DNA of 43,371 nucleotides from Bacillus sp. FJAT-42315 (lineage in GTDB: Bacteria > Bacillota > Bacilli > Bacillales > Domibacillaceae). The notes beneath the pieces are model-generated. The model saw only the letters and a program-made list of their open reading frames with translations. It was not told where the DNA came from and did no database searches. The DNA lies in contig NZ_KZ454941.1 of assembly GCF_002797375.1 (NCBI RefSeq), forward strand, positions 355,135 through 398,505, in the 5' to 3' direction. A program made the position numbers and the translations under genes. This document shows positions 1 through 43,371 of this stretch, piece after piece; the first letter of the stretch is position 1, and every line of letters starts with the position of its first letter.

Positions 1-681
1 ACCGTGAGCAACGGTCAAGCGCACGTTACCGACACAGTGAATCATCAAGTGTTTCAAACGAAAAGTGAGCTAGAAAAGACGTGGGGTAATGATTTCTCAT
101 GGAAATGGAAAAAGATCAATGAAGCTGTGCAGGAAACAAAGGGGGAAATTATCACGTACGATGGTACTCCTATTACCGCTTCTTTTTTTTCGACGAGCAA
201 CGGCTACACTGAGAACTCGGAAGACTATTGGGGTCAGCCACTTCCTTATTTAAAAAGTGTGGCAAGTCCGTGGGATGAGCAATCACCTAAATATCGCGCC
301 CAACTGCGATTGCCTCTTAGCGAGTTTGAACGGAAGCTAGGTGTCTCTATTGACGGAGGGCAGGAAGCAGGGATGATTACGAAACGAACGCCAGGGCAGC
401 GAATTGCGAAAGTGAAAATTGGCAATAAGGAGTTTTCTGGACGAGAAGTGCGGGAAAAGCTTCAATTACCTTCCTCTGACTTTAGTTGGGTCGTGAAAGG
501 TGATGAGGTGATTGTTTCAACGAAAGGGTACGGCCATGGTGTGGGCATGAGTCAGTATGGAGCCAATGGGATGGCGAAAGAAGGAAAGGATCACCAACAA
601 ATTATTCATCATTACTATCAGCAAATAAAGATCGACAAAGCGGACCGATATGTGGACGAAATGATGACCGCCAAAAAATAA
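1..681 (+). CDS. spoIID: Stage II sporulation protein D, 3' part only
   Basis: The gene runs off the left edge, and about 226 C-terminal codons are visible. The text matches the SpoIID/LytB domain: an STSNGYTENSEDYWG stretch near the start and a GYGHGVGMSQYGANGMA motif near the end. In the family SpoIID is a membrane-anchored lytic transglycosylase that cuts glycan strands during forespore engulfment, acting with SpoIIM and SpoIIP. An engulfment gene, spoIIQ, lies downstream, as in Bacillus. No internal start is used; the GTG at base 4 is simply the first in-frame start-like codon. Identification is firm, but the N-terminus is not visible. Confidence 0.93.
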   Translation, partial: TVSNGQAHVTDTVNHQVFQTKSELEKTWGNDFSWKWKKINEAVQETKGEIITYDGTPITASFFSTSNGYTENSEDYWGQPLPYLKSVASPWDEQSPKYRAQLRLPLSEFERKLGVSIDGGQEAGMITKRTPGQRIAKVKIGNKEFSGREVREKLQLPSSDFSWVVKGDEVIVSTKGYGHGVGMSQYGANGMAKEGKDHQQIIHHYYQQIKIDKADRYVDEMMTAKK

Positions 682-711
682 CTCCTTATTGCCTAGCTAA
701 CAACAAGGAGT
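681..711. terminator. Weak bidirectional terminator-like hairpin
   Basis: ACTCCTTATTG pairs with CAACAAGGAGT with one mismatch, between the convergent ends of spoIID and the VanZ-like gene. The T-runs are poor, so termination strength is uncertain. Confidence 0.45.
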
Positions 712-712
712 G

Positions 713-1147
713 TTAAGAGCTAACCCAATGGCTGAATTTGTGCATCCATTGATGAATTCGGCTAGAGGGTCGCTGAAAATATTTATAGTTGACGAGCAAG
801 TAGCAAATAAATACTCCAGTTACATCTTTAATCGCATCGATGATAGAAGCGGAGCGATAAGGAATAAAGGCTTGGTGAATTTCATCAATGAATCCGTAAA
901 AGCAAGCGATGAGAGCAGCTGCTAAATTTGTCGCACTTGAAAACCGACCGTTCGCTAACAAGGCGTTGACGATCAATCCATACAACACGGCAAATTCAAT
1001 TAAATGCAGAGATTCTTTAAACAACAGGTCTATTTGGTTTTGTGGAAGCGAAAGGATAGCATCATGAGGTAAACTAGACAGGATCCAAATAGCGACTATA
1101 TAAACGAAAGGGGCTATCGTGGACAAGCCTCTTGCGATTATTCTCAT
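713..1147 (-). CDS. VanZ-like family membrane protein
   Basis: A 144-residue protein with several hydrophobic segments. It carries typical VanZ-like signatures: LSSLPH near residue 25, KESLHLIEFAVLYGL mid-protein and YGFIDEIHQAFIPYRSASIIDAIKD further on. The family is named after the teicoplanin-resistance protein VanZ, but most members, including the YwnJ-type neighbours of spoIIQ in Bacillus, have no proven function. The ATG at 1147 is chosen because a GGGGGGTG ribosome site sits about six bases upstream; a GTG at 1156 lies inside that site. It is convergent with spoIID and divergent from spoIIQ. Confidence 0.8.
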   Translation of the reverse strand: MRIIARGLSTIAPFVYIVAIWILSSLPHDAILSLPQNQIDLLFKESLHLIEFAVLYGLIVNALLANGRFSSATNLAAALIACFYGFIDEIHQAFIPYRSASIIDAIKDVTGVFICYLLVNYKYFQRPSSRIHQWMHKFSHWVSS

Positions 1148-1260
1148 ACGTATCACCCCCCTTTTTTAACAATTTTATCATGTTTTATTTTCAACTTTTT
1201 TGAGTTTTGTGGCATTTTTTCTACGTTTTGAGGAAAAATAAAAAATTTCCAAATGGCGAT

Positions 1261-1290
1261 GTATAGTTTTGTAGGAATCTGTTCACACTG
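1261..1290 (+). promoter_or_regulatory. Sigma-F-type promoter of spoIIQ
   Basis: GTATA (1261-1265), a 15-base spacer, then GTTCACACTG (1281-1290). This fits the sigma-F pattern GYATA-N15-GGNNANANTR at all but one fixed position and lies 18 bases before the spoIIQ start. spoIIQ is known to be a forespore sigma-F gene in B. subtilis. Confidence 0.6.
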
Positions 1291-1308
1291 GTTGCTGAGG
1301 TGATGAAC

Positions 1309-2133
1309 ATGAGAAAGGGAGAAAAGAAACCAATCCCCCAAAAAATTCAGCAATTTTTCAAGAAACGTTGGGTATTTCCAGCTGTCTACTTAATGAGTGC
1401 CGCACTATTAATTTCAGGGATTATCTGGTACCAAATGGCTGGGGTAGACAAGGAGCAAGGGTTTGAGCCACAAGAAGGTATGTTCAATGAAGGAGCATTT
1501 GATGAGCCGGCGGAAGAAGTTAATTCTACTGTAGAAGAAATGATTAAGCCAGTAAAGAATGCAGATGAAGTAGTTGTTAAGACGGGCTTTTACGAAGAAA
1601 GTGCATCTGAAAAAGAACAAGAAGCTTCTTTAGTGATCTACAATAATACGTATCAGCCGAATACAGGCATCGCGTTTGGGATGAAAGAAGACAAAACATT
1701 CCATGTCGTTGCAGCTCTCAGCGGAAAAGTAACAAAAGTAATGGAAGATTCCTTGCTTGGTAATGTCATTGAAATTGAGCATGCCGATGGAATTGTTACA
1801 ACGTATCAATCTGTGAAGGATATAAAAGTAGCAGAAGGTGACACGGTTTCTCAAGGCGACGTCATCGCTAAAGCAGGTAAAAGCCTATTCAACGAACAGG
1901 CAGGCATCCACGTCCACTTCGAAGTGCGAAAAGACCAAATGGCTTTAAATCCAGACCACTTCTTCGGTAAACCACTGTCAGCCATCGAAGAAGCAGATAT
2001 GCCAAATGAAGAAACAACGTCGGAAACGGACAATACAGAAGCCACAGATGAAACAAGCGATGCAGAAAATGCAGAAACGCCAGATAACGGAGACGAACAA
2101 AAACAATCATTAGAAGACAAAAGCAGCTCATAA
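1309..2133 (+). CDS. spoIIQ: Stage II sporulation protein Q, degenerate M23 domain
   Basis: A 274-residue forespore membrane protein. It has one transmembrane segment near residues 18-40 (after QFFKKRWVFPAVYL), an M23/LytM-like domain at about 100-215, and an acidic Glu/Thr/Asp-rich tail. SpoIIQ pairs with SpoIIIAH across the intermembrane space, holding the engulfing membranes and feeding-tube complex. The C-terminal HVHFEVRK metal motif is present. The usual first motif HxGxD reads NTGIA, so two zinc ligands are replaced and the domain should be structural rather than catalytic. The ATG at 1309 is chosen for its TGAGGTGA ribosome site seven bases upstream; ATG 1303 and GTG 1300 lie within or next to it. 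Confidence 0.93.
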   Translation: MRKGEKKPIPQKIQQFFKKRWVFPAVYLMSAALLISGIIWYQMAGVDKEQGFEPQEGMFNEGAFDEPAEEVNSTVEEMIKPVKNADEVVVKTGFYEESASEKEQEASLVIYNNTYQPNTGIAFGMKEDKTFHVVAALSGKVTKVMEDSLLGNVIEIEHADGIVTTYQSVKDIKVAEGDTVSQGDVIAKAGKSLFNEQAGIHVHFEVRKDQMALNPDHFFGKPLSAIEEADMPNEETTSETDNTEATDETSDAENAETPDNGDEQKQSLEDKSSS

Positions 2134-2148
2134 TGGGCTGCTTTTTTT
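2122..2148 (+). terminator. spoIIQ terminator with the stop codon as its loop
   Basis: AGCAGCTCA pairs with TGGGCTGCT (one G-T pair) and is followed by seven Ts. The three-base loop is the TAA stop codon of spoIIQ, and the left arm encodes its last three residues. Confidence 0.85.
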
Positions 2149-2279
2149 GTGTGTAAAGTTTAATCCACCGTTCCCAAGCGGAATCGGTTGGTAAACTGAT
2201 GGAATTGTTCACGTTCGTCCCCGAATCGCTCATCTTGGCGCTGCAACCGTTCACGCCAAAATCTAAATCATTTTACTAA

Positions 2280-2307
2280 GAATATTTTGGCAAACATATC
2301 ATATAGT
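2280..2307 (+). promoter_or_regulatory. Sigma-E-type promoter for spoIIID
   Basis: GAATATT (2280-2286), 13 bases, then CATATAGT (2300-2307). This resembles the mother-cell sigma-E pattern (KMATATT, then CATACAMT). spoIIID is a sigma-E gene in B. subtilis. It would give a leader of roughly 200 bases. The 130 bases between the spoIIQ terminator and this site show no gene. Confidence 0.55.
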
Positions 2308-2440
2308 GTTAATAATACCTGTACAAAGAAAAAGGGATTGTTTGAGGTGAGGGATCGTTAGACGAAAAAATACCTATTAGCAATCAGAGCAGACTAGTTG
2401 CCGAACAAAGCTCCGTGTGAGGTGCCACATACGGATCAAT

Positions 2441-2494
2441 ATGATTACATTCAAGCGAAAGCGAGTCTCATTTCACATGTCTCACATCCAATGA
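2441..2494 (+). CDS. Short leader ORF, usd-like candidate
   Basis: A 17-codon ORF beginning MITFKRKR whose TGA stop (2492-2494) is embedded in the spoIIID ribosome site TGAGGGAGG. B. subtilis spoIIID is preceded by usd, a short ORF whose translation is needed to expose the spoIIID ribosome site. Placement suggests the same role here. The ORF's own ribosome site is poor (AGGTG about 16 bases upstream) and a GTG at 2417 is an alternative start, so coding is uncertain. Confidence 0.35.
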   Translation: MITFKRKRVSFHMSHIQ

Positions 2495-2508
2495 GGGAGG
2501 CGAGCGGT

Positions 2509-2769
2509 GTGCACGATTACATCAAGGAGAGGACAATCAAGATCGGAGAGTATATCGTGGAGACGAAAAAAACAGTAAGAGTGATTGCCAAAGAGTTTGG
2601 TGTGTCGAAAAGTACAGTTCATAAAGACTTAACCGAGCGATTGCCAGAAGTTCATCCAGAGTTGGCTCAGCGCGTGAAATCTATTCTTGAATATCACAAG
2701 TCGATTCGGCACCTTCGCGGCGGGGAAGCAACGAAAAGGAAGTATGCCAAAGAAGAAGCGGTTCAATGA
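2509..2769 (+). CDS. spoIIID: Mother-cell transcription regulator SpoIIID
   Basis: An 86-residue helix-turn-helix protein, nearly identical to SpoIIID over its N-terminal half: HDYIKERTIKIGEYIVETKK, then RVIAKEFGVSKSTVHKDLTE (the helix-turn-helix, about residues 22-42). A basic C-terminal segment IRHLRGGEATKRKYAKEE follows. SpoIIID activates and represses many sigma-E genes and helps switch to sigma-K. The start is the GTG at 2509 with GAGGGAGG eight bases upstream. A longer in-frame reading back to 2398 exists but has no ribosome site and no family counterpart. A terminator follows directly. Confidence 0.95.
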   Translation: MHDYIKERTIKIGEYIVETKKTVRVIAKEFGVSKSTVHKDLTERLPEVHPELAQRVKSILEYHKSIRHLRGGEATKRKYAKEEAVQ

Positions 2770-2798
2770 GAGGAGCGCTCGTATATTTGTAGAAAGAT

Positions 2799-2825
2799 AA
2801 ATCTGCCACTACTGGCGGATTTTTT
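2799..2825 (+). terminator. Terminator after spoIIID
   Basis: ATCTGCC (2801-2807) pairs with GGCGGAT (2814-2820), with flanking A-A/T-T pairs and a short T-run. Confidence 0.75.
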
Positions 2826-2972
2826 AATGTAATTCGAGAGAAGTCCCCTTCCTTAAGTGAAATGATAGGTTGGGGAGGTTCATGACATAAAAAATTTACA
2901 AATCCCCCTCAATTTCAGTCAAAATGTGCTAAAATAGAACATTGGGAAACTAAAATTCGTATCGTGTGAAAA

Positions 2973-3000
2973 TTGACATATCCATGTAACAAAATAAATA
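2973..3000 (+). promoter_or_regulatory. Sigma-A-type promoter upstream of mbl
   Basis: TTGACA (2973-2978), 16 bases, TAAATA (2995-3000), about 30 bases before the mbl start. The -35 is perfect and the -10 is moderate. Confidence 0.45.
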
Positions 3001-3030
3001 AAAAGTTTTGATGAAAAGGGGACTACCTGA

Positions 3031-4032
3031 ATGATTTCAAAAGATGTTGGCATTGACTTAGGAACAGCGAATGTTTTGATTCATGTGAAGGGTCAAGGAA
3101 TTGTATTAAATGAGCCGTCAGTCGTAGCGATTGATAAATCAACAAATAAAGTGCTTGCCGTTGGGGAAGAAGCGCATCGCATGGTTGGAAGAACACCAGG
3201 AAACATTATTGCTATTCGTCCATTAAAGGATGGGGTTATTGCGGATTTTGATATTACCGAAGCGATGCTTAAGCACTTTATGAATAAATTAAATGTAAAA
3301 GGGCTTATGTCCAAGCCACGCATTTTAATTTGCTGTCCGACAAACATTACGAGTGTTGAGCAAAAAGCCATTCGTGAAGCGGCGGAAAAAAGTGGTGGTA
3401 AAACCGTTTATTTAGAAGAAGAACCAAAAATAGCAGCAATTGGAGCTGGTATGGATATTTTTCAACCAAGTGGAAACATGGTGGTAGATATCGGTGGAGG
3501 AACGACAGATGTCGCCGTATTATCGATGGGATCGATCGTGACATCGGCTTCTATTAAAATGGCGGGCGACAATTTCGATATGGAAATTCTTAATTATATT
3601 AAGAAAGAATATAAGTTGTTGATCGGGGAAAGAACATCGGAAGATATTAAAAAGAATATTGCTACTGTTTATGAAGGTAGTCGTAATGAAGAGATGGAAA
3701 TCCGTGGCCGTGATATGGTTTCTGGACTTCCGCGCGTGTTAACAGTTAATTCAAAAGAGATTGAATTGGCATTAAGAGAATCGATTGCCGTCATTGTACA
3801 AGCAGCGAAAGACGTATTAGAGCAAACGCCTCCTGAATTATCAGCGGATATTATCGACCGTGGTGTCATTTTAACCGGTGGAGGGGCTCTTCTTCATGGC
3901 CTTGACACTCTTCTTGCGGAGGAGCTAAAGGTACCTGTATTAGTTGCAGATAATCCAATGGACTGTGTGGCGATCGGTACGGGCTTAATGCTTGAGAATA
4001 TGGACAGAATCTCCAAAAAGAAATTAATATAA
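3031..4032 (+). CDS. mbl: MreB-like cell-shape protein Mbl
   Basis: A 333-residue actin-fold protein, the same length as B. subtilis Mbl. The phosphate-1 loop GIDLGTANVLIHVKG is near residue 7, the phosphate-2 motif VVDIGGGTTDVAVLS near 152, and the adenosine motif GVILTGGGALLHGLD near 280. Mbl polymerises under the membrane and steers the lateral-wall elongation machinery. Its position directly after spoIIID, rather than with mreCD, distinguishes it from MreB. The ribosome site AAAAGGGG lies about ten bases upstream of the ATG. It is transcribed alone between its own promoter and terminator. Confidence 0.95.
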   Translation: MISKDVGIDLGTANVLIHVKGQGIVLNEPSVVAIDKSTNKVLAVGEEAHRMVGRTPGNIIAIRPLKDGVIADFDITEAMLKHFMNKLNVKGLMSKPRILICCPTNITSVEQKAIREAAEKSGGKTVYLEEEPKIAAIGAGMDIFQPSGNMVVDIGGGTTDVAVLSMGSIVTSASIKMAGDNFDMEILNYIKKEYKLLIGERTSEDIKKNIATVYEGSRNEEMEIRGRDMVSGLPRVLTVNSKEIELALRESIAVIVQAAKDVLEQTPPELSADIIDRGVILTGGGALLHGLDTLLAEELKVPVLVADNPMDCVAIGTGLMLENMDRISKKKLI

Positions 4033-4042
4033 CTTAATTGAT

Positions 4043-4074
4043 AAAAGCGAGATGTCCTATGCATCTCGCTTTTG
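4043..4074 (+). terminator. Terminator after mbl
   Basis: A perfect 12-bp stem, AAAAGCGAGATG with CATCTCGCTTTT, loop TCCTATG, and a short T-run. Confidence 0.85.
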
Positions 4075-4174
4075 TCTGTAAAAATTTAACTGATTTTCTC
4101 GTGGATTATTTTTATCGTTTCGTTTGAATGATGATATAATAAATGAATCATGTAAAGATAATTGAGGTGGAAAA

Positions 4175-5011
4175 ATGTTTCGTGGTTTTTATACAGCTGC
4201 TTCTGGAATGATCGCTCAACAGCGTCGCACGGAAATGTTAACAAATAATATGTCTAATGCGAATACACCCGGTTATAAGGCGGATCAATCATCTCTGCGG
4301 GCATTTCCGGAAATGTTATTGCAGCGGATCGATCAATCATCTGTACCAACAAAAAACAAGTTGAACTTTACTTCTGCCCAACCGATTGGAGCTCTTGGCA
4401 CAGGCGTGTACATGCAAGAAACAAAGCCGTTGTTTATTCAGGGAGATTTAAGGGAAACAGGATTGAAGACAGATGTCGCCCTGCTAGATGTGAATATGCC
4501 AGTCAATGAAGAAACAGGTCAAACAGGCATGGTTTTTTATACGATCCAAGGGGCGGATGGACAAGTACGCTATACCCGTAATGGAAATTTCACGCAAGAT
4601 GCTGACGGATATTTAACAACAGCAAGTGGCTTATACGTTCTTGACTCTCAAGGCAATCGCATCCAGCTTACTTCTGATGAGTTTGTTATTTCAGAAGATG
4701 GACAAATTATAGAAAATGGGCAGGCAGCTGGTCAAATCGGACTTGGATACGCAGAAAATCCTAACTTATTGATTAAACAAGGAGATGGACTGTTTCGTTT
4801 AGAGAATGGGGCACTTCCTAATGCGTATACACAAAACAATATTCAATTCCGCTTCAAGCAAGGATTTATCGAGGCATCAAACACGGATGCTGCTCGTGCA
4901 ATGACGGATATGATGTCCGCATACCGTTCGTTTGAAGCGAATCAAAAAGTATTAACTGCCTACGACCGTAGCATGGAAAAGGCTGCTAATGAAGTGGGCC
5001 GAGTGAATTAA
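4175..5011 (+). CDS. flhO: Flagellar hook-basal body rod protein FlhO
   Basis: A 278-residue protein with the flagellar rod/hook N-terminal motif (MFRGFYTAASGMIAQQRR, then NNMSNANTPGYKAD) and the matching C-terminal helix ending MMSAYRSFEANQKVLTAYD. FlhO is a FlgF/FlgG-type distal rod protein, exported through the flagellar type III apparatus without a cleaved signal. A perfect TATAAT (4136-4141) lies upstream with a poor -35. The GAGGTGG ribosome site is well spaced. flhP follows 17 bases later. The mbl-flhO-flhP order matches Bacillus. Confidence 0.92.
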   Translation: MFRGFYTAASGMIAQQRRTEMLTNNMSNANTPGYKADQSSLRAFPEMLLQRIDQSSVPTKNKLNFTSAQPIGALGTGVYMQETKPLFIQGDLRETGLKTDVALLDVNMPVNEETGQTGMVFYTIQGADGQVRYTRNGNFTQDADGYLTTASGLYVLDSQGNRIQLTSDEFVISEDGQIIENGQAAGQIGLGYAENPNLLIKQGDGLFRLENGALPNAYTQNNIQFRFKQGFIEASNTDAARAMTDMMSAYRSFEANQKVLTAYDRSMEKAANEVGRVN

Positions 5012-5028
5012 CCCAGGAGGAAACTCGT

Positions 5029-5841
5029 ATGAATCAGACGATGATTACATCTGCTAATACGTTAAGTCAATTACAGAAAAAACTAGACATTATTAGCCAT
5101 AATATTAGCAATCTTGATACGACTGGCTATAAGAGACGTGAAGCGACTTTTACTGAATTAATTAATCAAAATGTCAATAATATGCGTCAAAACGATATTG
5201 GTCGCTTAACGCCAAGAGGCATTCGAGTTGGGACAGGGGCTAAGCTTGCTCAGTCTCAAATGGTTGGAGCGCAAGGGAATTTACAACCGACAGGACGTGT
5301 ACTAGACTTTGCATTTGCTAAAGAAAAGCAATTTTTTAAAGTGCTTGTACAAGAAAATGGACAAGGTAAAGTTCATTATACACGTGATGGGGCCTTTTCA
5401 CTTACGCCTGTCAATGACAATGAAGTGATGCTCGTGACGAGTGAGGGGCGACCTGTATTAGATGAAAACAACGAAACCATCACTTTTAACCCGAACAATG
5501 GATCTGTCACGTTAGAAGCGAATGGGCGCATTCGTGCGGGCGGTCAAACGTTTAATCTAGGTGTGGTGACGATCAACAAGCCACAGTTCTTAGAACAAAC
5601 TGGATCGAATTTATTAACGCTTCCCGATAACCCAGCTGTTCCGGAAGATCAAATTTTGCAAAACTTAACAAATGCCGATCGAGGAGTTATTTCCTTACAG
5701 CAAAGCACATTAGAAAAATCAAATGTTGATATGGGGAAGGAAATGGTCGACTTGACAAACGTCCAACGTGCTTACCAGTTCCAATCTCGCTCTATTTCGC
5801 TAGCTGATCAAATGCTGGGGCTTATCAACGGCGTACGCTAG
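5029..5841 (+). CDS. flhP: Flagellar hook-basal body rod protein FlhP
   Basis: A 270-residue rod protein paralogous to the upstream gene. It has the N-terminal ISHNISNLDTTGYKRREA motif and the C-terminal MVDLTNVQRAYQFQSRSI helix typical of rod, hook and hook-associated proteins. With FlhO it builds the distal rod of the flagellar basal body. A CCCAGGAGGAAA ribosome site precedes the ATG and the gene is clearly in operon with flhO. A small membrane-protein gene starts within about 15 bases of its stop. Confidence 0.92.
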   Translation: MNQTMITSANTLSQLQKKLDIISHNISNLDTTGYKRREATFTELINQNVNNMRQNDIGRLTPRGIRVGTGAKLAQSQMVGAQGNLQPTGRVLDFAFAKEKQFFKVLVQENGQGKVHYTRDGAFSLTPVNDNEVMLVTSEGRPVLDENNETITFNPNNGSVTLEANGRIRAGGQTFNLGVVTINKPQFLEQTGSNLLTLPDNPAVPEDQILQNLTNADRGVISLQQSTLEKSNVDMGKEMVDLTNVQRAYQFQSRSISLADQMLGLINGVR

Positions 5842-5856
5842 AGGGGATTGGATGTA

Positions 5857-6063
5857 TTGGCTGAACAAAGGAAAAGAACGCAAACAAAAACACAGTTAAC
5901 GCCTTTTGGACGTTTCATCGTGACTATGTTTTTTTTGTGGGTCATTGCCACAATTGGGGCAATAATTGGCTACAGTGTGATTGGTGGGGGGAATCCGCTT
6001 GAAGTGTTTGATCCCCAAATATGGATCCATTTAGTAGAAGTTTTATATAATAGCTTTTTTTAA
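5857..6063 (+). CDS. EpuA-like small membrane protein
   Basis: About 68 residues: a basic, Gln/Lys/Thr-rich N-terminus, one transmembrane helix (roughly residues 20-42, [20 protein letters not shown]), then [19 protein letters not shown]. The helix followed by GxxVIGxGNPxxVF fits the EpuA family. That family is often labelled 'DNA-directed RNA polymerase subunit beta', but a catalytic role is unsupported for a one-helix protein. The start is ambiguous: TTG 5857 is ten bases after GAGGGG, while TTG 5848 is only one base after it. It sits between flhP and fabZ, the usual place in Bacillaceae. Confidence 0.75.
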
Positions 6064-6076
6064 GGTGGGAAATTAT

Positions 6077-6499
6077 ATGTTAGATATTCAACAAATTAAA
6101 GAAATTATTCCGCATCGCTATCCATTTTTACTGATTGATCAAATTCTTGAAGTCGAAGAAGGAAAACGCGCGGTCGGTATTAAAAATGTAACAGCAAATG
6201 AAGAGTTTTTTAACGGTCACTTTCCTGATTACCCAGTGATGCCTGGAGTGCTAATCGTGGAGGCTTTGGCTCAGGTAGGGGCAGTGGCGATGTTAATCAA
6301 AGAAGAAAATCGCGGCAAGCTTGCCTTTTTTGCCGGTATTGATCAATGTCGCTTTAAGCGTCAAGTTCGCCCAGGCGATCAGCTTCGATTAGAAGTGGAA
6401 ATGCTTCGTTTCCGTGGAGTAATCGGCAAAGGAAAAGCCGTTGCGACTGTCAATGGTGAACTAGCTTGTGAAGCAGAAATTACATTTGCATTGAAGTAA
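6077..6499 (+). CDS. fabZ: 3-hydroxyacyl-ACP dehydratase FabZ
   Basis: A 140-residue hot-dog-fold enzyme that removes water from (3R)-hydroxyacyl-ACP in the fatty-acid elongation cycle. Seen: [17 protein letters not shown] at the N-terminus, [20 protein letters not shown] with the catalytic His near residue 50 and Glu near 64, and KFKRQ-type ligand positions ([12 protein letters not shown]). The start is ATG 6077 with AAGGTGGG seven bases upstream; GTG 6065 lies inside that site. It is the last gene of the flhO-flhP-epuA-fabZ group and is followed by a strong terminator. Confidence 0.95.
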
Positions 6500-6501
6500 A
6501 G

Positions 6502-6532
6502 AACAAGTAGCTTATGGCTGCTTGTTTTTTTT
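6502..6532 (+). terminator. Terminator after fabZ
   Basis: A ten-bp stem, AACAAGTAGC with GCTGCTTGTT (one T-G pair), loop TTATG, then eight Ts. Confidence 0.9.
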
Positions 6533-6596
6533 GAATATTTTTCAAGAAGGTGGAGAGGATATGTACAGATATTGAAAAATGAAGAAAGGGGCTTTG

Positions 6597-6920
6597 ATGA
6601 TGTACAAGAAACTTTTGCAGTGGCTAGGAGGAACGGCTTTAATCGCTGTGTTGCTCGTTGGATGCGGCAATGATAATACTCCTCCTAATAATGACAACCC
6701 GGTGAATGACGAAGATAACGTCGAAGAAAATATCGAGCAACAAGACAATAACAATATTAAAGAAGATATTAACGAGGAAATGCACAATGAGCATTATCCA
6801 GAATCAGAGGACAAGAATGTACCAGGTGATGGTGATATGACAAAAGATAACAATACACCAGTAGAAGATCCGATCGAAGACAAAAACGATATGCAGGATG
6901 CGGATAATAAAGATGAATAA
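6597..6920 (+). CDS. Small Asn/Asp/Glu-rich lipoprotein
   Basis: A 107-residue predicted lipoprotein. It has a basic start (MMYKKLL), a hydrophobic stretch and the lipobox LLVGC near residue 22. The rest is a low-complexity acidic and Asn-rich tail (NDNTPPNNDNPVNDEDN and similar) with no recognisable fold. The start at 6597 or 6600 is favoured because GAAAGGGG lies five to eight bases upstream; ATG 6579 has no such site. It is monocistronic between two terminators. Function is unknown; it is likely a surface-tethered disordered protein. Confidence 0.7.
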   Translation: MMYKKLLQWLGGTALIAVLLVGCGNDNTPPNNDNPVNDEDNVEENIEQQDNNNIKEDINEEMHNEHYPESEDKNVPGDGDMTKDNNTPVEDPIEDKNDMQDADNKDE

Positions 6921-6949
6921 AAAACAGGGGTACGATACCCTGTTTTTGT
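6921..6949 (+). terminator. Terminator after the lipoprotein gene
   Basis: AAAACAGGG pairs with CCCTGTTTT around a short loop and is followed by T-rich sequence. Confidence 0.8.
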
Positions 6950-6975
6950 TTTGCGAAAAAAACTTTGTCAACTCT

Positions 6976-7003
6976 TTGACAGTGTGATAAAGTATAATAT
7001 ATT
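6976..7003 (+). promoter_or_regulatory. Sigma-A-type promoter
   Basis: TTGACA (6976-6981), 16 bases, TATATT (6998-7003), with an overlapping TATAAT five bases earlier at poorer spacing. It would transcribe the gene at 7054. Confidence 0.5.
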
Positions 7004-7053
7004 ATCAATTTATTGAAGTTCAGCTAGGACATTCTAGGAGGTACTTATTATAA

Positions 7054-7449
7054 ATGTTAAGCGACTTATCACAAGGAATTAAAATAAGTATCACACGTTC
7101 AATTACGACAGCCTTTGAGCATTATATGGCGAAAATATTATGGGATGAGGATGCCTATAAATTTGAAGACTTTATGCATGAATGGCAAAAATATATTAGC
7201 ACCAATTCTTCGTGGTACAGCAAAGTGAGCGATGAAATCAAATCTAGCCCTGAATTTCATGAAGAGTTAGCAGTGAAGATTAATGAAGTGGTCAAAAAGA
7301 TATTATCAGAAGCGCCAACGCCTGAACAAATTGATACACTAGACCAACTGCAAAAAGAACTCGGAACAGATTACAATTATTCTTTCAAAGCGGAAGCGAA
7401 ATTCTACATCGACTTGTTGACTAATCAGTTAAAAAAAAAGAACAATTAA
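7054..7449 (+). CDS. Unknown cytosolic protein, zero-frame product
   Basis: A 131-residue protein with no family I recognise. It is mostly helical and charged (ITTAFEHYMAKILWDEDAYKF near the start, TPEQIDTLDQLQKELGTDYN later), with no signal peptide or membrane segment. A TAGGAGG ribosome site precedes the ATG. The frame ends LKKKNN just after a run of nine As (7431-7439). The -1 frame then stays open for 60 more codons with good coding character. The true full-length product may therefore be about 190 residues, the present form being a frameshift, a slippage site or a sequencing indel. Confidence 0.65.
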   Translation: MLSDLSQGIKISITRSITTAFEHYMAKILWDEDAYKFEDFMHEWQKYISTNSSWYSKVSDEIKSSPEFHEELAVKINEVVKKILSEAPTPEQIDTLDQLQKELGTDYNYSFKAEAKFYIDLLTNQLKKKNN

Positions 7450-7622
7450 GTCTAGCTGACGAAAAAGAATTAACGATTGCCTCTCTTCTTTACTATCATG
7501 TTTATGACGAGGAACTACCTAATCGATCTTATAGTAAGCAGGATATTGAATATATTATCCAAAAGCTTCAACAAACTATTGAAACTGGAAGAGATGAACT
7601 TATCTCCTCCAATATACATTAA
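7440..7622 (+). other. -1-frame continuation of the preceding gene
   Basis: From GAA at 7440 the -1 frame reads EQLSLADEKELTIASLLYYH and continues to TAA at 7620-7622, with no start codon or ribosome site of its own. It ends right at the terminator, as the real 3' end of a gene would. The junction contains A-AAA-AAG in zero-frame register, the slippery heptamer of E. coli dnaX. No internal Shine-Dalgarno or strong downstream hairpin is evident, so an ordinary indel is at least as likely as programmed shifting. Confidence 0.5.
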
Positions 7623-7657
7623 AGAGCCGCTCCATTAATCGGAGTGGCTCTTATTTT
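7622..7657. terminator. Bidirectional terminator between convergent genes
   Basis: A twelve-bp stem, AAGAGCCGCTCC with GGAGTGGCTCTT, loop ATTAATC, T-rich on the plus side and a TTT-flanked start on the minus side. Confidence 0.8.
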
Positions 7658-7662
7658 TAGTT

Positions 7663-8094
7663 CTATTCTTTCACAGCAGGGGTGTTGCGCCGACGCTGAA
7701 TCGAGTGGTTGAAAGCTTCGATTAAAACATCGCCCTCTAGCCCCTCTTTTACTAATTTTCCTAATACTTGTTTCGCATATTCATTTCGCATTTTTTGGAG
7801 TTTTCCTTCAAGGAGGATATTGATGCCATTTTCGAGTATTTTCATGTCTCTCATTTCGGCTGTAAAGATCGCTGGGTCGTTGTTCGGATGGGAAATTAGT
7901 ACTTGTACGTTCAGTTCATCTTCTCGTTTTTGATAATCGGAGAATACTTCTTCATAGTCTTTACTCACAAATAATTCAATTAACCATGTACGTTTTTCAT
8001 CTTCTTTGTTGATGATTAAGCCGTCGATGAGCTTAATTTCGTGTAACTGCGTACAATCATTTACAAAAAATCCTGCTATTTTAAAGGTTTTCAT
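7663..8094 (-). CDS. ywpF: YwpF-like family protein
   Basis: A 143-residue cytosolic protein matching the YwpF-like family: MKTFKIAGFFV start, then IDGLIINKEDEKRTWLIELF, and a helical C-terminus with KLVKEGLEGDVLIEAFNHSI. No biochemical role is established for the family. An AAAGGAG ribosome site lies about 11 bases upstream of the ATG. The gene is divergent from ssb, as ywpF is near ssbB in B. subtilis. Confidence 0.8.
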   Translation of the reverse strand: MKTFKIAGFFVNDCTQLHEIKLIDGLIINKEDEKRTWLIELFVSKDYEEVFSDYQKREDELNVQVLISHPNNDPAIFTAEMRDMKILENGINILLEGKLQKMRNEYAKQVLGKLVKEGLEGDVLIEAFNHSIQRRRNTPAVKE

Positions 8095-8347
8095 GAAAGG
8101 TGTAGCTCCTTTCCATTTTTAATCAAATTATATCATGTTCCTATCCATAACCAAACAAACGAGAAGATTTCTAAAAAATGAAAAATCAATGATTTCCTAC
8201 GTTTACTATAGAGAAACAGTTAGTTTATGAGTCGAAAGAGCGTTTAGGTGCTGGAAATACGGTGGTAAATAGCTAATATCCCAAGTTTACTTCATATGAG
8301 ACTTCAGAGTATGATAAAGCCATCTTAGGAGAAGGGAGGGAGCAACC

Positions 8348-8716
8348 ATTATTAATCAGGTAACACTTGTTGGTCGATTGACAAAGGATCCCGAGGTACG
8401 CTTTACGGCAGATGGTAGAACTTTGTTAAACATGACGGTGGCCGTTAATCGTCCATACCGAAATCAAGAGGGGCTATCCCAGACTGATTTTATTTACTGC
8501 ACTGTTTGGAATAAATCCGCTGAGAATACGGCTAAGTATTGTCGGAAAGGTTCGCTCGTTGGCGTGCTTGGTATGATTCAAACGCGCACATATGACGATA
8601 AAGATGGCAAGCGAACATATGTGACAGAAGTGATAGTGAACACGATCCGTTTCTTAGACAAAAAGCGAAATGATTCAACAGAGTCTGATATGTTACCGAT
8701 TTTGACGATACCATAA
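8348..8716 (+). CDS. ssb: Single-stranded DNA-binding protein, apparent ATT start
   Basis: A 122-residue SSB with an OB fold: (M)INQVTLVGRLTKDPEVRFTA, then NMTVAVNRPYRN, TDFIYCTVWNKSAENTAKYC, KGSLVGVLGMIQTRTYDD. It binds single-stranded DNA; by length and position it corresponds to SsbB, the competence-linked paralogue, lacking the long acidic tail of SsbA. The first conserved strand is encoded only if translation starts at ATT 8348, seven bases after AGGGAGGG. No ATG, GTG or TTG lies between the in-frame stop at 8315 and TTG 8378, and TTG 8378 would delete strand one. A short coiled-coil gene follows after 14 bases. Confidence 0.85.
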   Translation: MINQVTLVGRLTKDPEVRFTADGRTLLNMTVAVNRPYRNQEGLSQTDFIYCTVWNKSAENTAKYCRKGSLVGVLGMIQTRTYDDKDGKRTYVTEVIVNTIRFLDKKRNDSTESDMLPILTIP

Positions 8717-8730
8717 AGGGAGAAAAGAAG

Positions 8731-8889
8731 ATGCCGCAATCTGAACGGACCTATGAGAGAAGCTTGGAAGAAATGACATATTGCCTCGGTAAAGCTCTAG
8801 TAAAAATCCGCGAATTAGAAGAAAGAGTTGCTAAATTAGAACAACTAGACCTCGAAGAACAGCCACAAAATCGATCCATTCTATGTTAA
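8731..8889 (+). CDS. Small coiled-coil protein
   Basis: A 52-residue protein starting MPQSERTYERSLEEMTY and containing a heptad-like stretch KIRELEERVAKLEQLDLEEQ. A purine-rich AAGGGAGAAAAGAAG precedes the ATG, and it follows ssb within 14 bases, so the two are probably cotranscribed. I do not recognise the family. A role with SSB is only a guess from position. Confidence 0.6.
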   Translation: MPQSERTYERSLEEMTYCLGKALVKIRELEERVAKLEQLDLEEQPQNRSILC

Positions 8890-8969
8890 TAAACGATTAC
8901 GAATCTCCTCATATAAAGCTGAAAAGCTCTGCGCAACAAAACAGAACCTCCATTGCCGCCTCAAATATA

Positions 8970-9001
8970 ATAGCCGGTTCTTCTCCTCAAGAACCGGCTA
9001 T
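8970..9001. terminator. Strong hairpin between convergent transcripts
   Basis: A perfect 13-bp stem, ATAGCCGGTTCTT with AAGAACCGGCTAT, loop CTCCTC. There is no good T-run on either side, but it sits exactly between the ssb operon and the helicase gene. Confidence 0.7.
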
Positions 9002-9004
9002 CTA

Positions 9005-11797
9005 TTATGTTAATGTTAATAGAGCTTGTAAATCTTGATCGGATAATTCGGTAATCCATTGATCGCTGCTAATGATTTCGTCGTTTAACGCCTGCTTCTT
9101 TTCAAGCATACCATCGATTTTTTCCTCTAGCGTTCCTGTTGTAATCATTTTATGCACATGAACAAAGCGATTTTGTCCAATTCGATAGGCACGGTCCGTC
9201 GCTTGATTTTCCACGGCAGGGTTCCACCAACGATCATAATGAATGACATGATTTGCCGCCGTTAAATTCAACCCGGTGCCTCCTGCTTTTAACGAAAGTA
9301 AAAAGATAGGGAACTCGCCTTCTTGAAATTTCCTCACTAGCTGATCACGTTGATCCTTAGAAGTACTTCCATTTAAAAATGGGACAGAGAAACCGAAGCG
9401 CTTTTCAATTTCTTGCTGAATCATTTCTCCCATTCCAATATATTGAGTGAAGATTAAACATGCTTCTTTCCGTTCGATAATGTTTTCGATCAGCTCCATC
9501 AGCTTATTCATTTTCTCTGAACGTTCAACGATATGATTCGGCACTTCCTCTTTTAAGTATAATGCCGGATGATTACATAGCTGTTTAATTTTATTTAACA
9601 TTTGCAAGATCAACCCGCGCCGTTCAAAGGCCGATAGCTTGCTAATTTGCTCCATCGTTTCATTGACGAGCTGCTCATACAGCACCGCTTGTTCCACTGT
9701 TAATGGACAATATTCCTTCTGTTCTAGCTTATCCGGTAAATTTAGTTCCACCTCTGGGTCCGTTTTCGTCCGGCGCAGTAAAAATGGGCGGATTTTCGAT
9801 TGCAACATACTTACTTTTTCTTTGTTGCTATCCTTTTCAATTGGCACAATATAGTTTTTCTGAAATTGCTGTAAGCTGTTCAAGTAGCCGTGATTCGTAA
9901 AGTCAAAGATTGTCCACAGTTCTGATAAGCGATTTTCCATCGGTGTTCCTGTTAAGGCGATATGGTGCTTCCCTTTCAACTTCCGAATCGCTTTCGACTG
10001 TTTTGTATGGGCATTTTTGATATTTTGTGCTTCGTCTAAGGCGACGGTGCTCCATTCAATCGACGAGAGGGTGTCAAAATCAAGATGAGACAGCCCATAA
10101 GAGGTTAACACGACGTCAACATCGTGAGCGGCCGCTTGAAACGCCTCTTCTTGCTCGCGATTGCCTCCGTAATGCAACATCACACGCAAGTCAGGAGCAA
10201 ATCGTTCTAATTCCTTTTGCCAGTTGCCGAGTACGGATGTAGGACAAATGATTAAAGCGGGTGCCTCCGCTTGTTCTTGATCCTTAACATGAAGCAAGTA
10301 TGAAATCAGCTGAATTGTTTTACCGAGTCCCATATCGTCTGCTAAGCAAGCGCCGAAGCCACAGGAGCGGAGAAACAGTAGCCAGCTCATCCCTAATTGT
10401 TGATACGGACGAAGCTCAGCGTTGAGCTTGACTGGGGCTGATTCAAGCGGAATCGTTGATACGTCCTTTAACTGGGCGATCATCTTTTTGAACGAACGAT
10501 TTAAATCGATTTGAATTTGCGCGAAGAGACGTGGATCAACGAAATCGTCCGTTGGTGTTTCTTCCTCAGGTACTAACTCTTGCTCAAGTAAATCTTGTAA
10601 GCGCAAGCCTTCCTTCTTCGCCTTCCGCATTAGTCCTTGAATCTTCCGTACCATTTCTGGGTCAAGCTGAATCCATTCGCCGTTCACTTTCACCAACCGA
10701 CGATTCTCTTCTGTGAGCTTTGCAAATTCATCTTCAGATAATTCTGCGCCATTCATTGATAAGCGCCAGTTGAAATCGACAATAGCTTGCAATCCAACGA
10801 AGGAAGGGCGATGGCTTGCGCTTTGCGCCGACACCTTTGCAGATAACGACAGCGAGGCTTTACGAATTGATTCCCACCAAGAAGGTAGCAATATATGAAC
10901 ACCAAGCTGCATTAATTTTTCACTTGCTTCCGTCAGAAATAAAAAAGCCACTTCCTCCGATAGCCGTGTTCGTAGCTCTCCATGTTCTTCAAGCCAAGGA
11001 AAGACTCGTAGCCAGCGAGCTGTCTCTTCATCCACTTCTGTTAAAAAAGGCGTCCACGTTTTCGGTATTCTCCCTTTGAGAGGGTAGATTTTCTGCTCTT
11101 TCTTTTTATGAATGAGCACCGTTTCAAGCGTCCAATCCTCTCCATCCTCTGCAGGTTCTGTTAATCGAAGACCGATATGGAAAGGAGTGTCGCTTTCTTC
11201 CTTGCCGATCCACTCACGAAATCGAGCTTTGTCAAAATAGCGATTCAATTCATCAGCCGTTAACGCAGTCGTTGCCAGTTGATGAAGGAGTTGCCGATTC
11301 GTCATACTTTCGAATACCTCTTCGGCACAGTGTTGGAATAGCGTCGTCACCAGCTCACGGTTGCTCACATCTAACACATGCTCATCCCAAAAGGTAGCGG
11401 AGAATTCATCCCAAACGGCATCGGGCACTTGCCAAGTGATCTCTTCTTCTTTAAATTCAGGGAAAAATTCCCCGTCGATGATCGTTTCATATAAGACAGG
11501 GGCAGCGGCTAAGCTAAAATGACCAAGCTCGTTCCACTCCCAATGAATGAAGCGATTAAATTGTTCGCTTTGAAATAAAGTAACCCAGTGCCAAGGTGAA
11601 AGTAATACACCATGCTTACCTTCATAGACAGCGTGAGGCAAACGCGAGCCGTAGAAGCTTTCATCATGTCGCAAAAATAGCTGCTTTACCCATCGTTCAG
11701 GGGGGATGTTCTGACTGGATTCATTTTCTGCATAGAGAAAGAACTGTTTATTTTCTGTCAAGGTCATATGGATCATCATTGTTCTTGTTTTAAACAT
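9005..11797 (-). CDS. ywqA: SNF2-family DEAD/DEAH helicase, YwqA-like
   Basis: A 930-residue Swi2/Snf2 ATPase. A long N-terminal region (about 1-450) of the bacterial SNF2-associated type precedes the motor. Walker A is LADDMGLGKTIQ near 487, Walker B is DEAQ near 584, LTGTPMENRLSELW follows, and the C-terminal lobe has motif VI ATDRAYRIGQ near 865. Such enzymes translocate on double-stranded DNA and remodel protein-DNA complexes; the role of the YwqA group is not settled. ATG 11797 overlaps the stop of the upstream SWIM gene by 8 nt, implying translational coupling. Confidence 0.88.
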   Translation of the reverse strand: MFKTRTMMIHMTLTENKQFFLYAENESSQNIPPERWVKQLFLRHDESFYGSRLPHAVYEGKHGVLLSPWHWVTLFQSEQFNRFIHWEWNELGHFSLAAAPVLYETIIDGEFFPEFKEEEITWQVPDAVWDEFSATFWDEHVLDVSNRELVTTLFQHCAEEVFESMTNRQLLHQLATTALTADELNRYFDKARFREWIGKEESDTPFHIGLRLTEPAEDGEDWTLETVLIHKKKEQKIYPLKGRIPKTWTPFLTEVDEETARWLRVFPWLEEHGELRTRLSEEVAFLFLTEASEKLMQLGVHILLPSWWESIRKASLSLSAKVSAQSASHRPSFVGLQAIVDFNWRLSMNGAELSEDEFAKLTEENRRLVKVNGEWIQLDPEMVRKIQGLMRKAKKEGLRLQDLLEQELVPEEETPTDDFVDPRLFAQIQIDLNRSFKKMIAQLKDVSTIPLESAPVKLNAELRPYQQLGMSWLLFLRSCGFGACLADDMGLGKTIQLISYLLHVKDQEQAEAPALIICPTSVLGNWQKELERFAPDLRVMLHYGGNREQEEAFQAAAHDVDVVLTSYGLSHLDFDTLSSIEWSTVALDEAQNIKNAHTKQSKAIRKLKGKHHIALTGTPMENRLSELWTIFDFTNHGYLNSLQQFQKNYIVPIEKDSNKEKVSMLQSKIRPFLLRRTKTDPEVELNLPDKLEQKEYCPLTVEQAVLYEQLVNETMEQISKLSAFERRGLILQMLNKIKQLCNHPALYLKEEVPNHIVERSEKMNKLMELIENIIERKEACLIFTQYIGMGEMIQQEIEKRFGFSVPFLNGSTSKDQRDQLVRKFQEGEFPIFLLSLKAGGTGLNLTAANHVIHYDRWWNPAVENQATDRAYRIGQNRFVHVHKMITTGTLEEKIDGMLEKKQALNDEIISSDQWITELSDQDLQALLTLT

Positions 11798-13415
11798 CGA
11801 TCAGCTTACCCTTTCTGCACTCTTCTTGAAACGCTCGCAAACGCTTCGTTTCTTCTAGTAGTGCCGTTACATATTGTTCCCAGCGGTCGGTGCGCTTTAA
11901 CTTTTTGTATAGTGTGCGCAGTCTTTTTAAATAGCGGACCGCTTTTTTATAGCTATCTCGGTTGCGTTGGCTCACTAATAAATCAATTCCATGATGATAT
12001 AGTGGAAGCACTTCTTGTGGAGATGATTTTTGCGCCTCTTTTAAACCTACACGATCTAGCTCAATTAAATCGTAACCGACCCATGATTGCAGCTCGACCC
12101 ATTCTTGAATTTGGTCCATAGTTAATAAATACATACTTAAATCAGAATAACTATATGGAAGCATTCGCTCCAGTAAGCTTCGATAAAGTAGAGGTTCTTT
12201 TGTCATTAGCCATTCTCGGTCACAATAAGTGAGTAGCCAATTGACAAACCGTCGGCAATGAAAGCTATCTCCGAGTTGTTGTAAATAAGGTTCTAGTTTT
12301 TGCTCGAGCAATGTTAACACTACACGCGCTTTTTCATACTGCTTGACAGAAAAAACATCATGTAACCAAAACATATAATATTCAAGTGCATCTTTCTCAA
12401 GCTCATTCGCTACTTTTACAAATAATTCAAGCTGATTTGCTAGCAACAGTTGGTGTAAATAAGCGATCGAAAGAGCTACATCTTTCGGTTGTCTAGGCAA
12501 TTGCTCCAGCCGTAACCGTTCCTCTTTCCGCCACGCCTCTCGTTTGAACAAATCATTCCATAAATAGCGATAAAGGTCGATTCGTTGCTCCTCAAATACA
12601 TGCCACTTGGGTGAAATGATGTTGGTTGTTTCTTGCTGTAAATAATGAATATAATCGTCAAATTCAAAAGGGAGGGCGTGGACACTCATGCTTGCGGCAG
12701 CATCCGCAGCTTCCTCCACTAAATAGTATAAAAAGGAGGACCCCGACCGTTGCCATACTTCTGGAGAGATAGTTGAATCATTAAATAGCTTCATCATGTA
12801 AGTCAACAGACCAACATTAACATATAACTCGTATAGTGGCTGCCATTCTCGCTTCGACGGCTTTTGCTTTAACAGCGTTTCAAGCACTTGTCTTCCTTCA
12901 AACTCGAGCGCATAAGGATTAGCTTGAATCACATCAAATGCCAGCTGTTTTTGAGCTGTTCGATGGACGGTTGTCATCCAAGCTTTTGGCCCATCTTCCG
13001 CTGTTACTCGTTGACTTAATAGATCGCTCGCCCGCATGACCCCAGGAATATCCGTTAACTCGGCCTTTGAAGAGAGCCAATCCTCCAACCATTTTTCCGC
13101 TACATTTGGATCTTGATATGTTTGAAAGAAAAGGGCAATTTGATGAGAACACCAAGATTCCTGAGAGCAAGAACAAGTACTAAAGGAGGGAAAATCAAGA
13201 TCAATTCCTACTTCATACGTTTCTGTATATGTCCAAACAGAACCAGATATTAGCGTTTCATTAACTGTTTTCACCTGGGCATTCTCATTTTCCAGTAACT
13301 CCAAGCTTTTGTTTACGACTGCTCGATCCTTGGGCAGTGCTGGACTAAGTTCTAATTTCAATTCTGAACCGAAAGCATCCAATTGTTCCTTCAGTGCTTC
13401 ACTGTTTGCATGCAT
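11790..13415 (-). CDS. ywqB: SWIM zinc-finger protein, YwqB-like
   Basis: A 541-residue protein with a SWIM finger CSCSQESWCSH (CxCx5CxH) near residue 80, followed by a long, Leu-rich, helical region with Tyr-Leu-Leu repeats resembling TPR-like helices. SWIM domains are predicted DNA or protein binders and are often encoded beside SNF2 ATPases. The start is ATG 13415 with GGAGG seven bases upstream; an in-frame ATG at 13463 has no site. It is the first gene of a two-gene unit with the helicase, and the two likely act together. Confidence 0.85.
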   Translation of the reverse strand: MHANSEALKEQLDAFGSELKLELSPALPKDRAVVNKSLELLENENAQVKTVNETLISGSVWTYTETYEVGIDLDFPSFSTCSCSQESWCSHQIALFFQTYQDPNVAEKWLEDWLSSKAELTDIPGVMRASDLLSQRVTAEDGPKAWMTTVHRTAQKQLAFDVIQANPYALEFEGRQVLETLLKQKPSKREWQPLYELYVNVGLLTYMMKLFNDSTISPEVWQRSGSSFLYYLVEEAADAAASMSVHALPFEFDDYIHYLQQETTNIISPKWHVFEEQRIDLYRYLWNDLFKREAWRKEERLRLEQLPRQPKDVALSIAYLHQLLLANQLELFVKVANELEKDALEYYMFWLHDVFSVKQYEKARVVLTLLEQKLEPYLQQLGDSFHCRRFVNWLLTYCDREWLMTKEPLLYRSLLERMLPYSYSDLSMYLLTMDQIQEWVELQSWVGYDLIELDRVGLKEAQKSSPQEVLPLYHHGIDLLVSQRNRDSYKKAVRYLKRLRTLYKKLKRTDRWEQYVTALLEETKRLRAFQEECRKGKLIDV

Positions 13416-13544
13416 AGATAGGCCTCCGTTCGTATTTACTCGTATCCCCTCATTATAGAACAAATCATTTAAATAAAAAATGTGAATCGCATAAAAGCGA
13501 GAATAGCTTCGAAATTTCAGTTATTTCTAAACATTTCACTACCG

Positions 13545-13573
13545 TTACAATTATTAAATTTCTTTGGTAATAC
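13545..13573 (+). promoter_or_regulatory. Possible sigma-A promoter for the amidase gene
   Basis: TTACAA (13545-13550), 17 bases, TAATAC (13568-13573), about 125 bases before the GTG start. The match is moderate and other placements are possible. Confidence 0.3.
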
Positions 13574-13696
13574 AACCCATAAACTATTGGTTTGATCATA
13601 TTGCTCCATGTAATGTTAATAATAGCTTCATAGAAAGGGATTTGCTTTTAAAGCAGATATGTTAGAATGAAGGCAAATAAGAAGGGAGGTAGGAGT

Positions 13697-15139
13697 GTGA
13701 AGAGAAGGGCTTTTTTAGTATTTTTGTCGTTTCTTTTAGTCATTCCTATGTTAGGTGTAAAAACCACAGCATTTGCTAGTACTTTCGTAGATGTACCAAG
13801 CTCATACAGAGCAGCGAAAGAGATTAATTATTTAGCTCAAGGGGGCATTGCACAAGGCGCTAGTAGTAAATTTAATCCGAATCAAACCGTTACTCGGGCA
13901 GAAGCAGTAACCTTCATTGGCCGCGCGTTGCAATTAAACGGTACACAAAGGGCAACAAGCTTTAACGACGTTGGTTCAAGTATGTTTGCATCTGGTTATA
14001 TCCAATCAGCTGTCGATAAAGGCATCGTTTCAGGATATGGTAATGGTAAATTTGAACCAAATCGAGTAGTCAATCGTGGCGAAATGGCGATCATGATCAG
14101 TAAGGCATTTGGATACTCGTTTAATGGTACTAGTGGTGGAGCAGCTCAGGCTCTTATGTCTAGAGGCATTGCTCAAGGCTTAGCTGACGGGTCTTTTGGT
14201 GTGTCTAAACAGATTATTCGTGCTGATTTCTCGGTCTTTTTAGCAAGAGCGATTAATGTAGATTTTCGAGTAAATCCGAGTGCAATCGACTTTTCTCAAA
14301 ATTTGACTGTAAACACAGATAACCTCAATGTTAGAACAGGTCCGAATGTAGCTTATACAAAAGTTAGCTCATTGAACAAAGGATTAGCTGTACAAGGTGC
14401 TTATTCAGTAGGAGCATGGTATTACATAAAAGCAGGTTCTATTAAAGGTTTTGTACATGGCAATTATTTAGATGGAAAAGGGGACTCGGGAGGGGCAACG
14501 AACCCAGATCCGAAACCAGAACCACCAACAGGTAATTACGATCCGCGAATTAAAGACCAAGTGATCGTGTTAGACCCTGGTCACGGCGGACATGACCCAG
14601 GTTCGAGCGGGTTTGGCGTTAGCGAAAAAGAAGTTCTTCTAGCAACTAGTCTCAAGGTGAACGACATTTTCAAGAAATCACCTTTTCAAGTGAAAATGAC
14701 TCGTTCAACAGATAAATACGTGTCTCTAAGTAATCGAGTAAGCTATGCGCAAGCGGTAAAAGGGAACATATTTGTCAGCATCCATGCCAATGCGTTTAAT
14801 GGATCAGCAAATGGAACAGAAACATACTATTATTCTTCTAGAACCAATCCACATACAGCAGATAGTAAATTGCTAGCAACGAAGATTCAAAAACGTCTAA
14901 TCGCTGCGTGGAACTTACAGGACCGCGGCGTCAAATCAAAGAGTCTACACGTGCTTCGTGAAAATACGATGCCAGCGACTTTATTAGAGTTAGGCTTCAT
15001 TGACAACAAGAACGACAACGCTAAGCTGACATCAGCTTACTGGCAACAAGCAGCGGCGAAAGCTATTTATTATGGAGTGTTAGATTACTATAAAGCAAAA
15101 GGATACAACGTAGACTCGTTATATTCTGTCGCAAAATAG
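13697..15139 (+). CDS. SLH-anchored N-acetylmuramoyl-L-alanine amidase
   Basis: A 480-residue secreted autolysin: signal peptide (MKRRAFLVFLSFLLVIPML...AFA, cut near residue 28), three SLH domains (about 30-190), an SH3-like wall-binding domain (LNVRTGPNVAYTKVSSL, about 205-260), a Pro-rich linker, and an Amidase_3 domain (about 285-475). Zinc and catalytic residues are visible in VLDPGHGGHDPG, SEKEVLLA, SIHANA and LLELGFID. It should cut the bond between MurNAc and the stem peptide while held on pyruvylated wall polymer. GTG 13697 has GGGAGGT seven bases upstream; ATG 13667 precedes that site. Confidence 0.9.
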   Translation: MKRRAFLVFLSFLLVIPMLGVKTTAFASTFVDVPSSYRAAKEINYLAQGGIAQGASSKFNPNQTVTRAEAVTFIGRALQLNGTQRATSFNDVGSSMFASGYIQSAVDKGIVSGYGNGKFEPNRVVNRGEMAIMISKAFGYSFNGTSGGAAQALMSRGIAQGLADGSFGVSKQIIRADFSVFLARAINVDFRVNPSAIDFSQNLTVNTDNLNVRTGPNVAYTKVSSLNKGLAVQGAYSVGAWYYIKAGSIKGFVHGNYLDGKGDSGGATNPDPKPEPPTGNYDPRIKDQVIVLDPGHGGHDPGSSGFGVSEKEVLLATSLKVNDIFKKSPFQVKMTRSTDKYVSLSNRVSYAQAVKGNIFVSIHANAFNGSANGTETYYYSSRTNPHTADSKLLATKIQKRLIAAWNLQDRGVKSKSLHVLRENTMPATLLELGFIDNKNDNAKLTSAYWQQAAAKAIYYGVLDYYKAKGYNVDSLYSVAK

Positions 15140-15183
15140 TAAAGAAAATAAAATAGAATAATAATCGCATTCACGTTAGAATG

Positions 15184-15218
15184 AAAGGGAGGCTTTAATA
15201 GCCTTCCTTTTATTTTTT
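15184..15218 (+). terminator. Terminator after the amidase gene
   Basis: AAAGGGAGGC pairs with GCCTTCCTTT (one G-T pair), loop TTTAATA, then TATTTTTT. Confidence 0.85.
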
Positions 15219-15239
15219 ACAAAAAGAGAGGTGAATGTT

Positions 15240-17162
15240 GTGAAAAACATCAAATACCATCTTCTATTCTTCGTTGCGTTACTCTGCTTTTCTATTACCC
15301 CATCAATTTCCAAAGCAAACACGATTGAAGGGAAAAGAGCGATCGTGTTTTTTCACGATGAAGTGAATCGTGCGTTATTAGAAGAAAACACGGAAGAGAT
15401 TAATTTTATTTTTGATGAATTACCTGCCGCAGCAGTGAATGTGACAGAAGACCAGAAAGAATTGCTTGCGAGCCATCCAGACATTCAAATGATTCAATAT
15501 GACCAACCGATAGAAAAAAGCGGTCAGGTCATTCCTTATGGCTATAAAATGGTCGGAGCTGATAAGCGAGTTCCATCTACCCTAAGCGGCAAGGGAGTCA
15601 AAATCGCTATCATTGATTCAGGTGTCGATACGAAGCATCCTGATTTGCAAGTTGCAGGGGGAGCTTGCTTCATGACGATCGTTGACGTGCGAGGCTGTAA
15701 AAATTCTTATAATGATGATGCTGGGCATGGCACTCATGTAGCTGGCGTTATCGGAGCAAAAAATAACGGCATTGGCGTAGTTGGCATCGCACCACAAGCC
15801 CAGCTCTATTCCATTAAAGTGTTAGATAAGAATGGAATAGGTACAATTTCAACTGTTATGGCAGGTATTGAGTGGGCGATCAAGCACGACATCAATGTGC
15901 TCAATATTAGTATTACATCGTCTGACTATGATGAAGCATTAGAACGAATGGTGAAACAAGCCTATGATAGCGGTGTAATCATTGTTGCAGCGGCTGGAAA
16001 TGAAGGTCCACCATGGGCAGGAGACCAATCCTCCGTTCAGTATCCAGCTAAATTCAATGAAGTGATCGCCGTCTCATCAATCGATAATAAGAAACAAATT
16101 GGAGACCTATCTTCCATCGGTAGCGAAGTAGAATTGGCGGCGCCAGGTGAAAATATTTACAGCACCGTCCCGACTTCACTATATGTGAGCGGCTATGACA
16201 TGATGTCAGGGACTTCGATGGCCGCCCCTTATGTGACGGGCCTTATTGCATTGTATAAAGAGAAATATCCCGAAATGACAAATCGTCAAATTCGAATGTT
16301 ACTACAGAAAAACGCCATGGATCTTGGTGCTAAAGGTCGTGACATCTATTATGGTTACGGCTTAGCTCAAATAGACAAACAATCAGTGAATGGAGATATC
16401 GCAGTTCCATACACAACGGATGGTCAAGGAAAGATCACGTTTGACACTAGCCAACTGATCAATAAATACAATAGCTTTAACATGTATCGCGCCGGCAAGC
16501 TCATTGCTAGCAATGTAACAGCTACTGAAGTGGTCGATTATGCATCGAAAGGAACGATTGAGTATCATTTTTATCCTTCAGCTGATCAATCGGGAGACTT
16601 AAACTTTGTTAATTTAGAAGTGAATAATCCTGGCCCAGCCTTCAAGGACTTATCGCTTTCTCATTGGTACAATCGCCACATGACGTATTTACACCACCAA
16701 AAAATTTTGCAAGGATATCCAGATGGAACGATCCAACCAAGCAAGCCGCTCACTCGCGGCGATGCAGCCATATTAGTCGGTCGAGCGATTGGTGTCGACA
16801 CATCTAGCCGAACGCCTCGATTTACAGACGTTCAATCGACAGTGAGCGCCCCATACGTAGAAGCGCTAGCTGAGAAAAAAATTGTCTCTGGCTATTCAGA
16901 TGGCACATTCCGTCCGAACGAACAAGTGACACGCGCACAAATGGCGATCCTAATCGCTAAAGCATACGAGGTGGCTCCGCAAACAGGCGGCACCTTCAAA
17001 GACGTCAGTTCAAACGTCACAGGCAACCAATTCATTAACGCCTTAGCTGCTCAAAAAATTGTAGGCGGTTATCTAGACGGCACTTTCCGACCTTATGGAA
17101 ATATTGACCGAGCGAGTTTCTCCGTCTTCCTAGCAAGAGCAGAAAACAAAGACTTAAGATAA
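15240..17162 (+). CDS. SLH-anchored subtilisin-like serine protease
   Basis: A 640-residue S8 protease: signal peptide (to about SKA-27), I9-like propeptide (about 30-95), catalytic domain (about 105-370), a short beta-rich linker domain, and three C-terminal SLH domains (about 465-638). The triad is Asp126 in IAIIDSGVD, His163 in GHGTHVAG and Ser326 in SGTSMAAP; the oxyanion Asn is near 254 in AAAGNEG. Two Cys residues in an insert (ACF...GCKN) may form a disulphide. GTG 15240 has AGAGAGGTG about seven bases upstream. Possible roles are processing neighbouring surface proteins or scavenging peptides. Confidence 0.92.
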   Translation: MKNIKYHLLFFVALLCFSITPSISKANTIEGKRAIVFFHDEVNRALLEENTEEINFIFDELPAAAVNVTEDQKELLASHPDIQMIQYDQPIEKSGQVIPYGYKMVGADKRVPSTLSGKGVKIAIIDSGVDTKHPDLQVAGGACFMTIVDVRGCKNSYNDDAGHGTHVAGVIGAKNNGIGVVGIAPQAQLYSIKVLDKNGIGTISTVMAGIEWAIKHDINVLNISITSSDYDEALERMVKQAYDSGVIIVAAAGNEGPPWAGDQSSVQYPAKFNEVIAVSSIDNKKQIGDLSSIGSEVELAAPGENIYSTVPTSLYVSGYDMMSGTSMAAPYVTGLIALYKEKYPEMTNRQIRMLLQKNAMDLGAKGRDIYYGYGLAQIDKQSVNGDIAVPYTTDGQGKITFDTSQLINKYNSFNMYRAGKLIASNVTATEVVDYASKGTIEYHFYPSADQSGDLNFVNLEVNNPGPAFKDLSLSHWYNRHMTYLHHQKILQGYPDGTIQPSKPLTRGDAAILVGRAIGVDTSSRTPRFTDVQSTVSAPYVEALAEKKIVSGYSDGTFRPNEQVTRAQMAILIAKAYEVAPQTGGTFKDVSSNVTGNQFINALAAQKIVGGYLDGTFRPYGNIDRASFSVFLARAENKDLR

Positions 17163-17172
17163 CAAACTGAGT

Positions 17173-17204
17173 GAAGCTGACTACCATGTGTGGTCAGCTT
17201 CTTT
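17173..17204 (+). terminator. Terminator after the protease gene
   Basis: GAAGCTGAC pairs with GTCAGCTTC, followed by TTTC. The 285 bases from here to the next gene are AT-rich and show no further gene or convincing promoter. Confidence 0.65.
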
Positions 17205-17489
17205 CGTGTGGATTAGTCGAACACCTACTATATTTAGTATCTACCATTAAATAACTGAAATATTTCAGTGTTACGCGTTATTTGTAATAAAAAATACTAA
17301 TAACAAAAGAACCTAGTTAATTATGGATAATAAATAAAGATATATTGTTGAAAAAGCTTGATTTTATAGGGTTTTTTGTTGTTTACGTGACGAAATAGTA
17401 ATGTAATGCAACCGTAAACGAAAGATGGGCATATTTTTGATAAAATGAAATTAATAACATACGAAGAAAATATTTTAGGAGGTTAGGAA

Positions 17490-18482
17490 GTGAATAGGTA
17501 CAGGAAGATTATGGCTCCTGCAATGGCTTTTTTGCTGATGTTGACGCTGTTCTTACCAATGTCTCATACGCAAGCAGCATCGATCGGAGAGTCACTTATT
17601 AATTACGGAAAAAAGTTTATGGGTGTACGTTATGTGTTTGGTGGTACGACGCCGAGTGGTTTTGATTGCTCAGGATTTACTCAATATGTGTATAAGAATC
17701 AAGGTATCTCGATCCCGAGAACGACTGGACAGCAATACAATATTGGGACTTCGGTTTCTAAAAGTCAATTACAAATAGGTGACCTAGTATTCTTTGCTAA
17801 TACATATAAGCCTGGAATTTCACATGTTGGGATTTATGCGGGCGACAACATGGTTTTAAATGCAACGACTAGCAAGGGAATTGCTCTTGTCTCTTTAAGT
17901 AACTCTTACTGGGGTCCGAAATATGCAGGAGCAAAACGTATATTGGATGGAAAATTTAAAGATGTGTCATCTAGCCATTTAGCATTTGACGCGATTGAAG
18001 ATTTAACAGACAAAAAAATCATCAACGGATATAGCGACTATACATTTAAACCTAATGAACCTGTGACGCGTGGACAAGCGGCTGCATTCCTTAATCGTGA
18101 ATTGAATTTGGAAGCGATGAACCTTTCACAGTTTACAGATGTAGATCCATCTAACCCGTTTGCCAAAGATATTGCAGCGATTCGTGAGGCAGGAATCATC
18201 AACGGTTTCGCCGATCAAACGTATAGACCGTACTCTTATATTACACGAACAGAAATGGCTGCTATTTTGAAAAAAGCTTATGAATTAAACTTAGGTAATG
18301 CGACAGCTGCTGGGAATAGCTACAGCGATGTGAGATCTGATAGCTGGGCATACGAAGCAATTACTGCGATGAAACTAATTGATCAAACAGGCGTATTCAA
18401 TACAGCTAATTATAACGGTCCAAGCCGTGCAACGCGCGCGACTTTCTCAGCCGCACTTTACAATTCAATGAATGCTCGATAA
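17490..18482 (+). CDS. SLH-anchored NlpC/P60 endopeptidase
   Basis: A 330-residue secreted protein: signal peptide ending TQAA near residue 30, NlpC/P60 cysteine peptidase (about 31-150) and three SLH domains (about 153-328). The catalytic Cys is in PSGFDCSGFTQYVY and the His in GISHVGIYAGD. The family cuts gamma-D-Glu-diaminopimelate or related bonds in wall peptides. The domain order is reversed relative to the amidase (enzyme first, anchor last). The third SLH copy is degenerate (AYEAITAMKLIDQTGVFN). A TAGGAGG site precedes the GTG start. Confidence 0.9.
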   Translation: MNRYRKIMAPAMAFLLMLTLFLPMSHTQAASIGESLINYGKKFMGVRYVFGGTTPSGFDCSGFTQYVYKNQGISIPRTTGQQYNIGTSVSKSQLQIGDLVFFANTYKPGISHVGIYAGDNMVLNATTSKGIALVSLSNSYWGPKYAGAKRILDGKFKDVSSSHLAFDAIEDLTDKKIINGYSDYTFKPNEPVTRGQAAAFLNRELNLEAMNLSQFTDVDPSNPFAKDIAAIREAGIINGFADQTYRPYSYITRTEMAAILKKAYELNLGNATAAGNSYSDVRSDSWAYEAITAMKLIDQTGVFNTANYNGPSRATRATFSAALYNSMNAR

Positions 18483-18485
18483 TAG

Positions 18486-18512
18486 CCTTGGGATTTTTCC
18501 AAGGTTTTTTTT
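18486..18512 (+). terminator. Terminator after the NlpC/P60 gene
   Basis: CCTTGG pairs with CCAAGG around GATTTTT, followed by eight Ts. Confidence 0.8.
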
Positions 18513-18534
18513 AGAAAAAAAATATAAGCACCTC

Positions 18535-18563
18535 TTAATTTATTTATATAGATCAGATAGAAT
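18535..18563 (+). promoter_or_regulatory. Promoter of glucosaminidase copy 1
   Basis: TTAATT (18535-18540), exactly 17 bases, TAGAAT (18558-18563). The same boxes at the same spacing precede the duplicated gene downstream, which supports the call. Confidence 0.55.
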
Positions 18564-18607
18564 AAGAGAGTATGGAAAAATGGGTATCGAAAGGAGTTCC
18601 ACCTTTT

Positions 18608-20593
18608 ATGCAAAAAAAGTTTTTTGCTGTTGTTATGTCGCTAGTTTTGTTATTCCCGTTTTTATCGCCTTTAAACGCCAAAGCGGATGATATTTCAGGA
18701 ATAACGTTAGAGAAAGAGCTTCGAGCTATGGTAGAAGCAGGGGTTATCCAAGGTTATGGTGATGGAATTTATAAACCAAACGAAAAAGTGACACGCGGAG
18801 AATTCGCTACCTTTATCGCTCGAGCATTGAAGCTTCCAGAAGGGGCGCCCACTTTTCCTGATGTGCCGTCTAGCTCTTCGCTTGCTTACGGGGTGAATGC
18901 AGCGGCCGCAGCGAAGATTGTTAACGGATATTCAGATGGAAAGTTTAATCCGCAACTATCGATTACAAGAAAAGATATGGCTTTAATGATCAGCAACGCC
19001 TTAGATTATTTAAAAGTAGATGTTACATATAATGAATCTAGCTTTTCAGATATCACTGGGTTAAGCACAGCTCATAAAAATGCGATTAATAAAAGTGTGA
19101 CTCTGAAAATCATTTCAGGATATAACGAACACACTTTTGGCCCAAATGATCAAGCAACACGTGCACATGCAGCCGCATTTATTTACCGCATGCTACAAGC
19201 TGTAGAGAATTTAGATGGGGGAGGAACACCACCACCCGAGCCAAAACCAGAACCAGTCAAACCTTATCAAGTAGCAAATATCGATTCGGCTGGAACGTTA
19301 ACTTACGCTCTGACTTCCTATGATTCTTTTGAAGAAGCAAAGCGTGCGATGACAAGTCAAGGGAATGAACTGGTTACGTTCAATCAAAAAATCATCTACA
19401 TGAAAGAGAACAGTGGGTTAGTGTATGCCAAGCCAAAATCTGCGGCAACGGTTAACTTATACACCGATTCGTTGTTCAAAACAGCGAAAACCTATGTATC
19501 TAGTTCTGCTACATACGGCACCACCGAATTAAAATATGTGACGTCTACCGATCAGTACGTTCAAGTGAACCTCGGTGGGGAAGACTATTATATGAAGCCG
19601 AGCGATGCTTTGCTTGTTCCATTTGAAGGGGCAAAAGGTCGTAGCTACTACAAAAATGTCAATGGCGAGCTTTATCATTACCTCTATAATTATGATACAA
19701 CTAAATATGCTTCCTATAATGCAGGAGTCGCTCCTTCATTTATGAGCAGTAACGAGAAATACTACAGCTTTGATAATGGAAACTTTTACAATGAACAAGG
19801 AAATAAAGTAGGAACAGCCTATCAATATTTCCAATTCCTATCTGCAAGAACAACATCGAACTACACAGCAGCTGAACTAGATAACTATATTTTGAAGGTT
19901 CTAGCTGAAAAAGAAGCAACAGGTTCAGCGAGTTACAAAGAGGCCACGAAGAAAAGTAAGCTGATCGGCCTCGGCGCGACATTGAAAAAAGTAGAGGCAG
20001 AAAAACGAATCAATGCGCTTATGATTTTAGCGATGGCGAACCACGAAAGTAACTATGGCATGAGTCAACATGCGCAAACGAATAATAACTTATTCGGAAT
20101 TGCTGTCTACGATAGCACACCAGACCAAGGCGCAACTTTCGCATCACCAGCTGAAAGTGTCTATGCATTAGCTGATTTATTCTTGAATGCTAACACTGAC
20201 TGGAGAGGCGGCTACTTAGTGCCGAACACATGGCGCTCATACGGTAGCGCACCAGGAACAAAAGCGAATGGTATCAATGTGAAGTATGCTTCCGACGCAT
20301 GGTGGGGCTCTAAAGTAGGCGGTCATATGTATCGTATTGACAAAGCGCTTGGAAGCAAAGACTTTAACAAATACCAACTAGGTCAAACAAATACTGAAGG
20401 ACTTAATGTTCGCGTGACACCAAACGGCGACATTCAGTATCAATACAAACTAAAAGGGATGCCAGTCGCTTACCTTGGTAGCACAACAGCAAGTGCAGGA
20501 ACGACTTGGCAGAAAATCATCTCGGACGACTTGCAATACCAAGAAGGCTACGTTAGTTTCCGTTACTTAACGACATTGCCAATTGCAAAATAA
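18608..20593 (+). CDS. SLH-anchored beta-N-acetylglucosaminidase, copy 1
   Basis: A 661-residue autolysin: signal peptide (MQKKFFAVVMSLVLLFPFL...AKA), three SLH domains (about 28-200), a Pro-rich linker, a middle region with two KxYQ/TTELKYV-type modules, a GH73-like glucosaminidase domain with its probable catalytic Glu near residue 480 (MANHESNYG), and a C-terminal SH3-like domain (TEGLNVRVTPNG). It should cleave GlcNAc-MurNAc linkages as LytD-type enzymes do. ATG 18608 is chosen because AAAGGAG lies 11 bases upstream, as in the paralogue; ATG 18572 precedes that site. Confidence 0.9.
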   Translation: MQKKFFAVVMSLVLLFPFLSPLNAKADDISGITLEKELRAMVEAGVIQGYGDGIYKPNEKVTRGEFATFIARALKLPEGAPTFPDVPSSSSLAYGVNAAAAAKIVNGYSDGKFNPQLSITRKDMALMISNALDYLKVDVTYNESSFSDITGLSTAHKNAINKSVTLKIISGYNEHTFGPNDQATRAHAAAFIYRMLQAVENLDGGGTPPPEPKPEPVKPYQVANIDSAGTLTYALTSYDSFEEAKRAMTSQGNELVTFNQKIIYMKENSGLVYAKPKSAATVNLYTDSLFKTAKTYVSSSATYGTTELKYVTSTDQYVQVNLGGEDYYMKPSDALLVPFEGAKGRSYYKNVNGELYHYLYNYDTTKYASYNAGVAPSFMSSNEKYYSFDNGNFYNEQGNKVGTAYQYFQFLSARTTSNYTAAELDNYILKVLAEKEATGSASYKEATKKSKLIGLGATLKKVEAEKRINALMILAMANHESNYGMSQHAQTNNNLFGIAVYDSTPDQGATFASPAESVYALADLFLNANTDWRGGYLVPNTWRSYGSAPGTKANGINVKYASDAWWGSKVGGHMYRIDKALGSKDFNKYQLGQTNTEGLNVRVTPNGDIQYQYKLKGMPVAYLGSTTASAGTTWQKIISDDLQYQEGYVSFRYLTTLPIAK

Positions 20594-20596
20594 GTC

Positions 20597-20632
20597 AAAA
20601 AACCTTTAAAGCGGCCGCTTTAAAGGTTTTTT
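20597..20632 (+). terminator. Terminator, 36-bp perfect palindrome
   Basis: Six As, CCTTTAAAGCGG and its exact complement, ending in six Ts. It could act on both strands. The copy after the second glucosaminidase is nearly the same. Confidence 0.9.
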
Positions 20633-20645
20633 GGGCGTAGTGAAG

Positions 20646-20708
20646 GCTAAATTGGGTGTGAATCGTGTCGGATTGGGCGAGAGTTATGTCGAATTAGGCA
20701 TGGGTTTT
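20646..20708. repeat. 21-nt tandem repeat array 1 (3 units)
   Basis: Units start at 20646, 20667 and 20688, each near GTCGAATTGGGC plus nine variable bases. It lies 13 bases after the terminator palindrome. The same unit occurs at 22798 and 25647. Confidence 0.7.
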
Positions 20709-20739
20709 TTATCATCTTCCCTAAAATTCTATTTAACCC

Positions 20740-20768
20740 TTAATTTACTATTTGTAATACGATAGAAT
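20740..20768 (+). promoter_or_regulatory. Promoter of glucosaminidase copy 2
   Basis: TTAATT (20740-20745), 17 bases, TAGAAT (20763-20768), identical boxes and spacing to copy 1. Confidence 0.55.
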
Positions 20769-20806
20769 AAAAGAGTATGAAAAAATAGAAAGGAGTATCA
20801 TTTTTT

Positions 20807-22744
20807 ATGTTAAGGAAATTTTTCACCATGATGATGTCGCTAGTGTTGCTAGTTCCATTCTTATCTCCTTTAACGGCGAAGGCAGATGATATTACAGGAA
20901 TCACGTTGGAAAAAGAAATTCGGACGATGGTTAAAGCGGGGATTATGCACGGCTATGGCAATGGCGTGTATAAGCCGGAGAAAAAAGTGACACGGGGGGA
21001 ATTTGTGACTTTTATCGCTAGAGCACTGAAACTTCCAGCAGGAAAACCAGCCTTTTCTGATGTGCCAGCCAGCTCGTCACTAGCTTATGGAGTAAACGCG
21101 GCGGCTGCAGCGAACATTGTGAACGGAGATTCGACTGGAAAATTCAATCCGGGAGCATTCGTTACAAGAAAAGATGCCGCTGTCATGATTAGCAACTCTT
21201 TAGATTATTTAAAAGTAGAGGTTACATACACAGAATCTCCTTTTTCCGACATTAATCATTTAAGCTCGGATGAGAAAAAAGCGATTCATAAAAATGTAGC
21301 AATGAATATCATTTCAGGCTATGACAAACATACGTTTCGTCCAGATGAACGAACAACTCGTGCTCACGCAGCGGCGTTTATTTATCGTTTGTTAGTGGCA
21401 GCAGGAGAGGACATCAAGCCAGAACCAGCAAAGCCTTACCAAGTAGCCAATATTGATAAGAGCGGAACATTGACTTACGCGTCCGCCTCTTATAACTCGT
21501 TTGAAGAAGCAAAACAAGCGATGACAAGCCAAAAGCAAGAAGTCGTCACGCTCAATAAAAAGATCATTTACATGAAAGCACACAGCGGATTAGTGTACGC
21601 CAAGTCAAAATCAGCAGCGACGGTCAATTTATATACGGACCCAAAATTTAAAACGATTAAAGCGTCTGTACCTAGCTCTGCTAAATACGGAACGACCGAG
21701 TTAAAGTACGTGACATCGACAGATCAATTTGTCCAAATATATATCGGTGGGGAAAACTTCTATATGAAACTAAGCGACGCTTTGCTTGTTCCATTTGAAG
21801 GGGCAAAAGGTCGCAGCTACTACAAAAATGTGAATGGTGAGCTGTATCATTATCTTTATGATTACGATAGATATACTTCCTATCATGCAGGCGCCGCTCC
21901 TTCATTTATGAGCAAAAATCAGAAATACTATAGCTTCGATGGTGCAATTTTTTACAACGGAGCAGGAAAAAAAGTAGGTACTGCCTATCAATATTTCCAA
22001 TTCCTATCAGCTAGAACGAAAACAAGCTACACAGCAGCTCAACTAGATAGCTATATTAAGAAAGTTCTAGCCGAAAAAGAAGCAACAGGTTTGGCCAAAT
22101 ACAAAGATGCGACGAAGAAAAGTAAGCTGATCGGCCTCGGCGCGACATTGAAAAAAGTAGAGGCGGCTAAACGTGTCAATGCGCTGATGATTCTGGGAAT
22201 GGCCAACCATGAAAGTGATTATGGCATGAGTAAACACGCACAAACTATCAACAACTTATTTGGCATCGCTGTGTATGATAGCGCACCAGATCAAGGGGCG
22301 AAATTTAAATCGCCAGCAGAAAGCGTGTATGCATTGGCTGATCAATATCTGAATGCCAACATCGACTGGCGGGGTGGCTACTTAATGCCAAATACGTGGC
22401 GCGCTTACGGCAGTGCACCTGGAACAAAAGCGAACGGCATCAACGTGAAATACGCTTCTGATGCATGGTGGGGTGCCAAAGTCGGCGGACATATGTACCG
22501 CATCGACAAAGCACTCGGACGTAAAGACTTCGGCCAATATCAACTAGGTGTGACCAATGCCGCAGAACTTAATGTTCGCGCGACACCAAACGGCACGATT
22601 CAATACCAATACAAATTAAAAGGGATGCCAGTCGCTTACCTTGGTCAATCAAGCACTTGGCAAAAAATCGTCTCAGACGACTTGAGATACAACGAGGGCT
22701 ACGTCAGTTCCCGCTACTTAACGACATTACCAATTGCAAAGTAA
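20807..22744 (+). CDS. SLH-anchored beta-N-acetylglucosaminidase, copy 2
   Basis: A 645-residue paralogue of the preceding gene with the same layout: signal peptide, three SLH domains (about 25-195), shorter linker, middle region, glucosaminidase domain (MANHESDYG, Glu near 468) and SH3-like end (AAELNVRATPNG). Long stretches are identical, including VPFEGAKGRSYYKNVNGELY. Promoter boxes, ribosome site (GAAAGGAGT), start context and terminator are also shared, so the duplication covered the entire transcription unit. The linker and SLH parts have diverged more than the enzyme, for example NGDSTGKF for NGYSDGKF. Confidence 0.9.
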   Translation: MLRKFFTMMMSLVLLVPFLSPLTAKADDITGITLEKEIRTMVKAGIMHGYGNGVYKPEKKVTRGEFVTFIARALKLPAGKPAFSDVPASSSLAYGVNAAAAANIVNGDSTGKFNPGAFVTRKDAAVMISNSLDYLKVEVTYTESPFSDINHLSSDEKKAIHKNVAMNIISGYDKHTFRPDERTTRAHAAAFIYRLLVAAGEDIKPEPAKPYQVANIDKSGTLTYASASYNSFEEAKQAMTSQKQEVVTLNKKIIYMKAHSGLVYAKSKSAATVNLYTDPKFKTIKASVPSSAKYGTTELKYVTSTDQFVQIYIGGENFYMKLSDALLVPFEGAKGRSYYKNVNGELYHYLYDYDRYTSYHAGAAPSFMSKNQKYYSFDGAIFYNGAGKKVGTAYQYFQFLSARTKTSYTAAQLDSYIKKVLAEKEATGLAKYKDATKKSKLIGLGATLKKVEAAKRVNALMILGMANHESDYGMSKHAQTINNLFGIAVYDSAPDQGAKFKSPAESVYALADQYLNANIDWRGGYLMPNTWRAYGSAPGTKANGINVKYASDAWWGAKVGGHMYRIDKALGRKDFGQYQLGVTNAAELNVRATPNGTIQYQYKLKGMPVAYLGQSSTWQKIVSDDLRYNEGYVSSRYLTTLPIAK

Positions 22745-22747
22745 GTC

Positions 22748-22783
22748 AAAAAGCCTTTAAAGCGGTCGCTTTAAAGGCTTTTT
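22748..22783 (+). terminator. Terminator after glucosaminidase copy 2
   Basis: AAAAAGCCTTTAAAGCG pairs with CGCTTTAAAGGCTTTTT around GT. It is a near copy of the palindrome at 20597. Confidence 0.9.
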
Positions 22784-22797
22784 TGGGCGTAATGCGA

Positions 22798-22860
22798 GCT
22801 AAATTGGGCATAAATCATGTCGAATCGGGCGAAAACGATGTCGAATTAGTCATACGACCT
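22798..22860. repeat. 21-nt tandem repeat array 2 (3 units)
   Basis: Units start at 22798, 22819 and 22840 (first half near GCTAAATTGGGC or GTCGAATCGGGC). It lies in the gap between the glucosaminidase terminator and the convergent flippase gene. Confidence 0.7.
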
Positions 22861-22874
22861 AGCACGGCCCACCA

Positions 22875-24389
22875 CTATTTCACTTTCCGCTTCACCATCG
22901 ATAACAGCTGGCGGAAGCCTTCTTTATAAAATACAAACAGGCCAAAGACATACAGCACAACTCCAAGCGGCACGATGATCATCAGCTGCCAAAGCGAATA
23001 CAGCTCAGAAATTGGGGTGAACGCTTTTAACAAATAAAGCGGTCCGACCATTACGGCGGTAACGACTGTCACTCGACCGATTAAGCCAAACAAACGTGTC
23101 GCTTCTTTTTTCTCGAAATCTTTATAAACAAAAATCGTACTTACGACTAAATAATAAACGGAAATGAACGAGCTTGTCAGCGCCAGACCAGGGTAGCCAA
23201 ATGGCTCGACAAACAACCAGTTCAAAAAGAAATTTAGCGCAATCGTCGTGACACTGATGCGGAAAATAATATTTGTTTTTCCTTGAGCATACATCGATTT
23301 CGAGACGATGTACTGCAAGCCTTGCGCGACAACGATCGGCAAATAATACACTAGCGCCAAATACGTGTTATGCGTATCATCCGCACCGAATTTCCCGCGC
23401 TCAAAAATAAAGGAAATCGCTTCTTCTCCAACTAGGAACAAGCCGGCCGCAATCGGAGCGAGCGTCACTAACGAAATTTGTATCCCCATGAAAAACGTAT
23501 TTTGAAACTTTTTTTGATTATTCACTTGTTCAGACAACAGGGTAAAAATAACGACCGCAATCGTCGTCCCATAAATCGTATGCGGAATGCTCGTAATCAA
23601 GCTCGCATTGTTCAAATAAGTGACCGCTCCCGGAATCGTACTCACCGCAAAGGCTTTATTGACAAACATATTAATTTGTCCAACCCCAGCATTTAATAGC
23701 GAAGGCACGAGTAACACAAGAAAGGAGCGTCGAAATTCTTCTTCTACTTTAAGCGTTGGTTGCCACTGATACCCTTTTCTCAGTAGGAAAAATAATTGAA
23801 TCCCGATCCCAACAATCGTTCCGAAAATGAATCCGTACGCTAAGCTGTTAATGCCCCATTGATCAGAGAACAACAGCGCAAATACGGCTCCCATCAACGT
23901 AGCCGACAACTTGGACATTTGTGACGGGACAAAAATTCGTTGCGCCTGTAAATAAGAATCCAAAATCCCATTCAACGCAATCGCACTCATAAATAAGAAG
24001 AAAAATTGCGTAATTTCAATCGTTACTTCCGCCGTTAATCCGGTGCTTTTCGGATAAATGAGCGGGACAAACGATGGACTAAGTAGCCATCCTAATACGG
24101 AAATCACCAAAAAGATGACGACCGTTGCGTTCATGACCCCGTTCGCATTTCGCTCGGTTGCTTCTGGAGCTTCTTTCTTCTTTTTGACATACAGCGGTAA
24201 AAACACATTGTTAAACCCGCCCGAAATAATAGCAATCACTAACGTAATAAATGAAAACGCCAATAAATATCCATCTGTATAACTAGTCGCTCCAAACTCG
24301 CGCGCAATAATACTTTCCCGTAAAAAGCCCGAAAGCTTCACGACAAGCGAAAGCACAACAAGCCAAAGAGCCGTTTTCTTTAACGACAC
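22875..24389 (-). CDS. murJ: MurJ/MviN-family lipid flippase
   Basis: A 504-residue polytopic membrane protein of the MOP superfamily with about 14 hydrophobic segments. The MurJ signature is at the N-terminus: KLSGFLRESIIAREFGATS. An internal VPSLLNAGVGQINMFVNKAF is also typical. It should flip an undecaprenyl-linked precursor, either lipid II or, given the neighbouring wall-polymer genes, a polysaccharide repeat. The start is GTG 24389 with GAGGTG six bases upstream; ATG 24407 precedes that site. It is convergent with the glucosaminidase gene and divergent from the NERD gene. Confidence 0.85.
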   Translation of the reverse strand: MSLKKTALWLVVLSLVVKLSGFLRESIIAREFGATSYTDGYLLAFSFITLVIAIISGGFNNVFLPLYVKKKKEAPEATERNANGVMNATVVIFLVISVLGWLLSPSFVPLIYPKSTGLTAEVTIEITQFFFLFMSAIALNGILDSYLQAQRIFVPSQMSKLSATLMGAVFALLFSDQWGINSLAYGFIFGTIVGIGIQLFFLLRKGYQWQPTLKVEEEFRRSFLVLLVPSLLNAGVGQINMFVNKAFAVSTIPGAVTYLNNASLITSIPHTIYGTTIAVVIFTLLSEQVNNQKKFQNTFFMGIQISLVTLAPIAAGLFLVGEEAISFIFERGKFGADDTHNTYLALVYYLPIVVAQGLQYIVSKSMYAQGKTNIIFRISVTTIALNFFLNWLFVEPFGYPGLALTSSFISVYYLVVSTIFVYKDFEKKEATRLFGLIGRVTVVTAVMVGPLYLLKAFTPISELYSLWQLMIIVPLGVVLYVFGLFVFYKEGFRQLLSMVKRKVK

Positions 24390-24447
24390 GAACTCCACCT
24401 CATTCAAAATATCAATCTAACTAATAATAACATAAAGTGAAACTTCA

Positions 24448-24589
24448 ATCAGTGGGGGTTTTCTTTATCCCCCACTGATTGTTAGTTGAACTAATCGGGC
24501 ATCTACGGGCTGTTGATCCCCCATCTGCCAGTTGGTACTTCTTGCCACGTTGAGGTGGGGATCTTACAGCCCGTTAATGCGGGACAAAT
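24448..24589. other. Highly structured intergenic element, possible mobile-element remnant
   Basis: Two large hairpins between divergent genes. The first has a perfect 12-bp stem, AATCAGTGGGGG with CCCCCACTGATT. The second pairs ACGGGCTGT and ATCCCC with GGGGAT and ACAGCCCGT around a loop of about 30 bases. There is no coding frame. The layout recalls IS200/IS605-type ends or a non-autonomous derivative, but I cannot confirm that; a structured RNA or regulator for the flanking genes is also possible. Confidence 0.4.
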
Positions 24590-24649
24590 GTCGCGAAGGA
24601 ATATTGTCAGACGTTGTAGAAATATTTCCTTATAGAAAGGAGTGAAAAT

Positions 24650-25615
24650 GTGTTAGTAAAAGCAAGAACGATCCCTTTAAAGATCTCGATGTTAGAGGCA
24701 TTGAAGCGTAACCTACCCGAGCACCACATGAAACATTCCGTAATCGAAGACGAATTGGCTAGAAGCCGAGCCGGATACCGCGGCGAGCAATCAATTGACT
24801 ACCACTTATCGTTTCTTCCCGATGACTATCTCATCCTCCACAACATGCGGCTTTCGAGCGGCGATTATTTTTTCCAAATCGACACGCTCATTATTTGTCC
24901 GAACGTCATTGTCATCCTCGAAGTGAAAAACATCGCCGGCAAACTGTTCTTTGACGAAACGTTCCATCAACTGATTCGCACCACCGAGGAAAAAGAAGAA
25001 GCTTTCGCCGACCCGATTTTACAAGTGCGGCGACAACAAAGGCAGCTCGAATCATGGCTTGCTTCGCACAAAATCCCCGCTATGCCCATCGTTCCATTCG
25101 TCGTCATCAGCAATCCAACCACAATGATCAAAAATAATCACACCCACAAAACGGTACTCCAAATCGTCACCCACGCCAGCGCCATTCCATTTAAATTCGA
25201 TCACCTTCATAAGAGTTATCCAAACGAACGGCTCACCCGATCAGAAATGAGCAAACTGTCCCAGTTATTACTCAAACATGACCAACCGTATCGCCCCGAC
25301 GTACTCAGTCAACTGCAAATTTCAGAAGATGAACTATTAACAGGTGCTAAATGTGAAAAGTGCCATCATCAACCGATGAAACGAGCAGTCGGCACATGGC
25401 GTTGCCAGCGTTGTCACCATCAATCAGTAGATGCCCACATTTCAGCGCTCGCAGACTACGCTCTCCTGCATAGCCCCGCCATCACGAACAAACAATTTCG
25501 CCATTACTTTCATCTGCAATCGAATAACGTTGCGAAACAACTGCTCGGCGCGATGAATCTAACACAGAGTGGCAATCGAAGAAGTCGAAGATACTATTTG
25601 CCGTTACCGAAATAA
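24650..25615 (+). CDS. NERD-domain protein with zinc ribbon
   Basis: A 321-residue protein. The N-terminal half (about 40-160) fits the NERD nuclease-related domain: RGEQSIDYHLSFLPDDYLIL, then QIDTLIICPNVIVILEVKNI with the Asp and the E-x-K pair of restriction-endonuclease-like folds. Two CxxC pairs follow (CEKCHH and CQRCHH, about 230-260), a zinc ribbon. Nuclease activity is inferred, not shown, for the family. GTG 24650 has AAAGGAG seven bases upstream, preceded by a small hairpin (GGAATATT with AATATTTCC) that may influence translation. Confidence 0.82.
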   Translation: MLVKARTIPLKISMLEALKRNLPEHHMKHSVIEDELARSRAGYRGEQSIDYHLSFLPDDYLILHNMRLSSGDYFFQIDTLIICPNVIVILEVKNIAGKLFFDETFHQLIRTTEEKEEAFADPILQVRRQQRQLESWLASHKIPAMPIVPFVVISNPTTMIKNNHTHKTVLQIVTHASAIPFKFDHLHKSYPNERLTRSEMSKLSQLLLKHDQPYRPDVLSQLQISEDELLTGAKCEKCHHQPMKRAVGTWRCQRCHHQSVDAHISALADYALLHSPAITNKQFRHYFHLQSNNVAKQLLGAMNLTQSGNRRSRRYYLPLPK

Positions 25616-25646
25616 GCCCAATCCTGTGCGATTGGGCTTGTTTTTT
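25614..25646 (+). terminator. Terminator after the NERD gene
   Basis: A perfect ten-bp stem, AAGCCCAATC with GATTGGGCTT, loop CTGTGC, then GTTTTTT. The left arm overlaps the stop codon. Confidence 0.9.
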
Positions 25647-25751
25647 GTCGTATTGGTTGTGAGGTGCGTCGAATTAGTCGCCCGGGCGCTGGAATTGGGC
25701 GCCCGGACTGTCGAATCGGGCGAGAAATATGTCGAATTAGGCATCGGCACC
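25647..25751. repeat. 21-nt tandem repeat array 3 (5 units)
   Basis: Units start at 25647, 25668, 25689, 25710 and 25731 with no deviation from 21 nt. The array begins on the base after the terminator T-run. Units two and three contain GCCCGGGCG and GCGCCCGG, which can pair. Confidence 0.75.
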
Positions 25752-25777
25752 GGCATCGCACCACATCAGCACCCACG

Positions 25778-25806
25778 AAAAAACCACCCCGCCCAAGGCG
25801 AGGTGG
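25778..25806 (-). terminator. Terminator after the GT4 gene (minus strand)
   Basis: On the minus strand CCACCTCGCC pairs with GGCGGGGTGG around TTG and is followed by six Ts. Confidence 0.8.
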
Positions 25807-25814
25807 CCCACCAC

Positions 25815-26984
25815 TCACTTCACAGCCTGCATATAAATTTCTTCATATTTCTCAGCTGCGGCCATGTGAGAGTATTCGTCTTCAATTTTCTTCCGCGCAC
25901 GATCGGCAAATGCTTGAGCTTTCGCTGGGTCATCCAATAACTCGATCATCGCAGCGGACAATTCTTCCACGTTTTTTTCTTCGGTCAATAGTCCATCGAC
26001 GTTGTGATCGACGATTTCTTTCAGTCCGCCAACCGCACAAGCGATCAGTGGAGAACCAGAGCCCATCGCTTCCAATGCGGAAATCGAAGTGGCTTCTTCT
26101 ACGCCGGCAGAGTGAACGCTCGGCACTAACACAACATCAGCTAATGCGTAAAACTCTTTAATGACGTCATGCGGAATCGCACCTAACAAACGAACACTTT
26201 TCTCCAGCTTATGCTCGGCGATCAATCGTTTCATCTCATCCATCGCTTCTCCCGTACCCGCATAAATCAACTGAGCGTTCGGATACTTCTCTAACACCGC
26301 TGGCATGGATAAAATCGGATAAATCACGCCGTTTTTCTTCGTTAAGCGACGTGGGACGAAGAACACAGGCACATCGACATCGACGCCGTGCTTTTGACGA
26401 AATTCCGCTTTTTTCTCTTTCTCCGGACGGAAGTCATCGACGTTGATAAAGTTGCGAATCGCCGTACCGGTAATGCCCGCTTCACGTTGCACATATTCTT
26501 TAATACGCGTGTCCACCGTAATAATCGCGCGTGTGCTGCGGTACGCCTTCACTTCTTCACCCATCAAAAACTTCTCTTCAGGGCTATCCTTTAAAATGTT
26601 TCCAGCACTCAACGCCTCATATGTTAAGTAGCCATGCACCGTAGATACAACTGGCAGCCCGGCATCAAGAGCGGCAAATGTTGCGTACACTTCCTGCGCA
26701 TTCACGACATCATAGTTTTTATGCTTGACTGCTTCCATTAGCTTTTGTAGCATTTTCTTTCGCGTCTGCAAGCCGAACACGAAGCCTTTCCCTTTAGACA
26801 ATTTATTCATTAAAAAGCCAGGGCCACGCACTTTCATGTTTTGCTGTAATTCAGGAATGTCACTAAATGATAAAATATCCACTTCATGACCGCGCGCTTC
26901 CAATCCAGCTTTCAAAGTCGCCACATGAGTAGACAACCCACCTGTATGTGGATAATGGTACACGGTCGCAAGCAAAATCTTCAT
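25815..26984 (-). CDS. GT4-family glycosyltransferase
   Basis: A 389-residue GT-B enzyme. The N-terminal lobe starts MKILLATVYHYPHTGGLSTHV (acceptor side). The C-terminal lobe carries FFVPRRLTKKNGV and the retaining-GT4 nucleotide-sugar motif region EEATSISALEAMGSGSPLIA with the E-x7-E pair. It probably adds a sugar to the secondary cell-wall polymer, as it lies 16 bases downstream of csaB on the same strand. The substrate cannot be told from sequence. GGGGAGGG lies eight bases before the ATG. Confidence 0.85.
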   Translation of the reverse strand: MKILLATVYHYPHTGGLSTHVATLKAGLEARGHEVDILSFSDIPELQQNMKVRGPGFLMNKLSKGKGFVFGLQTRKKMLQKLMEAVKHKNYDVVNAQEVYATFAALDAGLPVVSTVHGYLTYEALSAGNILKDSPEEKFLMGEEVKAYRSTRAIITVDTRIKEYVQREAGITGTAIRNFINVDDFRPEKEKKAEFRQKHGVDVDVPVFFVPRRLTKKNGVIYPILSMPAVLEKYPNAQLIYAGTGEAMDEMKRLIAEHKLEKSVRLLGAIPHDVIKEFYALADVVLVPSVHSAGVEEATSISALEAMGSGSPLIACAVGGLKEIVDHNVDGLLTEEKNVEELSAAMIELLDDPAKAQAFADRARKKIEDEYSHMAAAEKYEEIYMQAVK

Positions 26985-27000
26985 TCGAAAAACCCTCCCC

Positions 27001-28107
27001 TTACATAAATTTTTTCTTTAGTAGTTCAATATTTTCTAAGGCGTCACGGCGCATCGAAGCGGCATTCACAGCCACCATTTCACTCAATTCCGCGCGGCGA
27101 GACAGCACTTCGCGAGCGTTCACCTTCAGCTTCTCCGCATCGAACTCCTCCAAGCGGAACGAATAATCCCACATGCCGGAACGCTTCAATAAACTTTCGA
27201 CCTTTTTATCATAGCTAATGCCGACATGAGGCACAGCCGTTAAAGCGGAGAAAATTAACGAATGCAATCGTAAGCCGATCGTCATGTCGCACTCCCCGAT
27301 AAAATTCAAATACTGATTCGGTGTGAAATCGCCAGCAAGCAAATGGCAAGCATCAGCTTTCTTCATTAACTTCATCACCCGTTTCGATGCATCGACATCA
27401 TGATGGCCTTCCATCGGAACAAACACCGGCGTAATGCTATCAGTCACAATCAATTCATCGAGCGCATCCGCTAGCTTTTCGTAATAATCATCATGCTCAA
27501 ACCACGGGCGCACCGAGACAGCGACTAGCTTCTCATCGCCAGTCAACGACAAGCTCTTCATGCACGAATCGTCTTCCTTCTTCTGAAAAGCGAACACGAT
27601 ATCAGCGGTCACGACCGTTTGCGGGCGAGTGACGCCTAGCTTGTGTAAATAATCCTTTGAATATTGGTCACGCACCGTCACAAAATCAGCTCGGTTAGCG
27701 AAAACCTTCATTAATATCTTACCCCAAGTCGAAGTGACTGGACCAATTCCTTGAGAGAAAAACATCACCCTTGCTCCGCACAACTTTGCTAAAAAGGCAA
27801 TCAATAAGTAATAAGGAAGAGGGCCGAACAAGAACTTCGTCGGATATGTATCTTGAAGCAGTCCACCACCGCCGCTAATTAAAACATCTGCTTGGCGGAG
27901 AGCCTTCACTTTCTCCTTATTCTCATGACGCCAGCCGCGGTAGACGGTGTCGACGTTGTGCTCCTTTGCCGTCTGTTCTGGTGATAGGGAAAACACCGTA
28001 ATATCTACATCATCGATTTCATTTCGTAAATTATCTACAATTGCTTCTAGGATCGCTTCATCCCCAGTATTGCCTAATCCATAAAATCCTGAAATGACAA
28101 CTTTCAA
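27001..28107 (-). CDS. csaB: Polysaccharide pyruvyl transferase CsaB
   Basis: A 368-residue enzyme that transfers pyruvate from phosphoenolpyruvate to a sugar of the secondary cell-wall polymer, creating the ketal recognised by SLH domains. Seen: KVVISGFYGLGNTGDEAIL start, ADVLISGGGGLLQD, FFSQGIGPV, and the CsaB-typical IGLRLHSLIFSA near the C-terminus. TTG 28107 is the start, eight bases after GAGGAGG; ATG 28131 lies before that site. It is first in a two-gene unit with a GT4 enzyme and divergent from the ManNAc-type sugar genes. All SLH proteins in this window would depend on it. Confidence 0.92.
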   Translation of the reverse strand: MKVVISGFYGLGNTGDEAILEAIVDNLRNEIDDVDITVFSLSPEQTAKEHNVDTVYRGWRHENKEKVKALRQADVLISGGGGLLQDTYPTKFLFGPLPYYLLIAFLAKLCGARVMFFSQGIGPVTSTWGKILMKVFANRADFVTVRDQYSKDYLHKLGVTRPQTVVTADIVFAFQKKEDDSCMKSLSLTGDEKLVAVSVRPWFEHDDYYEKLADALDELIVTDSITPVFVPMEGHHDVDASKRVMKLMKKADACHLLAGDFTPNQYLNFIGECDMTIGLRLHSLIFSALTAVPHVGISYDKKVESLLKRSGMWDYSFRLEEFDAEKLKVNAREVLSRRAELSEMVAVNAASMRRDALENIELLKKKFM

Positions 28108-28276
28108 AAAGTTAGCCTCCTCATCAGTCAAATACGCTTAAAAAGCTAAACTTCATTTTATCATTTCACCCACCCACATTCAACGAAATTAGTGCAAGGT
28201 GAAAGCGAATTTGCTATACTATGTTAAGTTATTAAATTCAATCCACACTAGTTGTAATTAGAAAGGATTTTTTGCC

Positions 28277-29575
28277 ATGCAGAAGATTTGTGTTGTTGGT
28301 TTAGGATATATTGGATTGCCAACTGCGGCTGTTTTCGCTCGCGCTGGCTTTGATATCGTTGGAGTAGATGTAAATAAACAAGTCGTTGAAAGATTAAATA
28401 AAGGTGAAATCATTATCGAGGAGGTAGGTCTTCCGGAAGTCGTCAAACAAGTTGTTGATGCCGGCAAGCTGCGCGCGTCATTAGAGCCAGAAGCAGCAGA
28501 TGTGTTTATCATTTCTGTACCGACACCGATTCATGAAGATTGCACCGCTAATGTCGAGTATGTCAGAAGCGCGACAAAAGCAGTCGTACCTCATTTGCAA
28601 AAAGGAAACATCATCATCGTAGAATCGACGATCCCACCGCGGACGATGGACGATGTCGTTGCGCCGATCGTTCGCGAAGCGGGCTTTGACCCGGAACAAG
28701 ATGTGTACCTTGCGCATTGTCCAGAGCGCGTGCTACCTGGTCGCATTTTAATCGAGCTTGTGGAAAACACACGCATCGTCGGTGGCTTAACGAAGGAAGC
28801 GACGACAAAAGCGGCGGATGTCTACCGTCAAGTGGTCACAGGTGAGGTGCTAGAAACAGAAGCAGTCACCGCGGAAATGTCGAAGCTGATGGAAAATACA
28901 TTCCGTGACGTTAACATTGCATTAGCGAATGAACTAACGAAAATTGCTGCTCGCCTCGGCGTTGATGCACACAAAGTGATCGAGCTTGCGAATCGCCATC
29001 CGCGCGTCAACATTCATCAGCCAGGACCAGGAGTTGGCGGTCACTGCTTAGCGGTTGACCCGTATTTCATCGTCGAAAAAGCACCGGAAGAAGCATTAAT
29101 GATTCAGCTATCACGCGACATTAACAACTCGATGCCGGACTTTGTGATCGAGCAAATCATAAAATTAACGGCCGAGTTACCAACGCCAAAAATTGCGCTC
29201 TTCGGCCTCACATACAAAGGAAATATTGATGATGTTCGCGAAAGCCCGGCGATTGAAATCGTTGAGAAAGTACTAGCGAACCCGCGCTTTGATGTGCGCG
29301 TTCATGATCCGCACGTTCGCGACGAGCAAGTACCTTTCCAGCTTTCTTCCTTTGAAGAAGCGATCACAGAGGCGAACGTTGTCGTCATTTTAACGGACCA
29401 TAATGAATTTAAAGCGTTAGATCCGCAAGAGCTGATCGCCAAGATGGACACACCAGTCATCTTTGATACGAAGAACTGTTCGCACCTTGAAAAAGAAGCC
29501 GCTCTTACCGTGCATCGCATCGGCGACTTAACGAATCTTCAAGCGATCCAAGCGAATAAACCAATAAATAATTAG
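28277..29575 (+). CDS. wecC: UDP-N-acetyl-D-mannosamine dehydrogenase-like enzyme
   Basis: A 432-residue nucleotide-sugar dehydrogenase. It has an N-terminal NAD-binding fold (ICVVGLGYIGLPTAAVFARA), a ESTIPPRTMD loop typical of the WecC/ManNAc branch, the catalytic Cys in GPGVGGHCLAVDPYF (near residue 257), and a C-terminal UDP-binding domain (LFGLTYKGNIDDVRESPA). It oxidises the C6 of UDP-ManNAc (or UDP-GlcNAc) to a uronic acid for polymer synthesis. A TATACT -10 box (28215-28220) with a weak -35 lies upstream. It starts a three-gene unit. The required UDP-GlcNAc 2-epimerase is not in this window. Confidence 0.87.
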   Translation: MQKICVVGLGYIGLPTAAVFARAGFDIVGVDVNKQVVERLNKGEIIIEEVGLPEVVKQVVDAGKLRASLEPEAADVFIISVPTPIHEDCTANVEYVRSATKAVVPHLQKGNIIIVESTIPPRTMDDVVAPIVREAGFDPEQDVYLAHCPERVLPGRILIELVENTRIVGGLTKEATTKAADVYRQVVTGEVLETEAVTAEMSKLMENTFRDVNIALANELTKIAARLGVDAHKVIELANRHPRVNIHQPGPGVGGHCLAVDPYFIVEKAPEEALMIQLSRDINNSMPDFVIEQIIKLTAELPTPKIALFGLTYKGNIDDVRESPAIEIVEKVLANPRFDVRVHDPHVRDEQVPFQLSSFEEAITEANVVVILTDHNEFKALDPQELIAKMDTPVIFDTKNCSHLEKEAALTVHRIGDLTNLQAIQANKPINN

Positions 29576-29584
29576 GGGTTCCAC

Positions 29585-30301
29585 ATGGAGAAAGAACAAT
29601 ATTTAGGTGTATCGGTCTCGCCGTATACGTACGATGAAATCATTGATGACATTAAGATACGTATGGCAGATGACCTGCAATCCACCGTCATTGCTGTTAA
29701 CCCGGAAAAAGTGATCACCGCTGGTCGTGATCCGCTCGTCAAAGAATTAATTAACGATTCGACATACCAAATTCCTGATGGCATCGGGATGATCATTGCT
29801 TCCAAGCTGAAAAATGGTGATATTCGCGAGCGTGTCACTGGTGTCGATATGATGGGCCGCTTGCTCCAATTTGCCGCACAAGAAGGGCATGGCGTCTTTT
29901 TCTACGGTGCCAAGGAAGAAGTCGTGCGTACCGCGAAGGAAAAGCTTGAAGCCTCGATTCCGAATCTGCATGTAGCAGGTTATGAAAACGGCTATGTCCA
30001 AGACCAAGAAGCGCTCGTGCAAAAGATTAACGAATCGAAAGCAGGCCTCCTGTTCGTGGCACTCGGCAGCCCGCGCCAAGAGCTATGGATTCGTGAAAGT
30101 ATGCCGAAGCTTCCAAATGTGAAAGTGTTCCAAGGCGTCGGCGGTAGCTTCGATGTCTATTCTGGAAAAGTGAAGCGAGCGCCAGCCTTTTACCGCAAAT
30201 TTGGCTTAGAATGGCTGTATCGCCTCATGAAAGAACCGAAGCGGATCAAACGCCAACTGGCTTTACCGAAATTCTTACTCAAAATACTTGTAAGCAAATA
30301 A
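29585..30301 (+). CDS. WecG/TagA/CpsF-family glycosyltransferase
   Basis: A 238-residue GT26 enzyme: YLGVSVSPYTYDEIIDDI start, IPDGIGMIIASKL, the signature RVTGVDMMGRLLQ, GVFFYGAKEEVV, and VALGSPRQELWI with FQGVGGSFDVYSGKVKRAP. The family transfers ManNAc or ManNAcA from UDP to lipid-linked GlcNAc, the committed step of TagA-type linkage units. Following the dehydrogenase by nine bases, it probably uses the sugar that enzyme makes. The basic C-terminus (KEPKRIKRQ) fits membrane association. Confidence 0.88.
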   Translation: MEKEQYLGVSVSPYTYDEIIDDIKIRMADDLQSTVIAVNPEKVITAGRDPLVKELINDSTYQIPDGIGMIIASKLKNGDIRERVTGVDMMGRLLQFAAQEGHGVFFYGAKEEVVRTAKEKLEASIPNLHVAGYENGYVQDQEALVQKINESKAGLLFVALGSPRQELWIRESMPKLPNVKVFQGVGGSFDVYSGKVKRAPAFYRKFGLEWLYRLMKEPKRIKRQLALPKFLLKILVSK

Positions 30302-30305
30302 CCTT

Positions 30306-30342
30306 GAAGGGCTTTAAATCGCTATGCGCTTTAAAGCTCTTC
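30306..30342 (+). terminator. Intergenic hairpin, weak terminator or attenuator
   Basis: GAAGGGCTTTAAA pairs with TTTAAAGCTCTTC, with an inner CGC/GCG. There is no clear T-run, so partial read-through into the next gene is likely. Confidence 0.5.
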
Positions 30343-30364
30343 TTGCATATTGGAGGTGCAAAAC

Positions 30365-31462
30365 ATGAAAGTGCTTCATTTAATTAGTGGCGGGGAAAAG
30401 GGCGGCTCGCGTAAGCACGTCATCACGCTGCTTGAACAATTCCGACCAGAAGAAGTGACGCTCGCTGTCTTCCAAGAAGGGCAACTGTCACAAGAAGCGA
30501 GGGAGAGCGGCATCCGCACTGAATGCTTTTCGCAAAGCTCACGCTACGACCTGTCCGTATTGAACAAGCTCGCAAGCTTCATTCAACAAGAAGGCTTCGA
30601 CATCTTACATACCCACGGCCCGCGCGCCAATCTCTTTGGCATCTACATTAAAAAGAAAACCGGCATCCGCTGGGTCACGACCGTCCATAGCGATCCATCG
30701 CTTGATTTCGTGAAATCAGGGATCAAAGGAAAAATCTTCACTTCATTAAGTATGTATGCGGTGAAACAAATGGATGGTTACTTCGCTGTGTCGGAACGCT
30801 TTAAGCAAAACTTGATCACACTGGGCATTAACAGTGACAAAATCCAAACCGTCTACAACGGCATCCAATTTACGAATGAAACAGCGAATGCGATTGCCCG
30901 CAGTGAATGGGGCTTAACGAAGGACGACTTTGTGATGGCGATGGTCGCTCGCCTTCATCCGATTAAAGGACATACGATCGTGTTTGAAGCGATGGCCGCC
31001 TTTTCGGAAGAAGAGCGGCCGCACTTGCTGCTCGTCGGTGACGGTCCGATTGAAGACGAACTTATTAATGAAGTAACTCGTCGCAAGCTTGAGCGCCACG
31101 TTCATTTCTTAGGCTTTCGCTCAGACGTCGACCATATTTATGCCGCCTCCGACTTGGCTCTCTTAGCTTCTTATAGCGAAAGCTTTCCGCTCGCTTTATT
31201 AGAAGCGGCTAATCAGCACGTGCCGATCATCACGACGGATGTCGGCGGCGTTGGTGAACTAATCGACCATGAACAAACCGGCTGGATCGTCCCAACGAAA
31301 GACGCGCAAGCATACGAACAAGCATTGCGGGAAGCGATCGCTCACAAAGATCAATTACCGGAAATGGGCGATCAGCTCTATAACTTCGCCTCCGCGCGCT
31401 TCTCGCTTCAGCAGCTCGCCGAAGACCATCGCCAATTGTACACAAAAATAACAAATATATAG
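30365..31462 (+). CDS. GT4-family glycosyltransferase
   Basis: A 365-residue GT-B enzyme. It begins MKVLHLISGGEKGGSRKHV, has HTHGPRANLFGI in the N-terminal lobe, MVARLHPIKGH at the start of the C-terminal lobe, and the E-x7-E region SESFPLALLEAANQHVPI. It is the third gene of the plus-strand wall-polymer unit and likely adds a further residue; donor and linkage are unknown. ATG 30365 has GGAGGTG seven bases upstream. A strong terminator closes the unit. Confidence 0.86.
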   Translation: MKVLHLISGGEKGGSRKHVITLLEQFRPEEVTLAVFQEGQLSQEARESGIRTECFSQSSRYDLSVLNKLASFIQQEGFDILHTHGPRANLFGIYIKKKTGIRWVTTVHSDPSLDFVKSGIKGKIFTSLSMYAVKQMDGYFAVSERFKQNLITLGINSDKIQTVYNGIQFTNETANAIARSEWGLTKDDFVMAMVARLHPIKGHTIVFEAMAAFSEEERPHLLLVGDGPIEDELINEVTRRKLERHVHFLGFRSDVDHIYAASDLALLASYSESFPLALLEAANQHVPIITTDVGGVGELIDHEQTGWIVPTKDAQAYEQALREAIAHKDQLPEMGDQLYNFASARFSLQQLAEDHRQLYTKITNI

Positions 31463-31476
31463 GAAAGAACACGTCG

Positions 31477-31505
31477 CCCCGAGAACTTGCTTCTCGGGGT
31501 TTTTG
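31477..31505 (+). terminator. Terminator of the wall-polymer unit
   Basis: A perfect nine-bp stem, CCCCGAGAA with TTCTCGGGG, loop CTTGC, then TTTTT. Confidence 0.9.
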
Positions 31506-31741
31506 TGCATAACGAACGACATCATTTCTACAAAAACCCCAATTTTTTATTAAAAAAGTAGTATTTAATCCAACATTTATTAAATTAATCCTTTAATTTC
31601 CTAGACTAATAGTTTATAATGAGAAGGCTATTATTTTTTCAGTAAGATTTATCCAATTGTTTGGGAGTGGTTATTTCACCATTACTAAACTCTTACAAAT
31701 GTTACAGTTTAGTTGAGAAACGTAAAAGACTGAAAAAATAG

Positions 31742-31769
31742 TTGAAAAAAAATAGCACTTTGATAGAAT
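31742..31769 (+). promoter_or_regulatory. S-layer operon promoter
   Basis: TTGAAA (31742-31747), 16 bases, TAGAAT (31764-31769). An A-tract from 31745 and T/A-rich sequence upstream could act as an UP element. About 165 bases separate it from the first start codon. Confidence 0.5.
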
Positions 31770-31935
31770 AGTAACTGAGTTTAAATCTGTTAATTTGTCC
31801 TAAAGTTACATAGAACCCCATGGATTTCTTGTTTTAGCAGGGAAACTCTTGTCACCTTTTAAGGAACAATCGGTTTTATTGCCGATTGATTTCATAGTTT
31901 AAAAGAACATATTACAAAACAGGAGGAACTATTAC
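31770..31935 (+). promoter_or_regulatory. Long structured 5' leader of the S-layer operon
   Basis: Contains a hairpin, CAATCGG (31867-31873) with CCGATTG (31882-31888), and ends in AGGAGGA before ATG 31936. Long stable leaders that protect the mRNA are known for several S-layer genes; the same role is inferred here. The 235 bases before the promoter (31506-31741) are AT-rich without a gene. Confidence 0.45.
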
Positions 31936-33078
31936 ATGGCTTACCAACCAAAGTCTTATCGTAAATTCATTGCTACTGCAGCAACAGCTACACTAGTAGC
32001 AACAGCTGTTACTCCAGCATTTGCAGCAGAGTTCACTGATGTAAACAAAAACTACAAGGATGCTGTTGATTACCTAGTAGAAAACGATATTGCCAAAGGT
32101 ACGACTGAAACTACTTTCGGTACAGAGAATTCAATCACTCGCGGTGATGCAGCGGTAATGATTGCTAATGCATTACAATTAGATGTTGATGCGTATGAAG
32201 ACGCTCCTTTCGAGGATGTTAACTCTCGTGTGAAAGGTGCAGTTAACGCTCTTTACGCAGAAGAAATTATCAGCGGTAAAACAGAAACAACTTACCTTCC
32301 AGAAGCGAACATCACTCGCGCTGAAATGGCAAAAATCTTAACAAATGCTTACCAATTAGAAGCTGGCGACACGAAAAACGAATTCACAGATGTAAACAGC
32401 AGCTGGGATGGCTACGTTGACGCTCTTGTTGCGAACGAAATCACAATGGGTAAAACAGAAACAACATTCGAGCCTGATCTAGACGTAACTCGTGGTGAGT
32501 TTGCTTTATTCATGTTCCGTGCGAAAGATTTCTTAGGTGAAGTTGGCGGTATTGAATTACAAGACCTTCCAGAAGGTGCTTGGGAAGTACAAGACAATAC
32601 AGTAACTGACACTTGGGGTGTTGTATTACAACATGACAAGCTTCCAACTGATATGCAAAATGCTGAAAAGTACACGATCACAATCGGAGAAAAAACATAT
32701 GAATTGACAAAGAACAAATTCAATTCAAATGTATACAGCGTTCAAGTATCAAGCGTTGAGCATACAAAAGCTGAAGTTGAAGCTGGCGTAGTAGACGTAG
32801 TAGAAAAAGCACCTGTAGAAGAAACTGTCTTAGATACACTTCCAGCAGCAGCTTGGGAAATCCAAGACAATACAGTAACTGACACTTGGGGCGTTGTATT
32901 AAAGCACGACCAACTTCCAGCTAACCTACAAGGTGGCACAAGCTACGCGATCACAATCGATGGCAAAGAATATGAGCTAACAAAGAACAAATTCAATGCC
33001 AACGTATTTAGCGGTCAAGTATCAAGTGTTGAGCATACAAAAGAGCAAGTAGCAAAAGGTGTTATTGTAAAGAAATAA
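31936..33078 (+). CDS. SLH-domain surface protein with duplicated C-terminal module
   Basis: A 380-residue secreted protein: signal peptide (cut near AFA-30), three SLH domains (about 31-200) and two copies of a ~74-residue module (about 211-284 and 302-375). Both copies share DNTVTDTWGVVL, YELTKNKFN and QVSSVEHTK. I do not recognise the module. No enzyme motif is present. With the main S-layer gene 91 bases downstream and a shared promoter, it may link the S-layer to wall polymer or be a minor array component; that is inference. Strong AGGAGG site and biased codon use suggest high expression. Confidence 0.85.
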   Translation: MAYQPKSYRKFIATAATATLVATAVTPAFAAEFTDVNKNYKDAVDYLVENDIAKGTTETTFGTENSITRGDAAVMIANALQLDVDAYEDAPFEDVNSRVKGAVNALYAEEIISGKTETTYLPEANITRAEMAKILTNAYQLEAGDTKNEFTDVNSSWDGYVDALVANEITMGKTETTFEPDLDVTRGEFALFMFRAKDFLGEVGGIELQDLPEGAWEVQDNTVTDTWGVVLQHDKLPTDMQNAEKYTITIGEKTYELTKNKFNSNVYSVQVSSVEHTKAEVEAGVVDVVEKAPVEETVLDTLPAAAWEIQDNTVTDTWGVVLKHDQLPANLQGGTSYAITIDGKEYELTKNKFNANVFSGQVSSVEHTKEQVAKGVIVKK

Positions 33079-33101
33079 TACGTAAAGATTCCTAGATGAA
33101 A

Positions 33102-33132
33102 AACATGAGAGATACAAGTTACCTCTCATGTT
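33102..33132 (+). other. Intercistronic hairpin without T-run
   Basis: A perfect ten-bp stem, AACATGAGAG with CTCTCATGTT. Lacking a T-run, it is more likely an mRNA-stabilising or partial-termination element setting the ratio of the two surface proteins. Confidence 0.5.
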
Positions 33133-33169
33133 CTAAATATAAAATTAAACTAAAGAGGTGCGATTAACC

Positions 33170-36010
33170 ATGGCAAAGAAATCATTAAAAGCATTGTCAA
33201 CAGCAGCTTTAGCAGCAGCATTCACGACATCTGCAATCGTTCCAGCAGCAGTCGCTTCAGCTGAAACACCTGCAGAAGCTACACTTGAGATCTCTCACTA
33301 TGTTGTTGAAATCGATGGTAAAGCAGTACAAATCTCAGCTGCAGATTTCGTAGAAATGAAAGCAGCTGGCAAAATCGAAGGATCTGCTGTTAAGTTCGTT
33401 AAAGCAAACGATGTTGTATACACACTTGCTGACTTCACTGCAGCAAAAGCATCATTAGCGGGTTCAAACCCAACTCAAGAAGATGTTCTTAAAGTTCTTG
33501 CTGACACAGAAGGCGCTGCACAAGATGTAGAGCTTTATGAAGCAGCAATTGGCGAAGACGGAACAATCTCAGCTGGTGATAAAGTAGCAGCTCCAGCAGA
33601 AGAATTACTTAAAGCAGCTGAAGAAGCAGTAGCAGCTCTTCCAACTGTTGAAGAAGTAAAAGTTGAAGACAAAGCAGCAGTTGAAGCAGCAGTAGCTAAA
33701 GTTGCAGCAGCTAAAGAAGCTGGCGCTGACGTAACAGAATTACAAGCAAAAGTTGACGCTTTAGTTGAAAAAATCGCTAAGCTTGAAGCAGCTCCTTCAG
33801 TTGAGAGTGTAAAAGCGGTTAATGCTAAAACTATTGAAGTAACTTTCAATAAAGAATTTGATTCTTCTAAAGCTAAATTCGAAGTTAAAAAAGGCTCTGC
33901 AGTTGTGAATGTTGCTAAAGCAACAGTATCAGCTGACAACAAATCTGTTCAACTTGAACTAGCTAGCAAATTATTTGAAGGTGAATATACAGTTAATGTA
34001 ACAGGTTTAACTGAAGAAAAACTTTCAGGATCAGTTAAAGTTGAAAATGAAAAAGTAGCAAAAATTGAATTATTAAGCGAGAACGCTCCAAAAACTGCTG
34101 CTTCAACAGCAACAGCTGGATATCGTGTACTAAACCAATATGGTGAAGATATTACGAAATCTCCGTTAGCAGTAAACATTGATTGGAATGCTCCTACAGG
34201 CTTTACAGCAGCTGATAATAATGATGGTGTTTTAACTATCACTAAAGGTTCTGAGTTAAAGGTAGGAGACAAAGTAGTTGTAACAGGTATTAATGCAACT
34301 ACTAATACAGTAGTAACTGGTACTGTAACAGTTACTAACGAAGCAGTTACAGATACTGTTGCTTTCAAAGAAATTTATCATGCTGATGGAAAAGAATTAG
34401 TTGGTAACTCAACAGTTTCTGATTATAAACTTCTTATCGAAGCAAAAGACCAATACGGTAATGTTGTAAAAGCAACTGATGTAAATGAGGATATCTTATT
34501 CACATCATCAAATGAATCATTAATTAAAGTTACAACTGCTTCAGATAATCAAGGAAAAGACAAAAATCAAGTTGGTTTGACTTTACAATTTGGTGACAAT
34601 GCTGTAAACGGCGGAAAAGCAATTATCACAGCTATTTCCAAGTCTACTGGAAAAGTATCCCAATACGAAGTGGGAGTGAAAGCAGCACCAAAACTAGAGA
34701 CATTCTCTATGACAGCTCCTGCTGAAGTAGTGGCTGCTGGTGATACAGTGAAAATTCCTTTCACAGCTGCTGACCAATATGGCAAAGCTATTACAAAAGC
34801 TAAAGACCTAACAGGTGTTGTTGAGTTCTCTGGAACATACGGTGCTAATAAGCCTGAAATCAAAGCTGATGCAAATGGTGATGCTTATCTTGAGTACAAA
34901 CCAGATGCAAAAGGTACAAAAATTATTATTGCTTCATTCAACGGAAAAGTATCTCAACTTAACCTTAATGTTGTAGAAGCTGCAGCTCCTGTTACAATTG
35001 AGCCATTAAAAGATGTAACAACATCTGTAGCTAAAGATGGTGAAGTAACTATTGGTTTGAAAAACATCGTCGTTAAAGATGAGTATGGACGTACAGTAGA
35101 TCTTAAAGGAAAACTAGCAGGAACAGCTGCTGAAGGCAAGTACCAAATTGTTGCACAAGATGGTAATGGTGGAGCAGTAAGCGTAGCTGGTAAAATTGAT
35201 GCTGATGACGCTAAAATCACTATTACTGGACTTGCTAAAGGTTCAGAAGATGTAACATTTACTTTGCAAGAGTCTAAAAAACAAGATGATAATAGCTATG
35301 CGTTCAAAGATGTTGCTACTAGCCCATTGAAAGTAGCTTTCTCTACAGTAGAAAAAGCTGCATTCGAATCTTATGAGCTTGGCACAGTAGATGTTTTATA
35401 TGCAGATGGTGCTGAAACAACACACCAACGCGATCTTAAAGTTTATGGTGTAAAAGCAGATGGCTCTAAAGTTCAATTACCGTCTAACTACTACACAGTA
35501 ATTACTGATACAAATGCTGTTAATCATGCTGCTGGAAAGCTTAACGCAAAGTATGATGCTACTGACAACGATATCTTTAAAGACAAAAATGAAGTAACAT
35601 CAAAAGTAACGGTAGTAGTGGATGGTGCTGAAACACCAGTAACTCTTACACAAGATGTTAAAATCTCTAAAGTGACGCCAAAAGCTGATAAAATTGAATT
35701 CACAGATGCTGTGAAAAACGGTGCAGCTACAGTTGCTACTACTGCTTTAGGTACAGATGATGATTCTGCGGCATTAAAAGCAGTTCTGAAAGTAACTGAT
35801 CAGTACGGAGTGGCAGTTTCTTCTCCTACACCTAAAATTACTGTTACAAACTTGAAAGATAATACAGATCCAACTACTAACTTGACAGTTGCTAAGAATG
35901 GTACTGACACAGTTGATATTCAAAATGCAGGCGCTGATGACACATTTACAGCTACTTATATTTTAGATGGTCAAACTGTAACTGTTAAATTCAAAGTAGT
36001 TACTCCTTAA
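33170..36010 (+). CDS. Major S-layer protein, no SLH domains
   Basis: A 946-residue secreted protein: signal peptide ending VASA near residue 31, an N-terminal region (about 32-120), an Ala/Lys/Glu-rich helical segment (about 130-205; EEAVAALPTVEEVKVEDKAA), then Ig-like beta domains punctuated by DQYG-type motifs (NQYGEDITKS, DQYGNVVKAT, DQYGKAITKA, DEYGRTVDLK, DQYGVAVSSP). Composition is Lys/Ala/Thr/Val-rich without Cys, typical of S-layer subunits. No SLH domain is seen, so wall binding probably lies in the N-terminal part, as in SbsC-type proteins. ATG 33170 has AAAGAGGTG about nine bases upstream. Confidence 0.87.
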   Translation: MAKKSLKALSTAALAAAFTTSAIVPAAVASAETPAEATLEISHYVVEIDGKAVQISAADFVEMKAAGKIEGSAVKFVKANDVVYTLADFTAAKASLAGSNPTQEDVLKVLADTEGAAQDVELYEAAIGEDGTISAGDKVAAPAEELLKAAEEAVAALPTVEEVKVEDKAAVEAAVAKVAAAKEAGADVTELQAKVDALVEKIAKLEAAPSVESVKAVNAKTIEVTFNKEFDSSKAKFEVKKGSAVVNVAKATVSADNKSVQLELASKLFEGEYTVNVTGLTEEKLSGSVKVENEKVAKIELLSENAPKTAASTATAGYRVLNQYGEDITKSPLAVNIDWNAPTGFTAADNNDGVLTITKGSELKVGDKVVVTGINATTNTVVTGTVTVTNEAVTDTVAFKEIYHADGKELVGNSTVSDYKLLIEAKDQYGNVVKATDVNEDILFTSSNESLIKVTTASDNQGKDKNQVGLTLQFGDNAVNGGKAIITAISKSTGKVSQYEVGVKAAPKLETFSMTAPAEVVAAGDTVKIPFTAADQYGKAITKAKDLTGVVEFSGTYGANKPEIKADANGDAYLEYKPDAKGTKIIIASFNGKVSQLNLNVVEAAAPVTIEPLKDVTTSVAKDGEVTIGLKNIVVKDEYGRTVDLKGKLAGTAAEGKYQIVAQDGNGGAVSVAGKIDADDAKITITGLAKGSEDVTFTLQESKKQDDNSYAFKDVATSPLKVAFSTVEKAAFESYELGTVDVLYADGAETTHQRDLKVYGVKADGSKVQLPSNYYTVITDTNAVNHAAGKLNAKYDATDNDIFKDKNEVTSKVTVVVDGAETPVTLTQDVKISKVTPKADKIEFTDAVKNGAATVATTALGTDDDSAALKAVLKVTDQYGVAVSSPTPKITVTNLKDNTDPTTNLTVAKNGTDTVDIQNAGADDTFTATYILDGQTVTVKFKVVTP

Positions 36011-36073
36011 TAAAACTAAACGAAACGTTGCTTTATAAGTTAGTTATGAACTAGCGAAGTAAGCGGAAAAGAC

Positions 36074-36136
36074 ACCTCATGAATAACATCTAGAATTCTC
36101 ATAGAAATTTTAGCAGTTTTCATGAGGTTCTTTTCT
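36074..36136 (+). terminator. Long terminator after the S-layer gene
   Basis: ACCTCATGAA (36074-36083) pairs with TTCATGAGGT (36119-36128), with an inner imperfect stem CTAGAATTCT/AGAAATTTTAG, then a T-rich TTCTTTTCT. The group II intron begins eight bases later. Confidence 0.7.
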
Positions 36137-36143
36137 AACTGTT

Positions 36144-36853
36144 GTGTGCCAATTGGTAGGAGAATTTCCGATCCTTACTAAACAGCCGCTTAGTAAGAGC
36201 CTAATCCTCCTGGGTCCAGTGATGTGCTGATACACGGAAGGGACTAAGTCAGGTGAAGACGTACTCATGAAATTGAGGCGGGGCTCCTTAAAAGGCAGCT
36301 ATGGTCAGGTAGACGAATCCATGCAGGCAGGGTGAGGTAGTGAGTGTTGCGAGATTGCTAGGAGTTCAGCATTCATCCTTCCATCCGTAATGATGGAATG
36401 GCGGTTAGTAATTGGCTGTTAAACTAGCCGTTCTCACACCTGAATAGTGGAGACCTAAGGCTGTCAAAAGAAGGGATGGACATAACGGAACGTTTGAAGT
36501 CTTTTCGGAAGAGGTGGATCAGCACCAGTGAAGCTGAAAGGATGGCCGCGGGTTCATAGTAGTGACGATCACATGCCGTTTGGACTTGTATGGTAACATA
36601 CGAGAAGGACAAAACATGTAGGAGCGAAGGAACCCAGTCTGTAGTAGTTCTCGAAGAAACTTATTTCCCCAAAATTCGTTTCTAAACTGAAAACTTCATC
36701 AGGAGCAATCATTGAAAAGTGATTGCTCCTTTTTTTGCAAGTATTCTAGTATAATTGAACTAATACTGACAGCACGCCGTATGCGGTGAAAGCCGCTCGT
36801 GCGGTGTAGGCCCGAACCGAAAGCCAATGGATAGATTGGTATAAGACGGGAAT
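36144..36853 (+). mobile_element. ORF-less group II intron, class-C-like
   Basis: Starts GTGTGCC, the group II 5' consensus. Domain V is 36774-36807: nine lower pairs beginning ACGCCGTAT, upper stem GCGGT-GAAA-GCCGC and a two-base TC bulge. The triad reads CGC rather than AGC, as known for class C introns such as that of Oceanobacillus iheyensis. A domain VI-like hairpin (CCCG/CGGG enclosing CCAAT/ATTGG) follows to about 36850. No reverse transcriptase or maturase frame exists; domain IV holds a terminator instead. Insertion right after a terminator also fits class C. The exact 3' end (36853 or 36858) is uncertain. Confidence 0.8.
36701..36736 (+). terminator. Terminator inside intron domain IV
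   Basis: A perfect 11-bp stem, AGGAGCAATCA with TGATTGCTCCT, loop TTGAAAAG, then seven Ts. It sits where an intron ORF would normally be. Confidence 0.85.
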
Positions 36854-38104
36854 AGCACAGAAGAATTAATTAATGCTTCATCAGGAACATATAAAGGTAA
36901 CATTGTTTTAAATGCAACAGGAGCATCAGCCATTAATTACGGACCTGCAACAGGAACTAGAACGATTGATGGTAATGTTACGATTAATGGGAATGCAACT
37001 GGAACGATCACACTTAGAAACTTAACAATTACAGGCGATTTGACAGTGAACACACCTGGAGCTTCTGTAATCGTTGACCAAACAGTAACTGTTCAAGGTA
37101 CAACAAATATTGATGATGTGGCTGGCGCAACATTCACAAATAACGGTACTTTAGGGAATATTAACATTACAGACGCTAATGGTACACGTTTTATCAACAA
37201 TAGCAATAATATTGGAAATGTAACTATTAATGCCGAGAACCCAACGGCTCCAATCACTCTAGGTGGAAATATTCCAAACTTGACTGTTTCTAAAAAGGCA
37301 CAATTAGAAGTGGCAGATGGGGCACAGATTGGTACTCTAAAGGTTGATGCAGCAGATACAACAATTAATAATGCTGGAACAATCGAAGAGGTACAAGCTA
37401 ATGCAAATACTGAAATTACTGGTATAGTACCGGATCAAGTTACGCCTGGTAATGGGGTTGATGTAACAGTTCCAAAATTCGCTAGCTTAACAACAGAGAA
37501 TCCAGCATTAACATCTGGCGTTGCAAGTACATTCACGGTAAAGGCAAATAAAAAAATCGGTTCTAATGGTGTGGAGAACACGGATTTTGTAAAGAAGGAT
37601 TGGCCAACAAGTGCCTTTACTTACACAACTGACGGAGCTTTCTATACATTGGAATTGACTAAAGCAGATGGGACAGCTGTGAAATTTGCGGATGTATTTA
37701 GTGCCTTTAACTTACAATTACAAGGTAGCCCAAATGTTCATGATTTTATCGGTGGAAGTTCGTCACAAAGAAGCCAGGCAGATGCTGGCGTTGAAGGTAT
37801 CACGAATTCAGGAACAAAATTCTTTAATGGTAGTCAAAGTTTAAAAACATTAAATGATCCGAGAGCGGGTTCTATCTTATTCTACGGTCTGCATTCTGAA
37901 ATTTACGGTACGAACTTTAATGTTGGAGACACAGGACAAATTGGCATCAATCAAACAATTAAACCAGATGCTATGGCTGGAGATTACAAGTTAACCGTTA
38001 AACTATATGCACCAGTGCGTAAAGATAAAGACACTCAGTACACAACTAGTGAATTTGATAGCTTGACACCGATTGATTCAGTTACATTTACTTTTACAAA
38101 GTAA
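36854..38104 (+). pseudogene. 5'-truncated surface-protein gene remnant
   Basis: An open frame of about 416 codons begins at the intron's 3' end (STEELINASSGTYKGNIVLN) with no start codon or ribosome site; the only upstream in-frame codons lie in the intron and include a stop at 36842. The N-terminal half is Asn/Thr/Gly-rich with a parallel beta-helix rhythm (TINGNATGTITLRNLTITGD), as in large SLH or S-layer-like proteins. The C-terminal part is a globular domain ending SVTFTFTK. The missing 5' half is not elsewhere in the window. Probably silent, or a donor cassette for recombination; the frame is intact, so loss may be recent. Confidence 0.7.
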
Positions 38105-38147
38105 TAGGGACAGCTCCCTCGTTCTAATAATCAATTAAATAATGCAA

Positions 38148-38212
38148 GTAATTAGGGTCAGACCCCACTGCATTGAAGTGATAAAGTAAAAGGTCGAGGG
38201 CTCCGGCTCTCT
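38148..38212. repeat. REP-like direct repeat, copy 1
   Basis: A 65-bp sequence beginning GTAATTAGGGTCAGACCCC and ending GGCTCTCT. It has a GGGTCAGACCC palindrome and is repeated at 38549 with about six substitutions and one indel. Confidence 0.65.
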
Positions 38213-38220
38213 TCCTTTGA

Positions 38221-38262
38221 ACAAAATAGCCAACTGTCTGAAAGGATGGTTGGCTGTTTTGT
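38221..38262 (+). terminator. Terminator downstream of the surface-protein remnant
   Basis: A 14-bp stem, ACAAAATAGCCAAC with GTTGGCTGTTTTGT (one T-G pair). Confidence 0.7.
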
Positions 38263-38333
38263 TATACAAGGTATGAGAACATTAGGGATGAGGGGATAGG
38301 TACCTCGTCTCAGTAATCATTCAAATAATGCAG

Positions 38334-38370
38334 ACAGCGAGTCGAGAATTCGACTCGCTGTTTTCTTTTT
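38334..38370 (+). terminator. Strong terminator
   Basis: A perfect 12-bp stem, ACAGCGAGTCGA with TCGACTCGCTGT, loop GAAT, then TTTCTTTTTTTT. The sequence just before it (AATAATGCAGAC) resembles the run-up to the REP-like copy at 38148. No gene is seen between here and 38663. Confidence 0.85.
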
Positions 38371-38548
38371 TTTGATTGAGCAATGGCTATTGTTGCGTAG
38401 GTGGTCTGTACTCATTGCTTTAAATTACTATGAGTTTATCAGCCGAAAGTTAGCATAAGATGATGCTCAGTTGACCGTTAAACAACAGTAGAACTGCCGT
38501 GTTTAAATTTTTAGATCCTTCAAATGGTGGTATTGGATTGCAAAAATA

Positions 38549-38614
38549 GTAATTAGGGTCAGACCTCGACTGCATTAAAGTGATAAAGCAAAAGGTCGAG
38601 GACTTCGGCTCTCT
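38549..38614. repeat. REP-like direct repeat, copy 2
   Basis: A 66-bp copy of the repeat at 38148. Here CCTCGAC (38564-38570) can pair with GTCGAGG (38595-38601), so the unit folds into a hairpin. Confidence 0.65.
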
Positions 38615-38662
38615 ATTTTTTCGGTCATTTGTTACAATAAGTTAAAAAGGGAATGAAGTCAT

Positions 38663-38857
38663 TTGACAGGAATTGATCGAGAAACGTTGCTGGAGATACG
38701 GGAGTTAGTGAAGCGGACAGGTGAGGAAGCGATGAAAGAGGCAAGGAAGCACGGAACATATATTGTCTATCAAGATAAGCAAGGGAATATGGTGAAGGAA
38801 TATCCAGATGGAAGAAAGAAGATAGGGAAATGGCTTAGGATAGAAAAGGATGTGTGA
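38663..38857 (+). CDS. Small unknown protein, first of a coupled pair
   Basis: A 64-residue, charged protein: MTGIDRETLLEIRELVKRTG, then KEARKHGTYIVYQDKQGNMV and KEYPDGRKKIGKW. There is no signal or membrane segment and no family I recognise. The TTG start at 38663 follows GGGAATGAAG at marginal spacing. The stop TGA overlaps the next gene's GTG (GTGA), so the two are translationally coupled. The arrangement resembles small antitoxin/partner pairs, but nothing in the sequence proves that. Confidence 0.55.
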   Translation: MTGIDRETLLEIRELVKRTGEEAMKEARKHGTYIVYQDKQGNMVKEYPDGRKKIGKWLRIEKDV

Positions 38858-39009
38858 GCGATTGGATCGATTTCGCGATGGTGACGGTTCGTTTGCAGGA
38901 GATTGAAGAGCGTGTAAAAAGGAATATGAAAAAGTATGAGAAGCAGATTGAGGACTTTGAGAAAGCGACCGAAAGATCCGACAAAGGCGAAAATATTGAG
39001 TTGGTTTAA
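38854..39009 (+). CDS. Small coiled-coil protein, second of a coupled pair
   Basis: A 51-residue protein beginning MSDWIDFAMVTVRLQEIEER and continuing as a Lys/Glu-rich helix (VKRNMKKYEKQIEDFEKA). GTG 38854 overlaps the previous stop by four bases, with AAAAGG upstream. No family is recognised. Confidence 0.5.
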   Translation: MSDWIDFAMVTVRLQEIEERVKRNMKKYEKQIEDFEKATERSDKGENIELV

Positions 39010-39053
39010 GCAGAAATGAGCTTATTTATGTTGAGAAAGGATGGGATTTTTAC

Positions 39054-39242
39054 ATGTCTACTTTTGAACAAGACTTCCGATTAAAATTAATTGCCAATGC
39101 TCGTTCTCAAGTTCGTAAATCGAAATCTGGTGATGTTCAACCATCACTTCCACAAGCTATTCTCGTCGAAAATAAACAAAAAGAAATTGAAAAAACCTTG
39201 GAAGAGTTACGGAAGAAATATGCACATCTTTTATATCGGTAG
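39054..39242 (+). CDS. Small unknown helical protein
   Basis: A 62-residue protein, MSTFEQDFRLKLIANARSQV, then a polar middle (KSGDVQPSLPQAILVE) and a Lys/Glu helix ending KKYAHLLYR. The ribosome site GAAAGGAT lies about ten bases upstream of the ATG. Function is unknown. It lies just outside the integrase gene, with a hairpin between, so it may be the last chromosomal gene or the first of the element. Confidence 0.55.
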   Translation: MSTFEQDFRLKLIANARSQVRKSKSGDVQPSLPQAILVENKQKEIEKTLEELRKKYAHLLYR

Positions 39243-39282
39243 GTGCTTCATCTTTGAAGGAGATTTATTAAAACTTGCTATA

Positions 39283-39305
39283 GTTGCCGGCATAAAGCCG
39301 GCAAC
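39283..39305. terminator. Hairpin between convergent genes
   Basis: A perfect nine-bp stem, GTTGCCGGC with GCCGGCAAC, loop ATAAA. The T-run is poor on both sides. It lies directly beside the end of the integrase unit. Confidence 0.55.
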
Positions 39306-39306
39306 C

Positions 39307-39780
39307 TCATCTAACAATGGGAAGTAAATGTCGATACTGTGCGTTATAAGACTCTATTTTTAGGAATTCTTCTTCTTTTGTATCAAGTCTAACAGATAGA
39401 TCGATGTGTAGTGGGCTGCATAGGCGGACGATCCAACCTTCTTTATGGTGGAAATATAGTCCATAGTATTGATAGGGATAGACACCAGCTAGATAATGCT
39501 CTTTCAGTTCGGTCATGACTTCTGCCATGCTGAGGTCTCGCGGCAGATGGCTAAGTCGTAGCTCAAATGTGTGTAGACCATTGAAGTGACGTTCGTTCAT
39601 TCGAATTTTTTTAATTGGATGTTTACCGAGAGCTTTTCTTCGCCAGGCACCAACAGCTTCACGAAGGCGTTTTTTGTCCTCTTCGGCTAGAAGAAGCTGT
39701 TCTTTCAATTCTTGTAGTTCTGTGTTCAAAATGTTGTTTTCTGCTTTCAGTGCTTCGAGTGTATCTTGCCAAACGTTCAT
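39307..39780 (-). CDS. Unknown protein coupled to the integrase
   Basis: A 157-residue protein. It has an N-terminal coiled coil (LEALKAENNILNTELQELKE, about 8-45) and a C-terminal globular part with aromatic runs (YPYQYYGLYFHHKEGWIVRL). Its ATG overlaps the integrase stop by four bases (ATGA), so it is made with the integrase. I recognise no family. A role as recombination directionality factor or integrase partner is a guess from linkage. Confidence 0.65.
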   Translation of the reverse strand: MNVWQDTLEALKAENNILNTELQELKEQLLLAEEDKKRLREAVGAWRRKALGKHPIKKIRMNERHFNGLHTFELRLSHLPRDLSMAEVMTELKEHYLAGVYPYQYYGLYFHHKEGWIVRLCSPLHIDLSVRLDTKEEEFLKIESYNAQYRHLLPIVR

Positions 39781-40754
39781 GAGTGGTCCTCCTTTTTTCC
39801 AAGATAGATTGTAGTTATTTCATCACGACCATGTCCAAGTAATGCGGCTGTTTGTAAGCGAGCGGTCTGGGATGAAAGCCCTTGTTTGATTCGCTTTTCG
39901 TATTCTCTTCTAGCAAAGGTATGACGCAAGCCATGGAATGTAATCCGTGGTCGTATTTCATCAATGTCAAATGATTGTTGATAGGGCTTATCGTTTGTTA
40001 AAACGTTCTCCATAAAGCTGTTTCGATGGTTTGCAATCCAGTTTTGAATCGATTTCATCGCTTGATCATGTGTTCGACCATGCCAACCAAAAAAGATTGT
40101 ATCGGTTATTGATGGAGTGGCTAAAATCGTTTGGAAAACGGATCGTGCGCCATCATTTAGTAGAACATCCCTTGGTATACCGCCTTTTGTGTTTACAAGA
40201 TGGAGTGACTCGGTGTTTACAGCTTTTTTCAGTTGGCTACGGCGCAGTGCTGTCACTTCTTCAATTCGTGTTCCTAAAAATTCGGTAATGGTAATGGACC
40301 AAAGGATATGGACTCGGTCCATTTCTTTAGCTAGCTGCTTGGCTCTAGCTATTTCTTCAGATGTCCATGCTCGATCAACTCCTCGTGTTTTTCTTTTTTT
40401 AAGGTTGAATTTAGAATTATCACTAGTCAGCATGTAACGGCTGTTTGATACAAGTGAGTGCAGTTTGCGAATAGCGGCTAGGTCAGTTTTAATCGCAGCA
40501 CTTGATATTCCTGTTTTCACGGATTCTATCACAAAAGATTCAAGATGCTTGTCTGATATGTTACGGAAATTTTGAGATTTATAATGAATCGCTAAATGTT
40601 TACAGAATTCGTAAATCCCCGCACGGTACCTCGCCGTTCCTCTTTTAGATTGATGGTGTTTCTTAAAATGGAGCAATCGTTCTGCTTGTTTTTTTAGGTT
40701 CTCGTACACTTTCTCCTCTTTTTCAGTCAGTATCCAGTCTCTTCGTTTCGTCAA
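39777..40754 (-). CDS. int: Tyrosine recombinase (integrase)
   Basis: A 325-residue phage-type integrase. An N-terminal SAM-like/arm-binding region (about 1-120, ISDKHLESFVIESVKTG) precedes the catalytic domain. Catalytic residues are seen as Arg in GTRIEEVTALR, His-x-x-Arg in HGLRHTFARREY, His in ALLGHGRDE and the Tyr nucleophile in TTIYLGKKED. TTG 40754 is the start, eight bases after a perfect AGGAGGTG; ATG 40796 lies before that site. It should integrate or excise the element whose other genes lie to the right. No att site could be identified with only one end visible. Confidence 0.88.
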   Translation of the reverse strand: MTKRRDWILTEKEEKVYENLKKQAERLLHFKKHHQSKRGTARYRAGIYEFCKHLAIHYKSQNFRNISDKHLESFVIESVKTGISSAAIKTDLAAIRKLHSLVSNSRYMLTSDNSKFNLKKRKTRGVDRAWTSEEIARAKQLAKEMDRVHILWSITITEFLGTRIEEVTALRRSQLKKAVNTESLHLVNTKGGIPRDVLLNDGARSVFQTILATPSITDTIFFGWHGRTHDQAMKSIQNWIANHRNSFMENVLTNDKPYQQSFDIDEIRPRITFHGLRHTFARREYEKRIKQGLSSQTARLQTAALLGHGRDEITTIYLGKKEDHS

Positions 40755-40796
40755 TGATCTTTCACCTCCTTTCAAGCGTATAAGTGAAGTGGACAT

Positions 40797-41252
40797 AGTT
40801 CGCCCAATAGCACTAAGTATGGTTTCACACCTATTACACTATATAAACTCTTCTCCAAGCTGATAGTACTAAGGATAAAGTGAAGTGTCTCACTCTTCCA
40901 AGGGAGAAGATAGAATAAATGATTCGTTAAGAAATAGTAGCTGATTCCCAATTTGGGTAGCGTATTTAGCGCTTCAGCGAACACGTATCAGTTTTACTGA
41001 TGCCGCTTATACGGCGCCGTGCGTACAAATCCTTTTGCAGAGGGGCGCACTACTTCCCTCTCTGCTTCTAGCTTCAACAATTAAACCGATTTTCCAATTG
41101 TCATAGTTTACACTTGAGCTATTTCTAAACCGCTGGCCCTGGCGATCGGCTTTTTTCAGCAGCCTGCATTCTGGTTCTTTTCAGTCGGCGTGCAACAGCA
41201 TTTCCGACTCGTTTCTCCTGTATGGTACTCAGGTGGAGAAAACACTATATAT
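40797..41252. other. Gene-free stretch upstream of the integrase
   Basis: About 450 bases without a credible gene. It contains small inverted repeats, GCCG/CGGC near 41002 and an imperfect GCAGAGGG/CCCTCT pair near 41037-41065. No promoter stands out. Confidence 0.4.
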
Positions 41253-41304
41253 AAAAGCTGACATGAAAAAGGACAGTGTACTCAGCTTTTGTACGTTCTG
41301 TCCT
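41253..41304. other. Interlocked inverted repeats, possible pseudoknot
   Basis: AAAAGCTGA (41253) pairs with TCAGCTTTT (41282), and AGGACAG (41270) pairs with CTGTCCT (41298). The arms alternate, the order expected of an H-type pseudoknot or of overlapping recombinase-binding sites. Confidence 0.45.
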
Positions 41305-41336
41305 GACCTTTCGCATATTGGATTGTTAATGAACAC

Positions 41337-41407
41337 AAAAAAGCCCCTCGAATGGATTTTTTAAGCAACGCAAAACAAAGCGTTGTTTCAAATCACCCGA
41401 GGGGCTT
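41337..41407 (-). terminator. Terminator of the repressor transcript (minus strand)
   Basis: AAGCCCCTCG (41341-41350) pairs with CGAGGGGCTT (41398-41407), with an inner CAACGC/GCGTTG stem. On the minus strand it ends in six Ts. Confidence 0.7.
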
Positions 41408-41503
41408 GTTGGTGTTGTTAGTTTGGTTAAAAAAAGAAAAAAGTAAGTAAATCTAACGCTAGTATACGATAGAGCATTGAACTTGTAAAGAATTAAAGAG
41501 TTT

Positions 41504-41715
41504 GTGACAGTTGTGACGACTAATGACAGTATATGTGACGATTGATTTCCAAAGAAACGTTGGTATTGCAAGTTTTGTGACAATATGACATCTTTATTGT
41601 TAACAATATATACATATATATGTATATATAAAGAGTAGGCGACAAATAGCGTCACAATCGTCACAGGTGTCACAAAGTGCGTTAAATCAAAGTTTTTGAG
41701 AAGATGAAGTGTCAC
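41504..41715. other. Origin-like region: opposed GTGAC motifs around an AT-rich core
   Basis: GTGAC occurs on the plus strand at 41504, 41513, 41535 and 41577, with ATGAC at 41523 and 41585. GTCAC occurs at 41651, 41660, 41669 and 41711. Between them lie the palindrome ATTGTTAACAAT (41596-41607) and a 22-bp perfect TA-rich palindrome (41607-41628). Several copies are exactly 9 bp apart. Iterons flanking an AT-rich core suggest a replication origin for the element, whose primase-polymerase begins at 43137. Operator sites for the repressor are the main alternative. Confidence 0.55.
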
Positions 41716-41818
41716 CGGATTTTATAGAAAATGACACTTTAGAATAGTATAAGGCACCAAAGTTTAACGCAAATATGTCATATAAAATAAATACATTAAA
41801 TCCAAAGTTTCGATTAGT

Positions 41819-42820
41819 TTATCTTATTATTATTCGTTTCCATACTTCGATTACTTTTCCTAATATACTAACTTTATTTGAATTGACAACCGTTAAAGGA
41901 ACAGAAGGATTACTAGGACGAATAATACAAATATCGTCGTGAAAGTGGACTCTACTGATAATTGCTGGTTGATCCTCCACGGCGATTATTACAATATCAG
42001 TGGAAGGTGCCTCACTTTCAAAGTTAATTAAAACTTTGTCACCGATGTTTATGCCATCAACATTCATACTTTCATCAGGTACAGATAATATAAATCCTTT
42101 GTTATTAGGCAATATATCTTTTGGGATAGTTTCAAACCCTAAAACATCTTCTTCAACGTAGGTATGGCTAGCATAAATGTTTTTTAAATAAGGAATGTTA
42201 ACAACCTTTTTTTCTTTACATTTAATGTTTTCAAAGAAATCATTAATTTTGCTGTTAGCCTTAGAAGAATTTCGGGTAGATTCCAGTGAATTTGGCAAAT
42301 CTACAAGAAGGTTTATTGATTCATCGTCGGTAATTTCCTGGTATACTTTCGCATATTTGGTTGTTTTTGTATATAAATTCCATTTGTCCAGTAAACCTAA
42401 GTCACTTTTTATTTGCTTCATGAAGGTGTCTTTATCGTAAGGGTTAAATCCTTCTTCGATTAAAGCGTTAGTATCCTCTTCAGATAGCCATAGGTGTGGA
42501 GGTGCATTTTGAAATAGTGTATTTAAGGTATTTTCGAGAGAGGTTTCTAAATTTTCGTTTTCGTTTATTAACTTTTTAAATTCAGGAGGAGCCTTTTCCA
42601 GATAACTAGTTAGTATTAGCTCATATTCATCTCTATCTAAAATAGAAGCTAATGCCCTATTTAGTTCATCCCCAGCAGGGGGAATTTTCCCGTTTTGAAG
42701 TCGGCTTAAGTAAGCTTTTTTGGTTGAAAAGCCGCTATGCTCTAATCTTTTGGATATTTCATCTAAACTCAAGCCACTTTCTCTAATGTATTTCTTTAGA
42801 ATTTCATGATACCTTTGCAA
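41819..42820 (-). CDS. Phage-type repressor, HTH plus S24 peptidase-like domain
   Basis: A 333-residue protein: N-terminal helix-turn-helix (about 5-62; SLDEISKRLEHSGFSTKKAY), a long helical linker, and a C-terminal LexA/CI-like domain (about 205-330). The S24 serine is in PDESMNVDGINIGDKV (Ser251). At the position of the catalytic Lys the text reads IISRV (Ser289), and the cleavage-site region reads IYASHT rather than Ala-Gly. Self-cleavage is therefore doubtful. It probably represses the element's rightward genes. TTG 42820 is the start after GTGAGG. It is divergent from the small regulator at 42950. Confidence 0.82.
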   Translation of the reverse strand: MQRYHEILKKYIRESGLSLDEISKRLEHSGFSTKKAYLSRLQNGKIPPAGDELNRALASILDRDEYELILTSYLEKAPPEFKKLINENENLETSLENTLNTLFQNAPPHLWLSEEDTNALIEEGFNPYDKDTFMKQIKSDLGLLDKWNLYTKTTKYAKVYQEITDDESINLLVDLPNSLESTRNSSKANSKINDFFENIKCKEKKVVNIPYLKNIYASHTYVEEDVLGFETIPKDILPNNKGFILSVPDESMNVDGINIGDKVLINFESEAPSTDIVIIAVEDQPAIISRVHFHDDICIIRPSNPSVPLTVVNSNKVSILGKVIEVWKRIIIR

Positions 42821-42848
42821 AAAAAATACGCCTCACTTTATTAGATAG

Positions 42849-42877
42849 TTGATGAACAAAAAAAAATCATGTATGAT
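42849..42877 (+). promoter_or_regulatory. Rightward promoter of the element
   Basis: TTGATG (42849-42854), 17 bases, TATGAT (42872-42877), reading into the small regulator and primase-polymerase genes. Confidence 0.5.
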
Positions 42878-42898
42878 GTAATAGTGGTTGTTGATTTT

Positions 42899-42932
42899 GT
42901 TCACACAACAAAGTCAACGAAGTTGTGTGAAC
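42899..42932. promoter_or_regulatory. Operator-like inverted repeat
   Basis: GTTCACACAAC and its exact complement GTTGTGTGAAC, separated by 12 bases, just downstream of the rightward promoter. It is likely a repressor-binding site or a leader hairpin. Confidence 0.55.
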
Positions 42933-42949
42933 CTAAAGGAGGTGAATAA

Positions 42950-43135
42950 ATGAATAATACAAAACTTCGTCAACTGATTAAAGATGCAAATATATTTACG
43001 TATGAAGTGTCTGATCAGATGAAAGTTCACGAAAACACCTTATATAGACTACTTAGAAAACCTCTTTCTAAAGAAGACGAACAGCGCATCATGCAAGCCA
43101 TTGAACAAGTTAAGTTAAAAAAGGAGCGTAATTAG
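42950..43135 (+). CDS. Small HTH-type regulator
   Basis: A 61-residue protein, MNNTKLRQLIKDANIFTYEV, then SDQMKVHENTLYRLLRKPL, with the rhythm of a Cro/XRE-like helix-turn-helix (about residues 14-40) and a Lys-rich tail. It has a perfect AAAGGAGGTG ribosome site. Position opposite the repressor suggests a Cro-like or activator role. The primase-polymerase gene starts one base after its stop, so the two form an operon. Confidence 0.7.
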   Translation: MNNTKLRQLIKDANIFTYEVSDQMKVHENTLYRLLRKPLSKEDEQRIMQAIEQVKLKKERN

Positions 43136-43136
43136 C

Positions 43137-43371
43137 ATGCACGATGAGACGATTCAACATGCACTTGCTTACCATCGCAGAGGCTTTACTGTCATGCCTC
43201 TCACAGGGAAACGTCCAATTTTAAAAGGATGGACAAGCCTTTTTCACTTACAACCTTTGACAGAACAAGAAATTCAATTCGGTATAACTAACGAAAATGG
43301 TCAACGAATTAGCTTTGCTCATAAAAATCTTGGAATTTTAACAGGTCGTATCTCAAATTGTATTGTCATTG
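43137..43371 (+). CDS. Bifunctional primase-polymerase, 5' part only
   Basis: The first 78 codons are visible before the window ends. HALAYHRRGFTVMPLTGKRP, then ILKGWTSLFHLQPLTEQEI and NLGILTGRISN match the start of the Prim-Pol domain found in phages, plasmids and satellites (AxxYxxRGxxVxPL, KxPxxxGW, NxGIxTG). It would prime and begin replication of the element, probably at the nearby origin-like region. AAGGAG lies ten bases before the ATG. Confidence 0.82.
   Translation, partial: MHDETIQHALAYHRRGFTVMPLTGKRPILKGWTSLFHLQPLTEQEIQFGITNENGQRISFAHKNLGILTGRISNCIVI

Follow-up and report, generated by a model that had tools for sequence, protein, structure and literature searches.

Phased 21-bp repeat arrays behind intrinsic terminators in Bacillus sp. 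FJAT-42315 and related Bacillales: candidate rows of protein-docking sites

Introduction

What are the short rows of 21-bp repeats that follow transcription terminators in Bacillus sp. FJAT-42315? The window analyzed here, a 43,371-nt stretch of contig NZ_KZ454941.1, has three of them within positions 20,646-25,751. An earlier reading of the sequence alone knew of no described element of this form, and our literature search, which covered titles and the beginnings of abstracts, likewise found no description of such arrays. That reading suggested that the arrays may bind a protein in phase, block read-through or serve as a recombination substrate. Below we weigh these ideas and several others against the distribution, placement and conservation of the arrays in related genomes.

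Results

Three arrays and their terminators

The three arrays, first noticed at 20646, 22798 and 25647 with three, three and five units, are real; all lie on the plus strand and keep a period of exactly 21 nt (Table 1). They had been called exact repeats, a term that applies only to the period, the unit copies being degenerate. They start about 13, 12 and 0 nt beyond the T-runs of their terminators, within the 0 to about 14 bases originally proposed, and 18, 18 and 6 nt separate the hairpin ends from the first clear units of arrays 1, 2 and 3. The register extends further upstream. At terminators 1 and 2 the T-run occupies the AAT slot of an extra degenerate unit (at 20625 and 22777), and at terminator 3 the hairpin's own 3' arm (25626) is in register with array 3.

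Table 1. Arrays and terminators in the window
Feature	Position	Strand	Details and method
Array 1	20646..20708	+	three clear 21-bp units (20646, 20667, 20688); profile and register analysis
Array 2	22798..22860	+	three clear units (22798, 22819, 22840); profile and register analysis
Array 3	25647..25751	+	five units (25647, 25668, 25689, 25710, 25731); Tandem Repeats Finder, profile, register
Intrinsic terminator 1, of SLH/glucosaminidase gene 18572-20593	20602..20632	+	hairpin 20602-20627 plus T-run; hairpin finder, -13.4 kcal/mol
Intrinsic terminator 2, of paralogous SLH/glucosaminidase gene 20807-22744	22752..22785	+	hairpin 22752-22779 plus T-run; hairpin finder, -16.7 kcal/mol
Intrinsic terminator 3, of NERD-domain gene 24650-25615	25613..25646	+	hairpin 25613-25640 plus T-run; hairpin finder, -15.7 kcal/mol
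Facing terminator of convergent glycosyltransferase gene 25815-26984, 3' of array 3	25784..25801	-	terminator scan

Tandem Repeats Finder detects array 3 only (25668-25722, 73% matches). A 54-nt model, built in part from the window arrays, recovers them in a whole-genome search with E values of 1.2e-10 to 2.8e-6; in the related genome G003 it matches 13 times, at about 10 loci (best E 6e-12), and none of these sites had been used to build it. A 12-mer allowed at most one mismatch occurs 32 times in the window's own genome (G000), versus 7 times for its reversed control. As to the terminators, a second scan of positions 20400-26000 returned 8 sites versus 7.2 in shuffles, none on the plus strand, and at terminator 1 it reported a symmetric stem on the minus strand only. 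On its own, that scan therefore fails to show the terminators, which the shuffle-controlled hairpin finder does show.

The units follow one another without gaps and their conserved 9-bp core is degenerate, so that, as previously stated, the arrays are not CRISPRs, with their long near-identical repeats and unique spacers of about 20-50 bp. The shared unit held up in part: the core AATYRGKCR is common to other carriers, and only G000 and G003 often have GTCG ahead of AATT. The Spo0A box has the consensus TGTCGAA, and this string is found in G000 units; however, the bases before AAT are unconserved in G004, Psychrobacillus and Lentibacillus, so the Spo0A box is not the shared signal.

Distribution and placement

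Across five species of the genus, the window's genome has 11 arrays and three of the four genus-mates have 24, 11 and 11 (G001, G003 and G004 are the array-bearing ones). The fourth, G002, has none, and the arrays are thus dispensable there. Of 299 genomes sampled from the order, the model matched 25, a count that includes the genus itself and some homogeneous repeats; in a phylum-wide sample it matched 2 of 398, both from this genus. The same NERD gene precedes arrays in four species, the proteins of G001, G003 and G004 being 76-90% identical to that of the window.

Absence of enrichment after terminators had been set beforehand as the observation that would overturn the association. Enrichment holds in the genus: a strong terminator (a same-strand hairpin of -12 kcal/mol or lower within 60 nt upstream) precedes 42 of the 57 arrays, versus 3 of 171 shuffles, leaving 15 arrays without one. 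With simple ORFs of at least 80 aa taken as genes, the 3' end of a gene reads into 50 of the 57 arrays; 28 lie between convergent genes and one in a divergent gap. In Sutcliffiella and Sporosarcina, the polarity of arrays toward neighboring genes and terminators is either mixed or opposite to that in the genus. A strictly polar block to read-through is thus not a general property of the arrays, and the polar roadblock is ruled out as a universal rule.

These positions also bear on the idea that the arrays are operators of a regulon, through which a conventional transcription factor would control neighboring genes such as those for the S-layer. The window arrays do flank two SLH/glucosaminidase genes, and 5 of 48 rows in other genera (one locus being counted twice) occupy divergent gaps. 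Within the genus, however, the single divergent placement and the frequent convergent ones speak against it, and we regard this idea as improbable.

A constrained core in fixed phase

Core-to-core distances, tallied with no period assumed, peak at 21 (211 pairs), 42 (167), 63 (110) and 84 bp (61), with off-phase values of at most 21; in some genera the core AAT-YR-G-K-C-R recurs every 20-21 bp. Its orientation is single, opposite-strand offsets reaching at most 12 versus the 211 same-strand pairs at 21 bp. Of 346 units, 340 carry a YR step at positions 8-9, and G10 and C12 are each present in 95%. The spacers are nearly unrelated: in 22 six-unit arrays of the genus, their identity is 0.307 within arrays, 0.283 between arrays and 0.253 as expected from composition.

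Spacing, strict core bases and base classes are conserved between two species while the spacers drift. For nine arrays with orthologs in G000 and G003, 2 of 141 comparisons differ at positions 6, 7 and 10 and 80 of 556 in spacers; the core as a whole (34 of 422) differs little less than the flanks (103 of 1046), which are partly coding. Degenerate core positions changed 18 times in eight array pairs, 17 of these changes staying within class Y, R or K; of 90 spacer changes, 58 are transitions. Conserved sites repeated at one helical interval, the spacers between them free to vary, are the pattern of a phased protein-binding array.

Could the arrays instead be an RNA-level element, a decayed coding repeat or a plain minisatellite? 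Each finds something in its favor. Of six arrays folded, two surpass most of their shuffles (z -2.3 and -2.2), open frames occur in as many as 21 of 41 arrays versus 5.3 expected from shuffles, some Sporosarcina arrays are homogenized, and one G000/G003 array pair differs in length by exactly 21 nt, one whole unit. Yet the other four z-scores are -1.5, -0.6, +0.3 and +1.65, and with scores running from -2.30 to +1.65 and folds that differ, RNA structure was rejected. A coding remnant, also named in advance as a refutation, was rejected too: although openness exceeds that of shuffles, even the best single frame stays open in 21 of the 41 arrays, and none in all. Because the spacers are nearly unrelated between units, the arrays are not young duplications, and a young minisatellite is dismissed for the genus, where units are scarcely more alike within arrays than between them. 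The location, mostly behind terminators, also argues against this group of explanations, which we consider highly improbable. The minisatellite reading does fit the Sporosarcina arrays in part, as well as several members of the order and, judged by eye, most pattern matches outside the Bacillales. An Rfam search of positions 18000-28000 yielded no family at gathering score; a sub-threshold Thr_leader match over terminator 3 (E 0.46) was taken as chance. A phage origin was likewise set aside: all nine matching viral contigs have 3 to 8 near-identical units (by eye) and thus do not hold this kind of array.

Dispersal of hairpin-plus-array blocks

A further explanation is that the arrays belong to a selfish or REP/MITE-like repeat, a hairpin-plus-array cassette copied into gene ends, whose period is inherited and which has no host function. 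Eleven aligned copies from three genomes have hairpin, T-run and units in common. At the 762.9-kb locus of G004, a block of about 209 bp is present that G000 and G003 lack; these two retain 28 bp with what is, by eye, a terminator-like hairpin. A subset of the arrays is a dispersed composite repeat, for which no function is needed. These copies, together with the one whole-unit difference, lend indirect support to the suggested role as recombination substrate. Against a selfish origin, clustering the hairpins of 46 arrays by sequence gives 21 groups (some of them related), core, class and spacing are kept while spacers drift, orthologous sites included, and at one present/absent locus inspected by eye neither target duplication nor inverted ends were clear. 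We judge a purely selfish origin unlikely. As in the gyrase-bound BIME-2/REP elements of enterobacteria, for which a torsion or gyrase role has been proposed, the arrays are dispersed, intergenic and mostly at 3' ends (57 in four genomes, with the one divergent gap). REPs, however, are palindromic, whereas the arrays consist of direct repeats that lack a palindrome, keep to a 21-bp phase and have another core.

Helical phasing, curvature and gyrase

GC content alternates every 10.5 bp: its power within units is 6.6 at 10.5 bp and 2.3 at 21 bp, and the shorter period prevails in this genus, Psychrobacillus and Lentibacillus. Arrays have a predicted curvature of 64.5 degrees versus 31.0 in shuffles. 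In wedge models predicted curvature peaks at two and three helical turns, though not in every genus, and units spaced at 32 bp would be bent just as much as those at 21. Curvature is predicted in most carriers examined; it does not exceed background in Lentibacillus (mean 21 degrees versus 30 for random windows), G182 or G088, and is rejected as a universal property.

The 10.5-bp rhythm raises the possibility that the arrays are strong loading sites for DNA gyrase, AT/GC alternation over about 126 bp favoring wrapping on the gyrase CTDs. Positive supercoils would collect behind terminators, and the arrays would be the Bacillales counterpart of BIME-2. The part of PMC6379681 used here describes an E. 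coli gyrase motif of 130 bp, symmetric and degenerate, whose GC content is phased at 10.75 bp, and notes that gyrase is enriched downstream of operons being transcribed; the part of PMC12324340 used here gives a 10-11 bp GC periodicity for gyrases of three species, one a Bacillus. The likeness in phasing extends to three genera and that in length to G004, where 15 of 24 arrays have six units (126 bp). This length is typical of G004 only, and a fixed 126-bp footprint was discarded, arrays having 3-18 units in the genus, 4-11 in Lentibacillus and 16-37 in Sporosarcina. Moreover, the array core is much more base-specific than a degenerate GC rhythm, and its single orientation and one-sided polarity in the genus are unexpected from a symmetric motif; nor, in the same part of PMC6379681, is the downstream enrichment hard-wired in the motif score. 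Gyrase sites seem to us an unlikely identity, though, with the selfish repeat, one of the two alternatives still to be reckoned with.

Discussion

The explanation that we favor, at a little short of an even chance, is that the arrays are phased docking rows for a sequence-specific DNA-binding protein, insulating or blocking behind terminators. Of the roles first suggested, phased protein binding fits best with the strict two-turn period and the location behind terminators; the binding, its cooperativity and the insulating effect are what we infer from these. One site of about 9-13 bp, in which AA often comes a helical turn after the core, would be repeated every 21 bp, a recurrence that would place all bound copies on one face of the helix and enable cooperative binding. 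The protein would probably also bend DNA. In the genus, the row begins just past the terminator, roughly where, from the polymerase footprint, the leading edge of an RNA polymerase stalled at the U-tract would be. One could envision such a row holding or stopping polymerases that read through, absorbing the torsion pushed ahead of them, or both, so that the next gene stays isolated. Blocking of read-through, as originally suggested, may be part of such a role.

It is tempting to speculate further, and here we are more doubtful, that the arrays represent an undescribed class of chromosomal insulators of the Bacillales: terminator-plus-array cassettes, gained and lost as blocks and clustered on one chromosome arm near the origin, on which a dedicated protein would form a phased, DNA-bending filament ahead of the halted polymerase, selection maintaining the 21-bp phase while spacers drift. 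Where spacing is fixed but spacers vary freely, a protein-DNA complex that repeats along the row is strongly suggested; here this pattern is found at 3' ends and in several genera. If real, such a system would give the Bacillales a second layer of control over transcription termination or torsion, and a 126-bp array could serve as direct bait for finding the protein.

Two known kinds of binding-site array invite comparison. The Sal-box/TTF-I and Reb1 roadblock terminators are protein sites downstream of the end of transcription that may halt the polymerase; these are eukaryotic, and the present arrays resemble them in their placement past the transcription end. Plasmid iterons and partition-site arrays are direct repeats spaced by about two helical turns that carry protein on one face. 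They occupy one replication or partition locus, whereas the arrays described here are many per chromosome and lie mostly behind terminators.

The 21-bp unit and its constraint

The three window arrays reported by the sequence-only reading were confirmed, together with their period of exactly 21 bp (see table). Its description of them as exact repeats holds for the period but not for the units themselves, which share a common core and few other bases.

Array-related features of the window and copies of the composite repeat
Feature	Position or loci	Strand	Context
Array	20646	+	after terminator of one of two paralogous genes; product with SLH and glucosaminidase domains
Array	22798	+	after terminator of the other paralog
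Array	25647	+	after NERD-domain gene
MurJ-type flippase gene		opposite	in the window
Glycosyltransferase gene		opposite	in the window
Island of SLH-domain protein genes	15231-22744		subtilase, NlpC/P60, two paralogous glucosaminidase proteins; near-identical terminators on the latter two genes
Composite repeat, genus-mate G004	L219, L221, L223, L225, L230, L231, L232		
Composite repeat, genus-mate G001	L264, L265		
Composite repeat, source genome G000	L035, L038		

Statistics were taken over 346 units of the genus, each matching at least 7/9 core positions, so that the core is partly selected for. Core frequencies are A 0.74, A 0.93, T 0.97, Y, R, G 0.95, K, C 0.95, R; the YR step at unit positions 8-9 occurs in 340 of the 346 units, and A is favoured again at positions 16-17 (0.58, 0.54), one helical turn past the first A pair. 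With no period assumed, core-to-core distances peak at 21, 42, 63 and 84. In the 22 arrays of exactly six units, spacer identity is 0.307 within and 0.283 between arrays, against 0.253 from composition, and reaches 0.338 at equal unit index of unrelated arrays, a slight position effect. Since spacers are hardly more alike within arrays than between them, the arrays are either old or assembled site by site, the spacing being held as the spacers drift. Many units of G000 contain TGTCGAA, the sequence of the Spo0A box; this is not common to relatives such as G004.

Nine orthologous array pairs from G000 and the genus-mate G003 were aligned. Differences amount to 2/141 at unit positions 6, 7 and 10 and to 34/422 over the whole core, versus 80/556 in spacers and 103/1046 in the flanks, which are partly coding. 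For eight of the nine, the base class is retained in 17 of 18 changes at positions 8, 9, 11 and 13, and transitions make up 58 of 90 spacer changes. Indel columns inside the arrays number 41, 0, 0, 2, 5, 1, 11, 0 and 21 per pair; the 21-column indel is one whole unit, and those of 41, 11 and 5 columns lie near array edges, where the unit chain ran into the terminator or the first unit. The same NERD gene precedes arrays in G000, G001, G003 and G004 (proteins 76-90% identical to the window's). By eye, the array behind it in G003 is close to the G000 version, and in those of G001 and G004 most spacer bases and the terminator differ from it. In the genus-mate G002 the NERD gene was not found, and the sequence covered next to the glycosyltransferase ortholog lacks an array.

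One group of arrays is a composite dispersed repeat, in which hairpin, T-run and six units were copied together; likeness begins at the hairpin and stops after unit 6, with sharp edges by eye. Because they were copied as one block, the members of this group do not count as independent observations of the hairpin-array distance. At 762.9 kb in G004, flanking sequence is 82-87% identical to G000 and G003, but both lack the array-bearing stretch of about 209 bp and have 28 bp in its place, including by eye a terminator-like hairpin where the gene ends; G001 and G002 match this site on one flank only. A dispersed repeat devoid of function would account for the composite group but fails to account for the constraint.

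Placement behind terminators

Placement was assessed for 57 arrays, drawn from loci of four genomes (11, 11, 11 and 24), with genes predicted as simple ORFs. In 50 cases the gene upstream is directed towards the array, the surrounding gene pairs being ++ 22, +- 28, -- 6 and -+ 1. In these loci, which were selected for holding arrays, 25/32 convergent, 23/64 codirectional and 1/26 divergent gaps of 60 bp or more contain one. Sense exceeds antisense orientation in codirectional gaps (22 versus 6, p 0.004, with orthologs not independent; 10 versus 3 in G004 alone). That arrays sit after terminators, as had been noticed in the window, extends to the genus: 42/57 arrays have a same-strand terminator of -12 kcal/mol or below in the 60 nt upstream, versus 3/171 dinucleotide shuffles, and 12/57 have one downstream on the opposite strand, again versus 3/171. 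At a looser cut-off of -7 the figures are 44/57 versus 18/171 upstream and 20/57 versus 23/171 downstream. Most commonly an array starts 13-17 nt after its hairpin ends; the hairpins form 21 sequence clusters, some of them related, and for nine of these the median distance falls between the same limits. Among other genera (48 rows, with one locus entered twice), Psychrobacillus resembles the own genus (sense in 8/9 arrays having a called upstream gene), as does Lentibacillus for the most part (6/8); orientation is mixed or reversed in Sutcliffiella and Sporosarcina.

The exact phase with free spacers, the base-specific core with its kept YR steps and the uniform orientation of units in each array point to a protein that binds one face of the DNA. 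This putative protein would dock every two helical turns, and the place of the arrays, about one unit past the terminator hairpin, suggests that it acts on polymerase failing to stop or on torsion ahead of polymerase. We infer a function of this kind from sequence. Sites for DNA gyrase, as described in PMC6379681 and PMC12324340, would also fit the length and GC rhythm of the G004 arrays and the position at 3' ends; the base-specific core and the variable array length do not fit gyrase.

Predicted DNA curvature

Curvature was predicted with two wedge models. Over 41 arrays the predicted bend is 64.5 and 111 degrees, respectively, versus 31.0 and 32.8 for shuffles, and 26/41 and 41/41 arrays bend more than 95% of their own shuffles. 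Simulated periods between 16 and 33 bp give two maxima of curvature, one at 21 bp (two turns) and one at 31-32 bp (three turns); in one model, period 32 (67.9) scores slightly higher than 21. Keeping the core and randomising the spacers gives 44.6 and 72.8; spacers therefore contribute. Breaking the phase lowers curvature from 66.6 to 27 (34 arrays). Arrays are also predicted to be curved in Psychrobacillus (63), Sutcliffiella (71, wide spread), Sporosarcina (50), family f20 of the order (63) and the Bacillales genome G170 (86, two arrays), and not or barely so in Lentibacillus (21) and the genomes G182 (36), G088 (28, one array) and G069/G037 (40, weakly). Array-less terminators of the window average 40 versus a window mean of 33.

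Chromosomal position and spread

On contigs G000:C1 and G004:C1, arrays are concentrated near the origin, up to about 1 Mb away and for the most part on a single arm of the chromosome; the position of dnaA is 80.7-82.0 kb in G000 and base 22 in G004. An arc of 1.22 Mb around the origin takes in all G000 arrays (p 0.005 for 8 merged loci), and one of 915 kb takes in 14/21 merged loci of G004 (p 0.002, the arc length having been picked after seeing the data); the genomes share loci, so the two results are not independent. Judging from the dnaA strand, the clustered arm is probably the same in both.

A three-unit, sequence-only model (R1; 19 slices out of own-genome arrays) gave 19 matches in the own genome at E up to 10 (150/655 first-look candidates scored), grouped into 11 arrays; a match at 436 kb, coding by eye, was left out, and the remainder overlap or extend these arrays. 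At E up to 0.01 in 40 relatives, R1 matched three of four genus-mates and, weakly, one genome of another family (E 0.009, coding by eye); G002 gave no array match (best model score E 0.099). A four-unit model (R2; 30 slices, several genera) matched 25/299 genomes of the order and 14/116 genera at E up to 1e-4, the own genus (4 genomes) included; these counts are likely low because 15 candidates were scored per genome. In a sample of 398 genomes from across the phylum (E up to 1e-6, 11 candidates each) two matched, both of the own genus.

Some order loci that were read hold degenerate arrays (Lentibacillus, Sutcliffiella, G182, family f20), others long homogeneous repeats (e.g. G088, G170, G230, G273, G094). 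Scanning named genomes for three exact cores at 21-bp spacing returned at least 113 stretches. Among the matches listed, the Bacillales carriers include Bacillaceae bacterium SAS-127, Bacillus sp. REN10, Bacillus sp. RO1 and RO2, Sutcliffiella horikoshii, Lentibacillus sediminis, Psychrobacillus sp. BL-248-WT-3 and Sporosarcina limicola, and most other stretches are by eye homogeneous repeats, often from cyanobacteria, Bacteroidota and Planctomycetes. Unlike the short degenerate arrays of other carriers, those of S. limicola (L087, L094, L122, L141, L171, L172) are very long, with 16-37 units, partly homogenised and at 20/21-bp spacing. Loci L203 (G088), L212 (G273) and L213 (G094) carry long 20-21-bp arrays with altered cores such as AATCGGCCGATAGA or TATCGGTCGTC.
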